From Deltaproteobacteria bacterium (lineage in GTDB: Bacteria > Myxococcota > XYA12-FULL-58-9): a stretch of 64,000 bases of DNA. A program made the translations under genes and the position numbers. The notes beneath the pieces are model-generated. The model was given only the letters and a program-made list of their open reading frames with translations. It searched no databases and was not told where the DNA came from. The number at the start of each line of letters is the position of its first letter. Within the stretch, counting starts at the first letter, position 1. The stretch spans positions 1 through 64,000 of the forward strand of contig JACRCV010000013.1 of NCBI GenBank assembly GCA_016218825.1, written 5' to 3'. This document shows positions 1 to 64,000 of the stretch, piece by piece.

Positions 1-58
1 CCAACCTCGCCGTTCCGAATTCCTCGACCGCCCAGCCGTGTCCAGTTTCTTCGCCCAT
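1..58 (-). CDS. Transposase N-terminus (IS4/Tn5-like), cut by window edge
   Basis: An ATG at 58 on the minus strand opens a frame that runs off the left edge. The 19 visible residues contain GWAVEEFGTARL, which resembles the W-x-x-x-E-F-G start of the Tn5-type transposase DNA-binding domain (IS4 family). Only the beginning is seen, so integrity cannot be judged. The stretch 59-120 would hold the end of the insertion element and its promoter, but I could not identify a terminal inverted repeat. Family assignment rests on a short motif and is tentative. Confidence 0.45.
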   Translation of the reverse strand, partial: MGEETGHGWAVEEFGTARL

Positions 59-120
59 CCCGATGGCAAGATCCAAAAACGGTGTGGATTCAAGAGGCTG
101 CATCAACTGAGATCAATGGT

Positions 121-198
121 GAGCCACCCGGGGGCGAGGGGTTGGGGGAGTGGGGGTGGGGAGCGCGGACGCCGCGTTCGCGCGGGAATCAAATCAAG
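121..198 (-). repeat. Dispersed double-hairpin element, copy 1
   Basis: One of three related intergenic blocks in the window (others at 2772-2860 and 51127-51211). Read on the minus strand it follows the algH stop directly. Shared features are a TTGATTCCCGCGC start, a GC-rich inner stem (GCGCG at 163-167 with CGCGC at 179-183), a CCCCACCCCCACTCCCC-type tract and a distal CCTCGCCCCC arm. The distal stem is decayed in this copy. No coding potential is seen. Confidence 0.6.
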
Positions 199-210
199 AC
201 GGAATGGTTG

Positions 211-768
211 TCAATGAACCGCGCCGCTGTGCATCAGCTGCCCGGGGTCGATGCCCATCTCGCGCAGCGCCGCTTCCCAGATCTCTTCAGCGCCGGCGCC
301 GAACACCAGGCGGTCGGTGGGCGGGGTGACGAGCCAGGCTCCTTGGGTGATCTCCTCGGCGAGCTGGTCGGGGCCCCACCCGGCGTAGCCGAGGTAGATC
401 CGCATGCGGTCCGGCGGATCGTCGACGAGCAGGCGCAAGGACTCGAGGGAGTAGCTCAGGCGGATGCCGTTCAGCACCTTCTCGGTCTCCGGCCCCTCGT
501 GCTGCGAGCTGTGGAGGATGAAGGCGCGGTCGGTCTGCACCGGGCCGCCGTGGTAGATCAGGCGCGAGGTGTCGCCCTTGAAGCTCATGTTCTGGCTGGC
601 GCAGAAGGTGCCCATGTCGAGGTTGCTCGGCCGGTTGATCACGAGCCCCATCGAGCCCTCTTCGCCGTGCTCCAGCATCAACACCACGCCGCGGCTGAAG
701 TTGGGGTCGCCGAGCTGCGGCACCGCGATGAGAAAACAAGGTGCCGCGAGCTCGGTCTCGATCGCCAT
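211..768 (-). CDS. algH: YqgE/AlgH family protein (UPF0301)
   Basis: This 185-residue protein has the usual AlgH/YqgE length and motifs. LIAVPQLGDPNFSRGVVLM lies near the N-terminus, followed by GSMGLVINRP, IYHGGPV and LGYAGWGPDQLAEEI. The family is cytosolic and widespread in Gram-negative bacteria. AlgH was named for alginate regulation in Pseudomonas, but no biochemical role is established. The ATG at 768 fits the family N-terminus and no clear Shine-Dalgarno site precedes it. The gene stands alone, divergent from the J-domain gene, and a dispersed hairpin element follows its stop. Family assignment is secure; function is not known. Confidence 0.9.
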   Translation of the reverse strand: MAIETELAAPCFLIAVPQLGDPNFSRGVVLMLEHGEEGSMGLVINRPSNLDMGTFCASQNMSFKGDTSRLIYHGGPVQTDRAFILHSSQHEGPETEKVLNGIRLSYSLESLRLLVDDPPDRMRIYLGYAGWGPDQLAEEITQGAWLVTPPTDRLVFGAGAEEIWEAALREMGIDPGQLMHSGAVH

Positions 769-877
769 GCGTCAGAGCATAGCGGCTTTGGCCTGTCGGT
801 GCCAGCGCCGTGCTTGACAACGGCCGGCGGGAAGGGGCCTGATAGCGCGACGCCGGCGCCAACGACGAGGACCCCCG

Positions 878-2734
878 ATGCAGGCCGACAGCGATGACAC
901 CCCGGTCGTGGCGACGCCGACCCCCGGCCTGATTCTGGCGCCGACGCCGGCCCGCCTCGAGCGCGAGCGGCTGCGCGAGCGGGTGAGCGCGGTCAAGGAC
1001 GAGATCGCCGCGATCGATCTCGGCGTCGCCAACCTGCGCCGCGACCTCGGAGGCTTCGAGGCCATGCTCGAGGTGCGGCTGTGGCGGGAGCACGAGCTCG
1101 AGCTCCGCCTGGCGCGGGTCATTGGATACCTCGAAGCCTGGGGGGCGTTGCTCCGCCAGACGCCACGCGCCAAGGTCGAAAGGAGGGGCCGGCGCTTGAA
1201 CCGCCGCCAGGCCGCCGCCGCCAGGCCGTCGCTCGAGCCGCCGGCGGTCGACGCCCCGCCGCCGCCGCCCACCGACCTGCGCCTCAAGGACGCCTATCGC
1301 GCCTTGGCGCGGCGCTTTCACCCCGATCTCGCGTCCAGCGAGGCGGAACGGCTGCGCTTCTCGGCGTTGATGGTGCGCATCAACGACCTGTATCGGGACG
1401 GCGATCTCACCCGCCTGTTGGCGTTGTTCTCCGACAGCGAGGAGCGACCCGAGGACGATCCGGCGGTCGAGGAGAGCACCGCGCTCGCCAAGCTCCGGGA
1501 GCGGCTGCAGTGGCTCGAGGGCGTCCGCGACAACCTCGCCGACGAGCACAAGACCCTCGAGAACAGCGCGACCTTCGGTTTGTGGCGCCGGCACCAAGCG
1601 GCGCTGGCGGCGAACGGCGATCTGATCCACGAGCTCAAGGGTGAGCTCGAGGACAAGATTTCCCGGGGGACCGCGGACATCGGCATCGCGATCCGCGAGC
1701 TGGAGGCCCACGTGGAGCACTACAACCGCGCCCAGACCGGGCTCAAGACCACGAAAGCGCGCGCCAACGGTGGGGCGGAGCTCGAGCGCGCCTTCGATCC
1801 GCAGCGACCGCACCGTCTGGTCCGCCTCAGCCTCGAGGCGTTGGCACAGAAGCGGGCCAGCGCCGCGGCGAGGGCCGAGGCCGATGCGATCGAGGCGCTC
1901 GCGGTCGGTGAGCCGCGGGTGCTGCGGCTGCTGTTGTTCGCGTTCGTCGCCGACCTGGCGCCGGCGCCGCTCGCCGGGATCGAGCACCTCGCCGATCTGG
2001 AGCGCCGCTTCGCCGCGCTCGGCGCCGCGGACGAGGTCCAGGTCAGCCTGGAGCGGACCTTGCTCGCGGCCGCGGATCGGGTGGCGTTCGGCGTCCGCCG
2101 GGCGACCGCGAAGACCGCCTTCTCCGGCCTGCGGCTGTTGCCGCCGGTGACCCGGGAAGCGCTGCCGCTCGCGCTCGGTCGCCTGCGGGTGCGACGCGAG
2201 CTGAAGCGGGTGCTGGCGGTGCTCGGCGAGGAGAGGACCTGCGACGCCTGCCGGCACACCGGTTTCACGGTGCCGTTGTTTCACATCCGCGGCCTCGACG
2301 AGCTGCGCGCCAACGTCTGCCCCGCCTGCGGCGCGGCGCTGGAGCGCTACTTCATGCCGAAGGGCAAGGATCTGCAGGCGGTGCTGAACACCGCCTACCT
2401 CGACCTCGAGCTCGTCAGCGAGTGGACGTTGCGCCTCGGTCGCGCCACCGTCGCGATGCAGCTCTTGCCGGCGCAGGCCGAGACCCTCACGGTGGCGGCG
2501 CTCAAGGCGCGCCTGTGCGCCGACGTCCTCCTGCGGCACCGGGTGGAGGTGAAGGCGCGCGACGTCAGCCTGTGGCAGACCGGGGCGCCGGTGCCGGAGC
2601 GCACCGCCCTCGCCCAATTCGAGACCCGCACGTTCAATGTTCGATTCGCCCGCGGTACGAGCACCAGCGTCGCCGAGGCGGTGGACCTCTTGAAGCACCG
2701 CATCCGCAATCGCTTCCGGCGCGACGTGACCTGA
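878..2734 (+). CDS. J-domain-like protein with C-terminal zinc-finger region
   Basis: This 618-residue soluble protein carries a J-like segment with the HPD tripeptide at residues 148-150, in the context AYRALARRFHPDL. The J domain therefore sits internally instead of at the N-terminus. Long charged helical, probably coiled-coil, stretches flank it. A possible zinc site lies at Cys455/Cys458 and Cys481/Cys484 (CDAC and CPAC). HPD-containing J domains stimulate DnaK-type chaperones, so a co-chaperone role is plausible, but the rest of the protein is not a known DnaJ layout. GAGGA six bases before the ATG supports the start. I do not recognise a named family. Confidence 0.65.
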   Translation: MQADSDDTPVVATPTPGLILAPTPARLERERLRERVSAVKDEIAAIDLGVANLRRDLGGFEAMLEVRLWREHELELRLARVIGYLEAWGALLRQTPRAKVERRGRRLNRRQAAAARPSLEPPAVDAPPPPPTDLRLKDAYRALARRFHPDLASSEAERLRFSALMVRINDLYRDGDLTRLLALFSDSEERPEDDPAVEESTALAKLRERLQWLEGVRDNLADEHKTLENSATFGLWRRHQAALAANGDLIHELKGELEDKISRGTADIGIAIRELEAHVEHYNRAQTGLKTTKARANGGAELERAFDPQRPHRLVRLSLEALAQKRASAAARAEADAIEALAVGEPRVLRLLLFAFVADLAPAPLAGIEHLADLERRFAALGAADEVQVSLERTLLAAADRVAFGVRRATAKTAFSGLRLLPPVTREALPLALGRLRVRRELKRVLAVLGEERTCDACRHTGFTVPLFHIRGLDELRANVCPACGAALERYFMPKGKDLQAVLNTAYLDLELVSEWTLRLGRATVAMQLLPAQAETLTVAALKARLCADVLLRHRVEVKARDVSLWQTGAPVPERTALAQFETRTFNVRFARGTSTSVAEAVDLLKHRIRNRFRRDVT

Positions 2735-2771
2735 TGATCCATCGCATGCGGTACTTGCGTGGAGTCGCGCC

Positions 2772-2860
2772 CCTCGCCCCAACCGGGGGCGAGGCGTTTC
2801 GGGAGTCGGGGTCACGGAGCGCGGACGAGAGCGGCCGCGCGGGAATCAAAGCAAGTGCAG
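2772..2860 (-). repeat. Dispersed double-hairpin element, copy 2
   Basis: This best-preserved copy fills most of the gap between the convergent J-domain and histidine-kinase genes. A perfect 9-bp stem, CCTCGCCCC (2772-2780) with GGGGCGAGG (2786-2794), has a 5-base loop. A second stem pairs GCGCGG (2819-2824) with CCGCGC (2835-2840). The last 24 bases (2837-2860) are identical, in reverse complement, to 51127-51150. It could act as a terminator or as a REP-like protein-binding repeat. No U-tract is present. Confidence 0.7.
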
Positions 2861-2866
2861 AGCGCC

Positions 2867-3616
2867 TCAGCCGGGCATCGCCTTGATTCGCAGGCACCAC
2901 GCCGGCAGGCCGTTCCTGGTCGTCGACAGCGTCATCCCTTCGCGGGCTGCGATCCGGGAGGCGGCCACCAGCCTGAGCGCCGCGGGGTCGCGCGGCTCAC
3001 GAGTCAACAGCTCGGCGAGGCGCTCGTGGTCGCAACGCGGCACGGCGAGCGCTTCGGCGGTGAGCGTCACGACGCAGGCGTCGCCGTCCTTGCCGAGGCT
3101 CAGACGTACCGTCGGTGCCGGGCGCGGCCGCGCCAGATCGATGGCCGCGACCAACAGGTGCAAGAGCAGATTGGCGTACGCCGACGCCGACACCACGCCC
3201 CACACCGGCTCCAGGTCGCCCTCGAGGTCGATGTTGACGTGCGCCGGCGCGATCGTGCGGGCCACGGCCACGGCGTCGCGGGTGTAGACCGACAGATCGG
3301 TGGCCGACGCCGCGCCGGCGTCGTGGGAGCAACGCGTGATGCTGAGCACCAGCCGGGTCAGGTGGCTGGCGCGCTCCACTTGATCCTTGACCTTGTCGGC
3401 GAGGCTCGCGAGGGACTCGGCCGGCAAGGTCGGCGCCAACGTCACCAACCCGAGGACGCCGCTCAAGAGATTGTTGAAGTGGTGCGCGAGGCCCCCCAGC
3501 ACCGGGCGAAGCATCGCGTCGGTTTGGAGATCGGCGAGGACGTTCTCGAGATCCGTGCGGTCCGATTCCAGTGCAGGCACGGCCGGGAGCAGACCAGATC
3601 TGGGTTCCGTTGTCAC
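2867..3616 (-). CDS. Histidine kinase-like protein with degenerate ATPase domain
   Basis: With the GTG at 3616 this is a 249-residue protein. It contains an H-box-like GGLAHHFNNL around His45, resembling the AHEFNN phospho-acceptor motif, followed by dimerisation-type helices. The C-terminal half should be a HATPase domain but shows no recognisable D-x-G-x-G or G-x-G-x-G boxes, and the N-box reads YANLLLHLLVAAIDLA. ATP binding may be lost. No transmembrane segment or sensor domain is seen. The frame stays open upstream to a GTG at 3889, but that part covers a tandem G-tract repeat and is probably non-coding. The divergent neighbour is a sigma54-type response regulator, a likely partner. Confidence 0.55.
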   Translation of the reverse strand: MTTEPRSGLLPAVPALESDRTDLENVLADLQTDAMLRPVLGGLAHHFNNLLSGVLGLVTLAPTLPAESLASLADKVKDQVERASHLTRLVLSITRCSHDAGAASATDLSVYTRDAVAVARTIAPAHVNIDLEGDLEPVWGVVSASAYANLLLHLLVAAIDLARPRPAPTVRLSLGKDGDACVVTLTAEALAVPRCDHERLAELLTREPRDPAALRLVAASRIAAREGMTLSTTRNGLPAWCLRIKAMPG

Positions 3617-4022
3617 GCGCTTTGGCGACCAGGAGGCAGAAAAGAACCGCGGCCCGACCGCTAGCACCGGAACCTGGGGGGGGGAGGGATAACCGAGTTC
3701 CGATACCAACGGTCGGGCCGAGCCTGAACCCAACCTATGTAACGGCACGGCCACCGTTGGCGACAGTTGGGGGGGGGAGGGAAAATCCAGACCGCCACCA
3801 ACGGTGACCGAGCCAAGCTTCTTCGCAGCTTCTCTTGCAGATCTCGGGCCAACCTCGAGCAAAGACTTTCGGTCAACGTATTCGACCACTTGAGCTTGTC
3901 GATTCGAGCCCCTTGACCGAGGTGCGTGGTGTTCTTGCCACGCCTTGTTCGGGCTTGTGTTTTTATCCTATTTTTTCCAGATGGTTGATGATATGGCATG
4001 AGAACCACACAGGTATGCAACA
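3617..4022. promoter_or_regulatory. Divergent intergenic region with duplicated G-tract block
   Basis: This 406-bp gap separates the degenerate kinase from the NtrC-type regulator. Two related blocks, roughly 3673-3725 and 3765-3815, share TGGGGGGGGGAGGGA followed by ACCAACGGT and CCGAGCC. Read towards the kinase gene, the distal block runs from a pyrimidine tract through a GCCA-ACGG-TGGC hairpin to TACATAGGT. That layout loosely recalls the calpain-gene leaders at 39822 and 43341. The AT-rich stretch 3955-3978 next to the regulator is a likely promoter area, but I could not fix -35/-10 boxes. No convincing ORF lies here. Confidence 0.5.
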
Positions 4023-5414
4023 ATGTCACATCGGGTTCTAGTTGCCGAAGACGACGCCACGACGCGCTACCTGATCGAGGAGTATTGTCGCGCGGAGCCG
4101 TTCGAGCTGACGTTTGCGGCGGACGGGGTCGAGGCGATGCGCCTATTGAAGGAGGTGGTATTCGACATCGTGGTGACGGACGTTCGTTTGCCGGGGGTGA
4201 GCGGCGACGCGGTGCTGACGTTCGTCCGCGAGACCCGGCCGGAGGTGCCGGTCATCGTGATCACCGGCTTCGGCAGCATCGACGGCGCGGTCCGGTTCCT
4301 CCAGGGCGGGGCGTTCGACTACATCGCCAAGCCGTTCACCGGTCAGGTCTTCACGCACCGGTTGTCGCTGGCGTCGCGTCACCTGGATCTGCGCATCGAG
4401 GTCAACCGCCTGCGTTCGTTGGGGCCTGGGCTCGGCCGGATCATCTCGGCGGATCCGGGGATGGTGCGCCTGCAGTCGCGGCTGCCGTCCATCGCCAAGA
4501 CCGAGGCCTCGGTGGTCCTCTACGGCGAGAGCGGCACCGGCAAGGAGCTGTTCGCGCGCGCGGTGCACGAGCTGTCGCGGCGGGCCGAGCAGCGCTTCGT
4601 CTCGGTGAGCTGCGCGGCGCTGCCGGAGACCTTGATCGAGAGCGAGCTCTTCGGCCACACGCGCGGCGCGTTCACCGACGCGCACCTCGACCGCACCGGG
4701 CTCATCGAGGAGGCCGAAGGCGGCACGTTGTTCTTGGACGAGGTCGGCGAGCTGCCGATCACGGTGCAGGCGAAGCTGCTGCGCTTCTTGCAGGAGCGCG
4801 AGTTCAAGCCGGTCGGCAGCAACGAGATCAAGCACGCCAACGTGCGCATCGTCGCCGCCACCAACCGCAACCTCGAGCAAGAGGTGGCGATGGCGAGGTT
4901 CCGCGAGGACTTGTTCTATCGCCTGAACGTGGTGCCGATCCGCTTGCCGCCGCTGCGCGAGCGCCCCGGCGACATTCCGCTGCTCGCCAATCACTACCTC
5001 GGTCGCTTCGCCAAGGAGTTCGAGCGCGAGGTGCCGACGCTGAGCGCCGAGGTCTTGGCGCTGATGGCCGCGTACAGCTGGCCCGGCAACGTCCGCGAGC
5101 TGATGAACCGGGTGCAGCGGATGGTGGTGATGTGCGACGAGCGCGTCGTGCGTCCCGAGGTCTGGTACCGCTCGGGCTTCGACGCCGTGGCCCAGAGCGG
5201 CGAGGACGGCATCCTCGCCGAGCGCGGCTTCGCGGCCGAGAAGGTGCGCGTCGTCGCCCGCTTCGAGAGCCGCTTCCTCACCGAGTGTCTGCGCCACGCC
5301 GCCGGCAACGTCGCCGCCGCGGCCCGCATCGCCAAGATCGATCGCAAGAACTTCTGGACGCTGATGAAGCGCCACCGCATCGATCCGGCGCTCTTCAAGG
5401 GCCAGACATCCTGA
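4023..5414 (+). CDS. Sigma54-dependent response regulator (NtrC family)
   Basis: This 463-residue protein has the classic three-part NtrC layout. The receiver domain occupies about residues 1-120 with phospho-acceptor Asp53 (VVTDVRLPG). The AAA+ domain follows, with Walker A GESGTGKE near residue 167 and the sigma54-contact loop as GAFTDA instead of GAFTGA, a fairly common variant. A Fis-type helix-turn-helix closes the C-terminus ([18 protein letters not shown]). It should activate sigma54 promoters after phosphorylation. The ATG at 4023 matches the expected receiver start; the Shine-Dalgarno is weak. It is divergent from a histidine-kinase-like gene, and its targets are not evident in the window. 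Confidence 0.9.
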
Positions 5415-5460
5415 CGCGCGCGCGTCGCGGCACGATATCGGACGATATCGGTGAGACTAA

Positions 5461-5489
5461 TTGACAGCCAATCGGTTTCTCGTTAGCGT
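5461..5489 (+). promoter_or_regulatory. Candidate sigma70-type promoter for the bactofilin cluster
   Basis: TTGACA (5461-5466), a 17-base spacer and TAGCGT (5484-5489) lie 30 bases before the first bactofilin ATG. The -35 is perfect and the -10 is weak. Just upstream, CGATATCGG occurs twice in direct repeat (about 5432-5450), which could be an operator. This is a sequence-only prediction. Confidence 0.5.
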
Positions 5490-5518
5490 GCGCGCGTCCT
5501 TGAACCTGGGGAACGAGT

Positions 5519-5857
5519 ATGAGTGACACCGCCTGTGTGATTGGAAAAGGTATTCAAATCCGCGGCAATCTGTCCGGGTCCGGCGACCTCGTCGTTGAGG
5601 GCCGGCTCGAGGGGCACGTGGCGCTCGAAGACCACATCATCGTGGAAGAGGGCGGCACCGTGGTGGCCGACATCGAGACCCGCGAGCTGACGCTGAACGG
5701 CAAGATGAGCGGCAACATCAACGCCAACGAGCGGGTATCGATCTCGAGCAGCGCGACGGTGATGGGCGACATTCGCGCCCCCCGCGTGGTGATCGAGGAC
5801 GGCGCGCGTTTCCGCGGCAACATCGAGATGGAAGTACCTCTGCCCGACAACATCTAG
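5519..5857 (+). CDS. Bactofilin 1 (polymer-forming cytoskeletal protein)
   Basis: At 112 residues this is essentially a bare bactofilin domain, the right-handed beta-helix of DUF583. The G-x-L-x-G-x-G-D-L-x-V-x-G-x-x-x-G pattern is at residues 17-33, followed by the G-N-I and G-D-I-x-A-P-R turns. Bactofilins polymerise without nucleotide and organise cell shape, chromosome segregation or polar proteins in myxobacteria. It has no transmembrane segment or tail. It is the first of three tandem bactofilin genes behind a good promoter. The gene is close to, but not contiguous with, the mre operon. Confidence 0.9.
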   Translation: MSDTACVIGKGIQIRGNLSGSGDLVVEGRLEGHVALEDHIIVEEGGTVVADIETRELTLNGKMSGNINANERVSISSSATVMGDIRAPRVVIEDGARFRGNIEMEVPLPDNI

Positions 5858-5935
5858 TTCGACGGCGCGGCGCAGATACATGACCCACCCGAAGGGCGGT
5901 TAGCGGACCGTTCGGGCGCTTAAGGAGAAGCTGAG

Positions 5936-6250
5936 ATGGCGAACACTGTGATTGGCAGCTCGATTATCATCGATGGCGAGATCACTGGTGACGAGGACCT
6001 GGTGGTCCAAGGCACGGTGAAGGGCAAGATCCAGCTCAAGGAGAGCCTCTACGTCGAGGCGTCCGGCAAGGTGGAAGCCGACATCGAGACGCAGAACACC
6101 GAGGTCTCGGGCGAAGTGACCGGCAACATCACCGCCTCCGACAAGGTGGAGCTCAAGACGCAGTGTCGGGTCATCGGGGACATCAAGGCGCCCCGGATCC
6201 TCATCGCCGACGGTGCCTCGTTCAAGGGCAACGTCGACATGGACGTCTAG
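5936..6250 (+). CDS. Bactofilin 2
   Basis: This 104-residue paralogue follows bactofilin 1 by 78 bases, with AAGGAGAAG shortly before the ATG at 5936. It shows the same repetitive pattern, including GDEDLVVQGTVKGKI and VIGDIKAPRILIADGASFKG. The N-terminus MANTVIGSSIIIDGEI is typical for the family. Tandem bactofilins usually co-polymerise into one scaffold, as BacNOP do in Myxococcus xanthus. It probably shares transcription with bactofilins 1 and 3. Confidence 0.9.
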   Translation: MANTVIGSSIIIDGEITGDEDLVVQGTVKGKIQLKESLYVEASGKVEADIETQNTEVSGEVTGNITASDKVELKTQCRVIGDIKAPRILIADGASFKGNVDMDV

Positions 6251-6315
6251 AGAGCGACAACCAGTGACCGCCCCGGCGGCGCCAGCGTGGCGCCAGCCGG
6301 CCCGGAGATTACCGA

Positions 6316-6924
6316 ATGGTAGACAGCGCGCAGTCGACCGTTGTTGGTCCCTCGATACTCGTCAACGGCAACCTCCAGGGTGACGAGGACCTCCTGGTCC
6401 TCGGCCGGGTCGAGGGCAGCATCAACCTGACGAAGACGATCAACATCGCCGAGTCCGGTATCGTCAAGGCCGAGATCACAGTGCGAAACGCCGTGGTGAG
6501 CGGCGTCGTCGTCGGCAACATCACCGCCTCCGACTCGGTGGAGATCACCGAGGCCGGGCGCATGGTGGGCGACATCCGCGCGCCGCGGGTGATCATCGTC
6601 GACGGCGCGCGGTTCCGGGGCGCGGTGGACATGGGTGACATGGAAGCGCCGCGCGCGTCAGCGCCGCTCCCGGCCCGCACCACCGATCGTCCGGCAATGG
6701 CGAAGTCCGTCAAGGCCGCGATCCCGGCGTCGACCAGCAAGGCTTCGACCCCGACCCCGCCGCCGATGGCCAAGGCCGTGCCGGTCGCCAAGAAGCCGAT
6801 GCCGCCGCCGCCGCCGCCCAGGAAGGCCGAGCCGCCGCCGAGGGCTGCCGAGCCGGTGGCGGTGCCGGTCGCCGCCAACAAGAAGCTCAAGAAGAAGGTC
6901 GTGGTCAAGAAGAAGCCCGGGTAG
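6316..6924 (+). CDS. Bactofilin 3 with Pro/Lys-rich C-terminal tail
   Basis: Residues 1-110 form a bactofilin domain (GDEDLLVLGRVEGSI and VGDIRAPRVIIVDGARFRG). A low-complexity tail of about 90 residues follows, rich in Pro, Ala and Lys, ending in a strongly basic KKKVVVKKKPG. Myxobacterial bactofilins with extended tails (BacP type) use them to recruit partners, so this member may be the adaptor of the triple filament. The basic end could contact DNA, membrane or an acidic partner, which is inference. It closes the three-gene bactofilin run, 66 bases after bactofilin 2. Confidence 0.88.
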   Translation: MVDSAQSTVVGPSILVNGNLQGDEDLLVLGRVEGSINLTKTINIAESGIVKAEITVRNAVVSGVVVGNITASDSVEITEAGRMVGDIRAPRVIIVDGARFRGAVDMGDMEAPRASAPLPARTTDRPAMAKSVKAAIPASTSKASTPTPPPMAKAVPVAKKPMPPPPPPRKAEPPPRAAEPVAVPVAANKKLKKKVVVKKKPG

Positions 6925-6942
6925 GCCTTGGGGCAGCCGGTG

Positions 6943-7692
6943 ATGGCTCGCCTTTCTCCCTGGTTCGTTCTCGGACTGGGCGCCGTGGTCGCCTGCGTCC
7001 CGGCGTGCGAGACGCCGCGGCCGGCGGTGCTTTACGGCAAGAGGCCTCCGGTGACCGCGGAAGAGTTTCCGGCGGTGCGCGCGACCTGGACCAGATCCGC
7101 TAAGGTTTACCAGGGGTTGGAGAGCAAGCTCTTCGTCACCGCGACGTTGCACGCGCCCGAGTTTCGCCGGGCGTTTCCGGTGGCGTTCCCGGAGATCTAC
7201 GGCCAGGGCGGCGAGCTGACGCGGCGCGAGCTCGTCGATCTGAGCGGCGACGTCGAGTCGTTCTTCACGTTCTTCGTGGCCGCGTTCACGCCGGTGACCA
7301 AGTGGAACGACTTCGCGAACGAGAGCTCTATTTGGAGGCTCACCCTCATCGGCTCCGAGGAGATCGCGGTGGGGCCGGCGGCGATCTTGCCGATCAAGGT
7401 CGACGAGAACGTCCGCGCCGTCTACCCGTACATCGGGCACTTCGACAAGTGCTACCTGGTGCGCTTTCCGCTGACCGATCCGATGTCGCGCCCGGTGATC
7501 ACCGAGAAGACCCGGGGGGTGACGCTTCGGATCGCGAGCGCGCTCGGAGTCGCAGAGCTCGTCTGGGCGCTGCAGCTGCCGGAGGGTGGCGCCGCCGCTG
7601 TCGAGCCGCCGCCGGCCCGCGAGCCGCACGGCACGCGCGACGGCGGAGCGCCGCAGGAGACGGGCGCGAACGGGTCAGAGCGCGCGCCGTGA
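6943..7692 (+). CDS. Putative lipoprotein of unknown function
   Basis: A 249-residue product when started at the ATG at 6943; a TTG at 6928 would add five residues. A hydrophobic signal segment is followed by a lipobox-like V-V-A-C, with a second Cys four residues on. The mature part includes WRLTLIGSEEIAVGPAAI and YIGHFDKCYLVRFP, and the C-terminus is Pro/Ala/Gly-rich and probably disordered. No catalytic motif is evident. It follows bactofilin 3 by 18 bases, so it may be co-transcribed. It ends five bases from the convergent next gene. Confidence 0.6.
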   Translation: MARLSPWFVLGLGAVVACVPACETPRPAVLYGKRPPVTAEEFPAVRATWTRSAKVYQGLESKLFVTATLHAPEFRRAFPVAFPEIYGQGGELTRRELVDLSGDVESFFTFFVAAFTPVTKWNDFANESSIWRLTLIGSEEIAVGPAAILPIKVDENVRAVYPYIGHFDKCYLVRFPLTDPMSRPVITEKTRGVTLRIASALGVAELVWALQLPEGGAAAVEPPPAREPHGTRDGGAPQETGANGSERAP

Positions 7693-7697
7693 GCGCG

Positions 7698-8204
7698 CTA
7701 CATGTGCTTGAGCATGAACGCCGCGAGCATGTCGGCGCCGTCGTCAGCGCCCACCGCCTCCGGTGCCGTCGGCGTTGACGCGGCCGGGCGGGCGTGGGGT
7801 GCCGCAGCCGTCGGCGCGGGCGGCGGCGGCGCCTTGGTCGTTGGGGCTGCCCTGGCCGCCGGGGCGGCTTTGGCCGCTGGCGTCGGCGTGGCCGCCGGTG
7901 CCTCTTTGGTGATCGAGGCGGTGCCGACGAAGCCCTCTTCGCACTGGTACGCAGTGTCGCCGAGAATCACGCTGGCGCGATAGTGCTCGCCTTTGAGGGC
8001 GGTGACCTCGGCGACGGTGAGGGTCTTGCCGAGGATCTCTTGGTGGTCGGTGCCGTCGATCAGCGACACGACGCGGACCGCGGGCTCGAGGGTATAAGCG
8101 AGCTTCTCTTTCAACAGCACCAGGATGTTGTCGTCGAACGTGACCTCGCGCGCCTCGAGCCAGGCCTCGAGCTTCTGTTGTGGAACAAAAAGGCGCTCGG
8201 CCAC
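7698..8204 (-). CDS. Conserved hypothetical protein with Ala/Pro-rich tail
   Basis: The GTG at 8204 is preceded by GTAGGAG at good spacing, giving 168 residues; the frame stays open further upstream but without support. The first ~105 residues form a folded-looking domain beginning VAERLFVPQQKLEAWLE, with TVAEVTALKGEHYRASVILGD later. The rest is an Ala/Pro/Thr linker ending in a short hydrophobic segment, DMLAAFMLKHM. I associate this start with uncharacterised myxobacterial proteins but know of no function. It is divergent from thioredoxin; the 79-bp gap between them probably holds both promoters. Confidence 0.65.
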   Translation of the reverse strand: MAERLFVPQQKLEAWLEAREVTFDDNILVLLKEKLAYTLEPAVRVVSLIDGTDHQEILGKTLTVAEVTALKGEHYRASVILGDTAYQCEEGFVGTASITKEAPAATPTPAAKAAPAARAAPTTKAPPPPAPTAAAPHARPAASTPTAPEAVGADDGADMLAAFMLKHM

Positions 8205-8283
8205 GTTGCAAACTCCTACTGATCTATCCATAGTACAGTACACATGCCGCGGGCAAACTGCACGGCGGCGAGGGTAACGCACC

Positions 8284-8610
8284 ATGAGCGACAGCATTGT
8301 GACTTTGACCGACAAAGAATTCGACGCCCAGGTGTTGAAGGCCGAGCAGCCGACCCTGGTTGACTTCTGGGCCGAGTGGTGCGCGCCGTGCCGCGCTCTG
8401 ACGCCGGTGATCGAGGAGATCGCGACCAACTACAAGGGTCGGCTCCAGGTCGGCAAGATGAACATCGACGAGCACCCCGACACCCCGTCGCAGTACGCGG
8501 TGCGCGCCATCCCGACCCTGTTGTTGTTCAAGGGCGGTAAGGTCGTCGATCAGGTCGTCGGGCTGGTGCCGAAGAGCAAGCTCGACCAGATCATCGCCAA
8601 GCACCTATAG
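8284..8610 (+). CDS. trxA: Thioredoxin
   Basis: This 108-residue protein is a complete thioredoxin fold with the active site WCAPC in FWAEWCAPCRALTPVIEEIA and the conserved cis-proline loop AIPTLLLFKGG. It acts as a cytosolic protein disulfide reductant, recycled by thioredoxin reductase. The length matches E. coli TrxA. A GGCGAGGG run lies about ten bases before the ATG. It is a single gene, divergent from the hypothetical gene and convergent with rodA. Confidence 0.96.
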   Translation: MSDSIVTLTDKEFDAQVLKAEQPTLVDFWAEWCAPCRALTPVIEEIATNYKGRLQVGKMNIDEHPDTPSQYAVRAIPTLLLFKGGKVVDQVVGLVPKSKLDQIIAKHL

Positions 8611-8646
8611 CGCCGGCGCTCGTCACCCCGTTCGCGACGAAGCGAT

Positions 8647-10272
8647 CTAGTGGGCGCGACGGTGCAGGTGGACGTTCAGCGCCAGCGCGCAGCCCAGCAT
8701 CACCGTCAGCAGGCTCGAGCCACCGTAGGAGAACAACGGCAGCGTGACCCCGACCACCGGGAGGACGCCGATCACCATGCCGATGTTGATCAGCGCCTGC
8801 CACAAGATCATGCTCGCGACGCCGGCGGCGAGCAGCGCCCCGTAGCTGTCGCGCGCCTGCGCCGCGATGCTCCAGATCGCGGCGACCAGCACCACGTAGA
8901 GCGCCATCACCACGAGACAACCGAGGAAACCCTGCTCCTCGGCCCACACCGAGAACGCGAAGTCGGTGTGCTGCTCGGGGAGGAACGACAGCTGGCTCTG
9001 GGTGCCCTCGAGGTGGCCCTTGCCGGTCCAACGCCCGGAGCCGACCGCGATCATCGACTGCACCGCGTTCCAGCCGGCGCCCTTGATGTCGTGCTCCGGG
9101 TCGATGAAGGTCAAGATGCGGCGCTTCTGGTAGTCCTTCAAGATGCCGAACCAGCCGACCACCGCGAGCGAGGCGCCGACGCAGCCCAGGATCAAGAGGG
9201 TTCGTAGCTGCACGCCGACGACCAAGATCATCGACATGCCGACGACGACGAAGATCCCCGCGGTGCCGAGGTCGGGCTCGACGAGGACCAGAAGGGCCGG
9301 GATCGCCAAGAGGTCGACAGGGGCGATGACGAAGTCGACCAGGCTCGCGACCGGGCTCCTCAGACTCCACAGCGACAAGACGGCGTAGACCACGACCGCG
9401 ATCGCCAGCACCGCGCGCAGCGTCGTTGTCGGCGCGAAGCCGGCGTACGCGCCGCCGGCGTCGGCCTCCTCCACCAAGGTGGCAATCGCGACCCCGAAGG
9501 GATCGCGGACGAAGGGCGCGCTCCACACGGAGAACAGCGCCAGGCCCAGGCCGGCGCCGAACGCCACGCACAACAGCACCAGGCGGTTGCGTCGCCCGGG
9601 GGGCCAGGGGTCGAGGAGCGCTCGGGCGCGGTCGATGCCGACGACGATCCAAACGCCCGCCGTGACCGCCGCCAGAATCAGCGCCACGAGGAACAGGCGG
9701 AACCACAACAGATCCCCGGCCTCGGGCACGACGCCGCCGAGGTTCTTGTGGAACAGGCGCGCGAGCTCGCCGATCGGATCGCCGAGCCACGGCTTCTTCC
9801 ACAAGAGGACCAGCGCCAAGAGCGCCGCGAGCGGCCGCGAGGGGTTCAGCGGTCGAAACAGGGTTCGCATCGAGTAGCCGGACGGATCGATCCGCTGGCT
9901 GCAGTAGCGCGCCAAGCAGAGGATGGTCGCGAGCTTCGCCGGCTCGCTCGGCTGGAACGACGCCGGGCCGATGAGCAGCCAGCGCTGCGCCCCGAGCGCC
10001 GAGCGTCCCTGGAGGAGCACCGCGAGCAGCAACAGGCAGGCGAGGCCGTACACCGGATAGGCGATGCCCTCGGAGAGCCGGTAGTCGAAGAACAACAGCA
10101 AGGCGCAGACCACCGAGCCGACGCCGAGCACTGCGAGCTGGCCGAGGAACAAGCGCGGCGCGTGCGACGCCGCCGATGAATGCAGGTTGTAGATGCCCAA
10201 GCTCGCGATCAGCAGCATCGCGCCGACCAGCGGCCAGTTGACCTCGATCAACGCCGGTCGAGTGGCTTTCAT
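8647..10272 (-). CDS. rodA: Rod shape-determining protein RodA, with large insertion
   Basis: RodA is the SEDS-family peptidoglycan glycosyltransferase of the elongasome, working with PBP2. The C-terminal half is canonical: VEPDLGTAGIF, then GRWTGKGHLEGTQSQLSFLPE, HTDFAFSVWAEEQGFLG and the final SYGGSSLL. At 541 residues it is clearly longer than typical RodA (about 370-430). The extra length is a block of about 170 residues with several hydrophobic helices between LARYCS and the VEPDLGT loop. The ATG at 10272 overlaps the PBP2 stop as ATGA, so translation is probably coupled. It is the last gene of the mre operon. Confidence 0.93.
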   Translation of the reverse strand: MKATRPALIEVNWPLVGAMLLIASLGIYNLHSSAASHAPRLFLGQLAVLGVGSVVCALLLFFDYRLSEGIAYPVYGLACLLLLAVLLQGRSALGAQRWLLIGPASFQPSEPAKLATILCLARYCSQRIDPSGYSMRTLFRPLNPSRPLAALLALVLLWKKPWLGDPIGELARLFHKNLGGVVPEAGDLLWFRLFLVALILAAVTAGVWIVVGIDRARALLDPWPPGRRNRLVLLCVAFGAGLGLALFSVWSAPFVRDPFGVAIATLVEEADAGGAYAGFAPTTTLRAVLAIAVVVYAVLSLWSLRSPVASLVDFVIAPVDLLAIPALLVLVEPDLGTAGIFVVVGMSMILVVGVQLRTLLILGCVGASLAVVGWFGILKDYQKRRILTFIDPEHDIKGAGWNAVQSMIAVGSGRWTGKGHLEGTQSQLSFLPEQHTDFAFSVWAEEQGFLGCLVVMALYVVLVAAIWSIAAQARDSYGALLAAGVASMILWQALINIGMVIGVLPVVGVTLPLFSYGGSSLLTVMLGCALALNVHLHRRAH

Positions 10273-12353
10273 CGCGGCGCCCCCGCCGGCTCACCCTGCG
10301 CCGCGGCGAGTCGGGCCGCCTGCAGATCGACGAAGGCGTCGACGACCGCCACCGCGATCGGCGCCGCCTGCGAGCCGCCGTGACCGGAGTGCTCGTTCAA
10401 CACCGCGACCGCGATCTGGGGCGCGGTCGCCGGTGCGAACGCCACGAACCAGGCGTGGTCGCGCTCGAAGTACGTGGTCTCCTCGACCTTCAAGCGCTCG
10501 CGGCCCAGCCGTACGACCTGAGCGGTGCCGGTCTTGCCCGCCATGCTGATCTTGCGCGACCGCCGCCAGTACGCGGTGCCGCGCGGATCGGCCATCACAC
10601 CCTCGAGGCCGGTGCGCACCAGCTCCAGGTCGTCGGGGTTGACCGCCAGTTGTTGGCGCGCGACCGGGGCTTTGGTCGCGAGCAGCGCCGGCGGGTCGCC
10701 GCGCACCTCCTCGAGGATGCCGCGCGAATCAACGGTGACACCGGGCTCGGGCTCGTCGTCCTCGTCGTCGTCGTCGTCCTCGCCGTCGCCGTCGCCGCGG
10801 GCGCGGGGCAGGAAGCGCTTGACGACCCGGAAGTCGGCGGTCTCGATGCGATCCACGATCTGCGGCTCGAACAAGGTGCCGCCGTTGCCGATGGCGGCGT
10901 ACGCCATCGCCAGCTGCAGCGGGGTGACGAGCAACGAGCCCTGGCCGATCGCGGTGTTGACGACCATGCCGCGCTGGTAGCCGCCGGTCGCCCGGTCGGC
11001 GCGGTTGTGGTAGGCCTCGTCGGGCACCAGGCCGGGCTGCTCGCCGGCGAGCGCGATGTCGGTCCGGCGCCCGAAGCCCAAACGCCGGGCCATGCCGGCG
11101 AGCGCGGTGATGCCGATGCGCGAGCCCATGGTGTAGAAGAACACGTCGCACGACACGATCAGCGCCTCGCGGATGTCCACCTGGCCGTGACCCGAGTCTT
11201 TGTGGCAGCGCCAGGTCTTGTTGCCGAGGGTGAAGTGGCCCGGACAGCGCACCTTCTCTCTGATGCTGGTCGCACGCTCGGCGAGCGCCGCGAGCGCGGT
11301 GACCGCCTTGAAGGTGGACCCCGGGGCGTACTGTCCGGAGATTGCGCGGTTCAGCCACGGCTTCAAGGGATCGCCGTCGAGGCGTTGTTTCTCCGTGGCG
11401 CCGAGCATCCCCGAGACCCCGTTGGGATCGAACTCGGGCACCGACGCCAACACCAGGATCTTGCCGTTGTTCGGGTCGACCGCGACCACCGCGCCCGCCT
11501 CGCCGCCGAAGGCCTCGATGGCCCGCCGCTGCAGCGCCGCGTCGATGGTCAGGAACACCGCGTGGCCGGGCTGCGGCTCGACCCGGCGCTCCTCGCCCAA
11601 CAGTTGCCGCATGTAGGCGTCGTGCTGGCGTCGGCCCTTGGCGTCGACGACGATCTTCTCGAAGCCGTCGACGCCGCGCAGACTCTTCTCGTGGCTGCGC
11701 TCGACGCCGTCGCGACCGATGCAGTCACCCAACACGTAGCGGCGCGGGTTGCCGCGCAGGCGCTCGGCGTCGAGCTCGCCGGCGTCGATCTCCTTGACGT
11801 AGCCGAGCAGGTGAGCGGCGAGGCTCCCCATCGGATAGGCGCGCCGCCGGCCCTCGACGATGGCGACGCCGTCGAGGTGAAACAGGCTGCGCTCGCTCTC
11901 GACCGCCTCCACCTGCTCCGGGGTCAGGTCGCGCTCGATGACGATCGGCAACAGCCGATCGAGGCCGCGCGGCGCCGACACCGCTTCGTTCGCCCGCTTG
12001 AGCGCGTCGGCGCTCATGCCGACCAGGGTCGCGAGGTGTGCCAGCGTTGCCGTCGCCTCGGGGCGTTTGCCCAAGAACGCCGGCGTCACCTCGACGTCGA
12101 CCGAGGGGCGGTTGTCGGCGAGGATCCGGCCGTCGCGGTCGTAGACGATGCCGCGATCGTGCGGGGTGCGGAGGTTCTGCACGAAGTTGCGCTCGCCTTT
12201 GCTGGCGAGCTCGTCGCCGCGCACGACCTGCAGGGCGTAGAGGCGGACCGCGAGCAGCGTGAAGGCGACGAGGGTCAGCCACAGGCCGACGAGGGCTCGG
12301 GGCCCGAGGACCCGCACCGGGTTGCGATCCGAGAGGTCGCCGCCTAACGCCAT
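10269..12353 (-). CDS. mrdA: Penicillin-binding protein 2 (elongasome transpeptidase)
   Basis: PBP2 cross-links peptidoglycan during elongation, anchored by one N-terminal transmembrane helix (about residues 20-40). The 694-residue product has the class B layout: dimerisation domain with RGIVYDRDGRILADN, then the transpeptidase domain with STFK (catalytic Ser346), SCD and KTGT (Lys607). An Asp/Glu-rich insertion of about 20 residues, encoded around 10740-10800, lies inside the transpeptidase domain and is unusual. The ATG at 12353 is chosen because the protein starts just before the membrane anchor. It overlaps mreD by ten bases. Confidence 0.95.
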   Translation of the reverse strand: MALGGDLSDRNPVRVLGPRALVGLWLTLVAFTLLAVRLYALQVVRGDELASKGERNFVQNLRTPHDRGIVYDRDGRILADNRPSVDVEVTPAFLGKRPEATATLAHLATLVGMSADALKRANEAVSAPRGLDRLLPIVIERDLTPEQVEAVESERSLFHLDGVAIVEGRRRAYPMGSLAAHLLGYVKEIDAGELDAERLRGNPRRYVLGDCIGRDGVERSHEKSLRGVDGFEKIVVDAKGRRQHDAYMRQLLGEERRVEPQPGHAVFLTIDAALQRRAIEAFGGEAGAVVAVDPNNGKILVLASVPEFDPNGVSGMLGATEKQRLDGDPLKPWLNRAISGQYAPGSTFKAVTALAALAERATSIREKVRCPGHFTLGNKTWRCHKDSGHGQVDIREALIVSCDVFFYTMGSRIGITALAGMARRLGFGRRTDIALAGEQPGLVPDEAYHNRADRATGGYQRGMVVNTAIGQGSLLVTPLQLAMAYAAIGNGGTLFEPQIVDRIETADFRVVKRFLPRARGDGDGEDDDDDEDDEPEPGVTVDSRGILEEVRGDPPALLATKAPVARQQLAVNPDDLELVRTGLEGVMADPRGTAYWRRSRKISMAGKTGTAQVVRLGRERLKVEETTYFERDHAWFVAFAPATAPQIAVAVLNEHSGHGGSQAAPIAVAVVDAFVDLQAARLAAAQGEPAGAPR

Positions 12354-12856
12354 GAGAGCGCCTCGTGGTGGTCGGCGGCCAGGCGGCGGTCGAGGGCGTT
12401 CAGGCCGCCGTAGGACAACAGCGCCAACAGCCCGGTGGCGACAGCACTCGGCAAGAGCAGCATCGTCGGCCAGCCCGGGAAGGAGGCGGTGCCGCGGAAG
12501 GCGAACAACAGGACGAACAACAGCAGCTGGTAGCCGATGGTCGCGCCGCCGCACACCACCGCGAAGAACAACGGGCCGCTGCCGGTCAGCGCCCCGGAGG
12601 CCAAATAGACGCTCACCGCGCAGCCGACGAGCGCGGTCTCGTGCAGGCCGACGGGCGCCACGCACTCGCGGCCCACGAGGTAGCCGAGCGTCAACGCCGT
12701 GAGGGTGATGAGCAAGGGATCGCGGCGCAGCGCCAGAAACACCACGGTGACGATGGCGGCGTCGGGGACCAGGTGGGCGACGCGGATCTTGGCGGCGACC
12801 GCGGACCAGAAGGTCACGCCGGCAAAGCCGACGACCAGGAACAGGGCGTTCTTCAT
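12344..12856 (-). CDS. mreD: Rod shape-determining protein MreD
   Basis: This 170-residue, strongly hydrophobic protein should have five or six membrane helices. Its position between mreC and the PBP2 gene defines it as MreD, the integral membrane subunit of the elongasome. Sequence motifs are weakly conserved in this family; RVAHLVPDAAIVTVVFLALRRDPL near the N-terminus is compatible. The ATG at 12856 overlaps the mreC stop by four bases (ATGA), indicating coupling. Identification rests mainly on length, hydrophobicity and context. Confidence 0.85.
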   Translation of the reverse strand: MKNALFLVVGFAGVTFWSAVAAKIRVAHLVPDAAIVTVVFLALRRDPLLITLTALTLGYLVGRECVAPVGLHETALVGCAVSVYLASGALTGSGPLFFAVVCGGATIGYQLLLFVLLFAFRGTASFPGWPTMLLLPSAVATGLLALLSYGGLNALDRRLAADHHEALSWR

Positions 12857-13737
12857 CGCGAGCCCCCGGCGGCGGCGCTGGGGTCGGGCGCCGGGCTCGG
12901 GGCGGGGGCGGGGGCGCCGTCCTCCTCGAAGCTGGCGGTGCCCGGCCAGCCGGCCGGGATGACCCAGACCTCCTCGAGGCGGCCGAAGTCGACCCGGGGC
13001 TCGGCGGTCGCGTGCTGATAGAGGCCGAACGCGCCGCGCTCCACCGAGACGATGGTGCCGACCGCGAGCCCCTTGGGGAACACCGGCCCGGTGCCGCTGG
13101 CGATCAAGAGGTCGCCGGGCTCGACCTTCTCGGTGCGGGCGAGGTACTCGACCTCGATGCCGAACGAGGTGTCGCTGCCGGAGCCGCGCACCCGGGCGCG
13201 GGCGCGGGTCCGCTGCACCAGCACGTCGAGCGAGCTGTTGGCGTCGACCAGCAGCATGACGTCGGCGGTGCCGCCGCCGAGCGCCGCCACCCGGCCGACG
13301 ATCCCGTCTTGATTGACGACCGCCGCGCCCAGGGTCACGCCGTGGTCGGCGCCGCGATCGACGCGGATGGAGCGGAACAGCGGCGTGGGCGCGGTGGCGA
13401 TGACCCGGGCGACGATGCTCTTGACGTCCGGCTCGCGGGCCTTCAGGCTCAGGAGGCGCCGCAGCCGTTCGTTCTCCAGCCGATACTCCTCGCGGCGGAT
13501 GACCTCGGCCTGCAGCCTGGCGTTGTCGCCCTTCAGGCGATCGTTCTCTTCTCTGACCCCGACGAGGTAGACGTAGTGGGTGACGCCGCGCTGCACCGCG
13601 TCGAGGGCGCTGACGGTGAGCCATTGGACCGGCGCCGAGATCGAGACGACCACCCGATCGAAGATGTTGTGATCTCGGGTCGACTTGGCGTTCGAGAGAT
13701 AGAAGGCGAACGGCAGCAGGAGCAACAGCAGCGCCAC
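12853..13737 (-). CDS. mreC: Rod shape-determining protein MreC
   Basis: MreC is the periplasmic elongasome scaffold. It has one N-terminal membrane helix, then a coiled coil (EENDRLKGDNARLQAEVIRR and following), then two beta-barrel domains (VDRGADHGVTLGAAVVNQDG and GVEYLARTEKVEPGDLLIASG-like region), and ends in a Pro/Ala tail. The coordinates use the first standard codon, a GTG at 13737. The in-frame sequence upstream to 13770 encodes SFWSRYRDPL, which fits the usual MreC start. An ATT at 13770 preceded by GAGGT may therefore be the true initiator. Confidence 0.93.
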   Translation of the reverse strand: MALLLLLLPFAFYLSNAKSTRDHNIFDRVVVSISAPVQWLTVSALDAVQRGVTHYVYLVGVREENDRLKGDNARLQAEVIRREEYRLENERLRRLLSLKAREPDVKSIVARVIATAPTPLFRSIRVDRGADHGVTLGAAVVNQDGIVGRVAALGGGTADVMLLVDANSSLDVLVQRTRARARVRGSGSDTSFGIEVEYLARTEKVEPGDLLIASGTGPVFPKGLAVGTIVSVERGAFGLYQHATAEPRVDFGRLEEVWVIPAGWPGTASFEEDGAPAPAPSPAPDPSAAAGGSR

Positions 13738-13790
13738 CAGGGGGTCGCGGTATCGGCTCCAGAAGCTAATGGTGGACCTCGACCTGCAGG

Positions 13791-14828
<1,038 letters not shown>

Positions 14829-14974
14829 TCACACCGTCCGGGATAGCTGCGACCGGCGACCGAACGCCGCACCGTGCCGCGCCACGCCGCGTCATCAATA
14901 ACATTTCCGCGGATCTTCGTGCAAGGAACGTCACGCCTTGCCGTTTGCCGAGGCGCTGTGTTACGTCCGCCGCC

Positions 14975-17578
14975 ATGACCGAGCAAAGACCGAGCTACGA
15001 TCCGTCGACCGTCGAGAAGCGCTGGCAGGCGGCCTGGGCCAAGGAGCGCGCCTTCTGCACCACCGGCCGCGGCGAGCCGTTCTACGTCCTCGAGATGTTC
15101 CCGTACCCGTCGGGCGACCTGCACATGGGGCACGTGCGCAACTACACCATCGGCGACGTGTTCGCGCGCTACACGAGGATGCAGGGGCGGGACGTGCTGC
15201 ACCCGATGGGGTGGGACTCGCTGGGCTTGCCGGCGGAGAACCAGGCGATCCTCGAGAAGGTAGCCCCCCAGGTGCGAACCCCGAAGAACATCGAGCGGAT
15301 GAAGGCGCAGATGCAGCGCCTCGGCCTGGCCTACGAATGGGAGCGCGAGCTCGCCACCTATCAGCCGGAGTACTACCGCTGGAACCAGTGGTTCTTCATC
15401 AAGTTCCTCGAGCGCGGCCTGGTGTACCGGCGCGAGACCCAGGTGAACTGGTGCCCGGGGTGCAACACCGTCCTCGCCAACGAGCAGGTGAAAGACGACT
15501 TCGTCTGCTGGCGCGGCCACCCGGGGGTCACGACCCGCACCGTGCCGGAGTGGGCGTTTCGGATCACCGCGTACGCCGAAGAGCTCTTGAAGGACCTCGA
15601 TCAGCTCGGCGCCTGGCCGGAGCGCATCGTCACCCAGCAGCGCAACTGGATCGGCAAGAGCACCGGGGCGCGCGTCAGGTTCGAGGTCGTCGGCCGAAGC
15701 GACGTCATCGAGGTGTTCACGACCCGGGTCGACACCATCTTCGGTTGCACCTACGTGGTGTTGGCGCCCGAGCACGCGCTGGCGCTGAAGGTGACGACGC
15801 CGGAGCTGCGGCCGCAGGTCCAGGCCTTCATCGACAAGATGCGGCAGAAAGATCGCATCGAGCGCACCGCGGCGGGCGCGCCGAAGGAGGGCGTGTTCAC
15901 CGGCGCCATGGCCAAGAACCCCTACACCGGCGAGGCGGTGCCTATTTGGCTTGCGAACTTCGTGCTCGCCGACTACGGCACCGGCGCGGTGATGAGCGTG
16001 CCGGCCCACGACCAGCGCGACTTCGAGTTCGCGACCCTGAACGCGCTGCCGATCCGCCCGGTGATCTATCCGAAGGACGGCGCGGCGCTGCCGAGCCCCC
16101 TCGAGGCCGCTACCACCGACGACGGCATCGTCAAAGGGTCGGCGCAGTTCTCCGATCTGGACTCGGCGACGGCGCGCGACAAGATGGCGGCGTTCGCCAA
16201 GGAGCGCGGCTTCGGCGAGGCGGCGATCACCTGGCACCTGCGCGATTGGGGCTTCTCGCGGCAGCGCTACTGGGGCACGCCGATCCCGATCATCTACTGC
16301 GACGACCACGGCGCGGTGCCGGTGCCGGAGGCCGAGCTGCCGGTGCGCCTGCCGGACTTCGACGCCATCGAGCTCACCGGGCAGGGTGGAGCGCCGCTCG
16401 CCAAGCTGCCGGCGTTCTACGACAGCAAGTGCCCCACCTGCGGCAAGAAGGCGCGGCGCGAGACCGAGACCATGGACACCTTCGTCGACTCGTCGTGGTA
16501 CTACGCCCGCTTCCTGTCGGCGCACGATGACGCCGTCGTGGTTTCCAAGGCCGAGGCCGCGAAGTGGCTGCCGGTCGACGTCTACGTCGGCGGCCCCGAG
16601 CACGCGGTGATGCACCTGTTGTACTTCCGCTTCTGGCACAAGGTGATGCGGGATTTGGGGTTGGTGACCAGCGACGAGCCGGTGACCCGCCTGATCACCC
16701 AAGGCATGGTCAACGCCAGCGCGTTTCGCTGTCCGACCCACGGCTACGTCAAGGCGGCCGAGATGCGCGAGCAGAAAGAGGCGGCGCACGTCTGTCCCAA
16801 GTGCGGCAAGGCGCTCGTGGTCGCGGTCGAGAAGATGTCGAAGTCGAAGTACAACGGCATCGATCCGATGGATCTGATCGAGACCTACGGCGCCGACACC
16901 GCACGGCTCTACACCTTGTTCGCGGCGCCGCCGGAGAAAGACCTGGAGTGGAACCCCGAGGGGGTCGACGGGCTGTACCGCTTCGCCGGCCGTGTCCACC
17001 GCGTCCTCGCCGTGCATGGCGAGCGCGTCCGCGACGCGGTGCTGCCGAAGAGTCAGGCAGGGCTGCCGGCCGCGGACGCCGAGGTGCGCAGCGCGCTGCA
17101 CCGGACGCTCGCCAAGGTCACCGACGAGGTCGGAGTCCGCAACCACTTCAACACCGCGATCGCGGCGATGATGGAGCTCGTCAACACCCTCACCGACCAT
17201 CGCCTGCACGAGGAGGCCTGTCCGATCGGCGCCGGCGTCATCCGCGAGGTGCTGCTGACCTTCGGGCAGATGCTGTGCCCGTTTGCGCCGCACCTGGCCG
17301 AGGAGCTGTGGGCTGGGGCCGGCGGCGACGGCCTCGTCTGTCACTCGACGTGGCCCAAGGCCGATCCGCAGGCGGTGGCGAAGGAGATCATCACGGTCGC
17401 GATCCAGGTGAACGGCAAGCTCCGCGGTCAGATCCAGGTGTCGACGAGCGCCGCCGCGCCCGAGGTGATCCGCGCCGCCAAGAGCGACGAGAATGTGTCG
17501 CGGCACTTGACCGGCAAGACGGTAAAGAAAGAGGTCTACGTGCCCGGGCGCCTGGTGAACTTCGTGGTGAGTGGGTGA
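14975..17578 (+). CDS. leuS: Leucyl-tRNA synthetase
   Basis: LeuRS charges tRNA-Leu. The 867-residue protein has the class I signatures HMGH (residues 50-53) and KMSKS (620-624), the CP1 editing domain with the TTRVDTIFG segment, and a C-terminal anticodon-binding region. Zinc-type Cys pairs (CPTC, CPKC) are visible. The ATG at 14975 gives the expected MTEQRPSYDPSTVEKRWQ; no Shine-Dalgarno precedes it. A weak TTGCCG-17-TTACGT pair (14938-14966) would place transcription start almost at the ATG, so a very short leader is possible. It begins a long plus-strand run of genes. Confidence 0.97.
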   Translation: MTEQRPSYDPSTVEKRWQAAWAKERAFCTTGRGEPFYVLEMFPYPSGDLHMGHVRNYTIGDVFARYTRMQGRDVLHPMGWDSLGLPAENQAILEKVAPQVRTPKNIERMKAQMQRLGLAYEWERELATYQPEYYRWNQWFFIKFLERGLVYRRETQVNWCPGCNTVLANEQVKDDFVCWRGHPGVTTRTVPEWAFRITAYAEELLKDLDQLGAWPERIVTQQRNWIGKSTGARVRFEVVGRSDVIEVFTTRVDTIFGCTYVVLAPEHALALKVTTPELRPQVQAFIDKMRQKDRIERTAAGAPKEGVFTGAMAKNPYTGEAVPIWLANFVLADYGTGAVMSVPAHDQRDFEFATLNALPIRPVIYPKDGAALPSPLEAATTDDGIVKGSAQFSDLDSATARDKMAAFAKERGFGEAAITWHLRDWGFSRQRYWGTPIPIIYCDDHGAVPVPEAELPVRLPDFDAIELTGQGGAPLAKLPAFYDSKCPTCGKKARRETETMDTFVDSSWYYARFLSAHDDAVVVSKAEAAKWLPVDVYVGGPEHAVMHLLYFRFWHKVMRDLGLVTSDEPVTRLITQGMVNASAFRCPTHGYVKAAEMREQKEAAHVCPKCGKALVVAVEKMSKSKYNGIDPMDLIETYGADTARLYTLFAAPPEKDLEWNPEGVDGLYRFAGRVHRVLAVHGERVRDAVLPKSQAGLPAADAEVRSALHRTLAKVTDEVGVRNHFNTAIAAMMELVNTLTDHRLHEEACPIGAGVIREVLLTFGQMLCPFAPHLAEELWAGAGGDGLVCHSTWPKADPQAVAKEIITVAIQVNGKLRGQIQVSTSAAAPEVIRAAKSDENVSRHLTGKTVKKEVYVPGRLVNFVVSG

Positions 17579-18105
17579 GACGCGCCGCGGTCGCCGCCGT
17601 CCTCGGCCTCGCCACGGCGTGCGGCTATCGGCTGTTGTATGCCGACAAGCCGTTCGGCGCCGCCGCGGTGGCGGTGCTGCCGTTCGTCGAGGACACGCCG
17701 GTCGGGCTCACCCAGGATCTGGCGCTCGCCCTCAATCAACGACTCGCGGCAGCGGGGGTGCACCTCACCACCGACGAGGCCCACGCCGACGCGGTGTTGT
17801 CGGGCCGGTTGGTCGGCAGCCAGACCTTGCAGAGCCCGGCGGCGGGGATCGGGGCGCGGGTGCCGGCGTACGATCTGCGGCTGCAGCTGCAGGCGTGGCT
17901 CACCGACCGCCAGGGCAAGGAGCTGTGGCGCACCGCGTTGGAGCTCTCCGAGAGCTTCTTGCCCTCGACCGCGACCGGTGACACGGTGCTCCTCGAAACC
18001 GAGGCCAACCGGCGCCGCGCGTTGCTGCGCCTCGCCGACGCCGCCGCGCGCGTGCTGGTCGAGCGCTTGGGCGTCGCGAGCGCCGCCGCCGCAGAGGGAA
18101 GCTGA
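17575..18105 (+). CDS. lptE: LPS-assembly lipoprotein LptE-like
   Basis: A GTG at 17575 overlaps the leuS stop as GTGA and gives 176 residues. The signal peptide RRAAVAAVLGLATAC has a lipobox with Cys16, followed by GYRLLYADKPFG, matching the C-G-Y-x-F/L start of LptE proteins. LptE plugs the LptD barrel that inserts LPS in the outer membrane. The order leuS-lptE-holA is the conserved Gram-negative arrangement and strongly supports the call despite low sequence conservation. Overlap implies translational coupling. Confidence 0.82.
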   Translation: MRRAAVAAVLGLATACGYRLLYADKPFGAAAVAVLPFVEDTPVGLTQDLALALNQRLAAAGVHLTTDEAHADAVLSGRLVGSQTLQSPAAGIGARVPAYDLRLQLQAWLTDRQGKELWRTALELSESFLPSTATGDTVLLETEANRRRALLRLADAAARVLVERLGVASAAAAEGS

Positions 18106-18106
18106 G

Positions 18107-19114
18107 ATGCCGCCACGCCAAGACTTCGACCGCGCGCTGCAGAGCTCGGAGCTCGGCGCCGTCTATGCGCTCGTGAGCGCCGAGCCGCTCTTGTTGTCGG
18201 AGGCGGTGGTCGGGATCCGCGACCGGGTGCTCAAGGCGGCCTCCGACTTCAACCGCGACGAGTTCCGCGCCGGCGAGGTCGCGGTGGAGCGCGTCCTCGA
18301 CGCCGCGACCACGTTGCCGATGATGGCGGCGCGCCGCTACGTGCTGTTCTCCGACCTGCAGCGCCTGAAGACCAAGGACCTGGCGCCGCTCATCGCCTAC
18401 CTCGAGAAGCCGGCGCCGACCTCGGTGTTGGTGTTGACCGCCACCGAGCTCGACATGCGCACCAAGCTCGCGGCGAAGCTCGCGGCACAGGGGTTCCTGT
18501 TCCTGCTGGAGCCGCCGCGCCCCGGCGCCCTGGCCTCCTGGCTCGCGACTCGGGCCCGCCGCCTGCAGCTGACGCTGGAGCCGGACGCAGGGCGCCTGCT
18601 CGTCGATCTCCTCGGCGCCGATCTCGGGGGCTTGGACATGGCCCTCGGCAAGCTCGCCGCCTACACCGGCGGCGGCGCCATCACCAGCGAGGCGGTCGAG
18701 GCGACCGTCGCCCCGACCAAGGTCGACACGATCTTCAAGCTCACCGACGCGCTCGGGGCCCGCGACCTGACGCGGGCGTCGCTGCAGCTGCGCAACATCC
18801 TGGTCTCCGGGGAGAGCGCGATCCTGGTGCTGTCGATGATCACCCGGCAGCTGCGGCAGCTCTTGCTCCTCAAAGAGCTGGCGCCGTCGGGGCGCGCCGG
18901 ACCGGACGTCGCCTCGCGGCTCGGGGTGCGACCCTTCGTCCTCGACTCGCTCTTCGCGCAGGGCAAGCGCTACGATCAGGCGGAGCTGTTCGCCGCGCTC
19001 TTCGCCGCGCACCGCGCCGACATCCGCCTGCGGTCGAGCAAGCTCGACGCCGCCATCATCCTCGAGCAGCTGCTCGTCGAGGTGGTCGAGGCGCACGCCG
19101 CGGCGCCGTCCTGA
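18107..19114 (+). CDS. holA: DNA polymerase III subunit delta
   Basis: The delta subunit of the clamp loader opens the beta sliding clamp. The 335-residue protein has the expected layout: N-terminal AAA+-like region (YALVSAEPLLLSEAV, RRYVLFSDLQRLK), the VLVLTATELDMRTKL segment, and the C-terminal helical collar domain with TIFKLTDALGARDL and ILSMITRQLRQLL-like motifs. GAGGGAAG before the ATG at 18107 sets the start; a longer open frame upstream overlaps lptE and is not coding. It lies directly behind lptE, as in many proteobacteria. Confidence 0.92.
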   Translation: MPPRQDFDRALQSSELGAVYALVSAEPLLLSEAVVGIRDRVLKAASDFNRDEFRAGEVAVERVLDAATTLPMMAARRYVLFSDLQRLKTKDLAPLIAYLEKPAPTSVLVLTATELDMRTKLAAKLAAQGFLFLLEPPRPGALASWLATRARRLQLTLEPDAGRLLVDLLGADLGGLDMALGKLAAYTGGGAITSEAVEATVAPTKVDTIFKLTDALGARDLTRASLQLRNILVSGESAILVLSMITRQLRQLLLLKELAPSGRAGPDVASRLGVRPFVLDSLFAQGKRYDQAELFAALFAAHRADIRLRSSKLDAAIILEQLLVEVVEAHAAAPS

Positions 19115-19131
19115 GCGCCGCTCCACCGCAC

Positions 19132-21924
19132 ATGCCCGAGCGTCCGGTCCTCTACATCGTCGACGGCAGCGGCTACATCTTCCGCGCCTATTACGCGGTG
19201 CGGCCGCTGTCGACCTCCAAAGGCGTGCCGACCAACGCGGTCACCGGCTTCGCGCGCATGCTCGGCAAGCTCTTGAAGGACGAGCGCCCGACCCACCTCG
19301 GGGTGGCGTTCGACTCCCGGACCAAGAACTTCCGCCATGCGATCTACCCGGCGTACAAGGCGAACCGCGAGGCGCCGCCCGAGGATCTGGTGCCGCAGTT
19401 CGAGCTCACCTGGCAGCTCGTCGCGGCGCTCGACATCCCGGTGCTGCAGCTGGACGGCTTCGAGGCCGACGACATCATCGCGACGCTCGCGGCCCAGGCG
19501 ACCGCCGCCGGGCACGACGTCCGGGTGGTGAGCGGCGACAAGGATCTGATGCAGCTCGTGACCCCGAGGGTGACGATGCTCGATCCGATGAAGGGCAAGA
19601 TCTACGACCGCGCCGGGGTCATCGAGCGCTTCGGGGTGCCGCCGGAGCTGGTCGCCGACGTCCAAGCCCTGGCCGGCGACTCGAGCGACAACATCCCCGG
19701 GGTGCCGAAAGTCGGCGACAAGACCGCTTCGAGGCTCGTCGGCCAATACGGCGACGTCGAGGCGGTGATCGCGGGCCTGGCGCAGAAGGCCGACGCCAAG
19801 GCCGCGGAGCGCGCCGTGGTCGAGCACGCCGAGTCGGCGCGCCTCTCGAAGCGGCTCGCGATCCTCAAGACCGACGTGCCGATTGCGCTCGACCTCGACG
19901 CCCTGGTCTACCGGCCGCCGCGCCCCGAGAAGCTCGGGCCGTTCTTGAAGAGCATCGAAGCCTTCGGGCTGATGCGCGACATCGGCGTCAGCGGCAGCGA
20001 GGCCGCGGTCCGTGGCGCTGCGCCGCCACCGCCGGCACCCGCGTTGGCGCCGGCGCCGGCGCCCAAGACCCCAGCCCCTAGAGCGCCGCCGTCTGCCGGT
20101 GGCGACGAGAGCGTCGCTGCCGCCGGGGTCGACCGCTCGACCTATCGGACGATCCTGAGCGACAGCGATCTGCGCCAGGTGCTCACCGCCGCCGAGCGCG
20201 CCGGCGTGATGAGCGTCGACACCGAGACCACGTCGTTGGACGCGGTCCGCGCCGACATCGTCGGCATCGCGATCGCGGTGCCGGGGGAGAGCCCGTGCTA
20301 CGTGCCGCTCGCGCATCGCGCCTTGGGCACGCCGCGCCAGCTCAACCGCTTTGAGGCCGTGGCGATGATGCGGCCGCTGCTCGAGGACCCGCGGCTGAAG
20401 AAGGTCGGCCAGAATCTGAAGTACGACTGGCTGGTGTTCTCGCGCGCCGGCGTCAAGCTCAAAGGCATCGAGCACGACACCATGCTCGCCGCGTGGGTCT
20501 TGGATCCGTCGCGGCCGTCGTTCTCGCTCGACAGCTTGGCCGCCGAGCTCTTGGGGCACGAGGGCATCAAGTACCAGGACGTGACCCGGGGGCTCGCGGG
20601 CTTCGACGAGGTCCCGGTCGGCGAGGCGACCACCTACGCCGCCGAGGACGCCGATCTGGCGCTGCGGCTGAGCGGCATCCTCGACGTGAAGCTGCGGCAG
20701 GCGGGCCTCGAAGGGCTGTATCGCGATCTGGAGCTGCCGCTGCTCCCAGTGCTGGCGCTGATGGAGGAGCACGGGGTCGGGGTCGACAAGGCGGCGCTCG
20801 CCGGCCTCGGGCGGGAGTTCGAGGCGCGGCTGGCGGCGATCGCGGCCCAGGCGCGGGCGCTCGGCGGCGGCGACGTCAACCTCGCGTCGCCGCGGCAACT
20901 GGCGGCGTTGTTCTTCGAGAGGCTCGGCTACCCGGTGATCAAGAAGACCAAGACCGGGGCGTCGACGGACCAGGAGGTGCTGGAGGCGCTGGCGGTGGAC
21001 CACGAGCTGCCGCGGGTGATCCTCGAGCACCGGCTGCTCGCGAAGCTCAAGTCGACCTACGTCGACCTGTTGCCGCGGATGATCAACCCCGAGACCGGGC
21101 GGCTGCACACCAGCTTCAACCAGACCGGCACCGCGACCGGGCGGCTGTCGAGCTCGGATCCGAACCTGCAGAACATCCCGATCCGGAGCGACGACGGCCG
21201 TCGGATCCGCACCGCGTTCGTCGCCGCCCCGGACCACGTGTTGATCTCCGCCGACTACTCGCAGATCGAGCTCCGGGTGATGGCGCACCTCTGCGGCGAC
21301 ACCCAGTTCCTCGCCGCGTTTCGCCGCGGCGAAGACATCCACACCCGCACCGCGACCGAGGTCCTGACCGGAGGGTTGCCGCCGTCCGCCGACGATCGGC
21401 GCCGCGCCAAGGCGATCAACTTCGGTATTCTCTACGGCCTGTCGGAGTTCGGCTTGAGCCGCAACCTCGGCATCCCGCGCGCCGAGGCCCACGCCTTCAT
21501 GACGTCGTACTTCGAGCGCTATCCGTCGGTGAAGGCCTTCCTCGAGACCACGATCGCGAAGGCAGCGGCAGACGGCTTCGTGACCACGATCCTCGGGCGG
21601 CGGCGCTTCCTCCCGGAGCTGAAGAGCAAGAACCGCAACATCCGCCAGGGGGCAGAGCGCATCGCGATGAACACCCCGATCCAGGGGAGCGCCGCGGACC
21701 TGATCAAGCGCGCGATGATCCAGGTCGCCAAAGTGCTCGAAGAGCGTCGCCTCCGCACCCGTCTTTTGCTACAAGTCCACGACGAGCTGGTGCTCGAGGC
21801 ACCGACGGCCGAGGTTGACGAGGTCGTGACGCTCGTGCGAACGGAGATGGCCGGCGTGATGGCGCTCAGCGTGCCGCTGGTCGTGGACGTGGGTCGCGGG
21901 CCGAACTGGGCCGCGGCGCACTAG
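19132..21924 (+). CDS. polA: DNA polymerase I
   Basis: This full-length, 930-residue Pol I has three domains. The N-terminal 5'-3' exonuclease includes YIVDGSGYIFRAYYAVRPL and GDSSDNIPGVPKVG. The proofreading exonuclease retains its acidic motif (SVDTETTSLDAV). The polymerase has motif A ADYSQIELRVMAH, motif B RRRAKAINFGILYGLSEF and motif C QVHDELVLE. A Pro/Ala linker at about residues 298-325 joins the first two domains. It functions in DNA repair and Okazaki-fragment processing. It follows holA by 17 bases. Confidence 0.98.
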   Translation: MPERPVLYIVDGSGYIFRAYYAVRPLSTSKGVPTNAVTGFARMLGKLLKDERPTHLGVAFDSRTKNFRHAIYPAYKANREAPPEDLVPQFELTWQLVAALDIPVLQLDGFEADDIIATLAAQATAAGHDVRVVSGDKDLMQLVTPRVTMLDPMKGKIYDRAGVIERFGVPPELVADVQALAGDSSDNIPGVPKVGDKTASRLVGQYGDVEAVIAGLAQKADAKAAERAVVEHAESARLSKRLAILKTDVPIALDLDALVYRPPRPEKLGPFLKSIEAFGLMRDIGVSGSEAAVRGAAPPPPAPALAPAPAPKTPAPRAPPSAGGDESVAAAGVDRSTYRTILSDSDLRQVLTAAERAGVMSVDTETTSLDAVRADIVGIAIAVPGESPCYVPLAHRALGTPRQLNRFEAVAMMRPLLEDPRLKKVGQNLKYDWLVFSRAGVKLKGIEHDTMLAAWVLDPSRPSFSLDSLAAELLGHEGIKYQDVTRGLAGFDEVPVGEATTYAAEDADLALRLSGILDVKLRQAGLEGLYRDLELPLLPVLALMEEHGVGVDKAALAGLGREFEARLAAIAAQARALGGGDVNLASPRQLAALFFERLGYPVIKKTKTGASTDQEVLEALAVDHELPRVILEHRLLAKLKSTYVDLLPRMINPETGRLHTSFNQTGTATGRLSSSDPNLQNIPIRSDDGRRIRTAFVAAPDHVLISADYSQIELRVMAHLCGDTQFLAAFRRGEDIHTRTATEVLTGGLPPSADDRRRAKAINFGILYGLSEFGLSRNLGIPRAEAHAFMTSYFERYPSVKAFLETTIAKAAADGFVTTILGRRRFLPELKSKNRNIRQGAERIAMNTPIQGSAADLIKRAMIQVAKVLEERRLRTRLLLQVHDELVLEAPTAEVDEVVTLVRTEMAGVMALSVPLVVDVGRGPNWAAAH

Positions 21925-21932
21925 AGGGGTTG

Positions 21933-23744
21933 ATGCCGGCGTCCAGAGCCAACAAGCGCGCGCCTGCGAAGGGAGGCAAGGCGTCGGACGGCGTGAAGGC
22001 CAAACAGCTCGCCGAGCAGCTCAAGGCGGTGCGCGCCATCGGCAGCGCCCTCGCGACCAGCGTCGGCCTCGACGCGGTGCTCGCCGAGATCGTCGTCAAC
22101 GTCTCGAAGCTGATGCACGCCGAGCGCACCACGCTCTTTCTCTATGACCGCGGCAGCAACGAGATCTGGTCGAAGATCGCCGAGGGCGAGGAGCGCCGCG
22201 AGATCCGGTTGAAGCTCGGCTTTGGGATCGCCGGCTGGGTCGCCGAGAACCGCAAGGCGTTGAACGTCTCCGACGCCTATGCCGATCCGCGCTTCAACCC
22301 CTCGGTGGACGCCGAGACCGGCTTTCGCACCCGCTCGGTGCTCGCGGTGCCGTTGCTCGCCCGCGACGGCAGCCTGTTGGGCGTCCTCCAGGTCTTGAAC
22401 CGCCGCCGCGGCACCTTTGGCGCCGACGATCAGGGGTTGCTCGACGCCATCGCCATCCAGACCGCGTACGCGGTCGAGAACGCCAACCTCGCGCAGCAGG
22501 TGTTGGACCAGAACCGCGAGCTCGAGGCGGCGCGACAGCGCGCCGAGCGTCGCCGGGCCGAGCTCGATCTACTGTACCAGCTGGAGCAGGAGACCACGGC
22601 CTCCAACAACCTCGACGACCTCCTGGACTCGATCATCGTCCGCACCTGCGAGCGGCTGCGCTCCGAGGCCGGCAGCGTCCTGCTCTCGGATCGCGACACC
22701 GGGCGCCTGTTCTTCCGCGGCGTCTCCGGGGCCCGCAAAGACGAGCTCAAGAAGATGACCCTCGAGCCCGGCGAGGGCGTCGTCGGTTGGGTCGCGAAGA
22801 CCGGCGAGCCGCTGGTGGTCAACCGCCCCGAGGATGATCCGCGCCACGATCGCGCCCTCGCCCAGAAGATCGCGTTCCCGGCCGCGGCGCTGCTCGCCGT
22901 GCCTCTCATCTGGGACCAGAAGGTGATCGGAGCGATGGAGGTCTTGAACCCCAAGCCCCGGGCGTCGGGGGCGCTGGGCTACGATCTCGAAGACCTGAAG
23001 GTGCTGACGCTGATCGGCGGCCAGGTGGCGCGCGCCGTGGCGCTGACCATCGAGCGCCAGGCGAAGCTCGACACCGAGCGCCTGGCGATCATCGGCCGGA
23101 TGCTCGCCGGCGTGGCGCACGACCTGCGCAACCCGATGACCGCGATCTCCGGCTACGCGCAGCTGATGGCGATGGAGCCCGACGCCAAGGTGCGCGCCGA
23201 GCGCTGTGAGCGGGTGTTGGCGCAGATCGACGAGATGACCGCGATGATCACCGACCTGCTGGCGTTCGCGCGCGGCGAGACCCAGCTCAACCCGACGGTG
23301 GTGAGCGTCTCGCAGCTCGCCGACGAGGCGCGCGAGGCGATCGGCGCCCACTGCAACCCGCGCGGCATCGCCCTCGACGTCGACGCCAAGGGCGGCACGG
23401 TGCTGATCGACGTCGGCCGCGCCAAGCGCATCCTCTACAACCTGGCGAAGAACGCCGTCGACGTGCTCGCCAAGGGCGGGCACTTGAGCGTCAGGCTCGC
23501 CGAGGACCAGGGGGCGCTGAGCATGCAGGTCAGCGACACCGGCCCCGGGATCCCGGCCGAGGTGCGCGCGCGGCTGTTCCAGCCCTTCGTCAGCTCCGGC
23601 AAGATCCACGGCACCGGCCTCGGCTTGTCGATCGTCAAGCGTTTCGTGGACGACCACGGTGGCCAGATTGATGTCGAGAGCGACGCGGGGGTCGGCACCT
23701 CCTTCAAGGTGCGCCTCCCGAAGATCGAGACGCGGGTGTCATAG
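21933..23744 (+). CDS. Soluble hybrid sensor: GAF-GAF histidine kinase
   Basis: This 603-residue cytosolic kinase has no membrane segments. The first GAF domain (about residues 30-175) includes GFGIAGWVAENRKALNVSDAY, and the second (about 205-360) has a parallel GVVGWVAKTGEPLVVN. A HisKA domain follows with phospho-acceptor His396 in VAHDLRNPMTAISGY, then a complete HATPase with DTGPGIP and GTGLGLSIV. GAF domains bind small ligands or light-absorbing cofactors; the ligand is unknown. No response regulator is adjacent. The next gene, two bases away, is a Ser/Thr kinase, so the two signalling systems are co-transcribed. The ATG at 21933 follows AGAGGGG. Confidence 0.92.
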   Translation: MPASRANKRAPAKGGKASDGVKAKQLAEQLKAVRAIGSALATSVGLDAVLAEIVVNVSKLMHAERTTLFLYDRGSNEIWSKIAEGEERREIRLKLGFGIAGWVAENRKALNVSDAYADPRFNPSVDAETGFRTRSVLAVPLLARDGSLLGVLQVLNRRRGTFGADDQGLLDAIAIQTAYAVENANLAQQVLDQNRELEAARQRAERRRAELDLLYQLEQETTASNNLDDLLDSIIVRTCERLRSEAGSVLLSDRDTGRLFFRGVSGARKDELKKMTLEPGEGVVGWVAKTGEPLVVNRPEDDPRHDRALAQKIAFPAAALLAVPLIWDQKVIGAMEVLNPKPRASGALGYDLEDLKVLTLIGGQVARAVALTIERQAKLDTERLAIIGRMLAGVAHDLRNPMTAISGYAQLMAMEPDAKVRAERCERVLAQIDEMTAMITDLLAFARGETQLNPTVVSVSQLADEAREAIGAHCNPRGIALDVDAKGGTVLIDVGRAKRILYNLAKNAVDVLAKGGHLSVRLAEDQGALSMQVSDTGPGIPAEVRARLFQPFVSSGKIHGTGLGLSIVKRFVDDHGGQIDVESDAGVGTSFKVRLPKIETRVS

Positions 23745-23746
23745 AC

Positions 23747-24667
23747 ATGGAAACCCAACCGGTCGAGAAGTTCGGCAAGTACAACCTGTTGCGCAAGATC
23801 GGCCAAGGCGGCATGGCGGAGGTCTTCCTGGCGACGATGGACGGCGCGCCGCAGAGCGCCCCGCCGCTCGTGGTCAAGCGCCTGCACCAGGAGCTGGAGC
23901 GCAACCGCGACGCCGTCGACCTGTTCCTCACCGAGGCCGACGTCACGCTGATGCTCAGCCATCCGAACGTGATCCGGGTCTACGACTCCGGCGAGATCAA
24001 CAACCGCTACTACATGGCGATGGAGTACGTGCACGGCAAGGATCTGGAGCAGATCGCCGAGCGCTTCCTGGCGAAGAACAAGGTGATGGACCCGTACGCC
24101 GCGAGCTACATCGCGATCTCGGTGTTCTCCGGCCTCGATTACGTGCACCGCGCCAAGACCCCGAGCGGTCGCGAGCTCGGCATCGTCCACCGCGACGTCA
24201 CCCCCTCGAACGTCTACGTGCGCTCCGACGGCCACGTGAAGCTCGGGGACTTCGGGGTCGCGAAGCTGGTGGCGGTCGAGGGCTGGACGATGGCGGGCTC
24301 GGTCAAGGGCAAGCTCGGCTACCTGTCGCCGGAGCAGGTGGGCGGCCAGCCGCCGTCGCAGCAGATCGACCTGTGGGCGGCGGCGGTCATCCTCTGGGAG
24401 CTGTGCACCGGGCAGCGCCTGTTCGTCGGTGACAACGAGCTCGACGTCATGCTGCGCATCCGCAAGGCGAAGGTCCCGAGCGTCCGCAAGGTCAACAAGG
24501 CGGTGCCCAAGGACCTGGAGCGCATCCTCGACAAGGCGCTGCACCGCAAACCGCACAAGCGCTACCTCGAGGCCGCCTCCATCCTCAAGGACCTCGAGAA
24601 GTTCCAGGCGGCGCGGCCGATGACCCCGGAGCTCTTGGTCAAGTACATCACCGAGACCCTGTCCTGA
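23747..24667 (+). CDS. Eukaryotic-type Ser/Thr protein kinase (stand-alone domain)
   Basis: This 306-residue protein is a single Hanks-type kinase domain without tail, transmembrane helix or sensor. Key elements are present: glycine loop GQGGMAEVFLA, catalytic lysine in PLVVKRL, catalytic loop HRDVTPSN (Asp150) and DFGVAK. The VTPSN form of the catalytic loop is typical of myxobacterial kinases. It starts two bases after the GAF/GAF histidine kinase stop, so it may act in the same signalling unit. Substrates are unknown. The stop abuts the GTG of the Smr gene. Confidence 0.93.
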   Translation: METQPVEKFGKYNLLRKIGQGGMAEVFLATMDGAPQSAPPLVVKRLHQELERNRDAVDLFLTEADVTLMLSHPNVIRVYDSGEINNRYYMAMEYVHGKDLEQIAERFLAKNKVMDPYAASYIAISVFSGLDYVHRAKTPSGRELGIVHRDVTPSNVYVRSDGHVKLGDFGVAKLVAVEGWTMAGSVKGKLGYLSPEQVGGQPPSQQIDLWAAAVILWELCTGQRLFVGDNELDVMLRIRKAKVPSVRKVNKAVPKDLERILDKALHRKPHKRYLEAASILKDLEKFQAARPMTPELLVKYITETLS

Positions 24668-25345
24668 GTGGCCATGGGGAAGAAAGCGAAAGCCGGCTTC
24701 AACTCGCCGTTTCGCGCCCTTCGCCTGCCTGCCGCCGTGAGGCCGGTCTCGCCCGCCAAACCCGTCCCGACCGCGCCCGCGCCACAGGACGCCGGCGACG
24801 ACGCCGCGGTGTTCAGGGCGGCGATGAGCGGCGTCCGGCCGCTGGGCGCCGACCCGGCGCGGGTCGAGCCGGCGAAGCGCGAGACCTCGGCGCTGCCGGA
24901 CGACGAGCAGCTGGCGGTCCTCGAGCTCGAGAGCCTGGTGCAGGGCAAGGGCGAGTTCCGGGTGTTCGAGGAGGAGGAGGACCACTCGGGCCTGGCGGCG
25001 GGGGCGAGCTTCGCCCTCCTCGCGCGGCTGAAGAAGGGCGAGTTCTCCTGGCGGCGGCACCTCGATCTACACGGGCTGCACAAGGACGAGGCGAAGGTGG
25101 CGGTGACCGAGTTCGTCATCAAGGCGCGCAAAGACGGCGAGCGCGCGGTGCTGGTGATCACCGGTCGCGGCCGGAGCTCGCCCGACGGGGTCGCGGTGTT
25201 GCGCGACATCTTGCCCCGCTGGCTGTCGCGCGCCCCGATCCGCGCCCACGTGCTGGCGTTTGCCACCGCGCGTCAGGTGGACGGCGGCGCCGGCGCCTAC
25301 TACGTGTTGTTGCGTCGGCCCGGGGTCAGGCCGTTCGGCGTCTGA
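24668..25345 (+). CDS. Smr domain protein
   Basis: A 225-residue product from the GTG at 24668 (an ATG lies two codons further). Residues 1-85 are Ala/Pro-rich and probably flexible. The C-terminal ~90 residues form an Smr domain, with LDLHGLHKDEA and VLVITGRGRSSPDG marking the two conserved motifs, and end LRRPGVRPFGV. Smr domains are nucleases seen in MutS2 and in ribosome-rescue factors such as SmrB. The exact role here is not determined. It is tightly packed after the Ser/Thr kinase. Confidence 0.88.
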   Translation: MAMGKKAKAGFNSPFRALRLPAAVRPVSPAKPVPTAPAPQDAGDDAAVFRAAMSGVRPLGADPARVEPAKRETSALPDDEQLAVLELESLVQGKGEFRVFEEEEDHSGLAAGASFALLARLKKGEFSWRRHLDLHGLHKDEAKVAVTEFVIKARKDGERAVLVITGRGRSSPDGVAVLRDILPRWLSRAPIRAHVLAFATARQVDGGAGAYYVLLRRPGVRPFGV

Positions 25346-25956
25346 TGAGCACCGCCGCCTTCGTGCTCCTGGCGCTCGCCGCTGTGTCGCTCATCGGCCG
25401 TGGCGCGTTGCCGCGGCTGTTGTGGCGCGAGCTCATGCGCCTGTTCGTGCTCCTCGAGCTCGGGGCGATGCAACTGGTGCGCCTCGTGTATCCGCCGCGC
25501 TTCGTGCTGCGCGGTCGCTGCCAGCGGCGCGGCGCCTGCTGCCGGCACGTGATCGCCGATCCGCCGGCGTGGATCGCGAAGACCGCGCTCCTGCCGCTGT
25601 TCGTCGCCTACCACCGTGTCGCGCATCGTTTCCATCTGGTGGGCCGGGGCCCCGAGGGGGTGTTGGTGTTTCGCTGCGGGCACCTGACCGCCGCGGACCG
25701 CTGCGGCATCTACCGCTACCGGCCGCTGTTGTGCCGCAACTATCCGGTGCTCGGGTTCTTCGAGGCGCCACATCTGTTGCCCGGCTGTGGTCTCGTCGCC
25801 GTGCCTCGGGTCGTGGACCTGATGCGTCCGCGTCCGGGCCTCGCGATCGTCAACCCGCACGTCGCGGTGCACCACGGCACCGCCGCGGCGGGCTCGGAGC
25901 CGGACGCGAGCGAGTACCTGTTGGTCGATGACCCTCCGGCGTCAGAGCGGCAATAG
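25345..25956 (+). CDS. YkgJ-like cysteine-cluster protein, membrane-associated
   Basis: The ATG overlaps the Smr stop by one base (TGATG). The first ~50 residues are hydrophobic and include one or two membrane helices. The rest carries the Cys-cluster pattern: C59 with C65-C66 (CQRRGACC), then FRCGHL, RCGIYRYRPLLCRNYP and a late Cys. This is the layout of YkgJ/UPF0153 proteins, which are thought to bind zinc or an Fe-S cluster; the activity is unknown. The fusion of a membrane anchor is less common. It is co-transcribed with upstream genes. Confidence 0.75.
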   Translation: MSTAAFVLLALAAVSLIGRGALPRLLWRELMRLFVLLELGAMQLVRLVYPPRFVLRGRCQRRGACCRHVIADPPAWIAKTALLPLFVAYHRVAHRFHLVGRGPEGVLVFRCGHLTAADRCGIYRYRPLLCRNYPVLGFFEAPHLLPGCGLVAVPRVVDLMRPRPGLAIVNPHVAVHHGTAAAGSEPDASEYLLVDDPPASERQ

Positions 25957-25976
25957 AGGAATCGAGGAGGCCAGGC

Positions 25977-26597
25977 ATGCTCACTCTTGTCTCGATCATC
26001 AGCGCTATGCTCTTCGCCGGGGTCGCCGACAACAAGGCCCCTTGGGAAGAGATCAAGAACGACGACGGTATCCGCGTCTGGGTGCGGGAGGTGGCGGGCT
26101 CGAGCATCCGCGAGGTCAAGGCCGAGACCCAGGTGTACGCCGCCGCCGACAAGGTCTGGGCGGTGGTCCGCGACGTGCCGCACTACGCCGAGTTCATGCC
26201 CTACGTGCTGCAGGCCAAGGTCGTCGGTGACGCCGGGGCGAACGCCCGCTACGAGTATCAGCTCATCGACCCGCCGCTCGTCGACCGACGCGACTACACC
26301 TTGAAGGCGACCGACCAGGAGGATCCGGCGACCGGCGTCTACCGCCGCGAGTGGGTGCCGGCGAACGACAAGGGCCCGCCTTTGGTAGACGGCGTGGTGC
26401 GGGTGCAGATCTGTGACGGCTATTGGCTCATCGAGCGGCAGGGCGACAAGCAGACCAAGGTGACCTACTGGCTCTATACCGATCCGGGCGGCAAGATCCC
26501 GGCGTGGATCGCCAACAAGGCCAACACCACGAGCGTGCCGGACTTGATCCGCGCGGTGCGCAACCGCTCGCAGAACCCCGCCTGGCGTCGCGACTGA
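25977..26597 (+). CDS. Secreted START/SRPBCC-fold lipid-binding protein
   Basis: This 206-residue protein has a short signal-like hydrophobic N-terminus and then a single START/SRPBCC fold. The features are GIRVWVREVAGSSIREVKAE, VWAVVRDVPHYAEFMPYV and a C-terminal helix starting IPAWIANKANTTSVPDLI. Proteins of this type bind hydrophobic ligands such as lipids. Export is plausible but the signal is short. A strong GAGGAGG eight bases before the ATG at 25977 suggests high translation. Confidence 0.8.
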   Translation: MLTLVSIISAMLFAGVADNKAPWEEIKNDDGIRVWVREVAGSSIREVKAETQVYAAADKVWAVVRDVPHYAEFMPYVLQAKVVGDAGANARYEYQLIDPPLVDRRDYTLKATDQEDPATGVYRREWVPANDKGPPLVDGVVRVQICDGYWLIERQGDKQTKVTYWLYTDPGGKIPAWIANKANTTSVPDLIRAVRNRSQNPAWRRD

Positions 26598-26611
26598 AGG
26601 CCGCACCCGGG

Positions 26612-27262
26612 ATGCGTCACCTGCAGCGCCGGACGACGTGGGTGCCCTTGGGGTGGGCGTTGATCGGCTGCGCCCCGGTGACGGCGCCGCCGCTCTTCAA
26701 TCGCGACGTCCGCGACGACGTCGTCAAGACCCCGCCGCCGGTGGTGTCCGCCCTGCGACGTGACGACACCGTCGACTATGCGCGCCAGCGCCTCGCCGGT
26801 GCGCCGCTGGTGGCGCGCGGGGTCGAGTTCTCCGGCGACGCGGTGGGCTTCGTGCGCGCCGCTTTCTGGCAGGCCGGCATCGATCTCGTCGACGCCGGCG
26901 TCGCCGCGGATCCGAGCGCCGATTCGATGTCGATCCTGTACCGCTCGGTCGCGAAGCGCGGCTGGCTCCACAACCAGACGCCGCGCAAAGGCGATCTGAT
27001 CTTCTTCGACGCCGACGACCGCGGCGCGGCCTTGGCTCCGGCCCAGGTGGCGATCGTCGAGGGCATCGCCGATGACGGCACCTTGACCGTGGTCGGCGCG
27101 TTCGCCGCCGGGCCGGCGCGGATCCACGTGAACCTGCGGCAGCCCGAGACCACGACGACCGCGGACGGTGCCAAGCTCAACGACCTGCTGAACGGCGGGC
27201 GCCCGGTTGCCGCCGGCGCGCTGTTTCGCGCCTTCGCCGATCCGTTTCGGGGCGGGCCGTAG
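26612..27262 (+). CDS. Lipoprotein with CHAP/NlpC-like fold lacking catalytic Cys and His
   Basis: This 216-residue lipoprotein (lipobox LIGC, Cys20) carries a CHAP or NlpC/P60-like domain. The expected active-site segment D-C-S-G-F-V reads GDAVGFVRAAF, with Ala77 where Cys should be. The later H-V-G-I-V motif reads PAQVAIVEG, with Gln145 for the histidine. RKGDLIFFDAD matches the family's P-x-x-G-D-L-x-F-F. It is therefore probably a pseudo-peptidase that binds peptidoglycan without cutting it. It ends one base before the convergent ferredoxin gene. Confidence 0.65.
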   Translation: MRHLQRRTTWVPLGWALIGCAPVTAPPLFNRDVRDDVVKTPPPVVSALRRDDTVDYARQRLAGAPLVARGVEFSGDAVGFVRAAFWQAGIDLVDAGVAADPSADSMSILYRSVAKRGWLHNQTPRKGDLIFFDADDRGAALAPAQVAIVEGIADDGTLTVVGAFAAGPARIHVNLRQPETTTTADGAKLNDLLNGGRPVAAGALFRAFADPFRGGP

Positions 27263-27553
27263 CTACTTCTTCGCGAACCGGGACGGGAAGGTGGCGCCGA
27301 AGTCCTTGTTGGGGTGCAGCGCCTTGGCGCGCGCGAGCAGCGCCGCCTCGGTCTCGACGTTGTTTGGATCCGGGATGCAGCAGTCCACCGGACAGACCGC
27401 GGCGCACTGCTCTTCGTCGAAGTGGCCGACGCACTCGGTGCACTTGGCCGGATCGATGATGTAGATCTCTTTGCCCTCGCTGATCGCCTCGTTGGGGCAC
27501 TCGGGCTCGCAGGCGCCGCAGTTGATGCAGTCTTGGGTGATCGTCGTCGCCAT
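27263..27553 (-). CDS. YfhL-family 4Fe-4S dicluster ferredoxin
   Basis: This 96-residue ferredoxin has two cluster-binding sets. The first is regular, C9-x2-C12-x2-C15-x3-C19-P. The second has the insertion typical of the YfhL/Alvin group, C38-x2-C41-x8-C50-x3-C54, with further Cys at 58-59. Such proteins carry electrons at very low potential. The ATG at 27553 gives MATTITQDCINCGACEPECP. No dedicated redox partner is adjacent, although a nuo cluster begins 1.1 kb away. Confidence 0.93.
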   Translation of the reverse strand: MATTITQDCINCGACEPECPNEAISEGKEIYIIDPAKCTECVGHFDEEQCAAVCPVDCCIPDPNNVETEAALLARAKALHPNKDFGATFPSRFAKK

Positions 27554-27627
27554 CCCGGCAGTCCTCTCGTCTCACGTGCCCCCGCAGAACCGTGCGCCGC
27601 AAATGGTACGAGCGGGCTCCCGGGGTG

Positions 27628-28554
27628 TCAAGGCGGCGCGAAGGCGTTGACCATGTCGTTGACGCGCCGGACCTCGTCGTAGTGGTCGTCACCGACGGCG
27701 ACGAAGCCGTTGATCTCGGTGAGCCCCTGTAGCACCTGCCGGCCCTCGGCGGTGCGGGTCGAGAGGTCCAACAACGCCGCCCGGACCCGGTCGACGAGGG
27801 CTTGGTCTAGGCGCGGGCTGGCGCAGTAGGCGTCGTAGGGGATACGGCCGGTCTTCGCCAGGATGCGGAGGCGGCGGCCTTCGGCGCCCTTGTCACCGTA
27901 CATCTTGAACACCGTCGAGGCGACCGCGGCGGCGTCGGCGTCGCGGTGCAACACCGCGTCGAGCGCCTTCTCGTGGTCGCGGGAGAAGCCGATCGACTTG
28001 AAGAAGGTCTCGGGGGTGATCTCGAGGCCGTTCAGATAGGCCATCGGGTAGATGAAGCCGGAGGCGGAGGCGCGGTCGATGAACAGGCAGCGCTTGCCCT
28101 TGAGATCCTCGGCCCGAGCGAGCCCGGAGTCGTCGCGCGCCACGATGTAGCCGGCGTAGGTCGACGAGCCGTCGGCGATCTGGGTCGCGAGCAGGATCAA
28201 GCCGGGGTTGTCCTGCTTGGCGCGCACGTAGGCGAGGGGCGACAGCACCGCGAGGTGTACCTGATATTCGCCAAACAGCTTGGTCGCCGCGGCGTAGCTC
28301 TCGGCGCGCTTGATGTCGATCGGCAGCGACAGCTTCCGGCTCAGGTAGTCGATGAGCGGCGTGAACTCGCGCCGCAGATCGCTCTCGGGGATGAACGGCG
28401 TCAGGCCGATGACGAGGCGCGTCGGCTTCTCGGTGCCGCCTTCGCGGATCTGGGCGACCGGAGGTGGCGGCGGTGCCGGCGGCGGCTCATGGCGGTCACA
28501 CGCCGCCTGCAAGACGAGCGCGCTGACGATCCCCACGGTCCCCCGGCCGAGCAT
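27628..28554 (-). CDS. PhnD/TctC-like periplasmic binding lipoprotein
   Basis: The ATG at 28554 gives 308 residues starting MLGRGTVGIVSALVLQAAC, a lipoprotein signal with Cys at the lipobox. A Pro-rich linker follows, then a type 2 periplasmic binding fold. GLTPFIPESDLRREFTPLIDYLSRKL and YAAATKLFGEYQVHLAVLSPLAYV match the PhnD family of phosphate, phosphite and phosphonate binding proteins. No ABC permease or ATPase gene is adjacent, so it may be an orphan receptor that signals or feeds a distant transporter. The longer open frame above 28554 is not supported. Confidence 0.82.
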   Translation of the reverse strand: MLGRGTVGIVSALVLQAACDRHEPPPAPPPPPVAQIREGGTEKPTRLVIGLTPFIPESDLRREFTPLIDYLSRKLSLPIDIKRAESYAAATKLFGEYQVHLAVLSPLAYVRAKQDNPGLILLATQIADGSSTYAGYIVARDDSGLARAEDLKGKRCLFIDRASASGFIYPMAYLNGLEITPETFFKSIGFSRDHEKALDAVLHRDADAAAVASTVFKMYGDKGAEGRRLRILAKTGRIPYDAYCASPRLDQALVDRVRAALLDLSTRTAEGRQVLQGLTEINGFVAVGDDHYDEVRRVNDMVNAFAPP

Positions 28555-28696
28555 GGCGAAAGTATACGGGGAGTGGCGAAGGGCGCCAACAAACGGGCGC
28601 GGTCTCGAGGGCCTTGGCTGGTGCCCGTTGCCGGCGTGCGCCCCCGGGCCTGGGCAGCCGTTGACTCGGGGAGCAGGCTGCCCTACGTAAGCCCAC

Positions 28697-29890
28697 ATGA
28701 GTGACGTCGCTCACGACCTGCCGACTCGCCACATGGAAGTGAACCTCGGCCCGTCGCACCCGGCAATGCACGGCACGATCCGCATCAAGGTCGAGCTCGA
28801 CGGCGAGGTGATCGTCAAGAGCACCACCGAGGTCGGGTTTCTGCATCGGGCGTTCGAGAAGGAGTGCGAGTCGGTGCACTGGGCGCAATGCATGCCCTAC
28901 ACCGATCGGTTGAACTACGTCTCGCCGCTGATCAACAACTTCGGCTTCGCGGCCGCGGTCGAGAAGCTCTTGAGCGTCGAGATCCCGGAGCGCGCCAAGT
29001 ACATCCGCGTCCTCATGGCCGAGATCTCACGCATCGCCGACCACGTGACCTGTCTCGCCGCGGTGGCGATGGAGCTCGGCGGCTTCACCCCCTTCCTCTA
29101 CCTGATGGAGGCGCGCGAATTCCTCTATGACCTGATCGAAGAGGTCTGCGGCGCCCGGGTGACGGTGAACTACGCGCGCTTCGGCGGCGTCGCCTTCGAC
29201 CTGCCGGACGGTTTCGCGGCCCGGGTGCGCGCCGCCCTGGTGAAGGTCTTCAAGCTCCTCGACGACACCGACAAGCTCCTGACCCGCAATCGCATCTTCA
29301 TCGACCGCACCCTCGGCGTCGGCAAGATCACCGCCGAGCAGGCAGTGGCCTACGGCATCACCGGGCCGTTCTTGCGCGCCACCGGCGTCGACTACGACGT
29401 CCGCAAGGCGCACCCCTACGACGTCTACGAGCGGATGGAGTTCGACATCCCGGTGGGCGACAACGGCGACTCCTACGACCGCTGGTTGGTCCGCCTCGAG
29501 GAGGCCCGCCAGAGCCGCAAGATCATTCACCAGGCGCTGGCGCAGATCCCGCCCGGCCCGGTGCTCCTCGAAGATCCGCGTTTCGTGCTGCCGCCCAAGG
29601 AGAAGGTGCACACGACCATCGAAGGGTTGATGAACCACTTCAAGCTGGTGATCGACGGTGCGCGGGTGCCGCCGGGCGAGGTCTACTCGTTCTCCGAAGC
29701 CGGCAACGGCGAGCTCGGGTTCTATTTGGTGTCGGACGGCGGCGGCAAGCCGTACAAGTGCCGAGTGCGCTCGCCCTGCTTCGTGATCATGGGGGCGATG
29801 GACGACGTGCTCTTGAAGGGCGCGACGATCGCCGACGTCGTGCCGATCTTCGGCTCGGTCAACATGATCGGCGGCGAGTGCGATCGCTGA
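28697..29890 (+). CDS. nuoD: NADH-quinone oxidoreductase subunit D
   Basis: This 397-residue protein is the 49-kDa-type subunit forming the quinone-binding pocket of complex I. Conserved blocks are MEVNLGPSHPAMHGTIR, GFLHRAFEKECES, ISRIADHVTCLA and the C-terminal VPIFGSVNMIGGECDR. It starts a short cluster nuoD-nuoG-nuoH-nuoI. Subunits A-C, E, F and J-N are not in the window, so complex I genes are split, as in several myxobacteria. The ATG at 28697 starts MSDVAHDLPTRHMEVNLGPS; no strong Shine-Dalgarno is visible. Confidence 0.96.
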   Translation: MSDVAHDLPTRHMEVNLGPSHPAMHGTIRIKVELDGEVIVKSTTEVGFLHRAFEKECESVHWAQCMPYTDRLNYVSPLINNFGFAAAVEKLLSVEIPERAKYIRVLMAEISRIADHVTCLAAVAMELGGFTPFLYLMEAREFLYDLIEEVCGARVTVNYARFGGVAFDLPDGFAARVRAALVKVFKLLDDTDKLLTRNRIFIDRTLGVGKITAEQAVAYGITGPFLRATGVDYDVRKAHPYDVYERMEFDIPVGDNGDSYDRWLVRLEEARQSRKIIHQALAQIPPGPVLLEDPRFVLPPKEKVHTTIEGLMNHFKLVIDGARVPPGEVYSFSEAGNGELGFYLVSDGGGKPYKCRVRSPCFVIMGAMDDVLLKGATIADVVPIFGSVNMIGGECDR

Positions 29891-29933
29891 AGCCGCGCCG
29901 GCGCGGTGCGACGCATCGGCAGGAAGGAGCAGC

Positions 29934-31496
29934 ATGCCCTCGGTCAACATCGACGGAACCAGCGTAGAGTTCAAGCCGGGCGACAGCATCCTCAAGACCG
30001 CGAAGAAGGCCGGCATCGAGATCCCGTACTACTGCTGGCACCCGCGGCTGTCGGTGGCCGCCAACTGCCGCATCTGTCTGGTCGAGCTCGAGAAGAGCCC
30101 GAAGCTGGTCCCCGCCTGTCAGACGCCGTGCGGCGACGGCATGGTGGTGCGCACCAAGAGCGACAAGGTCAAGGAGACCCAGAAGGCGGTGCACGAGTTC
30201 CTGCTCATCAACCACCCGATCGACTGTCCGATCTGCGACCAGGCCGGCGAGTGCAAGCTGCAGAACTACTACATGAAGCTGCAGCTCGATCAGGGCCCGA
30301 TGCAGGACGAGAAGGCCCACAAGCCGCGCCTCGAGGAGCTCGGGCCCTACGTGCTCTACAACGGCGAGCGCTGCGTGATGTGCACCCGTTGCGTGCGCTT
30401 CATGGAAGAGATCGCCAAGGATCGCCAGCTCGGGGTGTTCGAGCGCGGCGACCACGTGCGCATCGGCGTGTTCCCGAACAAACCCCTCGACAACCCCTAC
30501 TCGCTGAACGTCGTCGACGTCTGCCCGGTCGGGGCGCTGACCTCGTCGGTGTTCCGCTTCAAGCAGCGGGTGTGGTTCTTGAGCCGCAGCCCGAGCATCT
30601 GCCCCGGCTGCGCCAAGGGCTGCAACGTCAAGGTCGACCATCGCTCCGGCATCGTCTATCGGCTGCTGCCGCGTGAGAACGACGCGGTGAACCAGAGCTG
30701 GCTGTGTGACGAGGGCCGCCTGACCTACGCCCGCGCCAACGACGGTCGACTGACGACCGCGGCGATGCTCGGCCCCCAGGGCGTGGACTCGGCGGCGGCG
30801 AACGCCGCGCTCGACCGCGCGATCCAGCTGTTGAAGCCGGTCGCCGACAGCAAGCAAGGAATGGCGGCGGTGCTGTCCCTGCACGCCACCTGCGAGGAGG
30901 CCTACCTGTTCGGTCGCTTCGTCAAGGAGGTCTGCGGGGTCGACGAGGTCGCGCTCCTCGCCTACGCCGACGGCGTCGCCGACCGGTTCCTGCGCCAGGC
31001 CGACAAGAACCCGAACCGGGCCGGGGTGACCAGGGTGCTCTGCGATCTGGGGCTCAAGACCACCGACGTCGCCTCGCTCTGCAACAAGGCCACGAGCGCG
31101 GTCAAGGCGCTCCTGGTGCTCGGGCACGAGGGCGCCGAGCTCGAGCGCCTCGCGGCGTGGGCCGCGAAGCTCGAGATCGTGGTGCAGGTCGCGGCGGCGC
31201 GCTCGCCGCTCACCGCCAAGGCGCACGTGACCTTGCCGGCCACCAACTGGGTGCAGGCCGACGGCACCTGGCAAAACGGCGCCCTCCGCCTGCAGCGGCT
31301 GGTGCCGGCGTTCGCGCCCCAAGACGCGGCGCGCCCGGCGCACGAGTGGCTCGCCGACCTCGCCAACGGCCTGGGCGTGGCGTTCGCGCTGTCGTCGCCG
31401 GCCACGATTCGCGCCGAGATCGAGCGCCGCCTGCCGTCGTTTGCGGCCGCCAAGATCTCGACCGTGCCTGCCGAGGGCTACAGCCCGGCGTCGTGA
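29934..31496 (+). CDS. nuoG: NADH-quinone oxidoreductase subunit G, short form
   Basis: This 520-residue subunit is shorter than E. coli NuoG (about 900). All Fe-S ligand sets of the N-terminal half are present: 2Fe-2S Cys34/45/48/62, His-Cys3 site His94/Cys98/101/107, a 4Fe-4S set Cys147/150/153/197, and a further set Cys223/226/230/258 of the N7 type. The C-terminal molybdopterin-like domain is truncated and shows no cofactor site, as in other short NuoG proteins. It transfers electrons towards NuoI. AAGGAG precedes the ATG at 29934. Confidence 0.94.
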   Translation: MPSVNIDGTSVEFKPGDSILKTAKKAGIEIPYYCWHPRLSVAANCRICLVELEKSPKLVPACQTPCGDGMVVRTKSDKVKETQKAVHEFLLINHPIDCPICDQAGECKLQNYYMKLQLDQGPMQDEKAHKPRLEELGPYVLYNGERCVMCTRCVRFMEEIAKDRQLGVFERGDHVRIGVFPNKPLDNPYSLNVVDVCPVGALTSSVFRFKQRVWFLSRSPSICPGCAKGCNVKVDHRSGIVYRLLPRENDAVNQSWLCDEGRLTYARANDGRLTTAAMLGPQGVDSAAANAALDRAIQLLKPVADSKQGMAAVLSLHATCEEAYLFGRFVKEVCGVDEVALLAYADGVADRFLRQADKNPNRAGVTRVLCDLGLKTTDVASLCNKATSAVKALLVLGHEGAELERLAAWAAKLEIVVQVAAARSPLTAKAHVTLPATNWVQADGTWQNGALRLQRLVPAFAPQDAARPAHEWLADLANGLGVAFALSSPATIRAEIERRLPSFAAAKISTVPAEGYSPAS

Positions 31497-31521
31497 GGCC
31501 GTCGCCGCCACAGGAGAGTTC

Positions 31522-32730
31522 ATGTTCCTCGTCGTCTCCACGCTGATCAAGCTCGTCGTCTTCGCGTTGGTGTTCGCGCTCGGCCTCGCGGCGATCCTCA
31601 CGTGGATGGAGCGCCGGCAGAGCGCCTACTCCCAGGATCGGTTGGGACCGACGCGGGCGCACTTCTTCAAGCTCTTCGGCCGGCCTTTCGTGCTCTTCGG
31701 TCTGCTGCACATCGTCGCCGACGCGCTGAAGATGTTCTTCAAGGAGCCGTTCATCCCCAAAGACGCCGATCGCGGCATCTTCCGCGTCGCGCCGCTCATC
31801 GGCTTTTGCACCTCGCTCGTCATCCTGGCGCTCGTCCCCTTCGGGCCGGATCTGGTGACCGAGCGCTGGGGGGTGATCCCGCTGCAGGTGGCCCGCATCG
31901 ACGCCGGGCTGCTGTTGGTCCTCGCGGTCGGCTCGCTCGGCGTCTACGGCGTCGCGCTCGCCGGCTGGGCGTCGAACAACCGCTTCGCGCTCTTGGGCGG
32001 CATGCGGGCCTCGGCGCAGTCGGTGTCGTACGAGATCGCCCTCGGCCTGACCATCGTCGGGGTGTTGATCGCGTACGGCAGCACCGAGCTGTCGGCGATC
32101 GTCAACGCGCAGCGCGGCCTGGTGCACGGCTTCTTGCCCAACTGGGGCATCTTCATCCAACCCTTCGCCGCGGTGCTGTTCTTCGTCGCCGCGACCGCCG
32201 AGACCAAGCGCGCCCCCTTCGATCTGCCGGAGGGCGAGTCGGAGATCATCGGCTACTTCCTCGAGTATTCGTCGATGGGCTTCGGGATGTTCATGCTCGG
32301 CGAGTTCATCGAGATCGTGGTGCTCTCGTGCGTGTTCGTCACCCTGTTCTTGGGTGGCTGGCAGCTGCCGTACCTGATCGGCGACACCTCGTCGTCGTTC
32401 CTGTTCGGCTCGTTGTTCGGCGTCAACAACTCGGTGGCGCATGCCCTCGACGGCATGCTGGTGTTCGGGATCAAGGTGTTCTTCATGTGCGCCTTCCAGC
32501 TGCAGGTGCGCTGGACCCTGCCGCGCTTCCGCTACGACCAGCTGATGCGGCTGGGGTGGAAGACGCTCTTGCCGCTCGCGCTCGCGAACATCTTCGCCAC
32601 CGCGCTCTTGACCTGGTGGGATCCGACGCTGAAGATCCTCGGCCACGTCGGCGTCGCGATGATCTTGATGTTCGTGCTCGTCGTCGTCGCCGGCCCACGC
32701 CGTGTCCCGGCCGAGAGCCACGGGCACTAG
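31522..32730 (+). CDS. nuoH: NADH-quinone oxidoreductase subunit H
   Basis: This membrane protein of about eight helices links the peripheral and membrane arms of complex I and helps form the quinone tunnel. The product is 402 residues. Conserved blocks include MERRQSAYSQDRLGPTRA, IVADALKMFFKEPFIP, AAVLFFVAATAETKRAPFDLPEGESE and EYSSMGFGMFMLGEF. GGAGAG sits before the ATG at 31522. It lies between nuoG and nuoI. Confidence 0.96.
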   Translation: MFLVVSTLIKLVVFALVFALGLAAILTWMERRQSAYSQDRLGPTRAHFFKLFGRPFVLFGLLHIVADALKMFFKEPFIPKDADRGIFRVAPLIGFCTSLVILALVPFGPDLVTERWGVIPLQVARIDAGLLLVLAVGSLGVYGVALAGWASNNRFALLGGMRASAQSVSYEIALGLTIVGVLIAYGSTELSAIVNAQRGLVHGFLPNWGIFIQPFAAVLFFVAATAETKRAPFDLPEGESEIIGYFLEYSSMGFGMFMLGEFIEIVVLSCVFVTLFLGGWQLPYLIGDTSSSFLFGSLFGVNNSVAHALDGMLVFGIKVFFMCAFQLQVRWTLPRFRYDQLMRLGWKTLLPLALANIFATALLTWWDPTLKILGHVGVAMILMFVLVVVAGPRRVPAESHGH

Positions 32731-32749
32731 CCCGCACGAAGGTATCACG

Positions 32750-33304
32750 ATGGCGATCCGAGTCCGCAAGCAAGTCGAGTTCTCGTTCTACGAGAAGAGC
32801 TACCTCCCGGAGGTGGCGCGCGGCGTCTTCGTGACGCTCAGCCACTTCTTCCACAACCTCTTCGGGCGCCGGGCGACGCGGCCGCTGCAGACCCTGCGCT
32901 ACCCCTACGAGCGCCGGGTCTACCCGCAGCGCTTTCGTGGCCAGCACCGCCTGTTGGCGCGCGAGGACGGCTCGCCGCGTTGTGTCGCCTGCTACATGTG
33001 CGCCACCGCGTGTCCGGCGTACTGCATCCACATCGTCGCCGCCGAGTCGCCCGACCCGAAGATCGAGAAGTACCCCGCGGCCTTCGAGATCGACATGCTG
33101 CGCTGCATCTATTGCGGCTTCTGCGTCGAGGCGTGCCCCGAGGACGCCATCCGCATGGACACCGGCATCCACACCCCGGCGTTCTTGCGGCGCGAGGATG
33201 CGGTCGTCGGCCGCGTCGATCTGATGAGCCTCTCGGGCCAGGCCGGGACGCCGCCGGCGTTCGGGGCGCAGAACTACCGTGAGAAGAAACCGGCCGGCGC
33301 CTGA
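32750..33304 (+). CDS. nuoI: NADH-quinone oxidoreductase subunit I
   Basis: This 184-residue ferredoxin-like subunit carries clusters N6a and N6b in complex I. The ligand sets are Cys78/81/84/88 (CVACYMCATACP) and Cys119/122/125/129 (CIYCGFCVEACP). The ATG at 32750 is 19 bases after nuoH. It ends the nuo cluster; a FadL-like porin gene follows 41 bases downstream. Confidence 0.96.
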   Translation: MAIRVRKQVEFSFYEKSYLPEVARGVFVTLSHFFHNLFGRRATRPLQTLRYPYERRVYPQRFRGQHRLLAREDGSPRCVACYMCATACPAYCIHIVAAESPDPKIEKYPAAFEIDMLRCIYCGFCVEACPEDAIRMDTGIHTPAFLRREDAVVGRVDLMSLSGQAGTPPAFGAQNYREKKPAGA

Positions 33305-33345
33305 GCCGGGGGAGCCTCTGTGACCTGCGCCAAGAGGCCTCGCCG

Positions 33346-34728
33346 GTGACGCGCCGTGCGCCCGAGGCGGCGCTGCTCTTGGCGATCGCGACGGTCGCGC
33401 GACCGGCGGCGGCCGACGACACCCACTACCAGGACTTCGTCGCCGGCGGCCGGGCGATGGTGCTCGGCGGGGCGTTCACCAGCATCGCCGACGACCCCTC
33501 CGGCATCTACTACAACCCCGCGGGCATCGCCGACGTGCGGCACACGAGCCTCCAGGTCTCGAGCAGCCTGTACGGCTTCGAGCGCAGCACCATCGGCAAG
33601 AGCGTCGGCGTCCCGGTCCCCGGCCTCGAGACCCTCGACGTCAAGAAGTTCACCGAGCTCATCATCGTCCCGGCGAGCGCCGGCTTCGTGTCGACCTTCG
33701 GCGCCAAGACCCCCGACGCCCTGCACCGCCATACCTACGGGGTCTCGGTGATGGTGCCGAGCTTCAGGAGCTTCTCGGTCAGCGCCGCGAGCGACAACGC
33801 CACCTACCAGCGCCGGGTGACGGATCGCGAGCTGTGGTCGGGGCTGGGCTACGGCTTGAAGGTCAGCAGCCGCCTGCGCCTCGGGGTGTCGGGTTATTAC
33901 ATCCTGCGCAGCGTCTCGGATCGCGAGGACGTCACGGTGAGCGAGCCGGTCACCAGCGTCGGTGGCGCGAGCTACGAGGGCGCCCGGTTCCAGGCGGTCA
34001 CCAACGACATCTCGTTCACCAACGGCAGCGTCCTGGTGATCGGCGGCGCCAAGCTGCGCCTGCTGCCGGGGCTGACGGTCGGCGTGGCGCTGCAGTCGCC
34101 GTCGGTGCGGGTGCACTCGCAGGCCAGCCTGCAGCTGTCGCGCGCGATCTCCGACCCGTCGACCACGCCGCCGACCTCGACCTTCAACACCCTGGTGCTC
34201 GCGAACCCGCGCTCCGAGAGCCGCCACGGCGCCGCGTTGCGTGCCGGGGCGAGCTACGTCAAGAGCTACAAGTACACCCTGTCCGCGGACGTCACCGTCA
34301 ACGCCCCGGTCAACTACACGTTGATCGCGGTGAGCCCCGACATCGAGAATCGCTTGCCGTTCTCGCCGCACGTCGAGCGCCGCATGGTGGTGAACGCCAA
34401 CGTCGGCGCCGAGTATCTGATCGTGCGCGAGGTCTCGATCGGCGCCGGGATGTTCTCCAACTTCTCGTCGGCGCCGGCGCTCGCGGCCGCGAATCCGGGC
34501 AAAGACCAGCAACCGCACGTCGACATGCTCGGCTTGACGATGGCGCTGGGCTACTTCGGCGACTACACCTTGTCGCGGCTCGGCGTGGTCTACAGCTTCG
34601 GCCACGGCGAGGACGTCATCCCGGTGTCCGACATCAGCCGGGTGTTGAACGAGGAGCAGGCGTTCCAGCGCGTCCCCTACGCGCAGTCGTTCTTCTACGC
34701 CTTTCTGTCGAGCACCTTCCGCTACTAA
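33346..34728 (+). CDS. FadL/OmpP1-like outer-membrane transport protein
   Basis: This 460-residue beta-barrel starts at a GTG and has a signal peptide ending near PAAADD. The N-terminal region has the FadL signature: GGRAMVLGGAFTSIADDPSGIYYNPAGIADV. The remainder is a series of amphipathic strands, and the protein ends FLSSTFRY with the terminal aromatic residue typical of outer-membrane barrels. FadL proteins admit long-chain fatty acids and other hydrophobic compounds. The substrate is not fixed by sequence. The stop overlaps the convergent receiver gene by four bases. Confidence 0.85.
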   Translation: MTRRAPEAALLLAIATVARPAAADDTHYQDFVAGGRAMVLGGAFTSIADDPSGIYYNPAGIADVRHTSLQVSSSLYGFERSTIGKSVGVPVPGLETLDVKKFTELIIVPASAGFVSTFGAKTPDALHRHTYGVSVMVPSFRSFSVSAASDNATYQRRVTDRELWSGLGYGLKVSSRLRLGVSGYYILRSVSDREDVTVSEPVTSVGGASYEGARFQAVTNDISFTNGSVLVIGGAKLRLLPGLTVGVALQSPSVRVHSQASLQLSRAISDPSTTPPTSTFNTLVLANPRSESRHGAALRAGASYVKSYKYTLSADVTVNAPVNYTLIAVSPDIENRLPFSPHVERRMVVNANVGAEYLIVREVSIGAGMFSNFSSAPALAAANPGKDQQPHVDMLGLTMALGYFGDYTLSRLGVVYSFGHGEDVIPVSDISRVLNEEQAFQRVPYAQSFFYAFLSSTFRY

Positions 34729-35159
34729 CGTTGGCCGCGCGTCACCCACAACGGCTCGTGGCGCCGCGGCGGCGGTGCCGCCAGCACCTCCTGTACCTTC
34801 TGCAGCAGCGTCTCGGGCAGAAAGGGCTTGGCCAAGAACGCCATCCCCGAGCCGAAGATCTCGTGCTCGACGACCTCCAGGGCACAGTTGCCGGAGATCA
34901 ACAGGACTCGCAGATCGGGGACGCGGGTGATGAGCTCGCGGGCGAGCTGGACGCCGTTCACCCGCGGCATCACCACGTCGGACACCAGGAGGTCGATGGA
35001 CGCCGGCCGCGAGACCGCCGCGAGCGCGGCCTCGGCGCAATCAGCGTCGCACACCGCAAAGCCGGCGCCGGACAACGACAGCGCCGCGATGGCGCGCACG
35101 ATCGGATCGTCGTCGACGACCAGGACCTTCGTGCCGGCGGGGTGGAGAGCAGACGCCAT
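34725..35159 (-). CDS. Single-domain response regulator (receiver only)
   Basis: This 144-residue protein is a CheY-like receiver. The acidic triad is in VLVVDDDP (Asp16-18), the phospho-acceptor is Asp61 (LLVSDVVMPRVNG) and the conserved lysine is Lys111 (FLAKPF). There is no output domain, so it acts through protein contacts or in a phosphorelay. A second regulator gene lies divergently 290 bases away. The partner kinase is not adjacent; candidates in the window are the kinases at 2867 and 21933. Confidence 0.9.
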   Translation of the reverse strand: MASALHPAGTKVLVVDDDPIVRAIAALSLSGAGFAVCDADCAEAALAAVSRPASIDLLVSDVVMPRVNGVQLARELITRVPDLRVLLISGNCALEVVEHEIFGSGMAFLAKPFLPETLLQKVQEVLAAPPPRRHEPLWVTRGQR

Positions 35160-35274
35160 CGACTCGGCCCGTCTCCAACCGTGATGGGCAGCGACCGATC
35201 AACGCCGGTCGAGGGCCCGGGAGCGGCACCGCCGGACTCCATACGCAGAGCCTGACGCCGATGTCACGAGCCCT

Positions 35275-35312
35275 TTTTGAGGACAAGACCCGATGTACCC
35301 ATTTTGAGGACA
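35275..35312. repeat. Direct repeat TTTTGAGGACA in divergent promoter region
   Basis: TTTTGAGGACA occurs at 35275-35285 and again at 35302-35312, 27 bases apart start to start. It lies in the 290-bp gap between two divergent response-regulator genes. It could be an operator pair. On the other strand the block reads TGTCCTCAAAATGGGTACA, which also resembles the multi-repeat ends of some IS21-like elements, so a relic insertion end is possible. The rest of the gap (35160-35449) shows no ORF. TTTGTCTACACTTTAGA (35347-35363) is an AT-rich candidate promoter area. Confidence 0.45.
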
Positions 35313-35449
35313 CCGGCGCCGCCCGTTGCTGACGCCGCCAACGAATTTGTCTACACTTTAGAGATGCCCTGCGGCCGATCGGTGGACGGAGCTCGACGCG
35401 GAAAGACGGTCGGCGTGGCGAAGCTGAGATCGGCGGCGACCTCGATCGC

Positions 35450-36088
35450 ATGAACCTCCGCCGCCTCCGCGAGGAGCCCAACTCGTCCCCGGTCCGTGTC
35501 CTGCTCGTCGAGGACGACGCGCAGATCGTCAAGGCATGGACCCGGGAGCTGCGGCCCGCCGAGCGCTACGCCATCACCGCCGCGCCCACGGTCGCGGCCA
35601 CGCGCGAGCTGCTCACGGCCAATCCCCTCTATGACGTCGTCCTCCTCGATCTCCTCCTTCCCGACGGCAACGGCACGACCCTCTTGGATCAGCTGCGGGA
35701 GCTGCGCCCGCGCCCGGCGCTGGTGGTGGTCTCCGGCTACATCGAAAGCGACGTCGCGATCGACTTGATGGGCAAGTGTGACCTGACGATCCCCAAGCCG
35801 GTCTCCGGCCGCGCGCTGCGCGCGGTGATCGCGCGCCTCACCGAGCCCGAGGTCTCCGCGAGCCTGGTCGCGGCGTTCTGCACCCACCATGGGGTCAGCC
35901 CGCGCGAGAGCGAGCTGTTGTTGCTCGCCGCCAAGGGGATCGACAACGACGAGGCCGCCTCCTTAATGAAGTGCCAACGCGGCACCGTCACGACCTTCTG
36001 GCGCCGGATCTTCAAGAAGACCGGCCACCACTCGCAGCGCGACGTGCTCGCGGCGCTGTTGCGCTTCGAGCTCGCCGAGCGCTTCTAG
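35450..36088 (+). CDS. Response regulator with LuxR-like helix-turn-helix
   Basis: This 212-residue protein has a receiver domain (Glu21, Asp22-23, phospho-acceptor Asp67, Lys116 in IPKPVSG) and a C-terminal DNA-binding region. That region reads SPRESELLLLAAKGIDNDEAASLMKC, then GTVTTFWRRIFKKTGHHSQRD. It resembles a LuxR/FixJ helix-turn-helix with an altered recognition helix. It probably regulates transcription on phosphorylation. The ATG at 35450 fits, with MNLRRLREEP before the receiver. It overlaps the convergent PEGA kinase by four bases. Confidence 0.85.
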   Translation: MNLRRLREEPNSSPVRVLLVEDDAQIVKAWTRELRPAERYAITAAPTVAATRELLTANPLYDVVLLDLLLPDGNGTTLLDQLRELRPRPALVVVSGYIESDVAIDLMGKCDLTIPKPVSGRALRAVIARLTEPEVSASLVAAFCTHHGVSPRESELLLLAAKGIDNDEAASLMKCQRGTVTTFWRRIFKKTGHHSQRDVLAALLRFELAERF

Positions 36089-37815
36089 CGCCGCAGGTCG
36101 ATGTCCATCACCTGCCGCTCCCCGGCGCGCACGACGATCGAGCGCTCAACCTTGCCCAACGCCGGATGCGTCACGACCACCGCGTGACGCCCGGGCGGCA
36201 ACGTCAAGACCCGCAGCACCGGGGTGTTGCCCTTCTCGAGCCCGTCCACGGTCACCGTGCCCCACGGCCGGATCCGAAACTCGAGCGTGCCGGGCTCTCT
36301 GCCGGATCGGGAGGCGGCGCTCTTCCGCGGCGCCTGCGGCAAACCGGCGTCGATCTTGTCGGCGACCTCAGACTCCAGCACCGCGCCCGTCTGCGGCTCG
36401 GCGCCGAACGGCTGGACGTCGGGCCCGCCGAGACTCGGGGGCGGCGGCGGCATGATCGACGGCGCCGGCGGCGGCGGCGGCGGTGATTGCCCGAGCGGTC
36501 CGCCGGGCGGCACGTAGCCCGGCAGCGCGGTGGCCGGGAGACTCTCCGAGGCCACCGACTCGATGGTGCTGCCGCGCTCCCGCTTGATGATGATCGCCGC
36601 CACCGAGATCAGGCAGAACACGAGGACGACCACGATCGCCGCCAGCGCGTTCTTCGACAACACCGGGGCCGGCGCGGCCTGCGGCGCTGCACCCGCTGCG
36701 GGCGCCGCGACCCACGCTGCGACCGGCACCACGAGGCCGGGTCGCAGCAGCGTCTCGGTCGGCAGGGCGTCGTCGACGTCGCGCGCCGGCGCCCGATCAC
36801 GCTCGGCACCCTTTCGCGACCAGCCGCCACGCTCCGGGCCGAGGAGCAACGTCTGCTCGGCGCCCGGCGACGGCGGCACCGCGAGCCGCGACGACGCGGG
36901 CTCGGGGGCCCGAGGCTCCGGATCGCGTCCGGCCAGGTAGTCGGTCATCAGCCGTCGATAGCTGACGACACCGCGCTGCCGCAGCCAGCCGTCGAGCTCC
37001 GCGAAGATCCCGGCGGCCGTCGGCCGCAGCTTGATCTCCTTCTGCAGACAGCGCATCACGATCGCCTGGAGCTCGGCGCCGACCCGGGCGCAGGTCGTCT
37101 CCACCGGTTCGTGCTCGACGTCGACGATCCGGCGCAGGACCTCCACGGGATCGGACGGCACCGCGAACGGCGAGTCACCGGCGATCATGCAATGCAGCAA
37201 CGAGCCGAAGGCGAACACGTCGGTGTGCGGGCCGACCTCGCGCTCCAGCACCTGCTCCGGAGCCATGAACATCGGCGTGCCGACCAGCTGGGTCTTGGCC
37301 CGGGCGACCGTGGCGCCGAGCTGGTCGGGATCGCGAAACGCCTTGGCGACGCCGAAGTCGGCGAGCAGGATCCGGCCGCTCGCCTCGATCATCACGTTCG
37401 CCGGCTTCAGGTCCCGATGCATGACCCCGTGCTCGTGCGCGTGCGCGAGCGCCGCGGCGAGGGCCCACGCCAACACGCCGACGACGAGCTCCGGCAGCTC
37501 GCCCTTGTCCTTCATCAATTGGTCGAGGTTCTTGCCGTCGACGAGCTCCATCACCAGGTAGGTCGGCTGCTCGTTCGCCCCCGAGTAGTCGTAGACCTGG
37601 ACGATGTGCTCGTGCCGCAGGCCGGCCACGGCCCGGGCCTCGCGGTGAAACATGAGGGCGCCCGAGTCGCCGGCGCTCTTCTCATTCAGGATCTTGACCG
37701 CGACGTCGCGCAACAGCCGAGTGTCCCTGGCGCGATGCACCGTCGCCATCCCTCCGGCACCAATGCGGGAGAGAAGCTCGTAGCGTCCGCCGAGGATGGA
37801 GTGGGTCATGGTCAT
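36085..37815 (-). CDS. Membrane Ser/Thr protein kinase with C-terminal PEGA domain
   Basis: The 576-residue kinase starts at the ATG at 37815 (MTMTHSILGGRYELLSRIG); longer upstream frames are shadows. The kinase domain spans about residues 10-275, with GAGGMATVHRA, His133-Arg-Asp135 in HRDLKPAN, and DFGVAK. A Pro/Ala linker follows, then one membrane helix near residues 387-409. A Pro-rich outer segment and a PEGA domain (about 507-576, ending DIDLRR) lie outside. PEGA domains are thought to contact surface structures or cell wall. It is divergent from the hypothetical gene at 37888. Confidence 0.92.
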   Translation of the reverse strand: MTMTHSILGGRYELLSRIGAGGMATVHRARDTRLLRDVAVKILNEKSAGDSGALMFHREARAVAGLRHEHIVQVYDYSGANEQPTYLVMELVDGKNLDQLMKDKGELPELVVGVLAWALAAALAHAHEHGVMHRDLKPANVMIEASGRILLADFGVAKAFRDPDQLGATVARAKTQLVGTPMFMAPEQVLEREVGPHTDVFAFGSLLHCMIAGDSPFAVPSDPVEVLRRIVDVEHEPVETTCARVGAELQAIVMRCLQKEIKLRPTAAGIFAELDGWLRQRGVVSYRRLMTDYLAGRDPEPRAPEPASSRLAVPPSPGAEQTLLLGPERGGWSRKGAERDRAPARDVDDALPTETLLRPGLVVPVAAWVAAPAAGAAPQAAPAPVLSKNALAAIVVVLVFCLISVAAIIIKRERGSTIESVASESLPATALPGYVPPGGPLGQSPPPPPPAPSIMPPPPPSLGGPDVQPFGAEPQTGAVLESEVADKIDAGLPQAPRKSAASRSGREPGTLEFRIRPWGTVTVDGLEKGNTPVLRVLTLPPGRHAVVVTHPALGKVERSIVVRAGERQVMDIDLRR

Positions 37816-37887
37816 GGGGCGGTAGTGCCGGGCCCCGAAAGATAGTAGAATGACGCCGTCGTCAGAGACAAGCGTACGGTCACCACC

Positions 37888-38397
37888 ATGGTCCTCAAAC
37901 GTCCGAGCACCCTCCCCGAGCAGCCGCAGCGTCGCGCCCCCGAGCCTGACGTCGAGCTCGTCGAGCAGCTGGTGAAGAAGAGCCTCGACATCAACCCCGA
38001 CCTGCGCGACGGCAAGAACACCCACCAGGTGATGCAGGACCTGAAGCGCCAGGCGGTGGCGCGCTCGAAGGAGGGTGGCGCCGGAGGTGGCATCGCCGCG
38101 CCCCGAGGCAACCTCGCCGAGCGCCGCCGCGGCACGATCGCGTTCTTCTTCGAGCAGAAGGCCAGCGACTTCGAGACCGCGGTCGCCGACGTCACGGCGC
38201 GCGAGCGGCTGCTGCAGCAAGAGAAGCAGGCGCTGCGCGACCAGGTGGTGGGCGACCTGGCGGACTTCTTCGCGCTGATGGCGGGCGGCATCCAGAGCCC
38301 GGAGGCGAAGGACGTGATTCGCGAAAACCGGCCGTTCTTGTCCAAGCTCGGGATCACCGAGGCGGACCTCGTGGCCGCAGCCAGCCGACGCAAGTAG
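37888..38397 (+). CDS. Hypothetical protein, upstream partner of radical SAM gene
   Basis: This 169-residue soluble, helix-rich protein contains no Cys. I do not recognise it. The N-terminus is Pro/Arg-rich. A helical region (VELVEQLVKKSLDINPDL) follows, then a Gly-rich linker and a long charged helix (ARERLLQQEKQALRDQVVGDL). It ends FLSKLGITEADLVAAASRRK. The radical SAM gene starts 21 bases after its stop in the same direction, so the two are probably co-transcribed. It could be an accessory factor; it does not look like a typical RiPP precursor. Confidence 0.6.
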   Translation: MVLKRPSTLPEQPQRRAPEPDVELVEQLVKKSLDINPDLRDGKNTHQVMQDLKRQAVARSKEGGAGGGIAAPRGNLAERRRGTIAFFFEQKASDFETAVADVTARERLLQQEKQALRDQVVGDLADFFALMAGGIQSPEAKDVIRENRPFLSKLGITEADLVAAASRRK

Positions 38398-38418
38398 CGC
38401 CGGGCGCGCAGGACGCCG

Positions 38419-39768
38419 TTGAGCACAGTGGCGGACACGACCTCGGGGGTGGCGACGGCGGGCACCCCTCTGCCCGAGCCGGCCACCCGCGTCCGCCACG
38501 CCCGCCTGCGCGCCCTGCGGCTGCACCTGCGGCTGGGAGATCCGAGCCTGCTGTGGGTCAACGGTAGCCGGCTGTTTCATCTGAACGCCGCCTCGACGGC
38601 GGTGTGGGCGGCGCTGATCGAGGTGCTCAACCTGCCCTGGGACCACATCGACGAGGGGCGCCTGCAGCAGGCAATGACAGAGCGCCTCGCCGAGCGCCAG
38701 CCGGACGCGGCAGCGCAGGCGGTGCTCGCCGGGTTCCGGCCGGTGTTGTCCGGCCTGCTCGAGACCGCGGTGCGCGGGTCCACACTGCGGCCGATGGACT
38801 TCGCGACCGCGGACTTCGCGCCGCGCCGCTGGACGGCGCCCGCGAAGGCCATCGTGGCGCTGACGCACCGCTGCAACAACGACTGCTACTTCTGCTATGC
38901 CGACGGCTCGCGCCGGACCGTCGAGCTGACGACCGCAGAGTGGAAGCAAGCGCTGGATCGCCTCTGGGATCACGGCGTGCCGCAGCTGGTATTCTCCGGC
39001 GGCGAGCCGACGCTGGTCCGCGAGCTCGTCGAGCTCGTCCGCCATGCCCGCAGGTTCCACACCGGGCTCATCACCAACGGCCGTCGACTCGCGGCGCTGG
39101 CGCCCGCGCTCAGGGACGCCGGCCTCGACTACGTGCAGGTGAGCCTCGAGTCGCACGATGCCGACGTCCATGACCGGATGGTGGGCGCGCGCGGCGCGTG
39201 GCGCCAGGCGTGCGCGGGTCTGCGCGAGGCCGTCGGTCGTGGACTGCGGGTCTCGACGAACGCGACGCTCACCGCCGACAACCTGGCAGAGCTTCCGGAG
39301 CTGATCTCGTTCGCGCGATCGCTGGGCGTCACGTCGATGTCGTGCAACGGCCTCGTGAAGACCGGCCGCGGCCGGGGCGCGGCGAGCGACAACGGCCTGT
39401 CGGGGGCGGATCTCAACCGCTTCTTGGCCAAGGCATTGGCGACAGCCAAGGAGGTGGGCGTCCGCCTTCACTGGCTGTCGAGCCCGTGCCACAAGGACTT
39501 CGACCCCACGCTGCTCGGACTACGGGCGACCCAGTGCTCCGCGGCGCAGTACGAGCTGAACATCGAGCCGGACGGTTCGGTGACGCCGTGTCAGTCGTGG
39601 CTCAAGGACGTGGTCGGCAACATTCTCGCCGACCCGTGGGAGGCCATCTGGAACCATCCGGTGTGCGTCGGCTTCCGTGAACGCCGCTTCGCGCTCGACC
39701 GCCCCGAGTGCGCCTCGTGCGCCCTGTTGCAGGGCTGCGGCGGCGGCTGTCCCCTCTCGTACGACTGA
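38419..39768 (+). CDS. Radical SAM/SPASM-type protein
   Basis: This 449-residue enzyme starts at a TTG with AGGA five bases upstream. Residues 30-115 resemble a PqqD-like peptide-recognition region (LLWVNGSRLFHLNAASTAVW). The radical SAM core carries Cys152-x3-Cys156-x2-Cys159 in THRCNNDCYFCY and the GGEPTL motif. The C-terminal ~75 residues are Cys-rich with a SPASM-like layout (QCSAAQYELNIEPDGSVTPC, then CASCALLQGCGGGCP). SPASM proteins with an N-terminal recognition domain usually modify ribosomal peptides or enzymes. Two long calpain-family genes follow on the same strand and are candidate substrates or partners, by context only. Confidence 0.88.
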   Translation: MSTVADTTSGVATAGTPLPEPATRVRHARLRALRLHLRLGDPSLLWVNGSRLFHLNAASTAVWAALIEVLNLPWDHIDEGRLQQAMTERLAERQPDAAAQAVLAGFRPVLSGLLETAVRGSTLRPMDFATADFAPRRWTAPAKAIVALTHRCNNDCYFCYADGSRRTVELTTAEWKQALDRLWDHGVPQLVFSGGEPTLVRELVELVRHARRFHTGLITNGRRLAALAPALRDAGLDYVQVSLESHDADVHDRMVGARGAWRQACAGLREAVGRGLRVSTNATLTADNLAELPELISFARSLGVTSMSCNGLVKTGRGRGAASDNGLSGADLNRFLAKALATAKEVGVRLHWLSSPCHKDFDPTLLGLRATQCSAAQYELNIEPDGSVTPCQSWLKDVVGNILADPWEAIWNHPVCVGFRERRFALDRPECASCALLQGCGGGCPLSYD

Positions 39769-39770
39769 CA

Positions 39771-39798
39771 CGGCGGGCGGTCCCCCGTGAACGGTAAC
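39771..39798 (+). repeat. 28-bp dispersed repeat, copy 1
   Basis: This 28-base stretch begins two bases after the radical SAM stop. It is identical, in reverse complement, to 63565-63592. It contains GGTCCCCCGTGAACGGTAAC. The copies flank a 23.8-kb block. Both copies lie just downstream of a coding region. No terminator U-tract follows. Confidence 0.75.
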
Positions 39799-39821
39799 CA
39801 GTTTGTTAACCAGCCGGCCGC

Positions 39822-39891
39822 CGTTCGCTGTATGACCTGGTACTTTCCCGCCCCGCCCTCCGCTCGGAGGGCCGACATAGGTCCTTGACCC
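39822..39891 (+). promoter_or_regulatory. Conserved leader with hairpin, before first calpain gene
   Basis: This ~70-base block is repeated before the second calpain gene (43341-43411). It has TGTATGA with a C-rich tract, a stem CCCTCC-GCTC-GGAGGG (39856-39871), then ACATAGGTCCTTGACCC (39875-39891, 17 bases identical in both). Stem changes between the copies preserve pairing, which suggests an RNA or cruciform structure. It lies about 90 bases before the start codon. It could be a regulatory leader, a promoter region or an attenuator. Confidence 0.6.
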
Positions 39892-39977
39892 CCGCGCCGA
39901 AGTGAGGCGCAAATCCCCCATTCCGATGGCTGGAGCTTCAAGTCACGCCTGTGACCTGACCCACGAGGAGGAGTTCG

Positions 39978-42900
39978 ATGAGCAGCGTTTCTGGACCAGG
40001 CTCGATGCGCCCCGGCGGCCTTCCCGGCAGCCAACCCTCGACCCAACCCTCCTCGACCCGGCCGGTGACGGCCAAGACCACGCCCGAGGCCGGCCAAGCG
40101 CGACCCGCGAAGGGCGTCGTAGGACAAGCACCCACCGACGCGGTGGGCGGCGCTCGACGCCCGGTGGCCGCGAAAGAAGCAGCACCGTCGGCCGAGGCCA
40201 CGGCACTGGGGATGACACAGCTCGGCGGCCAGGAGGCGGCGCGACAGCTCGGCGCCTTGATCGCCAAGGCGGGCGCGATGACCGGCAAGGAGGCCGCGGA
40301 GCGTGGGGACGTCGACATCCGCACCGGCAGCGGCGGGCGCTTCGGCCTGACCTCCGGCACGATGACGAACCTGGGCCGCGGCATGGCCACGATCTTCAAG
40401 TCCGGCGACGCCGATCTGCAGCGGCGCGCTGCCCTGCTGTTGCGGGCGATCGGCGACGCGGCCAAGGTCGGTCTCCGTGGCCCGAACCCGCCCCGAGGCG
40501 GCCGGGAGATCCCGGCGGCCGAAGCGCGCGCCGCGATGCTCAACAGCATCACCGGTCTCGCGCAGCCGGGCACGCGGCGGATCTGGACCGCGATCGAGAC
40601 CGCCTTCGTGCAGCTCAACGCCCGGGCGATGGCCGGGCTCAAGGGGCGCAAGCCGGCGGCGGGCGCCTCGGAGCCCGACTACGACGGCAGCGCGACCTAC
40701 GGCGGTGGACCGGCTTCCTGGACCAACCTCGCGGGTCACGAGCTCTTCGACTTCGACGGGATCAGCTCCGACCGCGTGCTGCAGAGCATGCTGGGAGACT
40801 GCTACCTGCTCTCGGCGCTCGCGGCCGTGGCCCTCAAGGATCCCAAGGCGATCGAGAACATGATCAAGTACAACGCCGAGAGCGGCCAGTACGAGGTCAG
40901 CTTCTACGCGGTCGAGCCGGCCCCCGGTGGCGAGCAGGGTGAGCTGGAGCTCGTGAAGCCGCTCAAGAAGGTGACCATCGAGGTCGACCCTTCCGTGCTC
41001 GTGGACGAGGACGGCAAAGCCGTGGGCGCCGCCGTGATCGACGCCGACGGTGACGGTTTGCAGGCGATCGGCATCAACCTGATCGAGAAGGCGTTCGCGC
41101 TCTACAACGACCAGTTGCGCGCCAAGTACCCAGGAATGCTGATGTTCGGCCTCGGCGAAGGCAGCGGCTACAACGGCATCAACGTCGGCTATCCCGACAT
41201 GGCGCTGCTCGCGATCACCGGCAAGGCCACGAGCTGGGATCTGGTGCCGGCGACCGCGATCGACCTGTGGGACACGCTGTCGGCCGCGAACACCGGCGAG
41301 CCGGTGATGCTCGGCGCCAAGAACGACGTCGACCTCGCGGCGACCGGGATCGTCCCCGGCCACGCCTACACGGTGCTCGGCACCTGCGAGGTGGACGGCG
41401 TCCTGTACGTCTGCCTGCGCAACCCGTGGGGGGCCGTAGAGCCCGGGTCCGAGGACGGCGCCAACGGCGACAACGACGGCATCTTCATGGTGAGGAAAGA
41501 CGACCTCGAGAGCCACTTCGCCGCGGTCTACTTCCAGGCCACGGCGCCGGCGAAGGGCGCCACCGCCCAGATCGGCGACTACTCCAACATCGGCGCGGCG
41601 CTGCAGACCTACGTCGCGATCGCCGCCGCGCAGGGCCAGGACGCCGCCAGCACGACCGCCGCGCTCGCGCCGAACGGCGCCCCTGCCGGGTTCAAGGTCA
41701 GCTATGACGTCAACGCATTGGTCGAGGCGGTGCTGCGCGAATCCTACATGCAGACCACCTACGACCTCGCCTACCAGGCCGAGAAGGTCCGCTTCTACAA
41801 CGACATGAAGAAGGCGATCCGCGAGCAGCTCTCGGTCTACAACAGGATCGCCGCGGACCTCGCCGGGGTCGCCGACGAGGACGCCGGCACGACCAACCTC
41901 GCCGGCGTCAACACCGCGCCCCCCGAAGAGCCCGACGGCGCCGCACCGGCGACCGGCAGCGGAACCGACGACACCGACCCGACGAACTCGGGTGGCACAG
42001 CGGCGCTGACGCCGTCCGACCCGGAGTTCTACGTCGAGTCGACCACCGACCGGGCGCAGAACTACCCGGCAAAGCACGTCGCGGTGACCGAGTTCACCAC
42101 CCTCTTCGGCGAGGAAGACTCGCACACCCTGACGAAGATGGAGGACTACCTGAAGGACCCGGCGGCCCAGACGCGCCTGCTCGCCGTGCTGCCGTACATG
42201 ACCGCAGACGAGGTGCAGCACCTCATCAAGAGCCTGGGCGGCGGCGACATGATCGTCCTGCCCGAGCTGCAGCCGCTGTTGACCAAGATCGCTGCGGCCC
42301 TCACCCCGGGCCAGTTCCTCGACTTCGCGATGAAGTACGGGCTCCCGGGCGGGCAGTTCAAGGACGCCTTCGAGGCCCGCCAGAGCTCGGTCATCGCCGC
42401 GGCGGAGGTCGCAACCGGCGAGTCGCTGGAGAACAAAGACATCAAAGACGTCCGCAACGCGTGGTTCGATCACGTCGGTAGCCAGAAGCTCGCCGCCGCC
42501 GACAGCCCCGAGGAGTTCCTGGACCTGGCGATGGACGGGGTCGACGGCGCGATGGCGAAGCTGCTCGAAGCGGCGCCCGACCTCGGGAGCGAAGAGCTCA
42601 TCGCGTTGTTCACCCGGCTCTCGGAGGGCAGCTCGTCGGTGAGCAAGAAGACGCTCGCGGTCGAGCTCACGAACGTGCTCGCACCGCGGCAACTGGTGAG
42701 CATCTACGACGCGATCATCAAGCTCACGTGGCCGCAGCCCCTATTCGGCGGCTACGGCGCGCACAAGAAGAACACCGTCCAGAACGCGCTCGAGAACGTC
42801 CTGGCCGGTGCGGTCAAGTCGCTGGAAGCGGAAACCGGCAAGGTCTTCATCGGCATGGGCGCGACCGCGATCGACGCCGAAATCAAGAAGTACGACGCCG

Positions 42901-43319
42901 ACAAGGTCGCCGCGGCGGCCGCGGCCGCCGAAGCCGCCGCGGCAGCAGCAGCAGCAGCCAGCGCCGCGCCCGACGGCGACCTCGCCACCGCGAGCGGCGC
43001 CGACACCGCGGCCGGGGCGATCGGGGCCCCGGTGCTCGACATGGACCCCGACGACGGCAGCGTCGACGCGATCAAGCTCATCGACGAGCCGCCGTTCATC
43101 GTCGCCAGCGGCGAGAAGCTCGACACCAAGGCGAAGCTGGACGCGGCCATCAAAGAGCTGGAGCAGCAGCTCAACAGCGTCGGCGATGACGCTCAGCTCG
43201 CCAACGTCGATCTGCAGAACGTGCTACAAAAGCAGCAGCAGACGATGCAGCTACTCTCGACCATCAGCAAGATGCTTCACGACACGGCGCTCGCGGTCAT
43301 CCGCAAGATCGGCGGCTAA
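39978..43319 (+). CDS. Calpain-family cysteine protease, large paralogue A
   Basis: A 1113-residue protein with GAGGAGGAG before the ATG. Residues 1-75 are Ser/Pro/Gly-rich and lack a classical signal peptide. The calpain (C2) domain has the full triad: Cys275 in LGDCYLLSALAAVA, His462 in PGHAYTV and Asn482 in LRNPWG. A helical module begins near residue 683 (FYVESTTDRAQNYPAKH), with an Ala-rich coiled segment around 975-990. The C-terminal 50 residues are nearly identical to those of paralogue B. Calpains are intracellular or secreted proteases, and Ca2+ dependence is not certain here. It follows the radical SAM gene. Confidence 0.88.
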   Translation: MSSVSGPGSMRPGGLPGSQPSTQPSSTRPVTAKTTPEAGQARPAKGVVGQAPTDAVGGARRPVAAKEAAPSAEATALGMTQLGGQEAARQLGALIAKAGAMTGKEAAERGDVDIRTGSGGRFGLTSGTMTNLGRGMATIFKSGDADLQRRAALLLRAIGDAAKVGLRGPNPPRGGREIPAAEARAAMLNSITGLAQPGTRRIWTAIETAFVQLNARAMAGLKGRKPAAGASEPDYDGSATYGGGPASWTNLAGHELFDFDGISSDRVLQSMLGDCYLLSALAAVALKDPKAIENMIKYNAESGQYEVSFYAVEPAPGGEQGELELVKPLKKVTIEVDPSVLVDEDGKAVGAAVIDADGDGLQAIGINLIEKAFALYNDQLRAKYPGMLMFGLGEGSGYNGINVGYPDMALLAITGKATSWDLVPATAIDLWDTLSAANTGEPVMLGAKNDVDLAATGIVPGHAYTVLGTCEVDGVLYVCLRNPWGAVEPGSEDGANGDNDGIFMVRKDDLESHFAAVYFQATAPAKGATAQIGDYSNIGAALQTYVAIAAAQGQDAASTTAALAPNGAPAGFKVSYDVNALVEAVLRESYMQTTYDLAYQAEKVRFYNDMKKAIREQLSVYNRIAADLAGVADEDAGTTNLAGVNTAPPEEPDGAAPATGSGTDDTDPTNSGGTAALTPSDPEFYVESTTDRAQNYPAKHVAVTEFTTLFGEEDSHTLTKMEDYLKDPAAQTRLLAVLPYMTADEVQHLIKSLGGGDMIVLPELQPLLTKIAAALTPGQFLDFAMKYGLPGGQFKDAFEARQSSVIAAAEVATGESLENKDIKDVRNAWFDHVGSQKLAAADSPEEFLDLAMDGVDGAMAKLLEAAPDLGSEELIALFTRLSEGSSSVSKKTLAVELTNVLAPRQLVSIYDAIIKLTWPQPLFGGYGAHKKNTVQNALENVLAGAVKSLEAETGKVFIGMGATAIDAEIKKYDADKVAAAAAAAEAAAAAAAAASAAPDGDLATASGADTAAGAIGAPVLDMDPDDGSVDAIKLIDEPPFIVASGEKLDTKAKLDAAIKELEQQLNSVGDDAQLANVDLQNVLQKQQQTMQLLSTISKMLHDTALAVIRKIGG

Positions 43320-43340
43320 CTTCGTCAACCAAGAGGTCTC

Positions 43341-43411
43341 CGCTCGTTGTATGAACCTGTACTTCCCCGCCCACGTCCCCCGCTCGGGGGGCCTACATAG
43401 GTCCTTGACCC
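43341..43411 (+). promoter_or_regulatory. Conserved leader with hairpin, before second calpain gene
   Basis: This is the second copy of the 39822-39891 leader. The stem is CCCCC (43377-43381) and GGGGG (43386-43390) with the same GCTC loop, plus a T-G wobble outside. The third pair from the loop is T-A in copy 1 and C-G here, a compensatory change. ACATAGGTCCTTGACCC follows at 43395-43411. The copies probably arose with duplication of the calpain gene, yet the element stayed conserved while flanks diverged. Confidence 0.6.
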
Positions 43412-43496
43412 AGAGCGCCGGAGCGCGGCGCCAATCCCCGAAACATCGGCTCGGCTTGCGGTCGACAGCGACCGCGGCGCCCGAGGAGGAGCTACG

Positions 43497-46400
43497 ATGA
43501 GCAACATCTCTGGACCAGGCTCGACGCGCCCCGGCAGAACGCCCGCAACTCCGGCGACCGCGAGACCGGCGGCGCCACCCGCCGCGACGACGCGCCCGGG
43601 CGCACCGACGGTCGGCCTGCAGAAGGCGCCGGCGCGCGCACCGACCGGTGTCGTGGGGCAGACGCCCACGGACGGAATTACCGTTGAAAAACGCTCCACT
43701 GCAGCCAAAGAGGCGGCGCCGGCCGCGACGTCCAAGGCGATCGGCGCGGTGCAGATCGGCGGCCAGGAGACGGTGCCTCAGCTCGGCGCTCTGGTCGCCA
43801 AGGCCGGCGCGGTCACCGGCGCCGCGGTGGCCGAGCGCGGCGACGTCGACATCAACCTCCTCGGCGGGGGCCTGTTCAGCCTGAGCCCGAGCTCGATGGC
43901 GTCGATCGGCCGCGGGCTTGCCCACATCTTCAAGACCGGCGACGTCGACGCCCAGCGCCGCGCCGGGCTGCTCTTGCGCGCGGTCGCCGACGCCGCGAAG
44001 GTGGAGCTGCACGGCGTGAAGCCCCCGAGGAAGCAGGGCGAGATCCCGGCGCCCGCGGCGCGCGCCGCGACGCTCGACAGCCTCGAGAACCTGGTGTCGC
44101 CGCGGACCGCGAAGATCTGGACGGGCATCGAGGCGGCGTTCGTGGAGCTGAACGCGCGCACGTTGAGCTCGCTCAAAGGCCGGAAGCCGGCGGCGGGCGC
44201 CGTGAACCCCGACTACGACGGCACCGCGGCGTACGGTGGTGGCCCGGCGAGCTGGATTTCGGTCGCCGGCTACGAGCTCTGGGACTTCGACGGCATCAAC
44301 GCCGACCGCGTGCTGCAGAACTCGCTCGGCGACTGCTTCTTGCTGTCGGCGCTGGCCGCGGTGGCGCTCAAGGATCCGCAGGCGATCGAGAAGATGGTGG
44401 CGTACAACGCCGCGAAGGGCGTCTACGAGGTCAGCTTCTACGCGGTCGCGCCGTTGCCCGGCGGCGAGCAGGGTGAGCTGCAGCTGGTGCAGCCGCTCGA
44501 GAAGGTGATCATCGAGGTCGATCCGTCGGTGCTCGTCGACGCGACCGGACAGTCGGTCGGCGCCGGCGTGATCGACGCCGATCAGGACGGGCTGCCCGCG
44601 ATCGGCATCAACCTGATCGAGAAGGCGTTTGCGATCTACAACGACCAGCTGCGCGCCCAATACCCGGGCCAGGCGATGTTCGGGCTCGGCGCCGGCGGCG
44701 GCTACAACGGCATCAACACCGGCTATCCGGACATGGCGTTGTTGGCGCTCACCGGCAAGGCGACGAGCTGGGACCTGGTGCCGGCGACCGCGGTCGATCT
44801 GTGGGACACGATGTCGGCCGCCAACACCGGCGAGGCGGTGATCCTCGGCGCCAAGGCCGATCTCGACATGAGCGCCACGGGCATCGTCCCGGGCCACGCC
44901 TACACCGTGCTCGGCACGTGCGTGGTGGACGGGGTGGAGTACGTCTGCCTGCGCAACCCCTGGGGCGAGGTGGAGCCCAAGAGCGCGGCCGGCACCGTCG
45001 GCGCCAACGGCGCCAACGACGGCGTCTTCCTGCTGCCGAAGAGTGAGATCGACAAGTACTTCTCCGCGGTCTACTTCGACGCCGACGCCCCGGGCATCGG
45101 CGCCAGCGCCCAGCTCGGGGAGTACACCAACGTCGGCGCGGCGCTGCAGACCTACGTCGCGATCGCCTCGACGCACGGCGCCGACGTCGGCCAGCTCGAC
45201 GGCAAAGCCGCCGGCGCGCTGTTCGGCGGCTTCTCCGGCGGCGCGGGCTCCAACATCCATTACGACCCGAACGCCATCGTCCAGGCGGTCCTGCGCGAGT
45301 CGTACATGCAGACCACCTACGACCTGGCGTACCAGGCGGAGAAGGTCCGCTACTACAATGAGGTGAAGAAGGCGATCCGCGAGCAGCTCTCGGCCTTCAA
45401 CAAGATCAACGCGAGCCTCGCCGGCATCTCCGACGACGAAGCGGGGAACTACGACCTGGCCGGCAACGCCGTCGCCGGGGAGGATGGCCTCGACGGGATC
45501 GGCGGCTTGGGCTCGGGCGCCGCCAAGAACAACTTCCTGATCACCTCGGCCGAGGATCGGCTCGCGAACTACCCGGCGCAGCACCAGAAGATCGCGGCGT
45601 TCGAGCCGTACCTGCAAGGCACGGCGTCGCAGTCGCTGTCGGCGTACCTGCTCGGCGACGAGAACGCCTCGGCGAGCCGCATCAGCCAGCTGGTCGCGGT
45701 CATTCCCTTCATGACCCCCGACGAGCTCAAGAAGCTCTTCGATCAGCTCGGCCAGAACCTCAGCCTGGCGCCGACCGACGCCAAGTACACCGCGCTCGTC
45801 AACAAGCTCGTCGGCGCGATGACCAAGGCGCAGTTCTTCGCGGTGACCGGCGGCCAGACCGCCGCCGACGCCATCCAGGCACAGCAGGCGAACAAGCCGA
45901 CGCAGGCGGCCGGCAAGCCCGGCGCGGCGAGCGGCCAGCCGACGACCAGCGGCACGAAGCCCGCCCAGGGCGCCGGCAAGCCCCCCGACGCCAGCCAGAA
46001 ACAGGCGGTGGCAGGCTGGCCCAGCTGCTACAACGACTGCGTCAGCTGCATCACGCAGGAGCACGTGGAGAACGCCGTAAGTGTCGTGGCCAACACCGGT
46101 CCGAGCGTCACCTACAACGGCTACACCGTTACCGGGAGCGCGGTGGGCCTCACCGCCAGCAATGGCGAGACTTCCCTGTTGTTGACCTCGCTTGGAGGCG
46201 CCATTGACGTGACCCAGCCGCCGGCCCACCCGGAGGGCGGGCCGACCGGCCCGTCCATCGTCTCCGAGGCGCTGTTCGCGCGCGCCGCGACCGAGAAGGC
46301 GTGGCTCGAGACCGAGCTCGGCGTGTCGTTCGCCGGCAAGACCTGGGGCGAGGTCGTCACCGCGTACTACGAGTGGCGCGCGACCTCGGACACTGCGACG

Positions 46401-47711
46401 CCCAACACGACCGGCAACGTGGGGGGCGCGACCGGCGGCGGCCCGCTCGGCAACCCGAACTTCTACATCGCGAGCGCCGAGGAGCGGATCAGCGACTACC
46501 CCGCCAAGCACACCCAGCTCGCGGCGCTCAAGCCGTACCTCGAGGGCACGAGCGCCAAGACCCTGAGCGCGGTGCTCGTCGAGGAGGCGGCCGCCAACTC
46601 CAGCGCCACCCTCAACAAGATCGTCGCGCTGGTGCCCTACATGACCAAGGACGAGCTCGCGAAGCTCGTCGGCGCGGTGATGAAAGACGTCGACCCGGCC
46701 CACGCGGCCGAGTGGTGCGAGGCCATCGTCGAGGCGATGACGCCGCGCCAATACCTCGAGGCCGGGCCATTGATGACCGCCATCGCCGCCGTGGTGTCGC
46801 CGAGCTACCACGCCAAGTTCGACGACGCCTTCAACGCCCGCAAGGCGGAGATCGTCGCGCAGGCGGAGATCGCGACCGGCAAGTCGCTTTCGGGCAAGAC
46901 CCTCGAGCAGGTCAAGACCGCCTGGATCGAGGCCTACGACAAGAAGGAGCTCGCGAGCGCCGCGGACGGCGCCGATCTCCTGGCGCTCGCCCTCAAGGGC
47001 ACCGCCGGCGCCAAGGACAAGCTCCTCGCGGCCATTCCGGGGCTCAGCCCCGAAGAGGTCTTGGCGATGTTCACCGCCGCCTGCAAGGATCCGCTCGTCG
47101 CGAAGAACGCCAACCTGATGATGGACGTCCTCAGGGCGCTGTCACCCCGACAGCTCGTGGAAGCCTTTGACGCCATCCACGCGCTGCCGTGGGGTGAGGC
47201 GACGGCGACCCGGAAGGCCATCGAAACGGCGTACACCGTCGCGGTCGACGCGCTCGAGGCCGAGACCGGCAAGAGCCTCGACGGCAAGACCGCGAGCGCG
47301 ATCCTCGCCGAGGTCGGCAAGGCCAGCACCGGCTCCGGAGACCCGACCGCGGCCGGCGACACCACGACGGCGACCGAGCCGCCGGCGGGCGGCTCGCCGA
47401 CCAGCACCGCACCGGCAACCCCGGCGATCGACACCGACGCCTCGGACGGCAGCGTCGACGCGGTGGCGCTCACCGACGCACCGCCGTTCATCGCCGCGAC
47501 CGGCGAGAAGATCCGCACCAAGGCGCAGCTCGAAGCAGCGATCAAGGAGCTGGAAGAACAGCTGAACAGCGTCGGCGACGACGCCCAGCTCGCCAACGTC
47601 GATTTGCAGAACACCCTGCAGAAGCAGCAACAGACCCTGCAGATGATGTCGAACATCAGCAAGATGCTGCACGACACCGCCCTCGCCATCATCCGCAAGA
47701 TCGGCGGTTAG
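43497..47711 (+). CDS. Calpain-family cysteine protease, large paralogue B
   Basis: A 1404-residue tandem paralogue of the preceding gene, with GAGGAGGAG before the ATG. The triad is intact: Cys280 (LGDCFLLSA), His467 (PGHAYTV) and Asn487 (LRNPWG). It is longer because the helical module is duplicated: a partial copy starts near residue 678 (LITSAEDRLANYPAQH) and a complete copy near 987 (FYIASAEERISDYPAKH). A Gly/Pro linker between them leads to Cys844-x3-Cys848-x2-Cys851 (CYNDCVSC), absent from paralogue A. The final 50 residues match paralogue A at 44 positions. Function and export route are unknown. Confidence 0.88.
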   Translation: MSNISGPGSTRPGRTPATPATARPAAPPAATTRPGAPTVGLQKAPARAPTGVVGQTPTDGITVEKRSTAAKEAAPAATSKAIGAVQIGGQETVPQLGALVAKAGAVTGAAVAERGDVDINLLGGGLFSLSPSSMASIGRGLAHIFKTGDVDAQRRAGLLLRAVADAAKVELHGVKPPRKQGEIPAPAARAATLDSLENLVSPRTAKIWTGIEAAFVELNARTLSSLKGRKPAAGAVNPDYDGTAAYGGGPASWISVAGYELWDFDGINADRVLQNSLGDCFLLSALAAVALKDPQAIEKMVAYNAAKGVYEVSFYAVAPLPGGEQGELQLVQPLEKVIIEVDPSVLVDATGQSVGAGVIDADQDGLPAIGINLIEKAFAIYNDQLRAQYPGQAMFGLGAGGGYNGINTGYPDMALLALTGKATSWDLVPATAVDLWDTMSAANTGEAVILGAKADLDMSATGIVPGHAYTVLGTCVVDGVEYVCLRNPWGEVEPKSAAGTVGANGANDGVFLLPKSEIDKYFSAVYFDADAPGIGASAQLGEYTNVGAALQTYVAIASTHGADVGQLDGKAAGALFGGFSGGAGSNIHYDPNAIVQAVLRESYMQTTYDLAYQAEKVRYYNEVKKAIREQLSAFNKINASLAGISDDEAGNYDLAGNAVAGEDGLDGIGGLGSGAAKNNFLITSAEDRLANYPAQHQKIAAFEPYLQGTASQSLSAYLLGDENASASRISQLVAVIPFMTPDELKKLFDQLGQNLSLAPTDAKYTALVNKLVGAMTKAQFFAVTGGQTAADAIQAQQANKPTQAAGKPGAASGQPTTSGTKPAQGAGKPPDASQKQAVAGWPSCYNDCVSCITQEHVENAVSVVANTGPSVTYNGYTVTGSAVGLTASNGETSLLLTSLGGAIDVTQPPAHPEGGPTGPSIVSEALFARAATEKAWLETELGVSFAGKTWGEVVTAYYEWRATSDTATPNTTGNVGGATGGGPLGNPNFYIASAEERISDYPAKHTQLAALKPYLEGTSAKTLSAVLVEEAAANSSATLNKIVALVPYMTKDELAKLVGAVMKDVDPAHAAEWCEAIVEAMTPRQYLEAGPLMTAIAAVVSPSYHAKFDDAFNARKAEIVAQAEIATGKSLSGKTLEQVKTAWIEAYDKKELASAADGADLLALALKGTAGAKDKLLAAIPGLSPEEVLAMFTAACKDPLVAKNANLMMDVLRALSPRQLVEAFDAIHALPWGEATATRKAIETAYTVAVDALEAETGKSLDGKTASAILAEVGKASTGSGDPTAAGDTTTATEPPAGGSPTSTAPATPAIDTDASDGSVDAVALTDAPPFIAATGEKIRTKAQLEAAIKELEEQLNSVGDDAQLANVDLQNTLQKQQQTLQMMSNISKMLHDTALAIIRKIGG

Positions 47712-47795
47712 GGCTGCAGCCTGCTAGACTCGAGGTTGGTGTTGGCGAACCGGCGCCAAAGGTCTTCGGCACGAAGACAGGCAACGGAGGCGTGG

Positions 47796-49712
47796 ATGAC
47801 CCGATGGACGTGGACGCTGTGCGCGGCGCTGTCGTCGAGCTCGGCCTGTGTCGGCGGCGGCGAGGCGGGGAGTGGCGGCGGCGCGGACGGCTGCGGCACT
47901 GGGCCGGCGTGCGAGGCCGGCAAGACCTGCGTCGACGGCACCTGTCGCCAGCCGTGCACCGCGGACTCGAGCTGCATCAAGGCCGAGAGCTGCACCGCCG
48001 ACCAGTACTGCGCCAAGGTGAACAACGACTGCAGCGCCGACAGCGACTGCCAATCGCTGGTGGTCTGTCGCAGCGCCTACTGTGAGGGCGGCACCTGTCA
48101 TCAAACGCCGATCTGGCCGGAGGGCGCGGCCACCGCCCAGCCGGTGTGTCCCCTCCCCGGCGAGGACCTCGACCACGACCGCGAGCGCGACGCCGACGAG
48201 ACCTGGGGCGGCCTGTGCACCCACGACGGCCTGTGCGTCGCGTGCCTCACCGACAACGACTGCACTCCGCCCCACTGCGAGTGCGCCGACGCCGAGTGCA
48301 CCGCGAAGCGCTGCAGCCAGCTGCAGTGCAACTGCGAGTACAACGCCACCGGCGGCGCGAGCTGCAGCGGTGCGATCGCGCGCGGCTTCGACGACGCCGA
48401 GGACGGCTGCGGCCCGACCTCGAGCTGCAACGGGCTCGGCGCCTGCAACTCGGCGAACGGCGTCTTGTGCCTGTTGAACGACGAGTGCGAGACCCGGCGG
48501 TGCGAATGCTCGGACCCGACGTGCTCGGCGAAGCGCTGCAGCGCGGCGCACTGCGTGTGCGGCTTCAACCTCGACGGCGACGCCACCTGTGACGGCAACA
48601 TCGGTGACGGCTACGACGACGCCAACGACGCCTGCGGCTCGACGCTCACCTGCAGCGGCGGCGGCAGCTGCAACCTGCCGAACGGCACCGTCTGCCAGAT
48701 CGACGCCGCCTACCTGTGCGAGAGCAACCTCTGCGAGTGCCAGGGGGTCGGCTGCGCGACCTCGGCGTGCAGCGACCGGCCGTGCCCGTGCCAATACACC
48801 AACGACGGAGTCGGTACGTGTGATGGCCCGATCACCGACGGCCTCGACGACGCCGCCGACCGCTGCGGTGCGTTGACCTGTGACGGCGCCGGCCACTGCC
48901 ACCTTCCGAACAACGTCACCTGCACCGACGACAGCCAGTGCGAGAGCCAGCACTGCGAGTGCGCCGGCCCCGACTGCTCGACGAAGACGTGCAGCAACGC
49001 CCCTTGCGGCTGCAAGTACAACCTGGACGGCAACGACAGCTGCGACGGCAACGTCGCCGACGGCAAAGACGACGCCCACGACTCCTGCGGCTTGCTCACC
49101 TGCAACGGCCAGGGGGCGTGCAACATGCCGAACGGCGAGACCTGCACCGTCGCCTTGGCCAATCTGTGCGAGAGCAACCGCTGCGAGTGCGGCGACTCAA
49201 CCTGCACCGCGAAGTACTGCAGCGCCGCGACCCCGGCGGCCTGCAAGTGCAAGTTCAACGCGGACGGCGACGCCACCTGCGAGGGGGTGGTCGACAGGAA
49301 AGTGGACGATGCTTACAACGCGTGCGGCAGCGCATCGTGCGATAGCAACGGTGGTTGCTTGCTCGGGATCGGCGTCGATTGCACCGCCGATACGAGCTGC
49401 GACTCCGGGTTTTGCGAGTGCACGAGCGCGGCGTGCGTGACCCGGGTCTGCAGCCCCGAATCCTGCGTCTGCCTCGCCAACAGCGGTCCAGGTCTGACCT
49501 GCGGATCTGCCCCGGTCGCCGCCATTCCGAAGTACAACCCTGACCCGGAAGACTGTGATGGTCCCGGCGCCTGCAACGGCAGCGGCGTGTGCCTGAAGGC
49601 CAACGACCAAAGATGCACGGTGAGCGCAGAGTGCGCCAGCGACTGCTGCCAATACCGCTACGTCGGTGGTTGGGGCAATTGGTGTACCACCAGCACGTCC
49701 AGCTGCCTCTGA
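47796..49712 (+). CDS. Cys-rich repeat lipoprotein
   Basis: Started at the ATG at 47796 (GGAGG upstream) this is 638 residues with a signal peptide ending SSSSAC, probably a lipoprotein. After two short Cys-rich motifs, six units of about 71-79 residues follow, each beginning C-x-G-x-G-x-C. The first starts near 48214 and a seventh, partial unit near 49571. Each unit has 12 or so Cys, a C-E-C-x4-C core, and a DG-x3-DDA-x-D-x-C-G acidic turn that might bind Ca2+. Paired Cys suggest extensive disulfides outside the cytosol. The family is unknown to me; similar proteins are frequent in myxobacteria. Confidence 0.75.
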   Translation: MTRWTWTLCAALSSSSACVGGGEAGSGGGADGCGTGPACEAGKTCVDGTCRQPCTADSSCIKAESCTADQYCAKVNNDCSADSDCQSLVVCRSAYCEGGTCHQTPIWPEGAATAQPVCPLPGEDLDHDRERDADETWGGLCTHDGLCVACLTDNDCTPPHCECADAECTAKRCSQLQCNCEYNATGGASCSGAIARGFDDAEDGCGPTSSCNGLGACNSANGVLCLLNDECETRRCECSDPTCSAKRCSAAHCVCGFNLDGDATCDGNIGDGYDDANDACGSTLTCSGGGSCNLPNGTVCQIDAAYLCESNLCECQGVGCATSACSDRPCPCQYTNDGVGTCDGPITDGLDDAADRCGALTCDGAGHCHLPNNVTCTDDSQCESQHCECAGPDCSTKTCSNAPCGCKYNLDGNDSCDGNVADGKDDAHDSCGLLTCNGQGACNMPNGETCTVALANLCESNRCECGDSTCTAKYCSAATPAACKCKFNADGDATCEGVVDRKVDDAYNACGSASCDSNGGCLLGIGVDCTADTSCDSGFCECTSAACVTRVCSPESCVCLANSGPGLTCGSAPVAAIPKYNPDPEDCDGPGACNGSGVCLKANDQRCTVSAECASDCCQYRYVGGWGNWCTTSTSSCL

Positions 49713-49793
49713 TACCGGCCGATTATCGTCCGCGTCGCTGGCCGCGTGCCACGCCTCTTGACGTCCCGCCGCTGAGCGTCGAGAGTCGCCGCC

Positions 49794-51104
49794 ATGGCTG
49801 ACGACCTCGACAAGCTCAAGACCCAGGCAAACCGCTCGCTGCAGGCCGGAAACCCCGCCGAGGCCATCTGCTACCTCGCCGAGTGGGTGAGCCGCGACCC
49901 GAACGACCGCCACGGTCGGATCACGATGGCGGCGGCGCTCAACAACGCCGGCCACCCCGAGGGCGCGCTCGCGATCTTGCGAGCCCTCTGCGAGCGGCTG
50001 GCGCACCAGGGTTTCCTGCTGCCGGCGATCGCGGTGGCGCGACACGGGCTGCAGATCTCCCCGGAGGACGGCCGCCTGCTGCAAGTGTTGCAGGGGATGC
50101 ACGTCCGCGGCTTGCAGGCCAAAGCGGGACACCTCGCGGTGCCGCCACCCGTGGTTTCCAGGGCCGCGCCGACCACCGCCGTCACCGCCTCGACCTTCCT
50201 GACGCTGCCGCTCGAGGAGCGCCTGAACCGCGCGACCCAGATCGCCGCCACGCTGCCACCCGCCGGACCCGCCGCCCAGCCGCAGCCGATGCCGCTGTTC
50301 TGCGAGCTCGACACCTTGTCGTTCCTCGAGACCGTCAAGCACCTGCGTTACGGTCACGTCGGCCCGGGCACGAAGCTGCTCGAGGAGGGCAAGCCCGGCG
50401 ACACCCTGCTGGTGATCGTCAGCGGCCAGCTGACGGTGTCGAAGGGCGGCCACCCGCTGGCGCAGCTCGGCGCCGGCGCGGTGTTGGGGGAGATGGCGAT
50501 CATCACCGGTGCGCCCCGCTCGGCGACCGCGGTGGCGAGCGAGCCGGTCGAGTACTTCGAGCTGTCGCGCGCCGACCTGGGGGCGCTCGCCAAAGCCCAA
50601 CCGAAGGTCGCGCAGGCCCTCGTGGAGTACTGCCGCCGCCGCCTGCTCGCCAACCTGATGCGCTCGTCGCCGCTGTTCGCGCGCTTCGACGAAGCGACCC
50701 GGCTGAAGCTCCTCGGCCGTTTCCAGACGATCAGCTTCGCCGCCGACGAGACCATCATCGTCCAGGGCGAGCCGGCGACCGGGCTGTACGTGATCGCCTC
50801 GGGCGAGGTGGACGTCCGGATCATGGACGCCAACGGCGAGTCGGTGACGGTCGCCAAGCTCGGCCCGGGCGAGGTGTTCGGCGAGATCTCGCTCTTGCGC
50901 CGGCAACCGACCACCGCGTTCGTCATCGCCAAGAACACCGTCGGCGCCCTGGTGCTGCCGACGACCGACTTCCAGCAAGTGGTGCAGGAGCACCCCGAGG
51001 TGCTCAGCTACCTGCAGACCATCACCGCCGACCGCCTGAAGGCGTCCAAAGACGCGGTCCTGGCGAGCGACCTCGTCGACGCCGACGACCTGATCGTGCT
51101 CTGA
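49794..51104 (+). CDS. Protein with two cyclic-nucleotide-binding domains
   Basis: The 436-residue protein begins with a short helical, TPR-like region (residues 1-110: LKTQANRSLQAGNPAEAICYLAEW). Two cyclic-nucleotide-binding domains follow. The first (about 185-300) has the phosphate cassette GEMAIITGAPRSATAV with the cNMP-contacting Arg. The second (about 305-425) has GEISLLRRQPTTAFV, where that Arg is Thr, so it may not bind cNMP. No output domain is visible. No cyclase is encoded in the window. A dispersed hairpin element follows the stop. Confidence 0.87.
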   Translation: MADDLDKLKTQANRSLQAGNPAEAICYLAEWVSRDPNDRHGRITMAAALNNAGHPEGALAILRALCERLAHQGFLLPAIAVARHGLQISPEDGRLLQVLQGMHVRGLQAKAGHLAVPPPVVSRAAPTTAVTASTFLTLPLEERLNRATQIAATLPPAGPAAQPQPMPLFCELDTLSFLETVKHLRYGHVGPGTKLLEEGKPGDTLLVIVSGQLTVSKGGHPLAQLGAGAVLGEMAIITGAPRSATAVASEPVEYFELSRADLGALAKAQPKVAQALVEYCRRRLLANLMRSSPLFARFDEATRLKLLGRFQTISFAADETIIVQGEPATGLYVIASGEVDVRIMDANGESVTVAKLGPGEVFGEISLLRRQPTTAFVIAKNTVGALVLPTTDFQQVVQEHPEVLSYLQTITADRLKASKDAVLASDLVDADDLIVL

Positions 51105-51126
51105 GGCGGTTCGCCGCATCCAGACC

Positions 51127-51211
51127 CTGCACTTGCTTTGATTCCCGCGCCGCGGCTGCCGCGGCGCTCCCCACCCCCACCCCTCGGTCCCCGCCCCCGA
51201 GTGGGGCGGGG
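51127..51211 (+). repeat. Dispersed double-hairpin element, copy 3
   Basis: This copy lies after the cyclic-nucleotide-binding gene. It starts with 24 bases identical to copy 2 (51127-51150). The inner stem pairs GCGCCGCGG (51147-51155) with CCGCGGCGC (51159-51167). The distal 9-bp stem pairs CCCCGCCCC (51189-51197) with GGGGCGGGG (51203-51211). The stem positions match copy 2 but several base pairs differ in a compensatory way. Confidence 0.7.
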
Positions 51212-51240
51212 ATGACGATTGCCTCATCACGAAAGCGGCC

Positions 51241-52251
51241 TCAGGGCACGAGCACGGCCGCGCCCTCGAGCTCGCCGGCCCGGAGGGCGGCGAGGGCTTC
51301 GTTCGCCTGCGCGAGCGGGAAGACTTCGACCTCGGTGTGGACCCGGGCCGCGGTCGCCGCCTGCAGCAGCTCCTCGCCGTCCTTTCGCGTCAGGTTCGCG
51401 ACCGAGCGCAAGACGCGCTCGCCCCACAGGTCGGCATAGGCGAAGGTCGGAATGGCGCTCATGTGGATGCCGCCGCAGACGACCGTGCCCCCCTTGCGGA
51501 CCGCGCGCAGCGCCAGCGGCACCAGGCTACCGACCGGCGCGAAGATGATGGCGGCGTCGAGCACCTCGGGGGACGGCTTTGTCGAGTCGCCGGCCCAGAC
51601 CGCGCCCAGACGCCGCGCGAAGGCCTGGCTCGCCTGGTCACCCGGGCGGGTGAACGCGAAGACCGCTTGGCCTGCGTGCGCCGCGATCTGGGTGAGGATG
51701 TGGGCGGCGGCGCCGAAGCCGTAGATCCCGAGTCGCCGCACCCCCTCGCCCACCATCTTGTAGCTGCGAAAGCCGATGAGCCCGGCGCACATCAGAGGCG
51801 CGAGCGCCGGCGCTGCGACCCCGTCCGGCAACGGCAGACAGTACGCCGCGTCGGCGACGACACGCTCGGCATAGCCGCCGTTCCTCGAGAAACCGGTGAA
51901 CAGCGGCGCGTCGCAGAGGTTCTCCCGGCCGCCGCGGCAGTAGGCGCAACACCCACAGGTATGCCCCAGCCAGCCGACCCCTACCCTCTCGCCGCGCTTC
52001 AACGACAAGACCGCCGCACCGAGGCCCACCACCCTCCCCACGACCTCGTGGCCCATGATGAGCGGCAGCGCCGGATTGGCGAGCTCGCCGTCGACGATGT
52101 GGAGATCGGTCCGACAGACGCCACAGGCCTCGACCTCGATCAACGCCTCGCCGCCGCCGGGTGTCGGCGTCGTAACGTCACGACGCACGAGCGCCGTGCC
52201 CGGTCGCTCGAGCACCATCGCCCGCATCGCGTCAGCGTCGGTCGGCGCCAT
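51241..52251 (-). CDS. Zinc-dependent alcohol dehydrogenase
   Basis: The ATG at 52251 is six bases after AGGAGG and gives 336 residues; a GTG two codons earlier overlaps the upstream stop but sits against the Shine-Dalgarno. It is a medium-chain dehydrogenase: ACGVCRTDLHIVDGE and GHEVVG supply the catalytic zinc (Cys46, His68, Glu69). Structural zinc ligands are Cys99/102/105/113. YGFGAAAHILTQIA replaces the usual G-x-G-G-x-G dinucleotide loop. It resembles AdhA/AdhP-type NAD(P)-dependent alcohol dehydrogenases. The stop of the rRNA methyltransferase gene is two bases upstream. Confidence 0.9.
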   Translation of the reverse strand: MAPTDADAMRAMVLERPGTALVRRDVTTPTPGGGEALIEVEACGVCRTDLHIVDGELANPALPLIMGHEVVGRVVGLGAAVLSLKRGERVGVGWLGHTCGCCAYCRGGRENLCDAPLFTGFSRNGGYAERVVADAAYCLPLPDGVAAPALAPLMCAGLIGFRSYKMVGEGVRRLGIYGFGAAAHILTQIAAHAGQAVFAFTRPGDQASQAFARRLGAVWAGDSTKPSPEVLDAAIIFAPVGSLVPLALRAVRKGGTVVCGGIHMSAIPTFAYADLWGERVLRSVANLTRKDGEELLQAATAARVHTEVEVFPLAQANEALAALRAGELEGAAVLVP

Positions 52252-52253
52252 CG

Positions 52254-53213
52254 TCACCCTCCTAGGATAGGGCCGGCGCCGGCGGCCGCCGCCGGCAGCT
52301 CCGGATCCCGATAACTCCAGGTGAGCTCGTGCTTGTTGTGGGAGAGGTGGCGCAGGGTGCTGTTCGGCAGGCTCGCGAAGCGTCGCACGATCGAGAGATC
52401 GGTCTTGCCCTGAAACTTGACGCTGCAGATCATGCGGCGCGCCAGCCTCGAGGCCAACCAGCGCTCGACGAGCGCCAGGGTCTTGTCGGGGTAGGCGATG
52501 ACGTCACAACACCACCAGTCGACCGGCCCGACGGACTCCGGCGCCAACGTGAAGGCGCTGTGCTTCGTGAAGCTCACCCCGGCCATCTCGGCGACCCGGG
52601 GCGCGAGCGGCGCCCGATCGACGGCGACCACGCTCGCCCCGAGGCTCGCGAGCACGAAGGTCCAGCCGCCCGGGCTCGCGCCCAAGTCGAGGCACCGCTC
52701 CCCGGGTCGCGGCCTCTCGCCGAAGAGCGTCAGCGCTTCCCACAGCTTCAAGTAGGCGCGGTTCGGCGGCGCGGTCTTGTCTTCGACGAAGCGGACCTCG
52801 CCGTCCTTGAAGGGGCTCGAGGTCCCGGCCGAGAACAGCAGGGTGTCCGGGTCGAGCAGCGTGAACGCCCCGAGCGGCGCCGTGGGCGCCGGGGCACCAA
52901 ACGCCAGCGGCCGTGCCGACACCTTCGGCAGCGCCGCGGCGATCAACGCCGCGCGTCGATGATGGCTGGTCGAATACAGCGCCCAATTGCGCTGGATCGC
53001 CTTGAGCCGCCGCGCCGCGTCGCTGATCGAGGCGATGTTGCAGCGCTGGGGTGCGAGCCAGGTGTTCTGCGCCCACGCCGCGGGTCGGATCGGCGCCGGC
53101 GCCTCGACCAGGCGCCCGCTGATGAGGCGCGCGTCGCCGAGCTCCTCGCACAGCTCGGCGACGAAGCCCTCGGCGGCGAGGTAGACCACGCTCTTTGGCG
53201 TCTCTTGGGTCAT
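52254..53213 (-). CDS. RlmM-like 23S rRNA 2'-O-methyltransferase
   Basis: A 319-residue SAM-dependent methyltransferase from the ATG at 53213. It has a THUMP-like N-terminal region and an FtsJ/RrmJ-type fold with CLDLGASPGGWTFVLASLGA (SAM loop) and WWCCDVIAYPDKT. The overall design matches RlmM, which 2'-O-methylates C2498 of 23S rRNA in E. coli. The target in this organism is inferred from family. It is the first gene of a two-gene minus-strand unit with the alcohol dehydrogenase. Confidence 0.8.
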   Translation of the reverse strand: MTQETPKSVVYLAAEGFVAELCEELGDARLISGRLVEAPAPIRPAAWAQNTWLAPQRCNIASISDAARRLKAIQRNWALYSTSHHRRAALIAAALPKVSARPLAFGAPAPTAPLGAFTLLDPDTLLFSAGTSSPFKDGEVRFVEDKTAPPNRAYLKLWEALTLFGERPRPGERCLDLGASPGGWTFVLASLGASVVAVDRAPLAPRVAEMAGVSFTKHSAFTLAPESVGPVDWWCCDVIAYPDKTLALVERWLASRLARRMICSVKFQGKTDLSIVRRFASLPNSTLRHLSHNKHELTWSYRDPELPAAAAGAGPILGG

Positions 53214-53288
53214 GGCGGCGGCGGTCGCGAGCATAGCACCCACGTGACAGAGATTGCAGGTCGCGCTAGACATCGCGGCTGGACCACC

Positions 53289-54305
53289 GTGACCACCGCG
53301 ACGAACATCGGCATCTTGGGCGCCGGCAGCTGGGGCACCGCGCTCGCGCACTTGGCCGGAACCGCCGGCCACCAGGTGACGTTGTGGGCCTACGAGCCCG
53401 AGGTCGTCGCCAGCATCAACGCCACGCGCCGCAACCCGCTCTACCTCCCGGACAGCGTGCTCCCGACCTCGGTCCGGGCGACCGCTGATCTCGAAGAGCT
53501 CGCCCGCGACCAGGCGCTGCTGCTCTGCGTCGTGCCGGCGCAGCTGTTGCGCGGCTACCTCGGCGCCCTCGCCCCCCGGCTCGACACCACGACGCCGCTC
53601 GTCATCTGCTCCAAGGGCATCGAGCGCAAGACGCTGGCGACGCTCGACCAGGTGTTCGACGCGGCGCTCGGCGACGCGCACCGCCGGCAGATCGCGGTGC
53701 TGTCGGGCCCGTCGTTCGCGGCCGAGGTCGCGGCCGGCATGCCGACCAACGTCACCCTCGCCGCCCGGGATCCGAGCGTCGCCAGACGAGTGCAGACCAC
53801 CCTCGCCACCCGCGCCTTTCGGGTCTACACCACCGACGACGTCGTCGGGGTCGAGATCGGCGGGGCGTTGAAGAACGTGATCGCGATCGCCATCGGCGCC
53901 GCCGACGGCCTCGGGTTCGGCCACAACACCCGCGCCGGCATCATCACCCGCGGCCTCGCCGAGATCACCCGCCTGGCGCTGAGCATGGGCGCCAAGCCCG
54001 AGACCATGCTGGGCCTGGCGGGCGTCGGCGACTTGATCCTCACCTGCACCTCGGACTTGAGCCGCAACCGTCAGGTGGGCAAGCTCCTGGCGGAAGGGCG
54101 CAGCGCCCCCGAGATCCAGCGACAGATGCGGATGGTGGCCGAAGGCGTGCCCACCGCCGAGTCGGCGCATCAGCTCGCGATCGCGCGCGGGGTCGAGCTG
54201 CCGATCACCGAGCAGGTCTTTCGCGTTCTCTACGAAGGTCAGAGCGTGCCGGCGGCGATGGCGGCGCTCCAGGATCGGGCCCTCAAGGACGAATGGCAGG
54301 CGTGA
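53289..54305 (+). CDS. gpsA: Glycerol-3-phosphate dehydrogenase [NAD(P)+]
   Basis: GpsA reduces dihydroxyacetone phosphate to sn-glycerol-3-phosphate for phospholipid synthesis. The 338-residue protein has the dinucleotide loop GILGAGSWGTALA, SGPSFAAEV, GGALKNVIAIAIGAADGLGFG and GLAGVGDLILTCTS. The GTG at 53289 gives VTTATNIGILG; an in-frame GTG at 53244 would add 15 residues. It is divergent from the RlmM-like gene. The mtgA start overlaps its end by 13 bases. Confidence 0.95.
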   Translation: MTTATNIGILGAGSWGTALAHLAGTAGHQVTLWAYEPEVVASINATRRNPLYLPDSVLPTSVRATADLEELARDQALLLCVVPAQLLRGYLGALAPRLDTTTPLVICSKGIERKTLATLDQVFDAALGDAHRRQIAVLSGPSFAAEVAAGMPTNVTLAARDPSVARRVQTTLATRAFRVYTTDDVVGVEIGGALKNVIAIAIGAADGLGFGHNTRAGIITRGLAEITRLALSMGAKPETMLGLAGVGDLILTCTSDLSRNRQVGKLLAEGRSAPEIQRQMRMVAEGVPTAESAHQLAIARGVELPITEQVFRVLYEGQSVPAAMAALQDRALKDEWQA

Positions 54306-55039
54306 GGTCCAGCCACAGTCAGGGCCGGCGTCGATCGTGGCGGCTCGTGCTCTTCGGGCTGTTCGCCGCCGTCGTCGGCGCCGACCTGGCCTATCTCGCG
54401 CTCATCTGGCCGGACTGGAGCGTGCTCGCCGACGGCCCGCCCCCGAAGTCGGCGTTCATCAGGGGCTACGAGGCGCGCGCCGAGGTGGATCGCAGCCTGC
54501 CGAAGCTCGCGTGGCTCCCGGTGCCCGACGCCAAGCTCCCGATCTGGCTGCAGCACGCGGTCGTCGTGGCCGAGGACGCGTCGTTCTTCAAGCACGGCGG
54601 CGTCGACGTCGAGGCGGTCTCCGACGCGGTGCAGTACAACCTCGAGCACGGCCGCTTGCAGGTCGGCGCGAGCACGATCTCGCAGCAGACGGTGAAGAAC
54701 CTGTTCTTGAGCTCGGAGCGCAGCTTGGGGCGCAAGTGGCACGAGCTGATCCTGACCTGGAGGATGGAGAGCAACCTGCCGAAGACCAGGATCCTCGGCC
54801 TGTACCTCAACGTCGCCGAGCTCGGTGTCGGGATCTTCGGCGCCGAGGCGGCGGCGCGGTTCTACTTCGGGAACAGCGTCGGCGCGCTCAGCTTCGACCA
54901 GTGCGTGGCGCTGGCGGCGACCTTGCCGAGCCCGATCAAACACAATCCGGCGACCCGCACCGAGTTCTTCCTCAAGCGCAAACAGAAGATCTACGGCTTC
55001 CTGGCGGCGCGCGGCTGGGGCCCGACCACCGGCGACTGA
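54293..55039 (+). CDS. mtgA: Monofunctional peptidoglycan glycosyltransferase
   Basis: This 248-residue protein has one N-terminal membrane anchor (about residues 18-38) followed by a GT51 domain. EDASFFKHGGVDVEAV carries the catalytic Glu, and GASTISQQTVKNLFLSSERSLGRK and MESNLPKTRILGLYLNVAELGVGIFG are canonical. It polymerises glycan strands from lipid II without transpeptidase activity. It is coupled to gpsA by a 13-base overlap. Confidence 0.95.
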   Translation: MAGVRSSHSQGRRRSWRLVLFGLFAAVVGADLAYLALIWPDWSVLADGPPPKSAFIRGYEARAEVDRSLPKLAWLPVPDAKLPIWLQHAVVVAEDASFFKHGGVDVEAVSDAVQYNLEHGRLQVGASTISQQTVKNLFLSSERSLGRKWHELILTWRMESNLPKTRILGLYLNVAELGVGIFGAEAAARFYFGNSVGALSFDQCVALAATLPSPIKHNPATRTEFFLKRKQKIYGFLAARGWGPTTGD

Positions 55040-55049
55040 CCGGCGCGGC

Positions 55050-55496
55050 TCAGTCGTTCATCAGCGACACCAGCTTGACGTTGGTCTCGGCGAGCCGGTC
55101 GATCACGACCCGGCCGATGTTGCGGCTGATCTTGCTCGCCACCGCGTCGCCGGCGTTGACCAGGCGCTCGAAGGCTTCGACGCTCAGCAGATAGGCCTCG
55201 GCGTCGGAGAGCGCGACGACGGTCGCGAAACACGGTCGGCCGGAGAGGAGCTCGAGCTCCCCGAGGACCGTCGGGCCCTGAAGCTCCGCCAGGGTGCGCT
55301 CGCTCTTGCCGCTCTTCTTGGTCACCTTCACCGATCCGTCGCGGATCAAGAACAGCCCCGGGGCGCTCGCGCCCTCGACGCACAGCCGCTCGCCGGCCTT
55401 GACCGGCATCTTGGTGACGACGTTGTTGAAGCGCTCGAGCTCCGCCCCGGTCAGGCCTTTGGTCAGCGCGTGGGTGCGAAAGAAACCGACGTCCAT
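55050..55496 (-). CDS. Single cyclic-nucleotide-binding-domain protein
   Basis: This 148-residue protein is one CNB domain with flanking helices. The segment VKAGERLCVEGASAPGLFLIRDGSVKV is followed by the cassette GELELLSGRPCFATVVA, where Pro-Cys-Phe replaces the usual P-R-(T/S) at the phosphate-contact Arg. Binding to cNMP is therefore doubtful. AGGAG lies before the ATG at 55496, 34 bases after the pgsW-like stop, so it is the last gene of the pgs operon. Confidence 0.82.
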   Translation of the reverse strand: MDVGFFRTHALTKGLTGAELERFNNVVTKMPVKAGERLCVEGASAPGLFLIRDGSVKVTKKSGKSERTLAELQGPTVLGELELLSGRPCFATVVALSDAEAYLLSVEAFERLVNAGDAVASKISRNIGRVVIDRLAETNVKLVSLMND

Positions 55497-55529
55497 CTAG
55501 GTCTCCTTGTGTGGGCCGCGGCAGTCTAC

Positions 55530-56675
55530 CTACGGCCCGGCGCCGGTGCCAGGGTCCGCGGGCGCCCCGGACTTCGCCAAGAGCACCCGCAGCGCCAGCT
55601 GCGTCCGCGACAGGGCGAGCATCACCGCGACGAGCGCGATCAGCACCCCGGCCGCCAGCGGCCGATTGTACTCGCGGCGGACGAACACCGCCCCGTCGCC
55701 GACCTTGGGGCGGGTCTTGGGCTGCAGCGGCAGGCCGTAGCGCTCCGCCAGCTCCGCCACCCGCACCAGGTGAATCACCGGGACGCCCCGGCCCGCAAAA
55801 CGGCTCATCACCGAGTCGACCGGGACCGTGGCGCGCGGCGGATTGAGGTTCAACCCCGGCGCGAACAGCCTCTTGCCGGCGCGTCGCCCCACCGACGAGG
55901 TCCCACCACCAATATTAATGTAGAGCTTGATCGGCGCGCCGGCGGCGGCCTCCTCGTAGATCCGCATCCGGGCGTCGACGCTCTCCTGGAACGAGCGCGG
56001 CGCCAATGGCCGCAGGCCGTTCTTCGCGATCTCCTCATCGAGGAGCTTGCGCCCCTCGCGCGCCATGCCCAGACCCCGATCCTCGATGCCGCCGCGGGTG
56101 GCGGCGATCGATCGCGATTGGAGCACCTGGCGTTCGACGAGCAGCCGCTCCATCGTCGGCCACATCAGCTCGGGGAAGTTCGCGCCCCACTGCGACGCCG
56201 AGGCGGTGGAGATCGCGATCGGCCTGGCCTTGAGCGTCTGCACCGCGGCGCACACCGCGACGTTCAGGGCCGGGAACGAGCCGGTGAGCCCGAGCGCCAC
56301 GCTGTCGCCCTCGGCGACCCCGGCCCGCTTCATCAGCTCGACGATGACCGCGGCGAAGTTGGGGTTGGCCGAGGTCTGTTTGGCCGGCAGGTCACCACTG
56401 TGGCTGGTGACGCTCGACAACAGCTGGCCGATGACGCCGGTCGCCGCCGGATCCGAGTCGGGGTCGATCGGGATGCCGCGCTTCAAGCGCTCGTCCTTCA
56501 GCACCGCGAGCGCCCTGTCGGCGAGGTGCGCCGCCTCGAGCTTCTCGGCGTAGTAGCCCTGCCGCTCCACCACCGGGCAGCGCTCGGTCACCGCCACCCC
56601 GGCCACCGCCAGCGCCGCGATGATGAGCAACGCCGGACGCGACATCCGCCGCGGCCGCCAGTAGAGCGCCTTCAT
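55530..56675 (-). CDS. pgsW: Poly-gamma-glutamate system protein (PgsW-like)
   Basis: The 381-residue protein has an N-terminal membrane helix and a C-terminal membrane helix near RPLAAGVLIALVAVMLALS. Between them is a large soluble domain with GVAEGDSVALGLTGSFPALN, ISTASASQWGANFPELMWP and INIGGGTSSVG. This layout matches the 'poly-gamma-glutamate system protein' family found beside PgsBC. The role of PgsW is unsettled. The ATG at 56675 overlaps pgsC by four bases. Confidence 0.8.
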   Translation of the reverse strand: MKALYWRPRRMSRPALLIIAALAVAGVAVTERCPVVERQGYYAEKLEAAHLADRALAVLKDERLKRGIPIDPDSDPAATGVIGQLLSSVTSHSGDLPAKQTSANPNFAAVIVELMKRAGVAEGDSVALGLTGSFPALNVAVCAAVQTLKARPIAISTASASQWGANFPELMWPTMERLLVERQVLQSRSIAATRGGIEDRGLGMAREGRKLLDEEIAKNGLRPLAPRSFQESVDARMRIYEEAAAGAPIKLYINIGGGTSSVGRRAGKRLFAPGLNLNPPRATVPVDSVMSRFAGRGVPVIHLVRVAELAERYGLPLQPKTRPKVGDGAVFVRREYNRPLAAGVLIALVAVMLALSRTQLALRVLLAKSGAPADPGTGAGP

Positions 56676-57127
56676 GTCCCGAGCTCCAGGCCGGCGAACA
56701 CCACGAGCAGCAAGCGCACCATCGCCGACGCGGTGACCAGCGCCAGCAAGGTGTCGACGATCCCCTGGCGATCGAGCCACAGGCCGATGAGCCCGGGGAT
56801 GATGTAGCCCACCACCCCCGCCTCGACCCGCCCGAGCGCACCTTGCGACAGCCACTCGACCAACAGGCCGGCCAAGAAGCCGACCAGGATCATCAACACC
56901 GTCCGCCGCCGGCCGAAGACGATGGCCACCGCCGACAGCGCCCGCACCACCGCGAACGTCAAGAGGCCGGCGACCATGGTCAACAGCACGTCGGTCGGAC
57001 GGGTCAGGACCAGCGCGATGTAGCCCGGCACGATCATGCCGCCGGCCGCGGGCCCCAAGGTCTCGGTGAACAGCAGGCTCACCACCAGGCCGAGCCCGAC
57101 GGAGATCGGTAGCAGCGCGCTGGTCAC
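56672..57127 (-). CDS. pgsC: Poly-gamma-glutamate synthase subunit PgsC/CapC
   Basis: The GTG at 57127 overlaps the pgsB stop as GTGA and gives 151 residues. The protein is almost wholly hydrophobic, with four or five membrane helices, GGMIVPGYIALVLTRP near the N-terminus and GAVVGYIIPGLIG-like sequence near the C-terminus, matching CapC/PgsC. PgsC partners PgsB in the membrane synthase. Overlaps on both sides indicate tight coupling. Confidence 0.9.
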   Translation of the reverse strand: MTSALLPISVGLGLVVSLLFTETLGPAAGGMIVPGYIALVLTRPTDVLLTMVAGLLTFAVVRALSAVAIVFGRRRTVLMILVGFLAGLLVEWLSQGALGRVEAGVVGYIIPGLIGLWLDRQGIVDTLLALVTASAMVRLLLVVFAGLELGT

Positions 57128-58326
57128 GATCGGCCCTCCGGCAGCCGGCAGCGGTTCCTGAAGCACTGGCTGAGGGCCAGCCCGGGTCCGGCGATGTTGC
57201 CCATCCCCATGACCAGGGCGCTTTGCCCCGCGAGGCTGACCGTGGTCTCGAAGATCTCCTCGACGCTCTGGTCCTCGGCAAACACCAGGCGCGAGGCGTC
57301 GAGGCCGGCCTTGGTGGCGGCGCGGGCAAACAGGTAGGTCCCGGTGCCGATCAGGATCACGTGATCGGCGGCCGGCCACGAGACCAGCGCCGCGCCGAAC
57401 TGCGCCGAGCGCGCCGGTCGATCGGCCCGGCAGTTGACGATGGCGATGTGGCGCCGGGCCTCGGGGTGCTTGACGCGGGCCTCCTCCCACAGGCGCCGGG
57501 TCGAGGTCGGATCGTTGCCGGCGAAGGCGTTGACGAAGACCACGTGGCGGCCGAAGAACTCCACCAGGTGCTCGGTCAAGGCCCCGGGATCGGGGGCGGC
57601 GCGCCACATCCCGTGGAGCGCGACAGACCGATCGATCCCCAGGTCTGCACAGACTCGAAGGGCGAGCGCGACGTTCTCGGCGTGCTCGAGGTAGCTGAAG
57701 CCCGCCAGGTCCGCGGCGCCGACCGCCGCCACCGCCGCCTCGTCCACCGCGATGATCGTGGTATCCCGGTCGCGAGCCGCGGTCGCCAGGATCTCGAGGT
57801 GGGCGCGCTCCGCGGTGTAGAGCCGACCGCCTCTGGGCGTCGTCGCCGCCAGCGCCAGCGCCACGTCCCGAACCTCGGGCCCCATGACGTCGAGGTGATC
57901 GGGCCGGGCGTTGGTGATCACCCCGTGCGTCGACTGGACGAGCTTCGCCTCTGAGAACCACTGGAGCTCGGGCTGCAGCGCCATGCATTCGATGACCAGG
58001 GCCCGGGCCGAGGACGCCACCGCGGCGGCGACGACCCGCAGCTGCTCGAGGATCGAGGGCGGCGTCGCGCGGTACACCGGCAGCTCGCGTCCGTCCGGCA
58101 GCACCAGGCGCGCCGAGGTGCCGGTGGTCTTGGCGCAGGCGGGAACACCACCGGCGTTCAACCCCGCGGCGATCAGCCGGGTGACGCTCGACTTGCCCCG
58201 GGTGCCGTTGACGTGGATCCGGATGGCCAAACGCCGCAGGTTCCGTCGATGCCACGCGAGCTCGAAGATGCCGACCACGACCAGCCCGAAGACCAGCGCG
58301 ACCAGGATGTGGACCGTCTTGGCCAT
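57124..58326 (-). CDS. pgsB: Poly-gamma-glutamate synthase PgsB/CapB
   Basis: This 400-residue Mur-ligase-like enzyme has an N-terminal membrane anchor and the ATP loop GTRGKSSVTR (residues 41-50). Later blocks include TTGTSARLVLPDG, ALVIECMALQPE, THGVITNARPDHLDVMGP and FVNAFAGNDPTST. PgsB amidates glutamate residues to build poly-gamma-glutamate, a capsule or secreted polymer. It leads the operon pgsB-pgsC-pgsW-CNB. No PgsA-type exporter or PgsE is visible. Confidence 0.93.
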   Translation of the reverse strand: MAKTVHILVALVFGLVVVGIFELAWHRRNLRRLAIRIHVNGTRGKSSVTRLIAAGLNAGGVPACAKTTGTSARLVLPDGRELPVYRATPPSILEQLRVVAAAVASSARALVIECMALQPELQWFSEAKLVQSTHGVITNARPDHLDVMGPEVRDVALALAATTPRGGRLYTAERAHLEILATAARDRDTTIIAVDEAAVAAVGAADLAGFSYLEHAENVALALRVCADLGIDRSVALHGMWRAAPDPGALTEHLVEFFGRHVVFVNAFAGNDPTSTRRLWEEARVKHPEARRHIAIVNCRADRPARSAQFGAALVSWPAADHVILIGTGTYLFARAATKAGLDASRLVFAEDQSVEEIFETTVSLAGQSALVMGMGNIAGPGLALSQCFRNRCRLPEGRS

Positions 58327-58453
58327 CGACGACGCAGTATACGGACACCGTGGCGCGGATCACAAACCGACCTCGCCACCGCCGGCGCCTCCGAGCGGCG
58401 GCGTCAATCGAGTGGCGGATTGGGCGCGCTTTGGCTACTGTGACGTCGACAAG

Positions 58454-59761
58454 ATGCCGATGAGCGCCCCTATCACTCGCATCGCGCCGCTCGTGCTCGG
58501 CCTGGCTCTCACCGCCTGCACCCGAGACCAAGACCCGCCGGTGATCGACACCGCCAAGCTCGTCGCCGGGCGCGACAAGATCATCCTCGCCTACGACGCC
58601 AACCTCTGGGGCGAGCTCATCGAGTGTGGGTGAAAGACCAATCGTCTGGGCGGTCTTGCCCGGAGAGCCACGATCGTCGCCGCGATGCGGAGCGAGGCCC
58701 CGACCCTCGTCGTCGAGGCCGGTGACGCGTTCGCCGACACCGTCAGCACCGAGGTGGCCCCCGAGCTGGTCGCAAAGCGCGGCACGGTGATCGTCGAGGC
58801 CTTCAATCGCATCGGCGTCGCGGCCTACACCCCCGGAGAGCGCGATCTCAGCGCCGGCCTCGACCAGCTCAAGGCCTGGGCGGGCGGCGCCAAGTTCCCG
58901 TTCGTCGCCGCCAACCTCGTGGACCGCGACGGCAAGTCGATCTTCGCCCCGAGCGTCGTGCTGCCGGTCGGCGAGCTCGAGGTCGGGGTCGTCGGACTCG
59001 TAGGCCAACGGCTCGGGCTCGCGCCCGACGTGCTGGGCGCGAACGGTTTCGCGGTGTTGGATCCAGTCGCCGCGGCGCGGCAAGCGGTGGCAAAGCTCTC
59101 GGCCGAGGGCGTGGATCTGGTGGTGGCGCTGACGCACCTGGACCCGGGCGAAGAAGAGGCGGTGCAGGCCGCGGCGCCGGCGATCGCGCTCGTCGTCGGC
59201 AGCCACGCCGGCCGAATGTTGCACGTGCCGCGGCCGCTCAACCCCGGCCTCGCCGAGCGCGCCGCAGTGGCGGTCGACGCCGGCTCGCGCGGCAAGTACC
59301 TCGGGCGCCTCGACCTCTACCTGCCGCGCACCGCGAAACGGCCGCTCTTGCTCGCGAACCTGAACCAGGCCGGCGAGCTCCGCGGTCAGGTGTTGGCGCT
59401 GCGGCGGGAGGTGGCACGCGCCGAGGAGAACATCAAGAAGGCGAAGACCGAGCCCGCGTCCAGCGAAGCGCAGCGGGCGCGGCGACTGCAGGGCCTGCAG
59501 GCGTCTCTGGAGCGCAACCGGCGGACCCTCGAGGACCGCCGCGCCGAGCTCGCACGGGTGCCGGCCCCCGATCCGTCCTACGCGTGGTTCAAGAACGAGC
59601 TCGTCCCGGTGTCGGTGAGCCTGATCGCCGCGCCGGAGATCAGCGCGTCCGTCCAGGCGTTCCTCGGCCAGAGCGCGACGACGAGCGCCGCGGCCACCGC
59701 CAGACCGACCGCCGCGCCGGCGGCAGCCGGACGACCGTCGTCACCCGCCCCGGCCCGGTGA
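58454..59761 (+). CDS. Candidate selenoprotein: metallophosphatase-like lipoprotein with in-frame TGA
   Basis: The frame from the ATG at 58454 (another at 58460) runs to 59761 with one interruption, a TGA at 58631-58633 (residue 60). The signal peptide ends LALTAC (Cys22), a lipoprotein. The TGA stands in IECG-x-KTNRLGGLARR, where related proteins have Cys-Gly-Cys, so Sec is plausible. Downstream are blocks of a divergent UshA-type metallophosphatase (LVVEAGDAFADT, VDLVVALTHLDPGEEEAV, LVVGSHAG), but the D-x-H metal motif is missing. A coiled coil (about residues 315-375) and an Ala-rich tail follow. Without readthrough the frame would encode 59 residues. A nonsense mutation or sequencing error would look the same. 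Confidence 0.6.
58628..58661 (+). promoter_or_regulatory. SECIS-like hairpin directly after the TGA
   Basis: Bases directly after the TGA form AAGACC (58634-58639), a 12-base loop and GGTCTT (58652-58657), a perfect 6-bp stem. GGG (58628-58630) can pair with CCC (58659-58661) below it, leaving the TGA in an internal loop. Bacterial SECIS elements sit just 3' of the Sec codon with a G/U-containing apical loop; here GT is in the loop. This is a hand-drawn fold, not a scored one. Confidence 0.45.
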
Positions 59762-59887
59762 CGGCGCAGCGCACGACTGACCACCGCCGCGGCCCGCCGA
59801 CGGCGGCCTGCGAGACAACCGGGCTTTGCACTGGCCAACGCGCGCCCGCTGCGCTACAGCTTTGAGCCCCGTTTTGAAGAGGGCCGC

Positions 59888-62800
59888 ATGAATCAGCACC
59901 GCTCCGGTCTCGTCGTAATGGTCCCGCTCTTCGCTCTCGCCGCCTGCAACCAGCGGGTCGACGGCGATCGCGGTTGGACCGACTCCGCCGCAGGCGACTC
60001 CGATGCGCACCCGGTGGGTGATCCGCGGCACGGCGACGGCAACGGCGGCGATCACCGCGCCGGCGACAGCGGCGGCGACGTCGGTCCCGATCAGAGCTGC
60101 AACCGCACCTGGCCGGTGACCGCGGGCGGCGGCTGCAATCTGCAGGCCGGCAACCGCGCCCACGTGCTGTTGCGCGCCGATCTGCTGCTGCCGGATCAGA
60201 TCCTGGCCGCGGCTGAGCTTCTGGTGACCGGCGGCGTCATCGCCTGCGCCGGCTGCGACTGCTCGGCGAGCGCCGGCTACGCCGACGCCACGGTCGTCAC
60301 CTGCGGCAACGCCTTGATCTCTCCCGGGCTGATCAACGCCCACGACCACATCGGCTTCACCCAGGGGCCGCCGGTGGCGCACGGGACGACACGCTACGAG
60401 CACCGCCACGAGTGGCGCAAAGGCATGAACGGCAAGCCCAAGATCCCGGTGCCGGCCAACAGCAACGCGCAGGGCGAGGCCTGGGGCGAGATGCGGCAGG
60501 TGATGGCCGGGACCACGAGCCTGTTCGGCTCCGGCGGCGCCGCCGGGTTCCTGCGCAACCTCGACGAAGGGACCCACCTCGAGGGCCTGGCGCACGGCCT
60601 CGCCGACTACAGCACCTTCCCGCTCGGTGATTCGTCCGGGATCCTGGCGGCCGCCGGCTGCACCACCTACCCGTCGATCGACGATCCGGCAAGCGAGCAA
60701 AGCTTCGCCGCCTACGTGCCGCACGTCGGCGAGGGCATCGGCCCGGAGGCGCGCAACGAGTTCTTGTGCATGTCGGGGACCGGGAGCGGCGCCAAGGACC
60801 TGCTCTTGCCGACCGCCGCCTTCATCCACGGCATCGGGCTGAAGAGCGCTGACATCGCGCTGATGGCCACCGACAGCGCCGGGCTCATCTGGTCGCCGCG
60901 CAGCAACACCGATCTCTACGGGAACACCGCCGAGGCGCCGATCTACGACCGGCTGGGGGTGCGCATCGCGCTCGGCACCGACTGGACCGCGACCGGCTCG
61001 GTCACGATCCTGCGCGAGCTCGCCTGCGCCGACAGCTGGAACACGACCTACTGGGGTGGCTACTTCTCGGACGCCGACCTGGTGAGCATGGTCACCACCT
61101 GGGCCGCCGAGCTGTTGGGCTACGATGACGTGCTCGGCAGCCTGGTGCCCGGAAAGGTCGCCGACATCACGATCTGGAACAACGCCCTCCACCCCGGCCG
61201 GCGCGCCATCATCGACGCCCGGGTCGCAGACGTCCTGTTGGTGTGGCGCGGCGATCGCGCGTTGTACGGCGACCAGACGATCATCGAGGGGCTCGCGAGC
61301 GCCTCGGAGTGCGAGCTCGTCGACGTCTGCGGCCGGGCGAAGCGCCTGTGCGCGACCCGCGAGATCGGCGCGACGATGGCGAGCGTCAAGACCACGCTCG
61401 GCGCCGCGGCCTACGGCCTGTTCTTCTGTGACACCCCGCAGAACGAGCCGACCTGTCAGCCGTCGCGCCCCGGCGAGTACGACGGCCAGCCGGGCGCGGG
61501 CGACCGCGATGGCGATGGCGTGGCCGACGTCAACGACAACTGCCCGGAGGTCTTCAACCCCGGCATCCCGGTGGACCTCGATCTCCAGTCCGACAGCGAC
61601 AGCGACGGGCAGGGCGACCTCTGCGACCCCTGCCCGCTCAATCCGCACGCGACGGTATGCGCCGCCATCGACCCCAACGACCGCGACGGCGACCGCGTCC
61701 CGAACGCGGCCGACAACTGCCCGTCGGACGCCAACCCCGACCAGGCGGACGGCGACCACGACGGCAAGGGCGACGCCTGCGACTCGTGCCCGAGCGACCC
61801 CAACCCCGCCGACGCCCCCTGCCCGGCCACGATCTACGCCGTCAAGCAGCGCCAGATCCCGGTGGGCCGCAACGTCCAGATCCCCGACGCCATCGTCACC
61901 GCCGTCGGCAGCAGCGACTTCTTCATCCAGGTGGACCCGGCGCTGGCCGGCTACCCCGGCGTCGGCCACTCCGGCCTCTACGTGTTCAACAACGCCAACG
62001 CGCCCCTGCCCGCGGTCGGCAACCGCGTCAGCGTCACCGGCACGGTGCGCGACTTCCACGGCGGCATCGAGCTCGATCAGCCGGCGATCGTCGTGCTGGA
62101 CGCGGGTCCGGTGCCCCTCGACCCGATCGTGATCCTGCCCGCCGCCGTCATCCCGGGCGGCGCCGATCAAGATCGGCTCGAGGGCGTGCTGGTGCGGATC
62201 GAAGACCTCACCGTCCTCGACACCACACCGACGGGCGCGGTCGGCGAGGTCGTCAGCGGCGAGTTCACCGTGACCGGCGGCCTGAGCGTCGACGACGGGC
62301 TCTACCTCGTCACCCCGTTCGTCAGCGAGGGCGAGACCCTGGCGGCGGTCACCGGGGTGCTGCGCTACTCGTGGAACCGCGACAAGCTCTGGCCACGCGC
62401 CGCCGCCGACATCGGCCGTGGCCCGCCGGCGCTGCTCTCCTTCGGCCCGGCCGCGGTCTACGTCTATGACCACCAGACCGGCAGCAGCGTGCCGACGCTC
62501 AGGGTGACGCTCACCACCCCCGGCACCTCCCCGGTCATCGTCCCGATCACGAGCGCCGACGCGACCACGGTGGCTGCGGTGGGCGACGCGGTCACCGTCC
62601 CCGCCGGGCAAACGAGCGCCGACGTGACCCTGAGCTCCGGAAACGCCGGCGGCCCGGTGCAGCTCACCGCGACCTTGAACGGTGCGCCGCAGAGCGCGGC
62701 GGTGACCGTGCTCGACGGCGCGGCCGTCGCCCTGCCGGCCGCGATCGATCCGGCGACCGTCGTCGTCGCCCCAGGCCAAGCCGTGACCCTCGCGGTGGTC

Positions 62801-63538
62801 CTCGCGACCCCCGCGCCCCCCGCCGGCCAAGTGCTGTCCCTCGCCGCGACCGGGGTGGCGCTGAGCGTGCCCGCCTCGGTCACCGTGCCCTTCATGCAGG
62901 CGCGCCAGGACTTCTCGCTCACCGCGGGGACCACCGCCGGTACCGCCACCCTCACCGCCACTGCCGGCGGCGCCAGCGTCACCGCCACCGTGAACGTCGC
63001 CGCGGTCGTGGGCCCGGGGCTGATCCTGGTCGAGGTCCTCTACGACCCGCGCAGCACCGACACCAACCTCGAATGGGTGAAGCTCTACAACGGCGGCGCC
63101 GAGACCGTGGACCTCGCCGGCTACTCTCTCGGCTGGGGCGGCACGAGCTACACCAACGGCAAGCTCCAGCTCAGCGGCAGCGTCGCGGCCGGCGCCTGCG
63201 CGGTCGTCGGCGGACCGGTCTCCGACGCCGCCAACGCCGATCCCGTCCTCGGCCAGGCGATCGACTTCAACCCCGATCTGCAGAACGGCGGCAACGCCGC
63301 CGACGGCATCGCGCTCTTCCACCTGCCGGCGGCCCAGGTCCTCGCGACCTCGAAGCCGGTCGACGCGGTGCTCTACGGCGGGCCGACCAACAGCTCGCGG
63401 CTGATCGGCCCGGACGGCCAGCCGGCGCCGGTCAACGTGCCGGCCGCGCCCTCCGGCGACACCCTGCTGCGAACCGGCCGCGGCACGTGGATCGACAACC
63501 CGACCCCGAACAGCGTCCTGTGCGTCGTGATCCCGTAG
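59888..63538 (+). CDS. Multidomain surface lipoprotein: amidohydrolase, TSP3-like repeats, lamin-tail-like domain
   Basis: The 1216-residue protein has a lipoprotein signal (LFALAAC). An Asp/Gly-rich linker follows, then an amidohydrolase-type domain (about residues 90-500) with the metal site LINAHDHIGF, a later His in TAAFIHGIG and Asp in LGTDWTATG. Next are calcium-binding thrombospondin-type-3-like repeats (DRDGDGVADVNDNCPEVFNP and two further Cys-Asp copies, about 535-640). A beta-rich OB-like region and a Ca-x-beta-like Ala/Thr region follow. The C-terminal ~170 residues resemble a lamin-tail domain (LEWVKLYNGGAETVDLAGYSL). Catalytic residues look intact. Substrate is unknown. It stands alone, after a 126-bp gap. 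Confidence 0.8.
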   Translation: MNQHRSGLVVMVPLFALAACNQRVDGDRGWTDSAAGDSDAHPVGDPRHGDGNGGDHRAGDSGGDVGPDQSCNRTWPVTAGGGCNLQAGNRAHVLLRADLLLPDQILAAAELLVTGGVIACAGCDCSASAGYADATVVTCGNALISPGLINAHDHIGFTQGPPVAHGTTRYEHRHEWRKGMNGKPKIPVPANSNAQGEAWGEMRQVMAGTTSLFGSGGAAGFLRNLDEGTHLEGLAHGLADYSTFPLGDSSGILAAAGCTTYPSIDDPASEQSFAAYVPHVGEGIGPEARNEFLCMSGTGSGAKDLLLPTAAFIHGIGLKSADIALMATDSAGLIWSPRSNTDLYGNTAEAPIYDRLGVRIALGTDWTATGSVTILRELACADSWNTTYWGGYFSDADLVSMVTTWAAELLGYDDVLGSLVPGKVADITIWNNALHPGRRAIIDARVADVLLVWRGDRALYGDQTIIEGLASASECELVDVCGRAKRLCATREIGATMASVKTTLGAAAYGLFFCDTPQNEPTCQPSRPGEYDGQPGAGDRDGDGVADVNDNCPEVFNPGIPVDLDLQSDSDSDGQGDLCDPCPLNPHATVCAAIDPNDRDGDRVPNAADNCPSDANPDQADGDHDGKGDACDSCPSDPNPADAPCPATIYAVKQRQIPVGRNVQIPDAIVTAVGSSDFFIQVDPALAGYPGVGHSGLYVFNNANAPLPAVGNRVSVTGTVRDFHGGIELDQPAIVVLDAGPVPLDPIVILPAAVIPGGADQDRLEGVLVRIEDLTVLDTTPTGAVGEVVSGEFTVTGGLSVDDGLYLVTPFVSEGETLAAVTGVLRYSWNRDKLWPRAAADIGRGPPALLSFGPAAVYVYDHQTGSSVPTLRVTLTTPGTSPVIVPITSADATTVAAVGDAVTVPAGQTSADVTLSSGNAGGPVQLTATLNGAPQSAAVTVLDGAAVALPAAIDPATVVVAPGQAVTLAVVLATPAPPAGQVLSLAATGVALSVPASVTVPFMQARQDFSLTAGTTAGTATLTATAGGASVTATVNVAAVVGPGLILVEVLYDPRSTDTNLEWVKLYNGGAETVDLAGYSLGWGGTSYTNGKLQLSGSVAAGACAVVGGPVSDAANADPVLGQAIDFNPDLQNGGNAADGIALFHLPAAQVLATSKPVDAVLYGGPTNSSRLIGPDGQPAPVNVPAAPSGDTLLRTGRGTWIDNPTPNSVLCVVIP

Positions 63539-63564
63539 GCCGGCGTTCACCGGGCCGCCCGGCC

Positions 63565-63592
63565 GTTACCGTTCACGGGGGACCGCCCGCCG
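63565..63592 (-). repeat. 28-bp dispersed repeat, copy 2
   Basis: This is an exact reverse-complement copy of 39771-39798. It lies between two convergent coding regions. A CCGGGC-CG-CCCGG hairpin (about 63550-63562) beside it may act as a terminator for both. Read on the minus strand, the repeat again lies just downstream of a gene. Confidence 0.75.
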
Positions 63593-63610
63593 CGAGAAGC
63601 CCGGCCCTCG

Positions 63611-64000
63611 TCAACCCGGGGCCGGCATCAGCTCGACGGCCAGCGACACCGCGCGCCCCGGCATCATCTCGAGCGAGCGCCGGTACGCCGCGCTCCGCGT
63701 GCGCTCGAGGATCTCGGTGCCGGAGCCGAGCAGGTTGTAGACGTCGAGGACGATCGCGAGCGCGCCGTGGTAGAGCGGCTGCACGTAGCGGACCCGCACG
63801 TCGAGCGTCATGTGGAAGGTGAAGCGGGGGATCGGATCGCCGCGCGGCACCGCCATCACCGCGGTCGGGCCTTGCGGCAGCTCGCGGGCGACGGCGATGC
63901 GGGTCATCGGCTCGCCGTCGGTGTAGCGCAGCACCAACGCCGCGCTCAGCAGGTCGTCGAGCCGCAGCCCGGAGATCAGCTTGATGTGGTAGGCGCGCCC
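63611..64000 (-). CDS. C-terminus of a TonB-dependent-receptor-like outer-membrane protein (partial)
   Basis: The open frame runs from the window edge to the stop at 63611 and gives the last 129 residues. It has alternating hydrophobic beta strands (YHIKLISGLRLDD, then RFTFHMTLDVRVRYVQ) and LDVYNLLGSGTE, a block typical of the last strands of TonB-dependent receptors. It ends AVSLAVELMPAPG, without the usual terminal aromatic. Substrate and N-terminal plug lie outside the window. Confidence 0.65.
   Translation of the reverse strand, partial: GRAYHIKLISGLRLDDLLSAALVLRYTDGEPMTRIAVARELPQGPTAVMAVPRGDPIPRFTFHMTLDVRVRYVQPLYHGALAIVLDVYNLLGSGTEILERTRSAAYRRSLEMMPGRAVSLAVELMPAPG

Follow-up and report, generated by a model that had tools for sequence, protein, structure and literature searches.

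A short UshA-like lipoprotein of the Myxococcota with a UGA codon very probably decoded as selenocysteine

The window, i.e., the whole stretch of 64,000 nucleotides that was analysed, comes from a draft genome of 121 contigs with a completeness of 96.5%. Its forward strand carries a frame (58454-59761) that is open when TGA is read as a residue; it contains two TGA codons only, one internal (codon 60, 58631-58633) and one terminal. The features of the locus are as follows:

58454..59761, + strand: coding sequence of a predicted UshA-like selenoprotein, 435 aa including Sec60 (alternative start ATG at 58460)
58454..58519, + strand: lipoprotein signal peptide with lipobox LTAC, as read from the translation and not from a signal-peptide program
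58517..58519, + strand: codon of Cys22, the putative lipidated residue, read from the translation
58625..58633, + strand: C58-G59-U60 (CxU) motif, with the TGT of Cys58 at 58625-58627 and the TGA of Sec at 58631-58633
58645..58664, + strand: putative bacterial SECIS, with a 7-bp stem (58645-58651/58658-58664) and the loop GGUCUU (58652-58657)
59759..59761, + strand: terminal TGA stop, from the translation

Divergent from this gene, the minus strand (55533-58326) encodes CapB-like (Mur ligase) and CapC proteins along with a 384-aa protein lacking any Pfam match, an arrangement that resembles a poly-gamma-glutamate/capsule synthesis cluster. Downstream, on the plus strand (59888-63538), lies the gene of a 1216-aa lipoprotein-like protein in which thrombospondin type 3 repeats and a lamin-tail-domain match below threshold are oddly combined with an amidohydrolase domain.

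Under the standard code, the frame falls into a 240-aa ORF running to 58633 and a 358-aa ORF starting at 58685; standard annotation would thus split or truncate the gene at the UGA, a gene model that the Sec reading corrects. The same frame looks coding on both sides of the TGA, because the G+C content by codon position matches (0.66/0.47/0.90 on the 5' side vs. 0.77/0.53/0.90 on the 3' side). Together with the translation, this confirms the in-frame TGA in an otherwise open, coding-like frame described by the first-pass annotation, except that the cysteine numbered 59 therein is actually Cys58. Compared to its closest relative (G001), which belongs to the same genus and has the same TGA, the protein shows 15/24 identical residues at positions 36-59 and 148/350 at positions 61-420, so that the UGA is flanked on both sides by conserved coding sequence.

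Homologues were searched for with the protein itself in 97 related genomes and with the NCBIfam model NF041198 in 195 genomes of the phylum. Numerous matches are interrupted by a single TGA, whereas others are devoid of internal TGA. At the position equivalent to codon 60, 64 non-identical genes (including the one in the window) have TGA and 27 have TGC or TGT, which bears out the presence of a cysteine at the equivalent site of relatives, as stated in the first-pass annotation; this Sec:Cys ratio is no census, since part of the loci were fetched as TGA-listed. The absence of other stops is unaffected by this sampling: neither TAA nor TAG, for which a check had been recommended, occurs at site 60 among the fetched family members (64 TGA and 27 TGC/TGT genes). 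The family alignment shows Cys58 in every row and either Sec or Cys at site 60. A scan of genome contigs with the single protein as query further returned four 5'-nucleotidase-type relatives, in none of which a pattern scan detected the CGU motif, and plasmids yielded no near-identical DNA when searched.

These distributions bear on two trivial explanations of the TGA. The first would be a pseudogene, in which a Cys-containing UshA-like gene has recently suffered a nonsense mutation from TGC to TGA; a single-base change from either TGC or TGT would be enough, and Cys homologues exist. The second would be a sequencing or assembly error, for which a draft in 121 contigs leaves some room. However, both a recent mutation and a sequencing error can be discounted because G001 has the same TGA at 44% identity. 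Moreover, the 64 non-identical genes with this TGA are spread over many genera, the frame shows conservation and no further interruption over the 375 codons that follow, and the TGA is accompanied by a GGUCU sequence and a paired stem (see below), which makes the pseudogene very improbable. As for an error, it would create neither the same-site TGA in many other genomes nor the SECIS features found with it, and its probability is close to negligible. Decoding of the TGA as Sec is the reading that we follow below.

The source genome holds selA, selB, selC and selD, i.e., the Sec genes that the first-pass annotation had suggested looking for. On contig C115, selA (C115:10782-12098; 472 bits) adjoins selB (C115:12134-14026; 295 bits), and both score over their curated cut-offs. 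A tRNA-Sec with anticodon tca (73 bits) is located on C70, the second RF01852 match of the genome being a tRNA-Ser with anticodon tga. Finally, selD (378 bits) is found on C120 and has its own in-frame TGA (CAGU) near the N-terminus (L009:1501-2430, i.e., G000:C120:59255-60184), a site at which SelD usually has Sec or Cys; hence, the SelD of this genome is predicted to be a selenoprotein itself.

Across the genomes, selA scores over the cut-off in nearly all those checked that have the TGA form. Conversely, it is absent from G008, G012, G013, G015, G017, G021, G025, G087 and G090, for none of which a TGA form is listed, and the selA-less genomes in which the site was read (G008, G013, G017 and G090) have a Cys codon at position 60. 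The Cys form does not require the loss of the Sec machinery, because G023 and G029 combine selA with the Cys form, while both forms coexist in G092, G125, G126 and G128. In G125, G126 and G128, a TGA copy of the short form occurs as a paralogue of one or more TGC copies (L107, L109, L110 and L111). The cleanest case is G090, where all that is left of selA is a trace of 52 positions and selB matches stay below the cut-off: its gene (L031) has TGC at the site and GGC TTG in the loop, whereas its congeners G026, G084 and G080 (L041, L042 and L085) have TGA and GGT CTG. This is a natural Sec-to-Cys switch, in which the species without selA and full-length selB has Cys at the site while its congeners keep Sec, and such a close pair carries the most weight in the comparison. 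The one exception seen is G016, which has the TGA form but no detected selA; this lack is likely an assembly gap, because two contigs (L124 and L125, on C66 and C68) have N-terminal fragments of selB no more than about 130 bases from an end.

The published hallmark of a bacterial SECIS is a conserved guanosine within an apical loop of small size (PMC1088965). In the window, the loop of the hairpin begins at +19 relative to the UGA. The Sec genes have a hairpin of this kind in common (stem at 11-18/25-32 nt after the UGA, loop from +19); in fdhF, as checked against E. coli genomes, GGUCU also starts 19 nt after the UGA. GGUCU occupies positions +19 to +23 in 42/44 distinct Sec sequences and in 1/27 Cys sequences, the latter being mostly of other subfamilies. 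To obtain a null expectation, we computed 2000 shuffles in which synonymous codons were drawn according to the usage of each gene. The Sec genes have a mean of 7.25 stem pairs out of 8, compared to 4.95 +/- 0.18 in the shuffles, whereas the Cys genes remain near the null (4.11 vs. 3.86 +/- 0.19). Similarly, GGUCU is observed in 95% of the Sec genes against 4.5% expected, and for both measures 0/2000 simulations come near the observed values. However, independence of the sequences is assumed in spite of their relatedness, and these numbers are thus indications rather than probabilities. The case for a SECIS, i.e., a hairpin just 3' of the UGA with a conserved G(U) in its apical loop, rests on this comparison, because the window hairpin folded alone is not unusually stable (z = -1.0). 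A scan of the window with Rfam at gathering thresholds gave no match.

Taken together, the Sec machinery, the codons of the homologues and the SECIS comparison bear out the proposal of the first-pass annotation that Sec is inserted at the TGA. Its statement that no selenoprotein of this family had been described is incorrect: Global Ocean Sampling data already revealed UshA-like COG0737 CxU selenoproteins in 2008 (PMC2398784), and these are listed in reviews (PMC9312934, PMC13188914) and have an NCBIfam model, NF041198 (UshA_like_PCGU, the COG0737 CxU family of that survey). Our protein matches this model over profile positions 17-375 of 519 (E=3e-50) and has the C-G-U/C motif at the same place in the UshA-like domain; a further shared feature is the coexistence of Sec and Cys forms. 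It differs from NF041198 by an ECGU motif instead of PCGU and, compared to the long members, by the lack of the C-terminal cytochrome c554-like domain (profile positions ~376-519). Its 171 bits do not reach the curated cut-off of 275 bits, a shortfall that the absence of the C-terminal domain could explain. In this protein, Pfam gave no match above its cut-offs, and a cytochrome c554-like domain was not found. Long members in which PF13435 (cytochrome c554-like) is found include L048 and L020, the latter with TGA as well, and, in the family alignment, repeated CxxCH motifs are absent from 63/65 Sec rows and present in 21/27 Cys rows. A second UshA-related, Sec-containing family, NF049981 (UshA-like family 2), matches weakly (E=4e-10, residues 45-127), with 39.7 bits being far below its cut-off of 140, and is characterised by a CxxU motif rather than CxU (2026 review). 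The gene of the window therefore encodes a short-form member of an already described, functionally uncharacterised UshA-like selenoprotein family, of which we found no discussion in myxobacteria in the literature searched. On sequence grounds, we consider it very probable that its TGA is decoded as Sec and that it is akin to the UshA-like family.

Regarding the fold, a Foldseek search matched 5'-nucleotidases and cyclic phosphodiesterases (E ~1e-15). The AlphaFold model, built from a 4-row alignment, has a mean pLDDT of 59.9 and falls below 50 in the segment of the CGU motif, for which reason no geometric claim is drawn from it. Based on sequence homology and the Foldseek matches, and with the model being of low confidence, the protein adopts the fold of a UshA/5'-nucleotidase N-terminal domain. 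The protein thus resembles the UshA/5'-nucleotidase/YfkN metallophosphatases in its N-terminal alpha/beta fold and by sequence homology, but it has lost their metal motifs, matches them over the N-terminal domain only and has gained a Sec motif. When aligned to canonical relatives, DxH is replaced by N50-x-W52, GNH by G-E129-R130 and GHxH by SHAG (G253 for the second His), so that D91, H228 and H251 are the only ligands kept from the metallophosphatase set (DxH, GD, GNH, H, GHxH), while in the majority of Sec relatives positions 91 and 228 are occupied by N and A, respectively. Consequently, the term "metallophosphatase-like", used in the first-pass annotation, holds for fold and homology but not for the metal ligands, most of which are missing. 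Distant homology also extends to the SoxB thiosulfohydrolase (TIGR04486; E=1e-15, residues 63-290), with 57 bits for a cut-off of 550 and an aligned region that starts after the CGU motif.

In the alignment, the CGU motif sits in the segment directly after the DxH site. Because of this location and of the loss of most metal ligands, the motif may well be a periplasmic thiol/selenol site for redox reactions or electron transfer, a role that we hold to be rather likely. An alternative would be a true selenoprotein that is still a metal-dependent phosphohydrolase or a SoxB-like hydrolase, with Sec serving as an additional metal ligand or as a residue of the substrate site. The homology to 5'-nucleotidases and SoxB, the retention of D91, H228 and H251 in this protein, and the position of Sec60, which aligns close to where DxH used to be, speak in its favour. 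Nevertheless, this hydrolase appears rather unlikely, given the loss of DxH (N50, W52), of GNH (E129, R130) and of the second His of GHxH (G253), to which most Sec relatives add the replacements at 91 and 228; furthermore, redox chemistry is favoured by the cytochromes fused to the long members and by Cys58, which is invariant and precedes Sec by two residues.

Overall, the gene very probably encodes an exported lipoprotein of the UshA-like (COG0737/NF041198) selenoprotein family. Comparison strongly supports that SelB and tRNA-Sec decode the UGA of codon 60 as Sec, guided by a stem-loop starting about 11 nt 3' of the UGA and showing GGUCU at +19 to +23. The product retains the UshA/5'-nucleotidase N-terminal fold without most of the dimetal ligands. 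Under the redox reading, Cys58-Gly-Sec60 would be its active centre, forming a reversible selenylsulfide. In the long members, the fused c554-type cytochrome domain would act as the electron partner, whereas the short form would need a separate one. No redox partner was found near the short forms examined: the genes upstream are TPR and Che genes in G077 and a DNA methylase in G049, the relatives checked showed no cytochrome nearby, and in the window the neighbours are those described above.

At present, the widespread short clade with Sec falls below the NCBIfam cut-off. Tentatively, this cytochrome-less clade with a degenerate metal site could represent a phosphatase fold turned into a periplasmic selenol redox protein; its chemistry would then differ from that of the nucleotidases as well as from that of the long UshA-like proteins with a fused cytochrome, and it would be widespread in the phylum, a description that we did not encounter in the literature searched.
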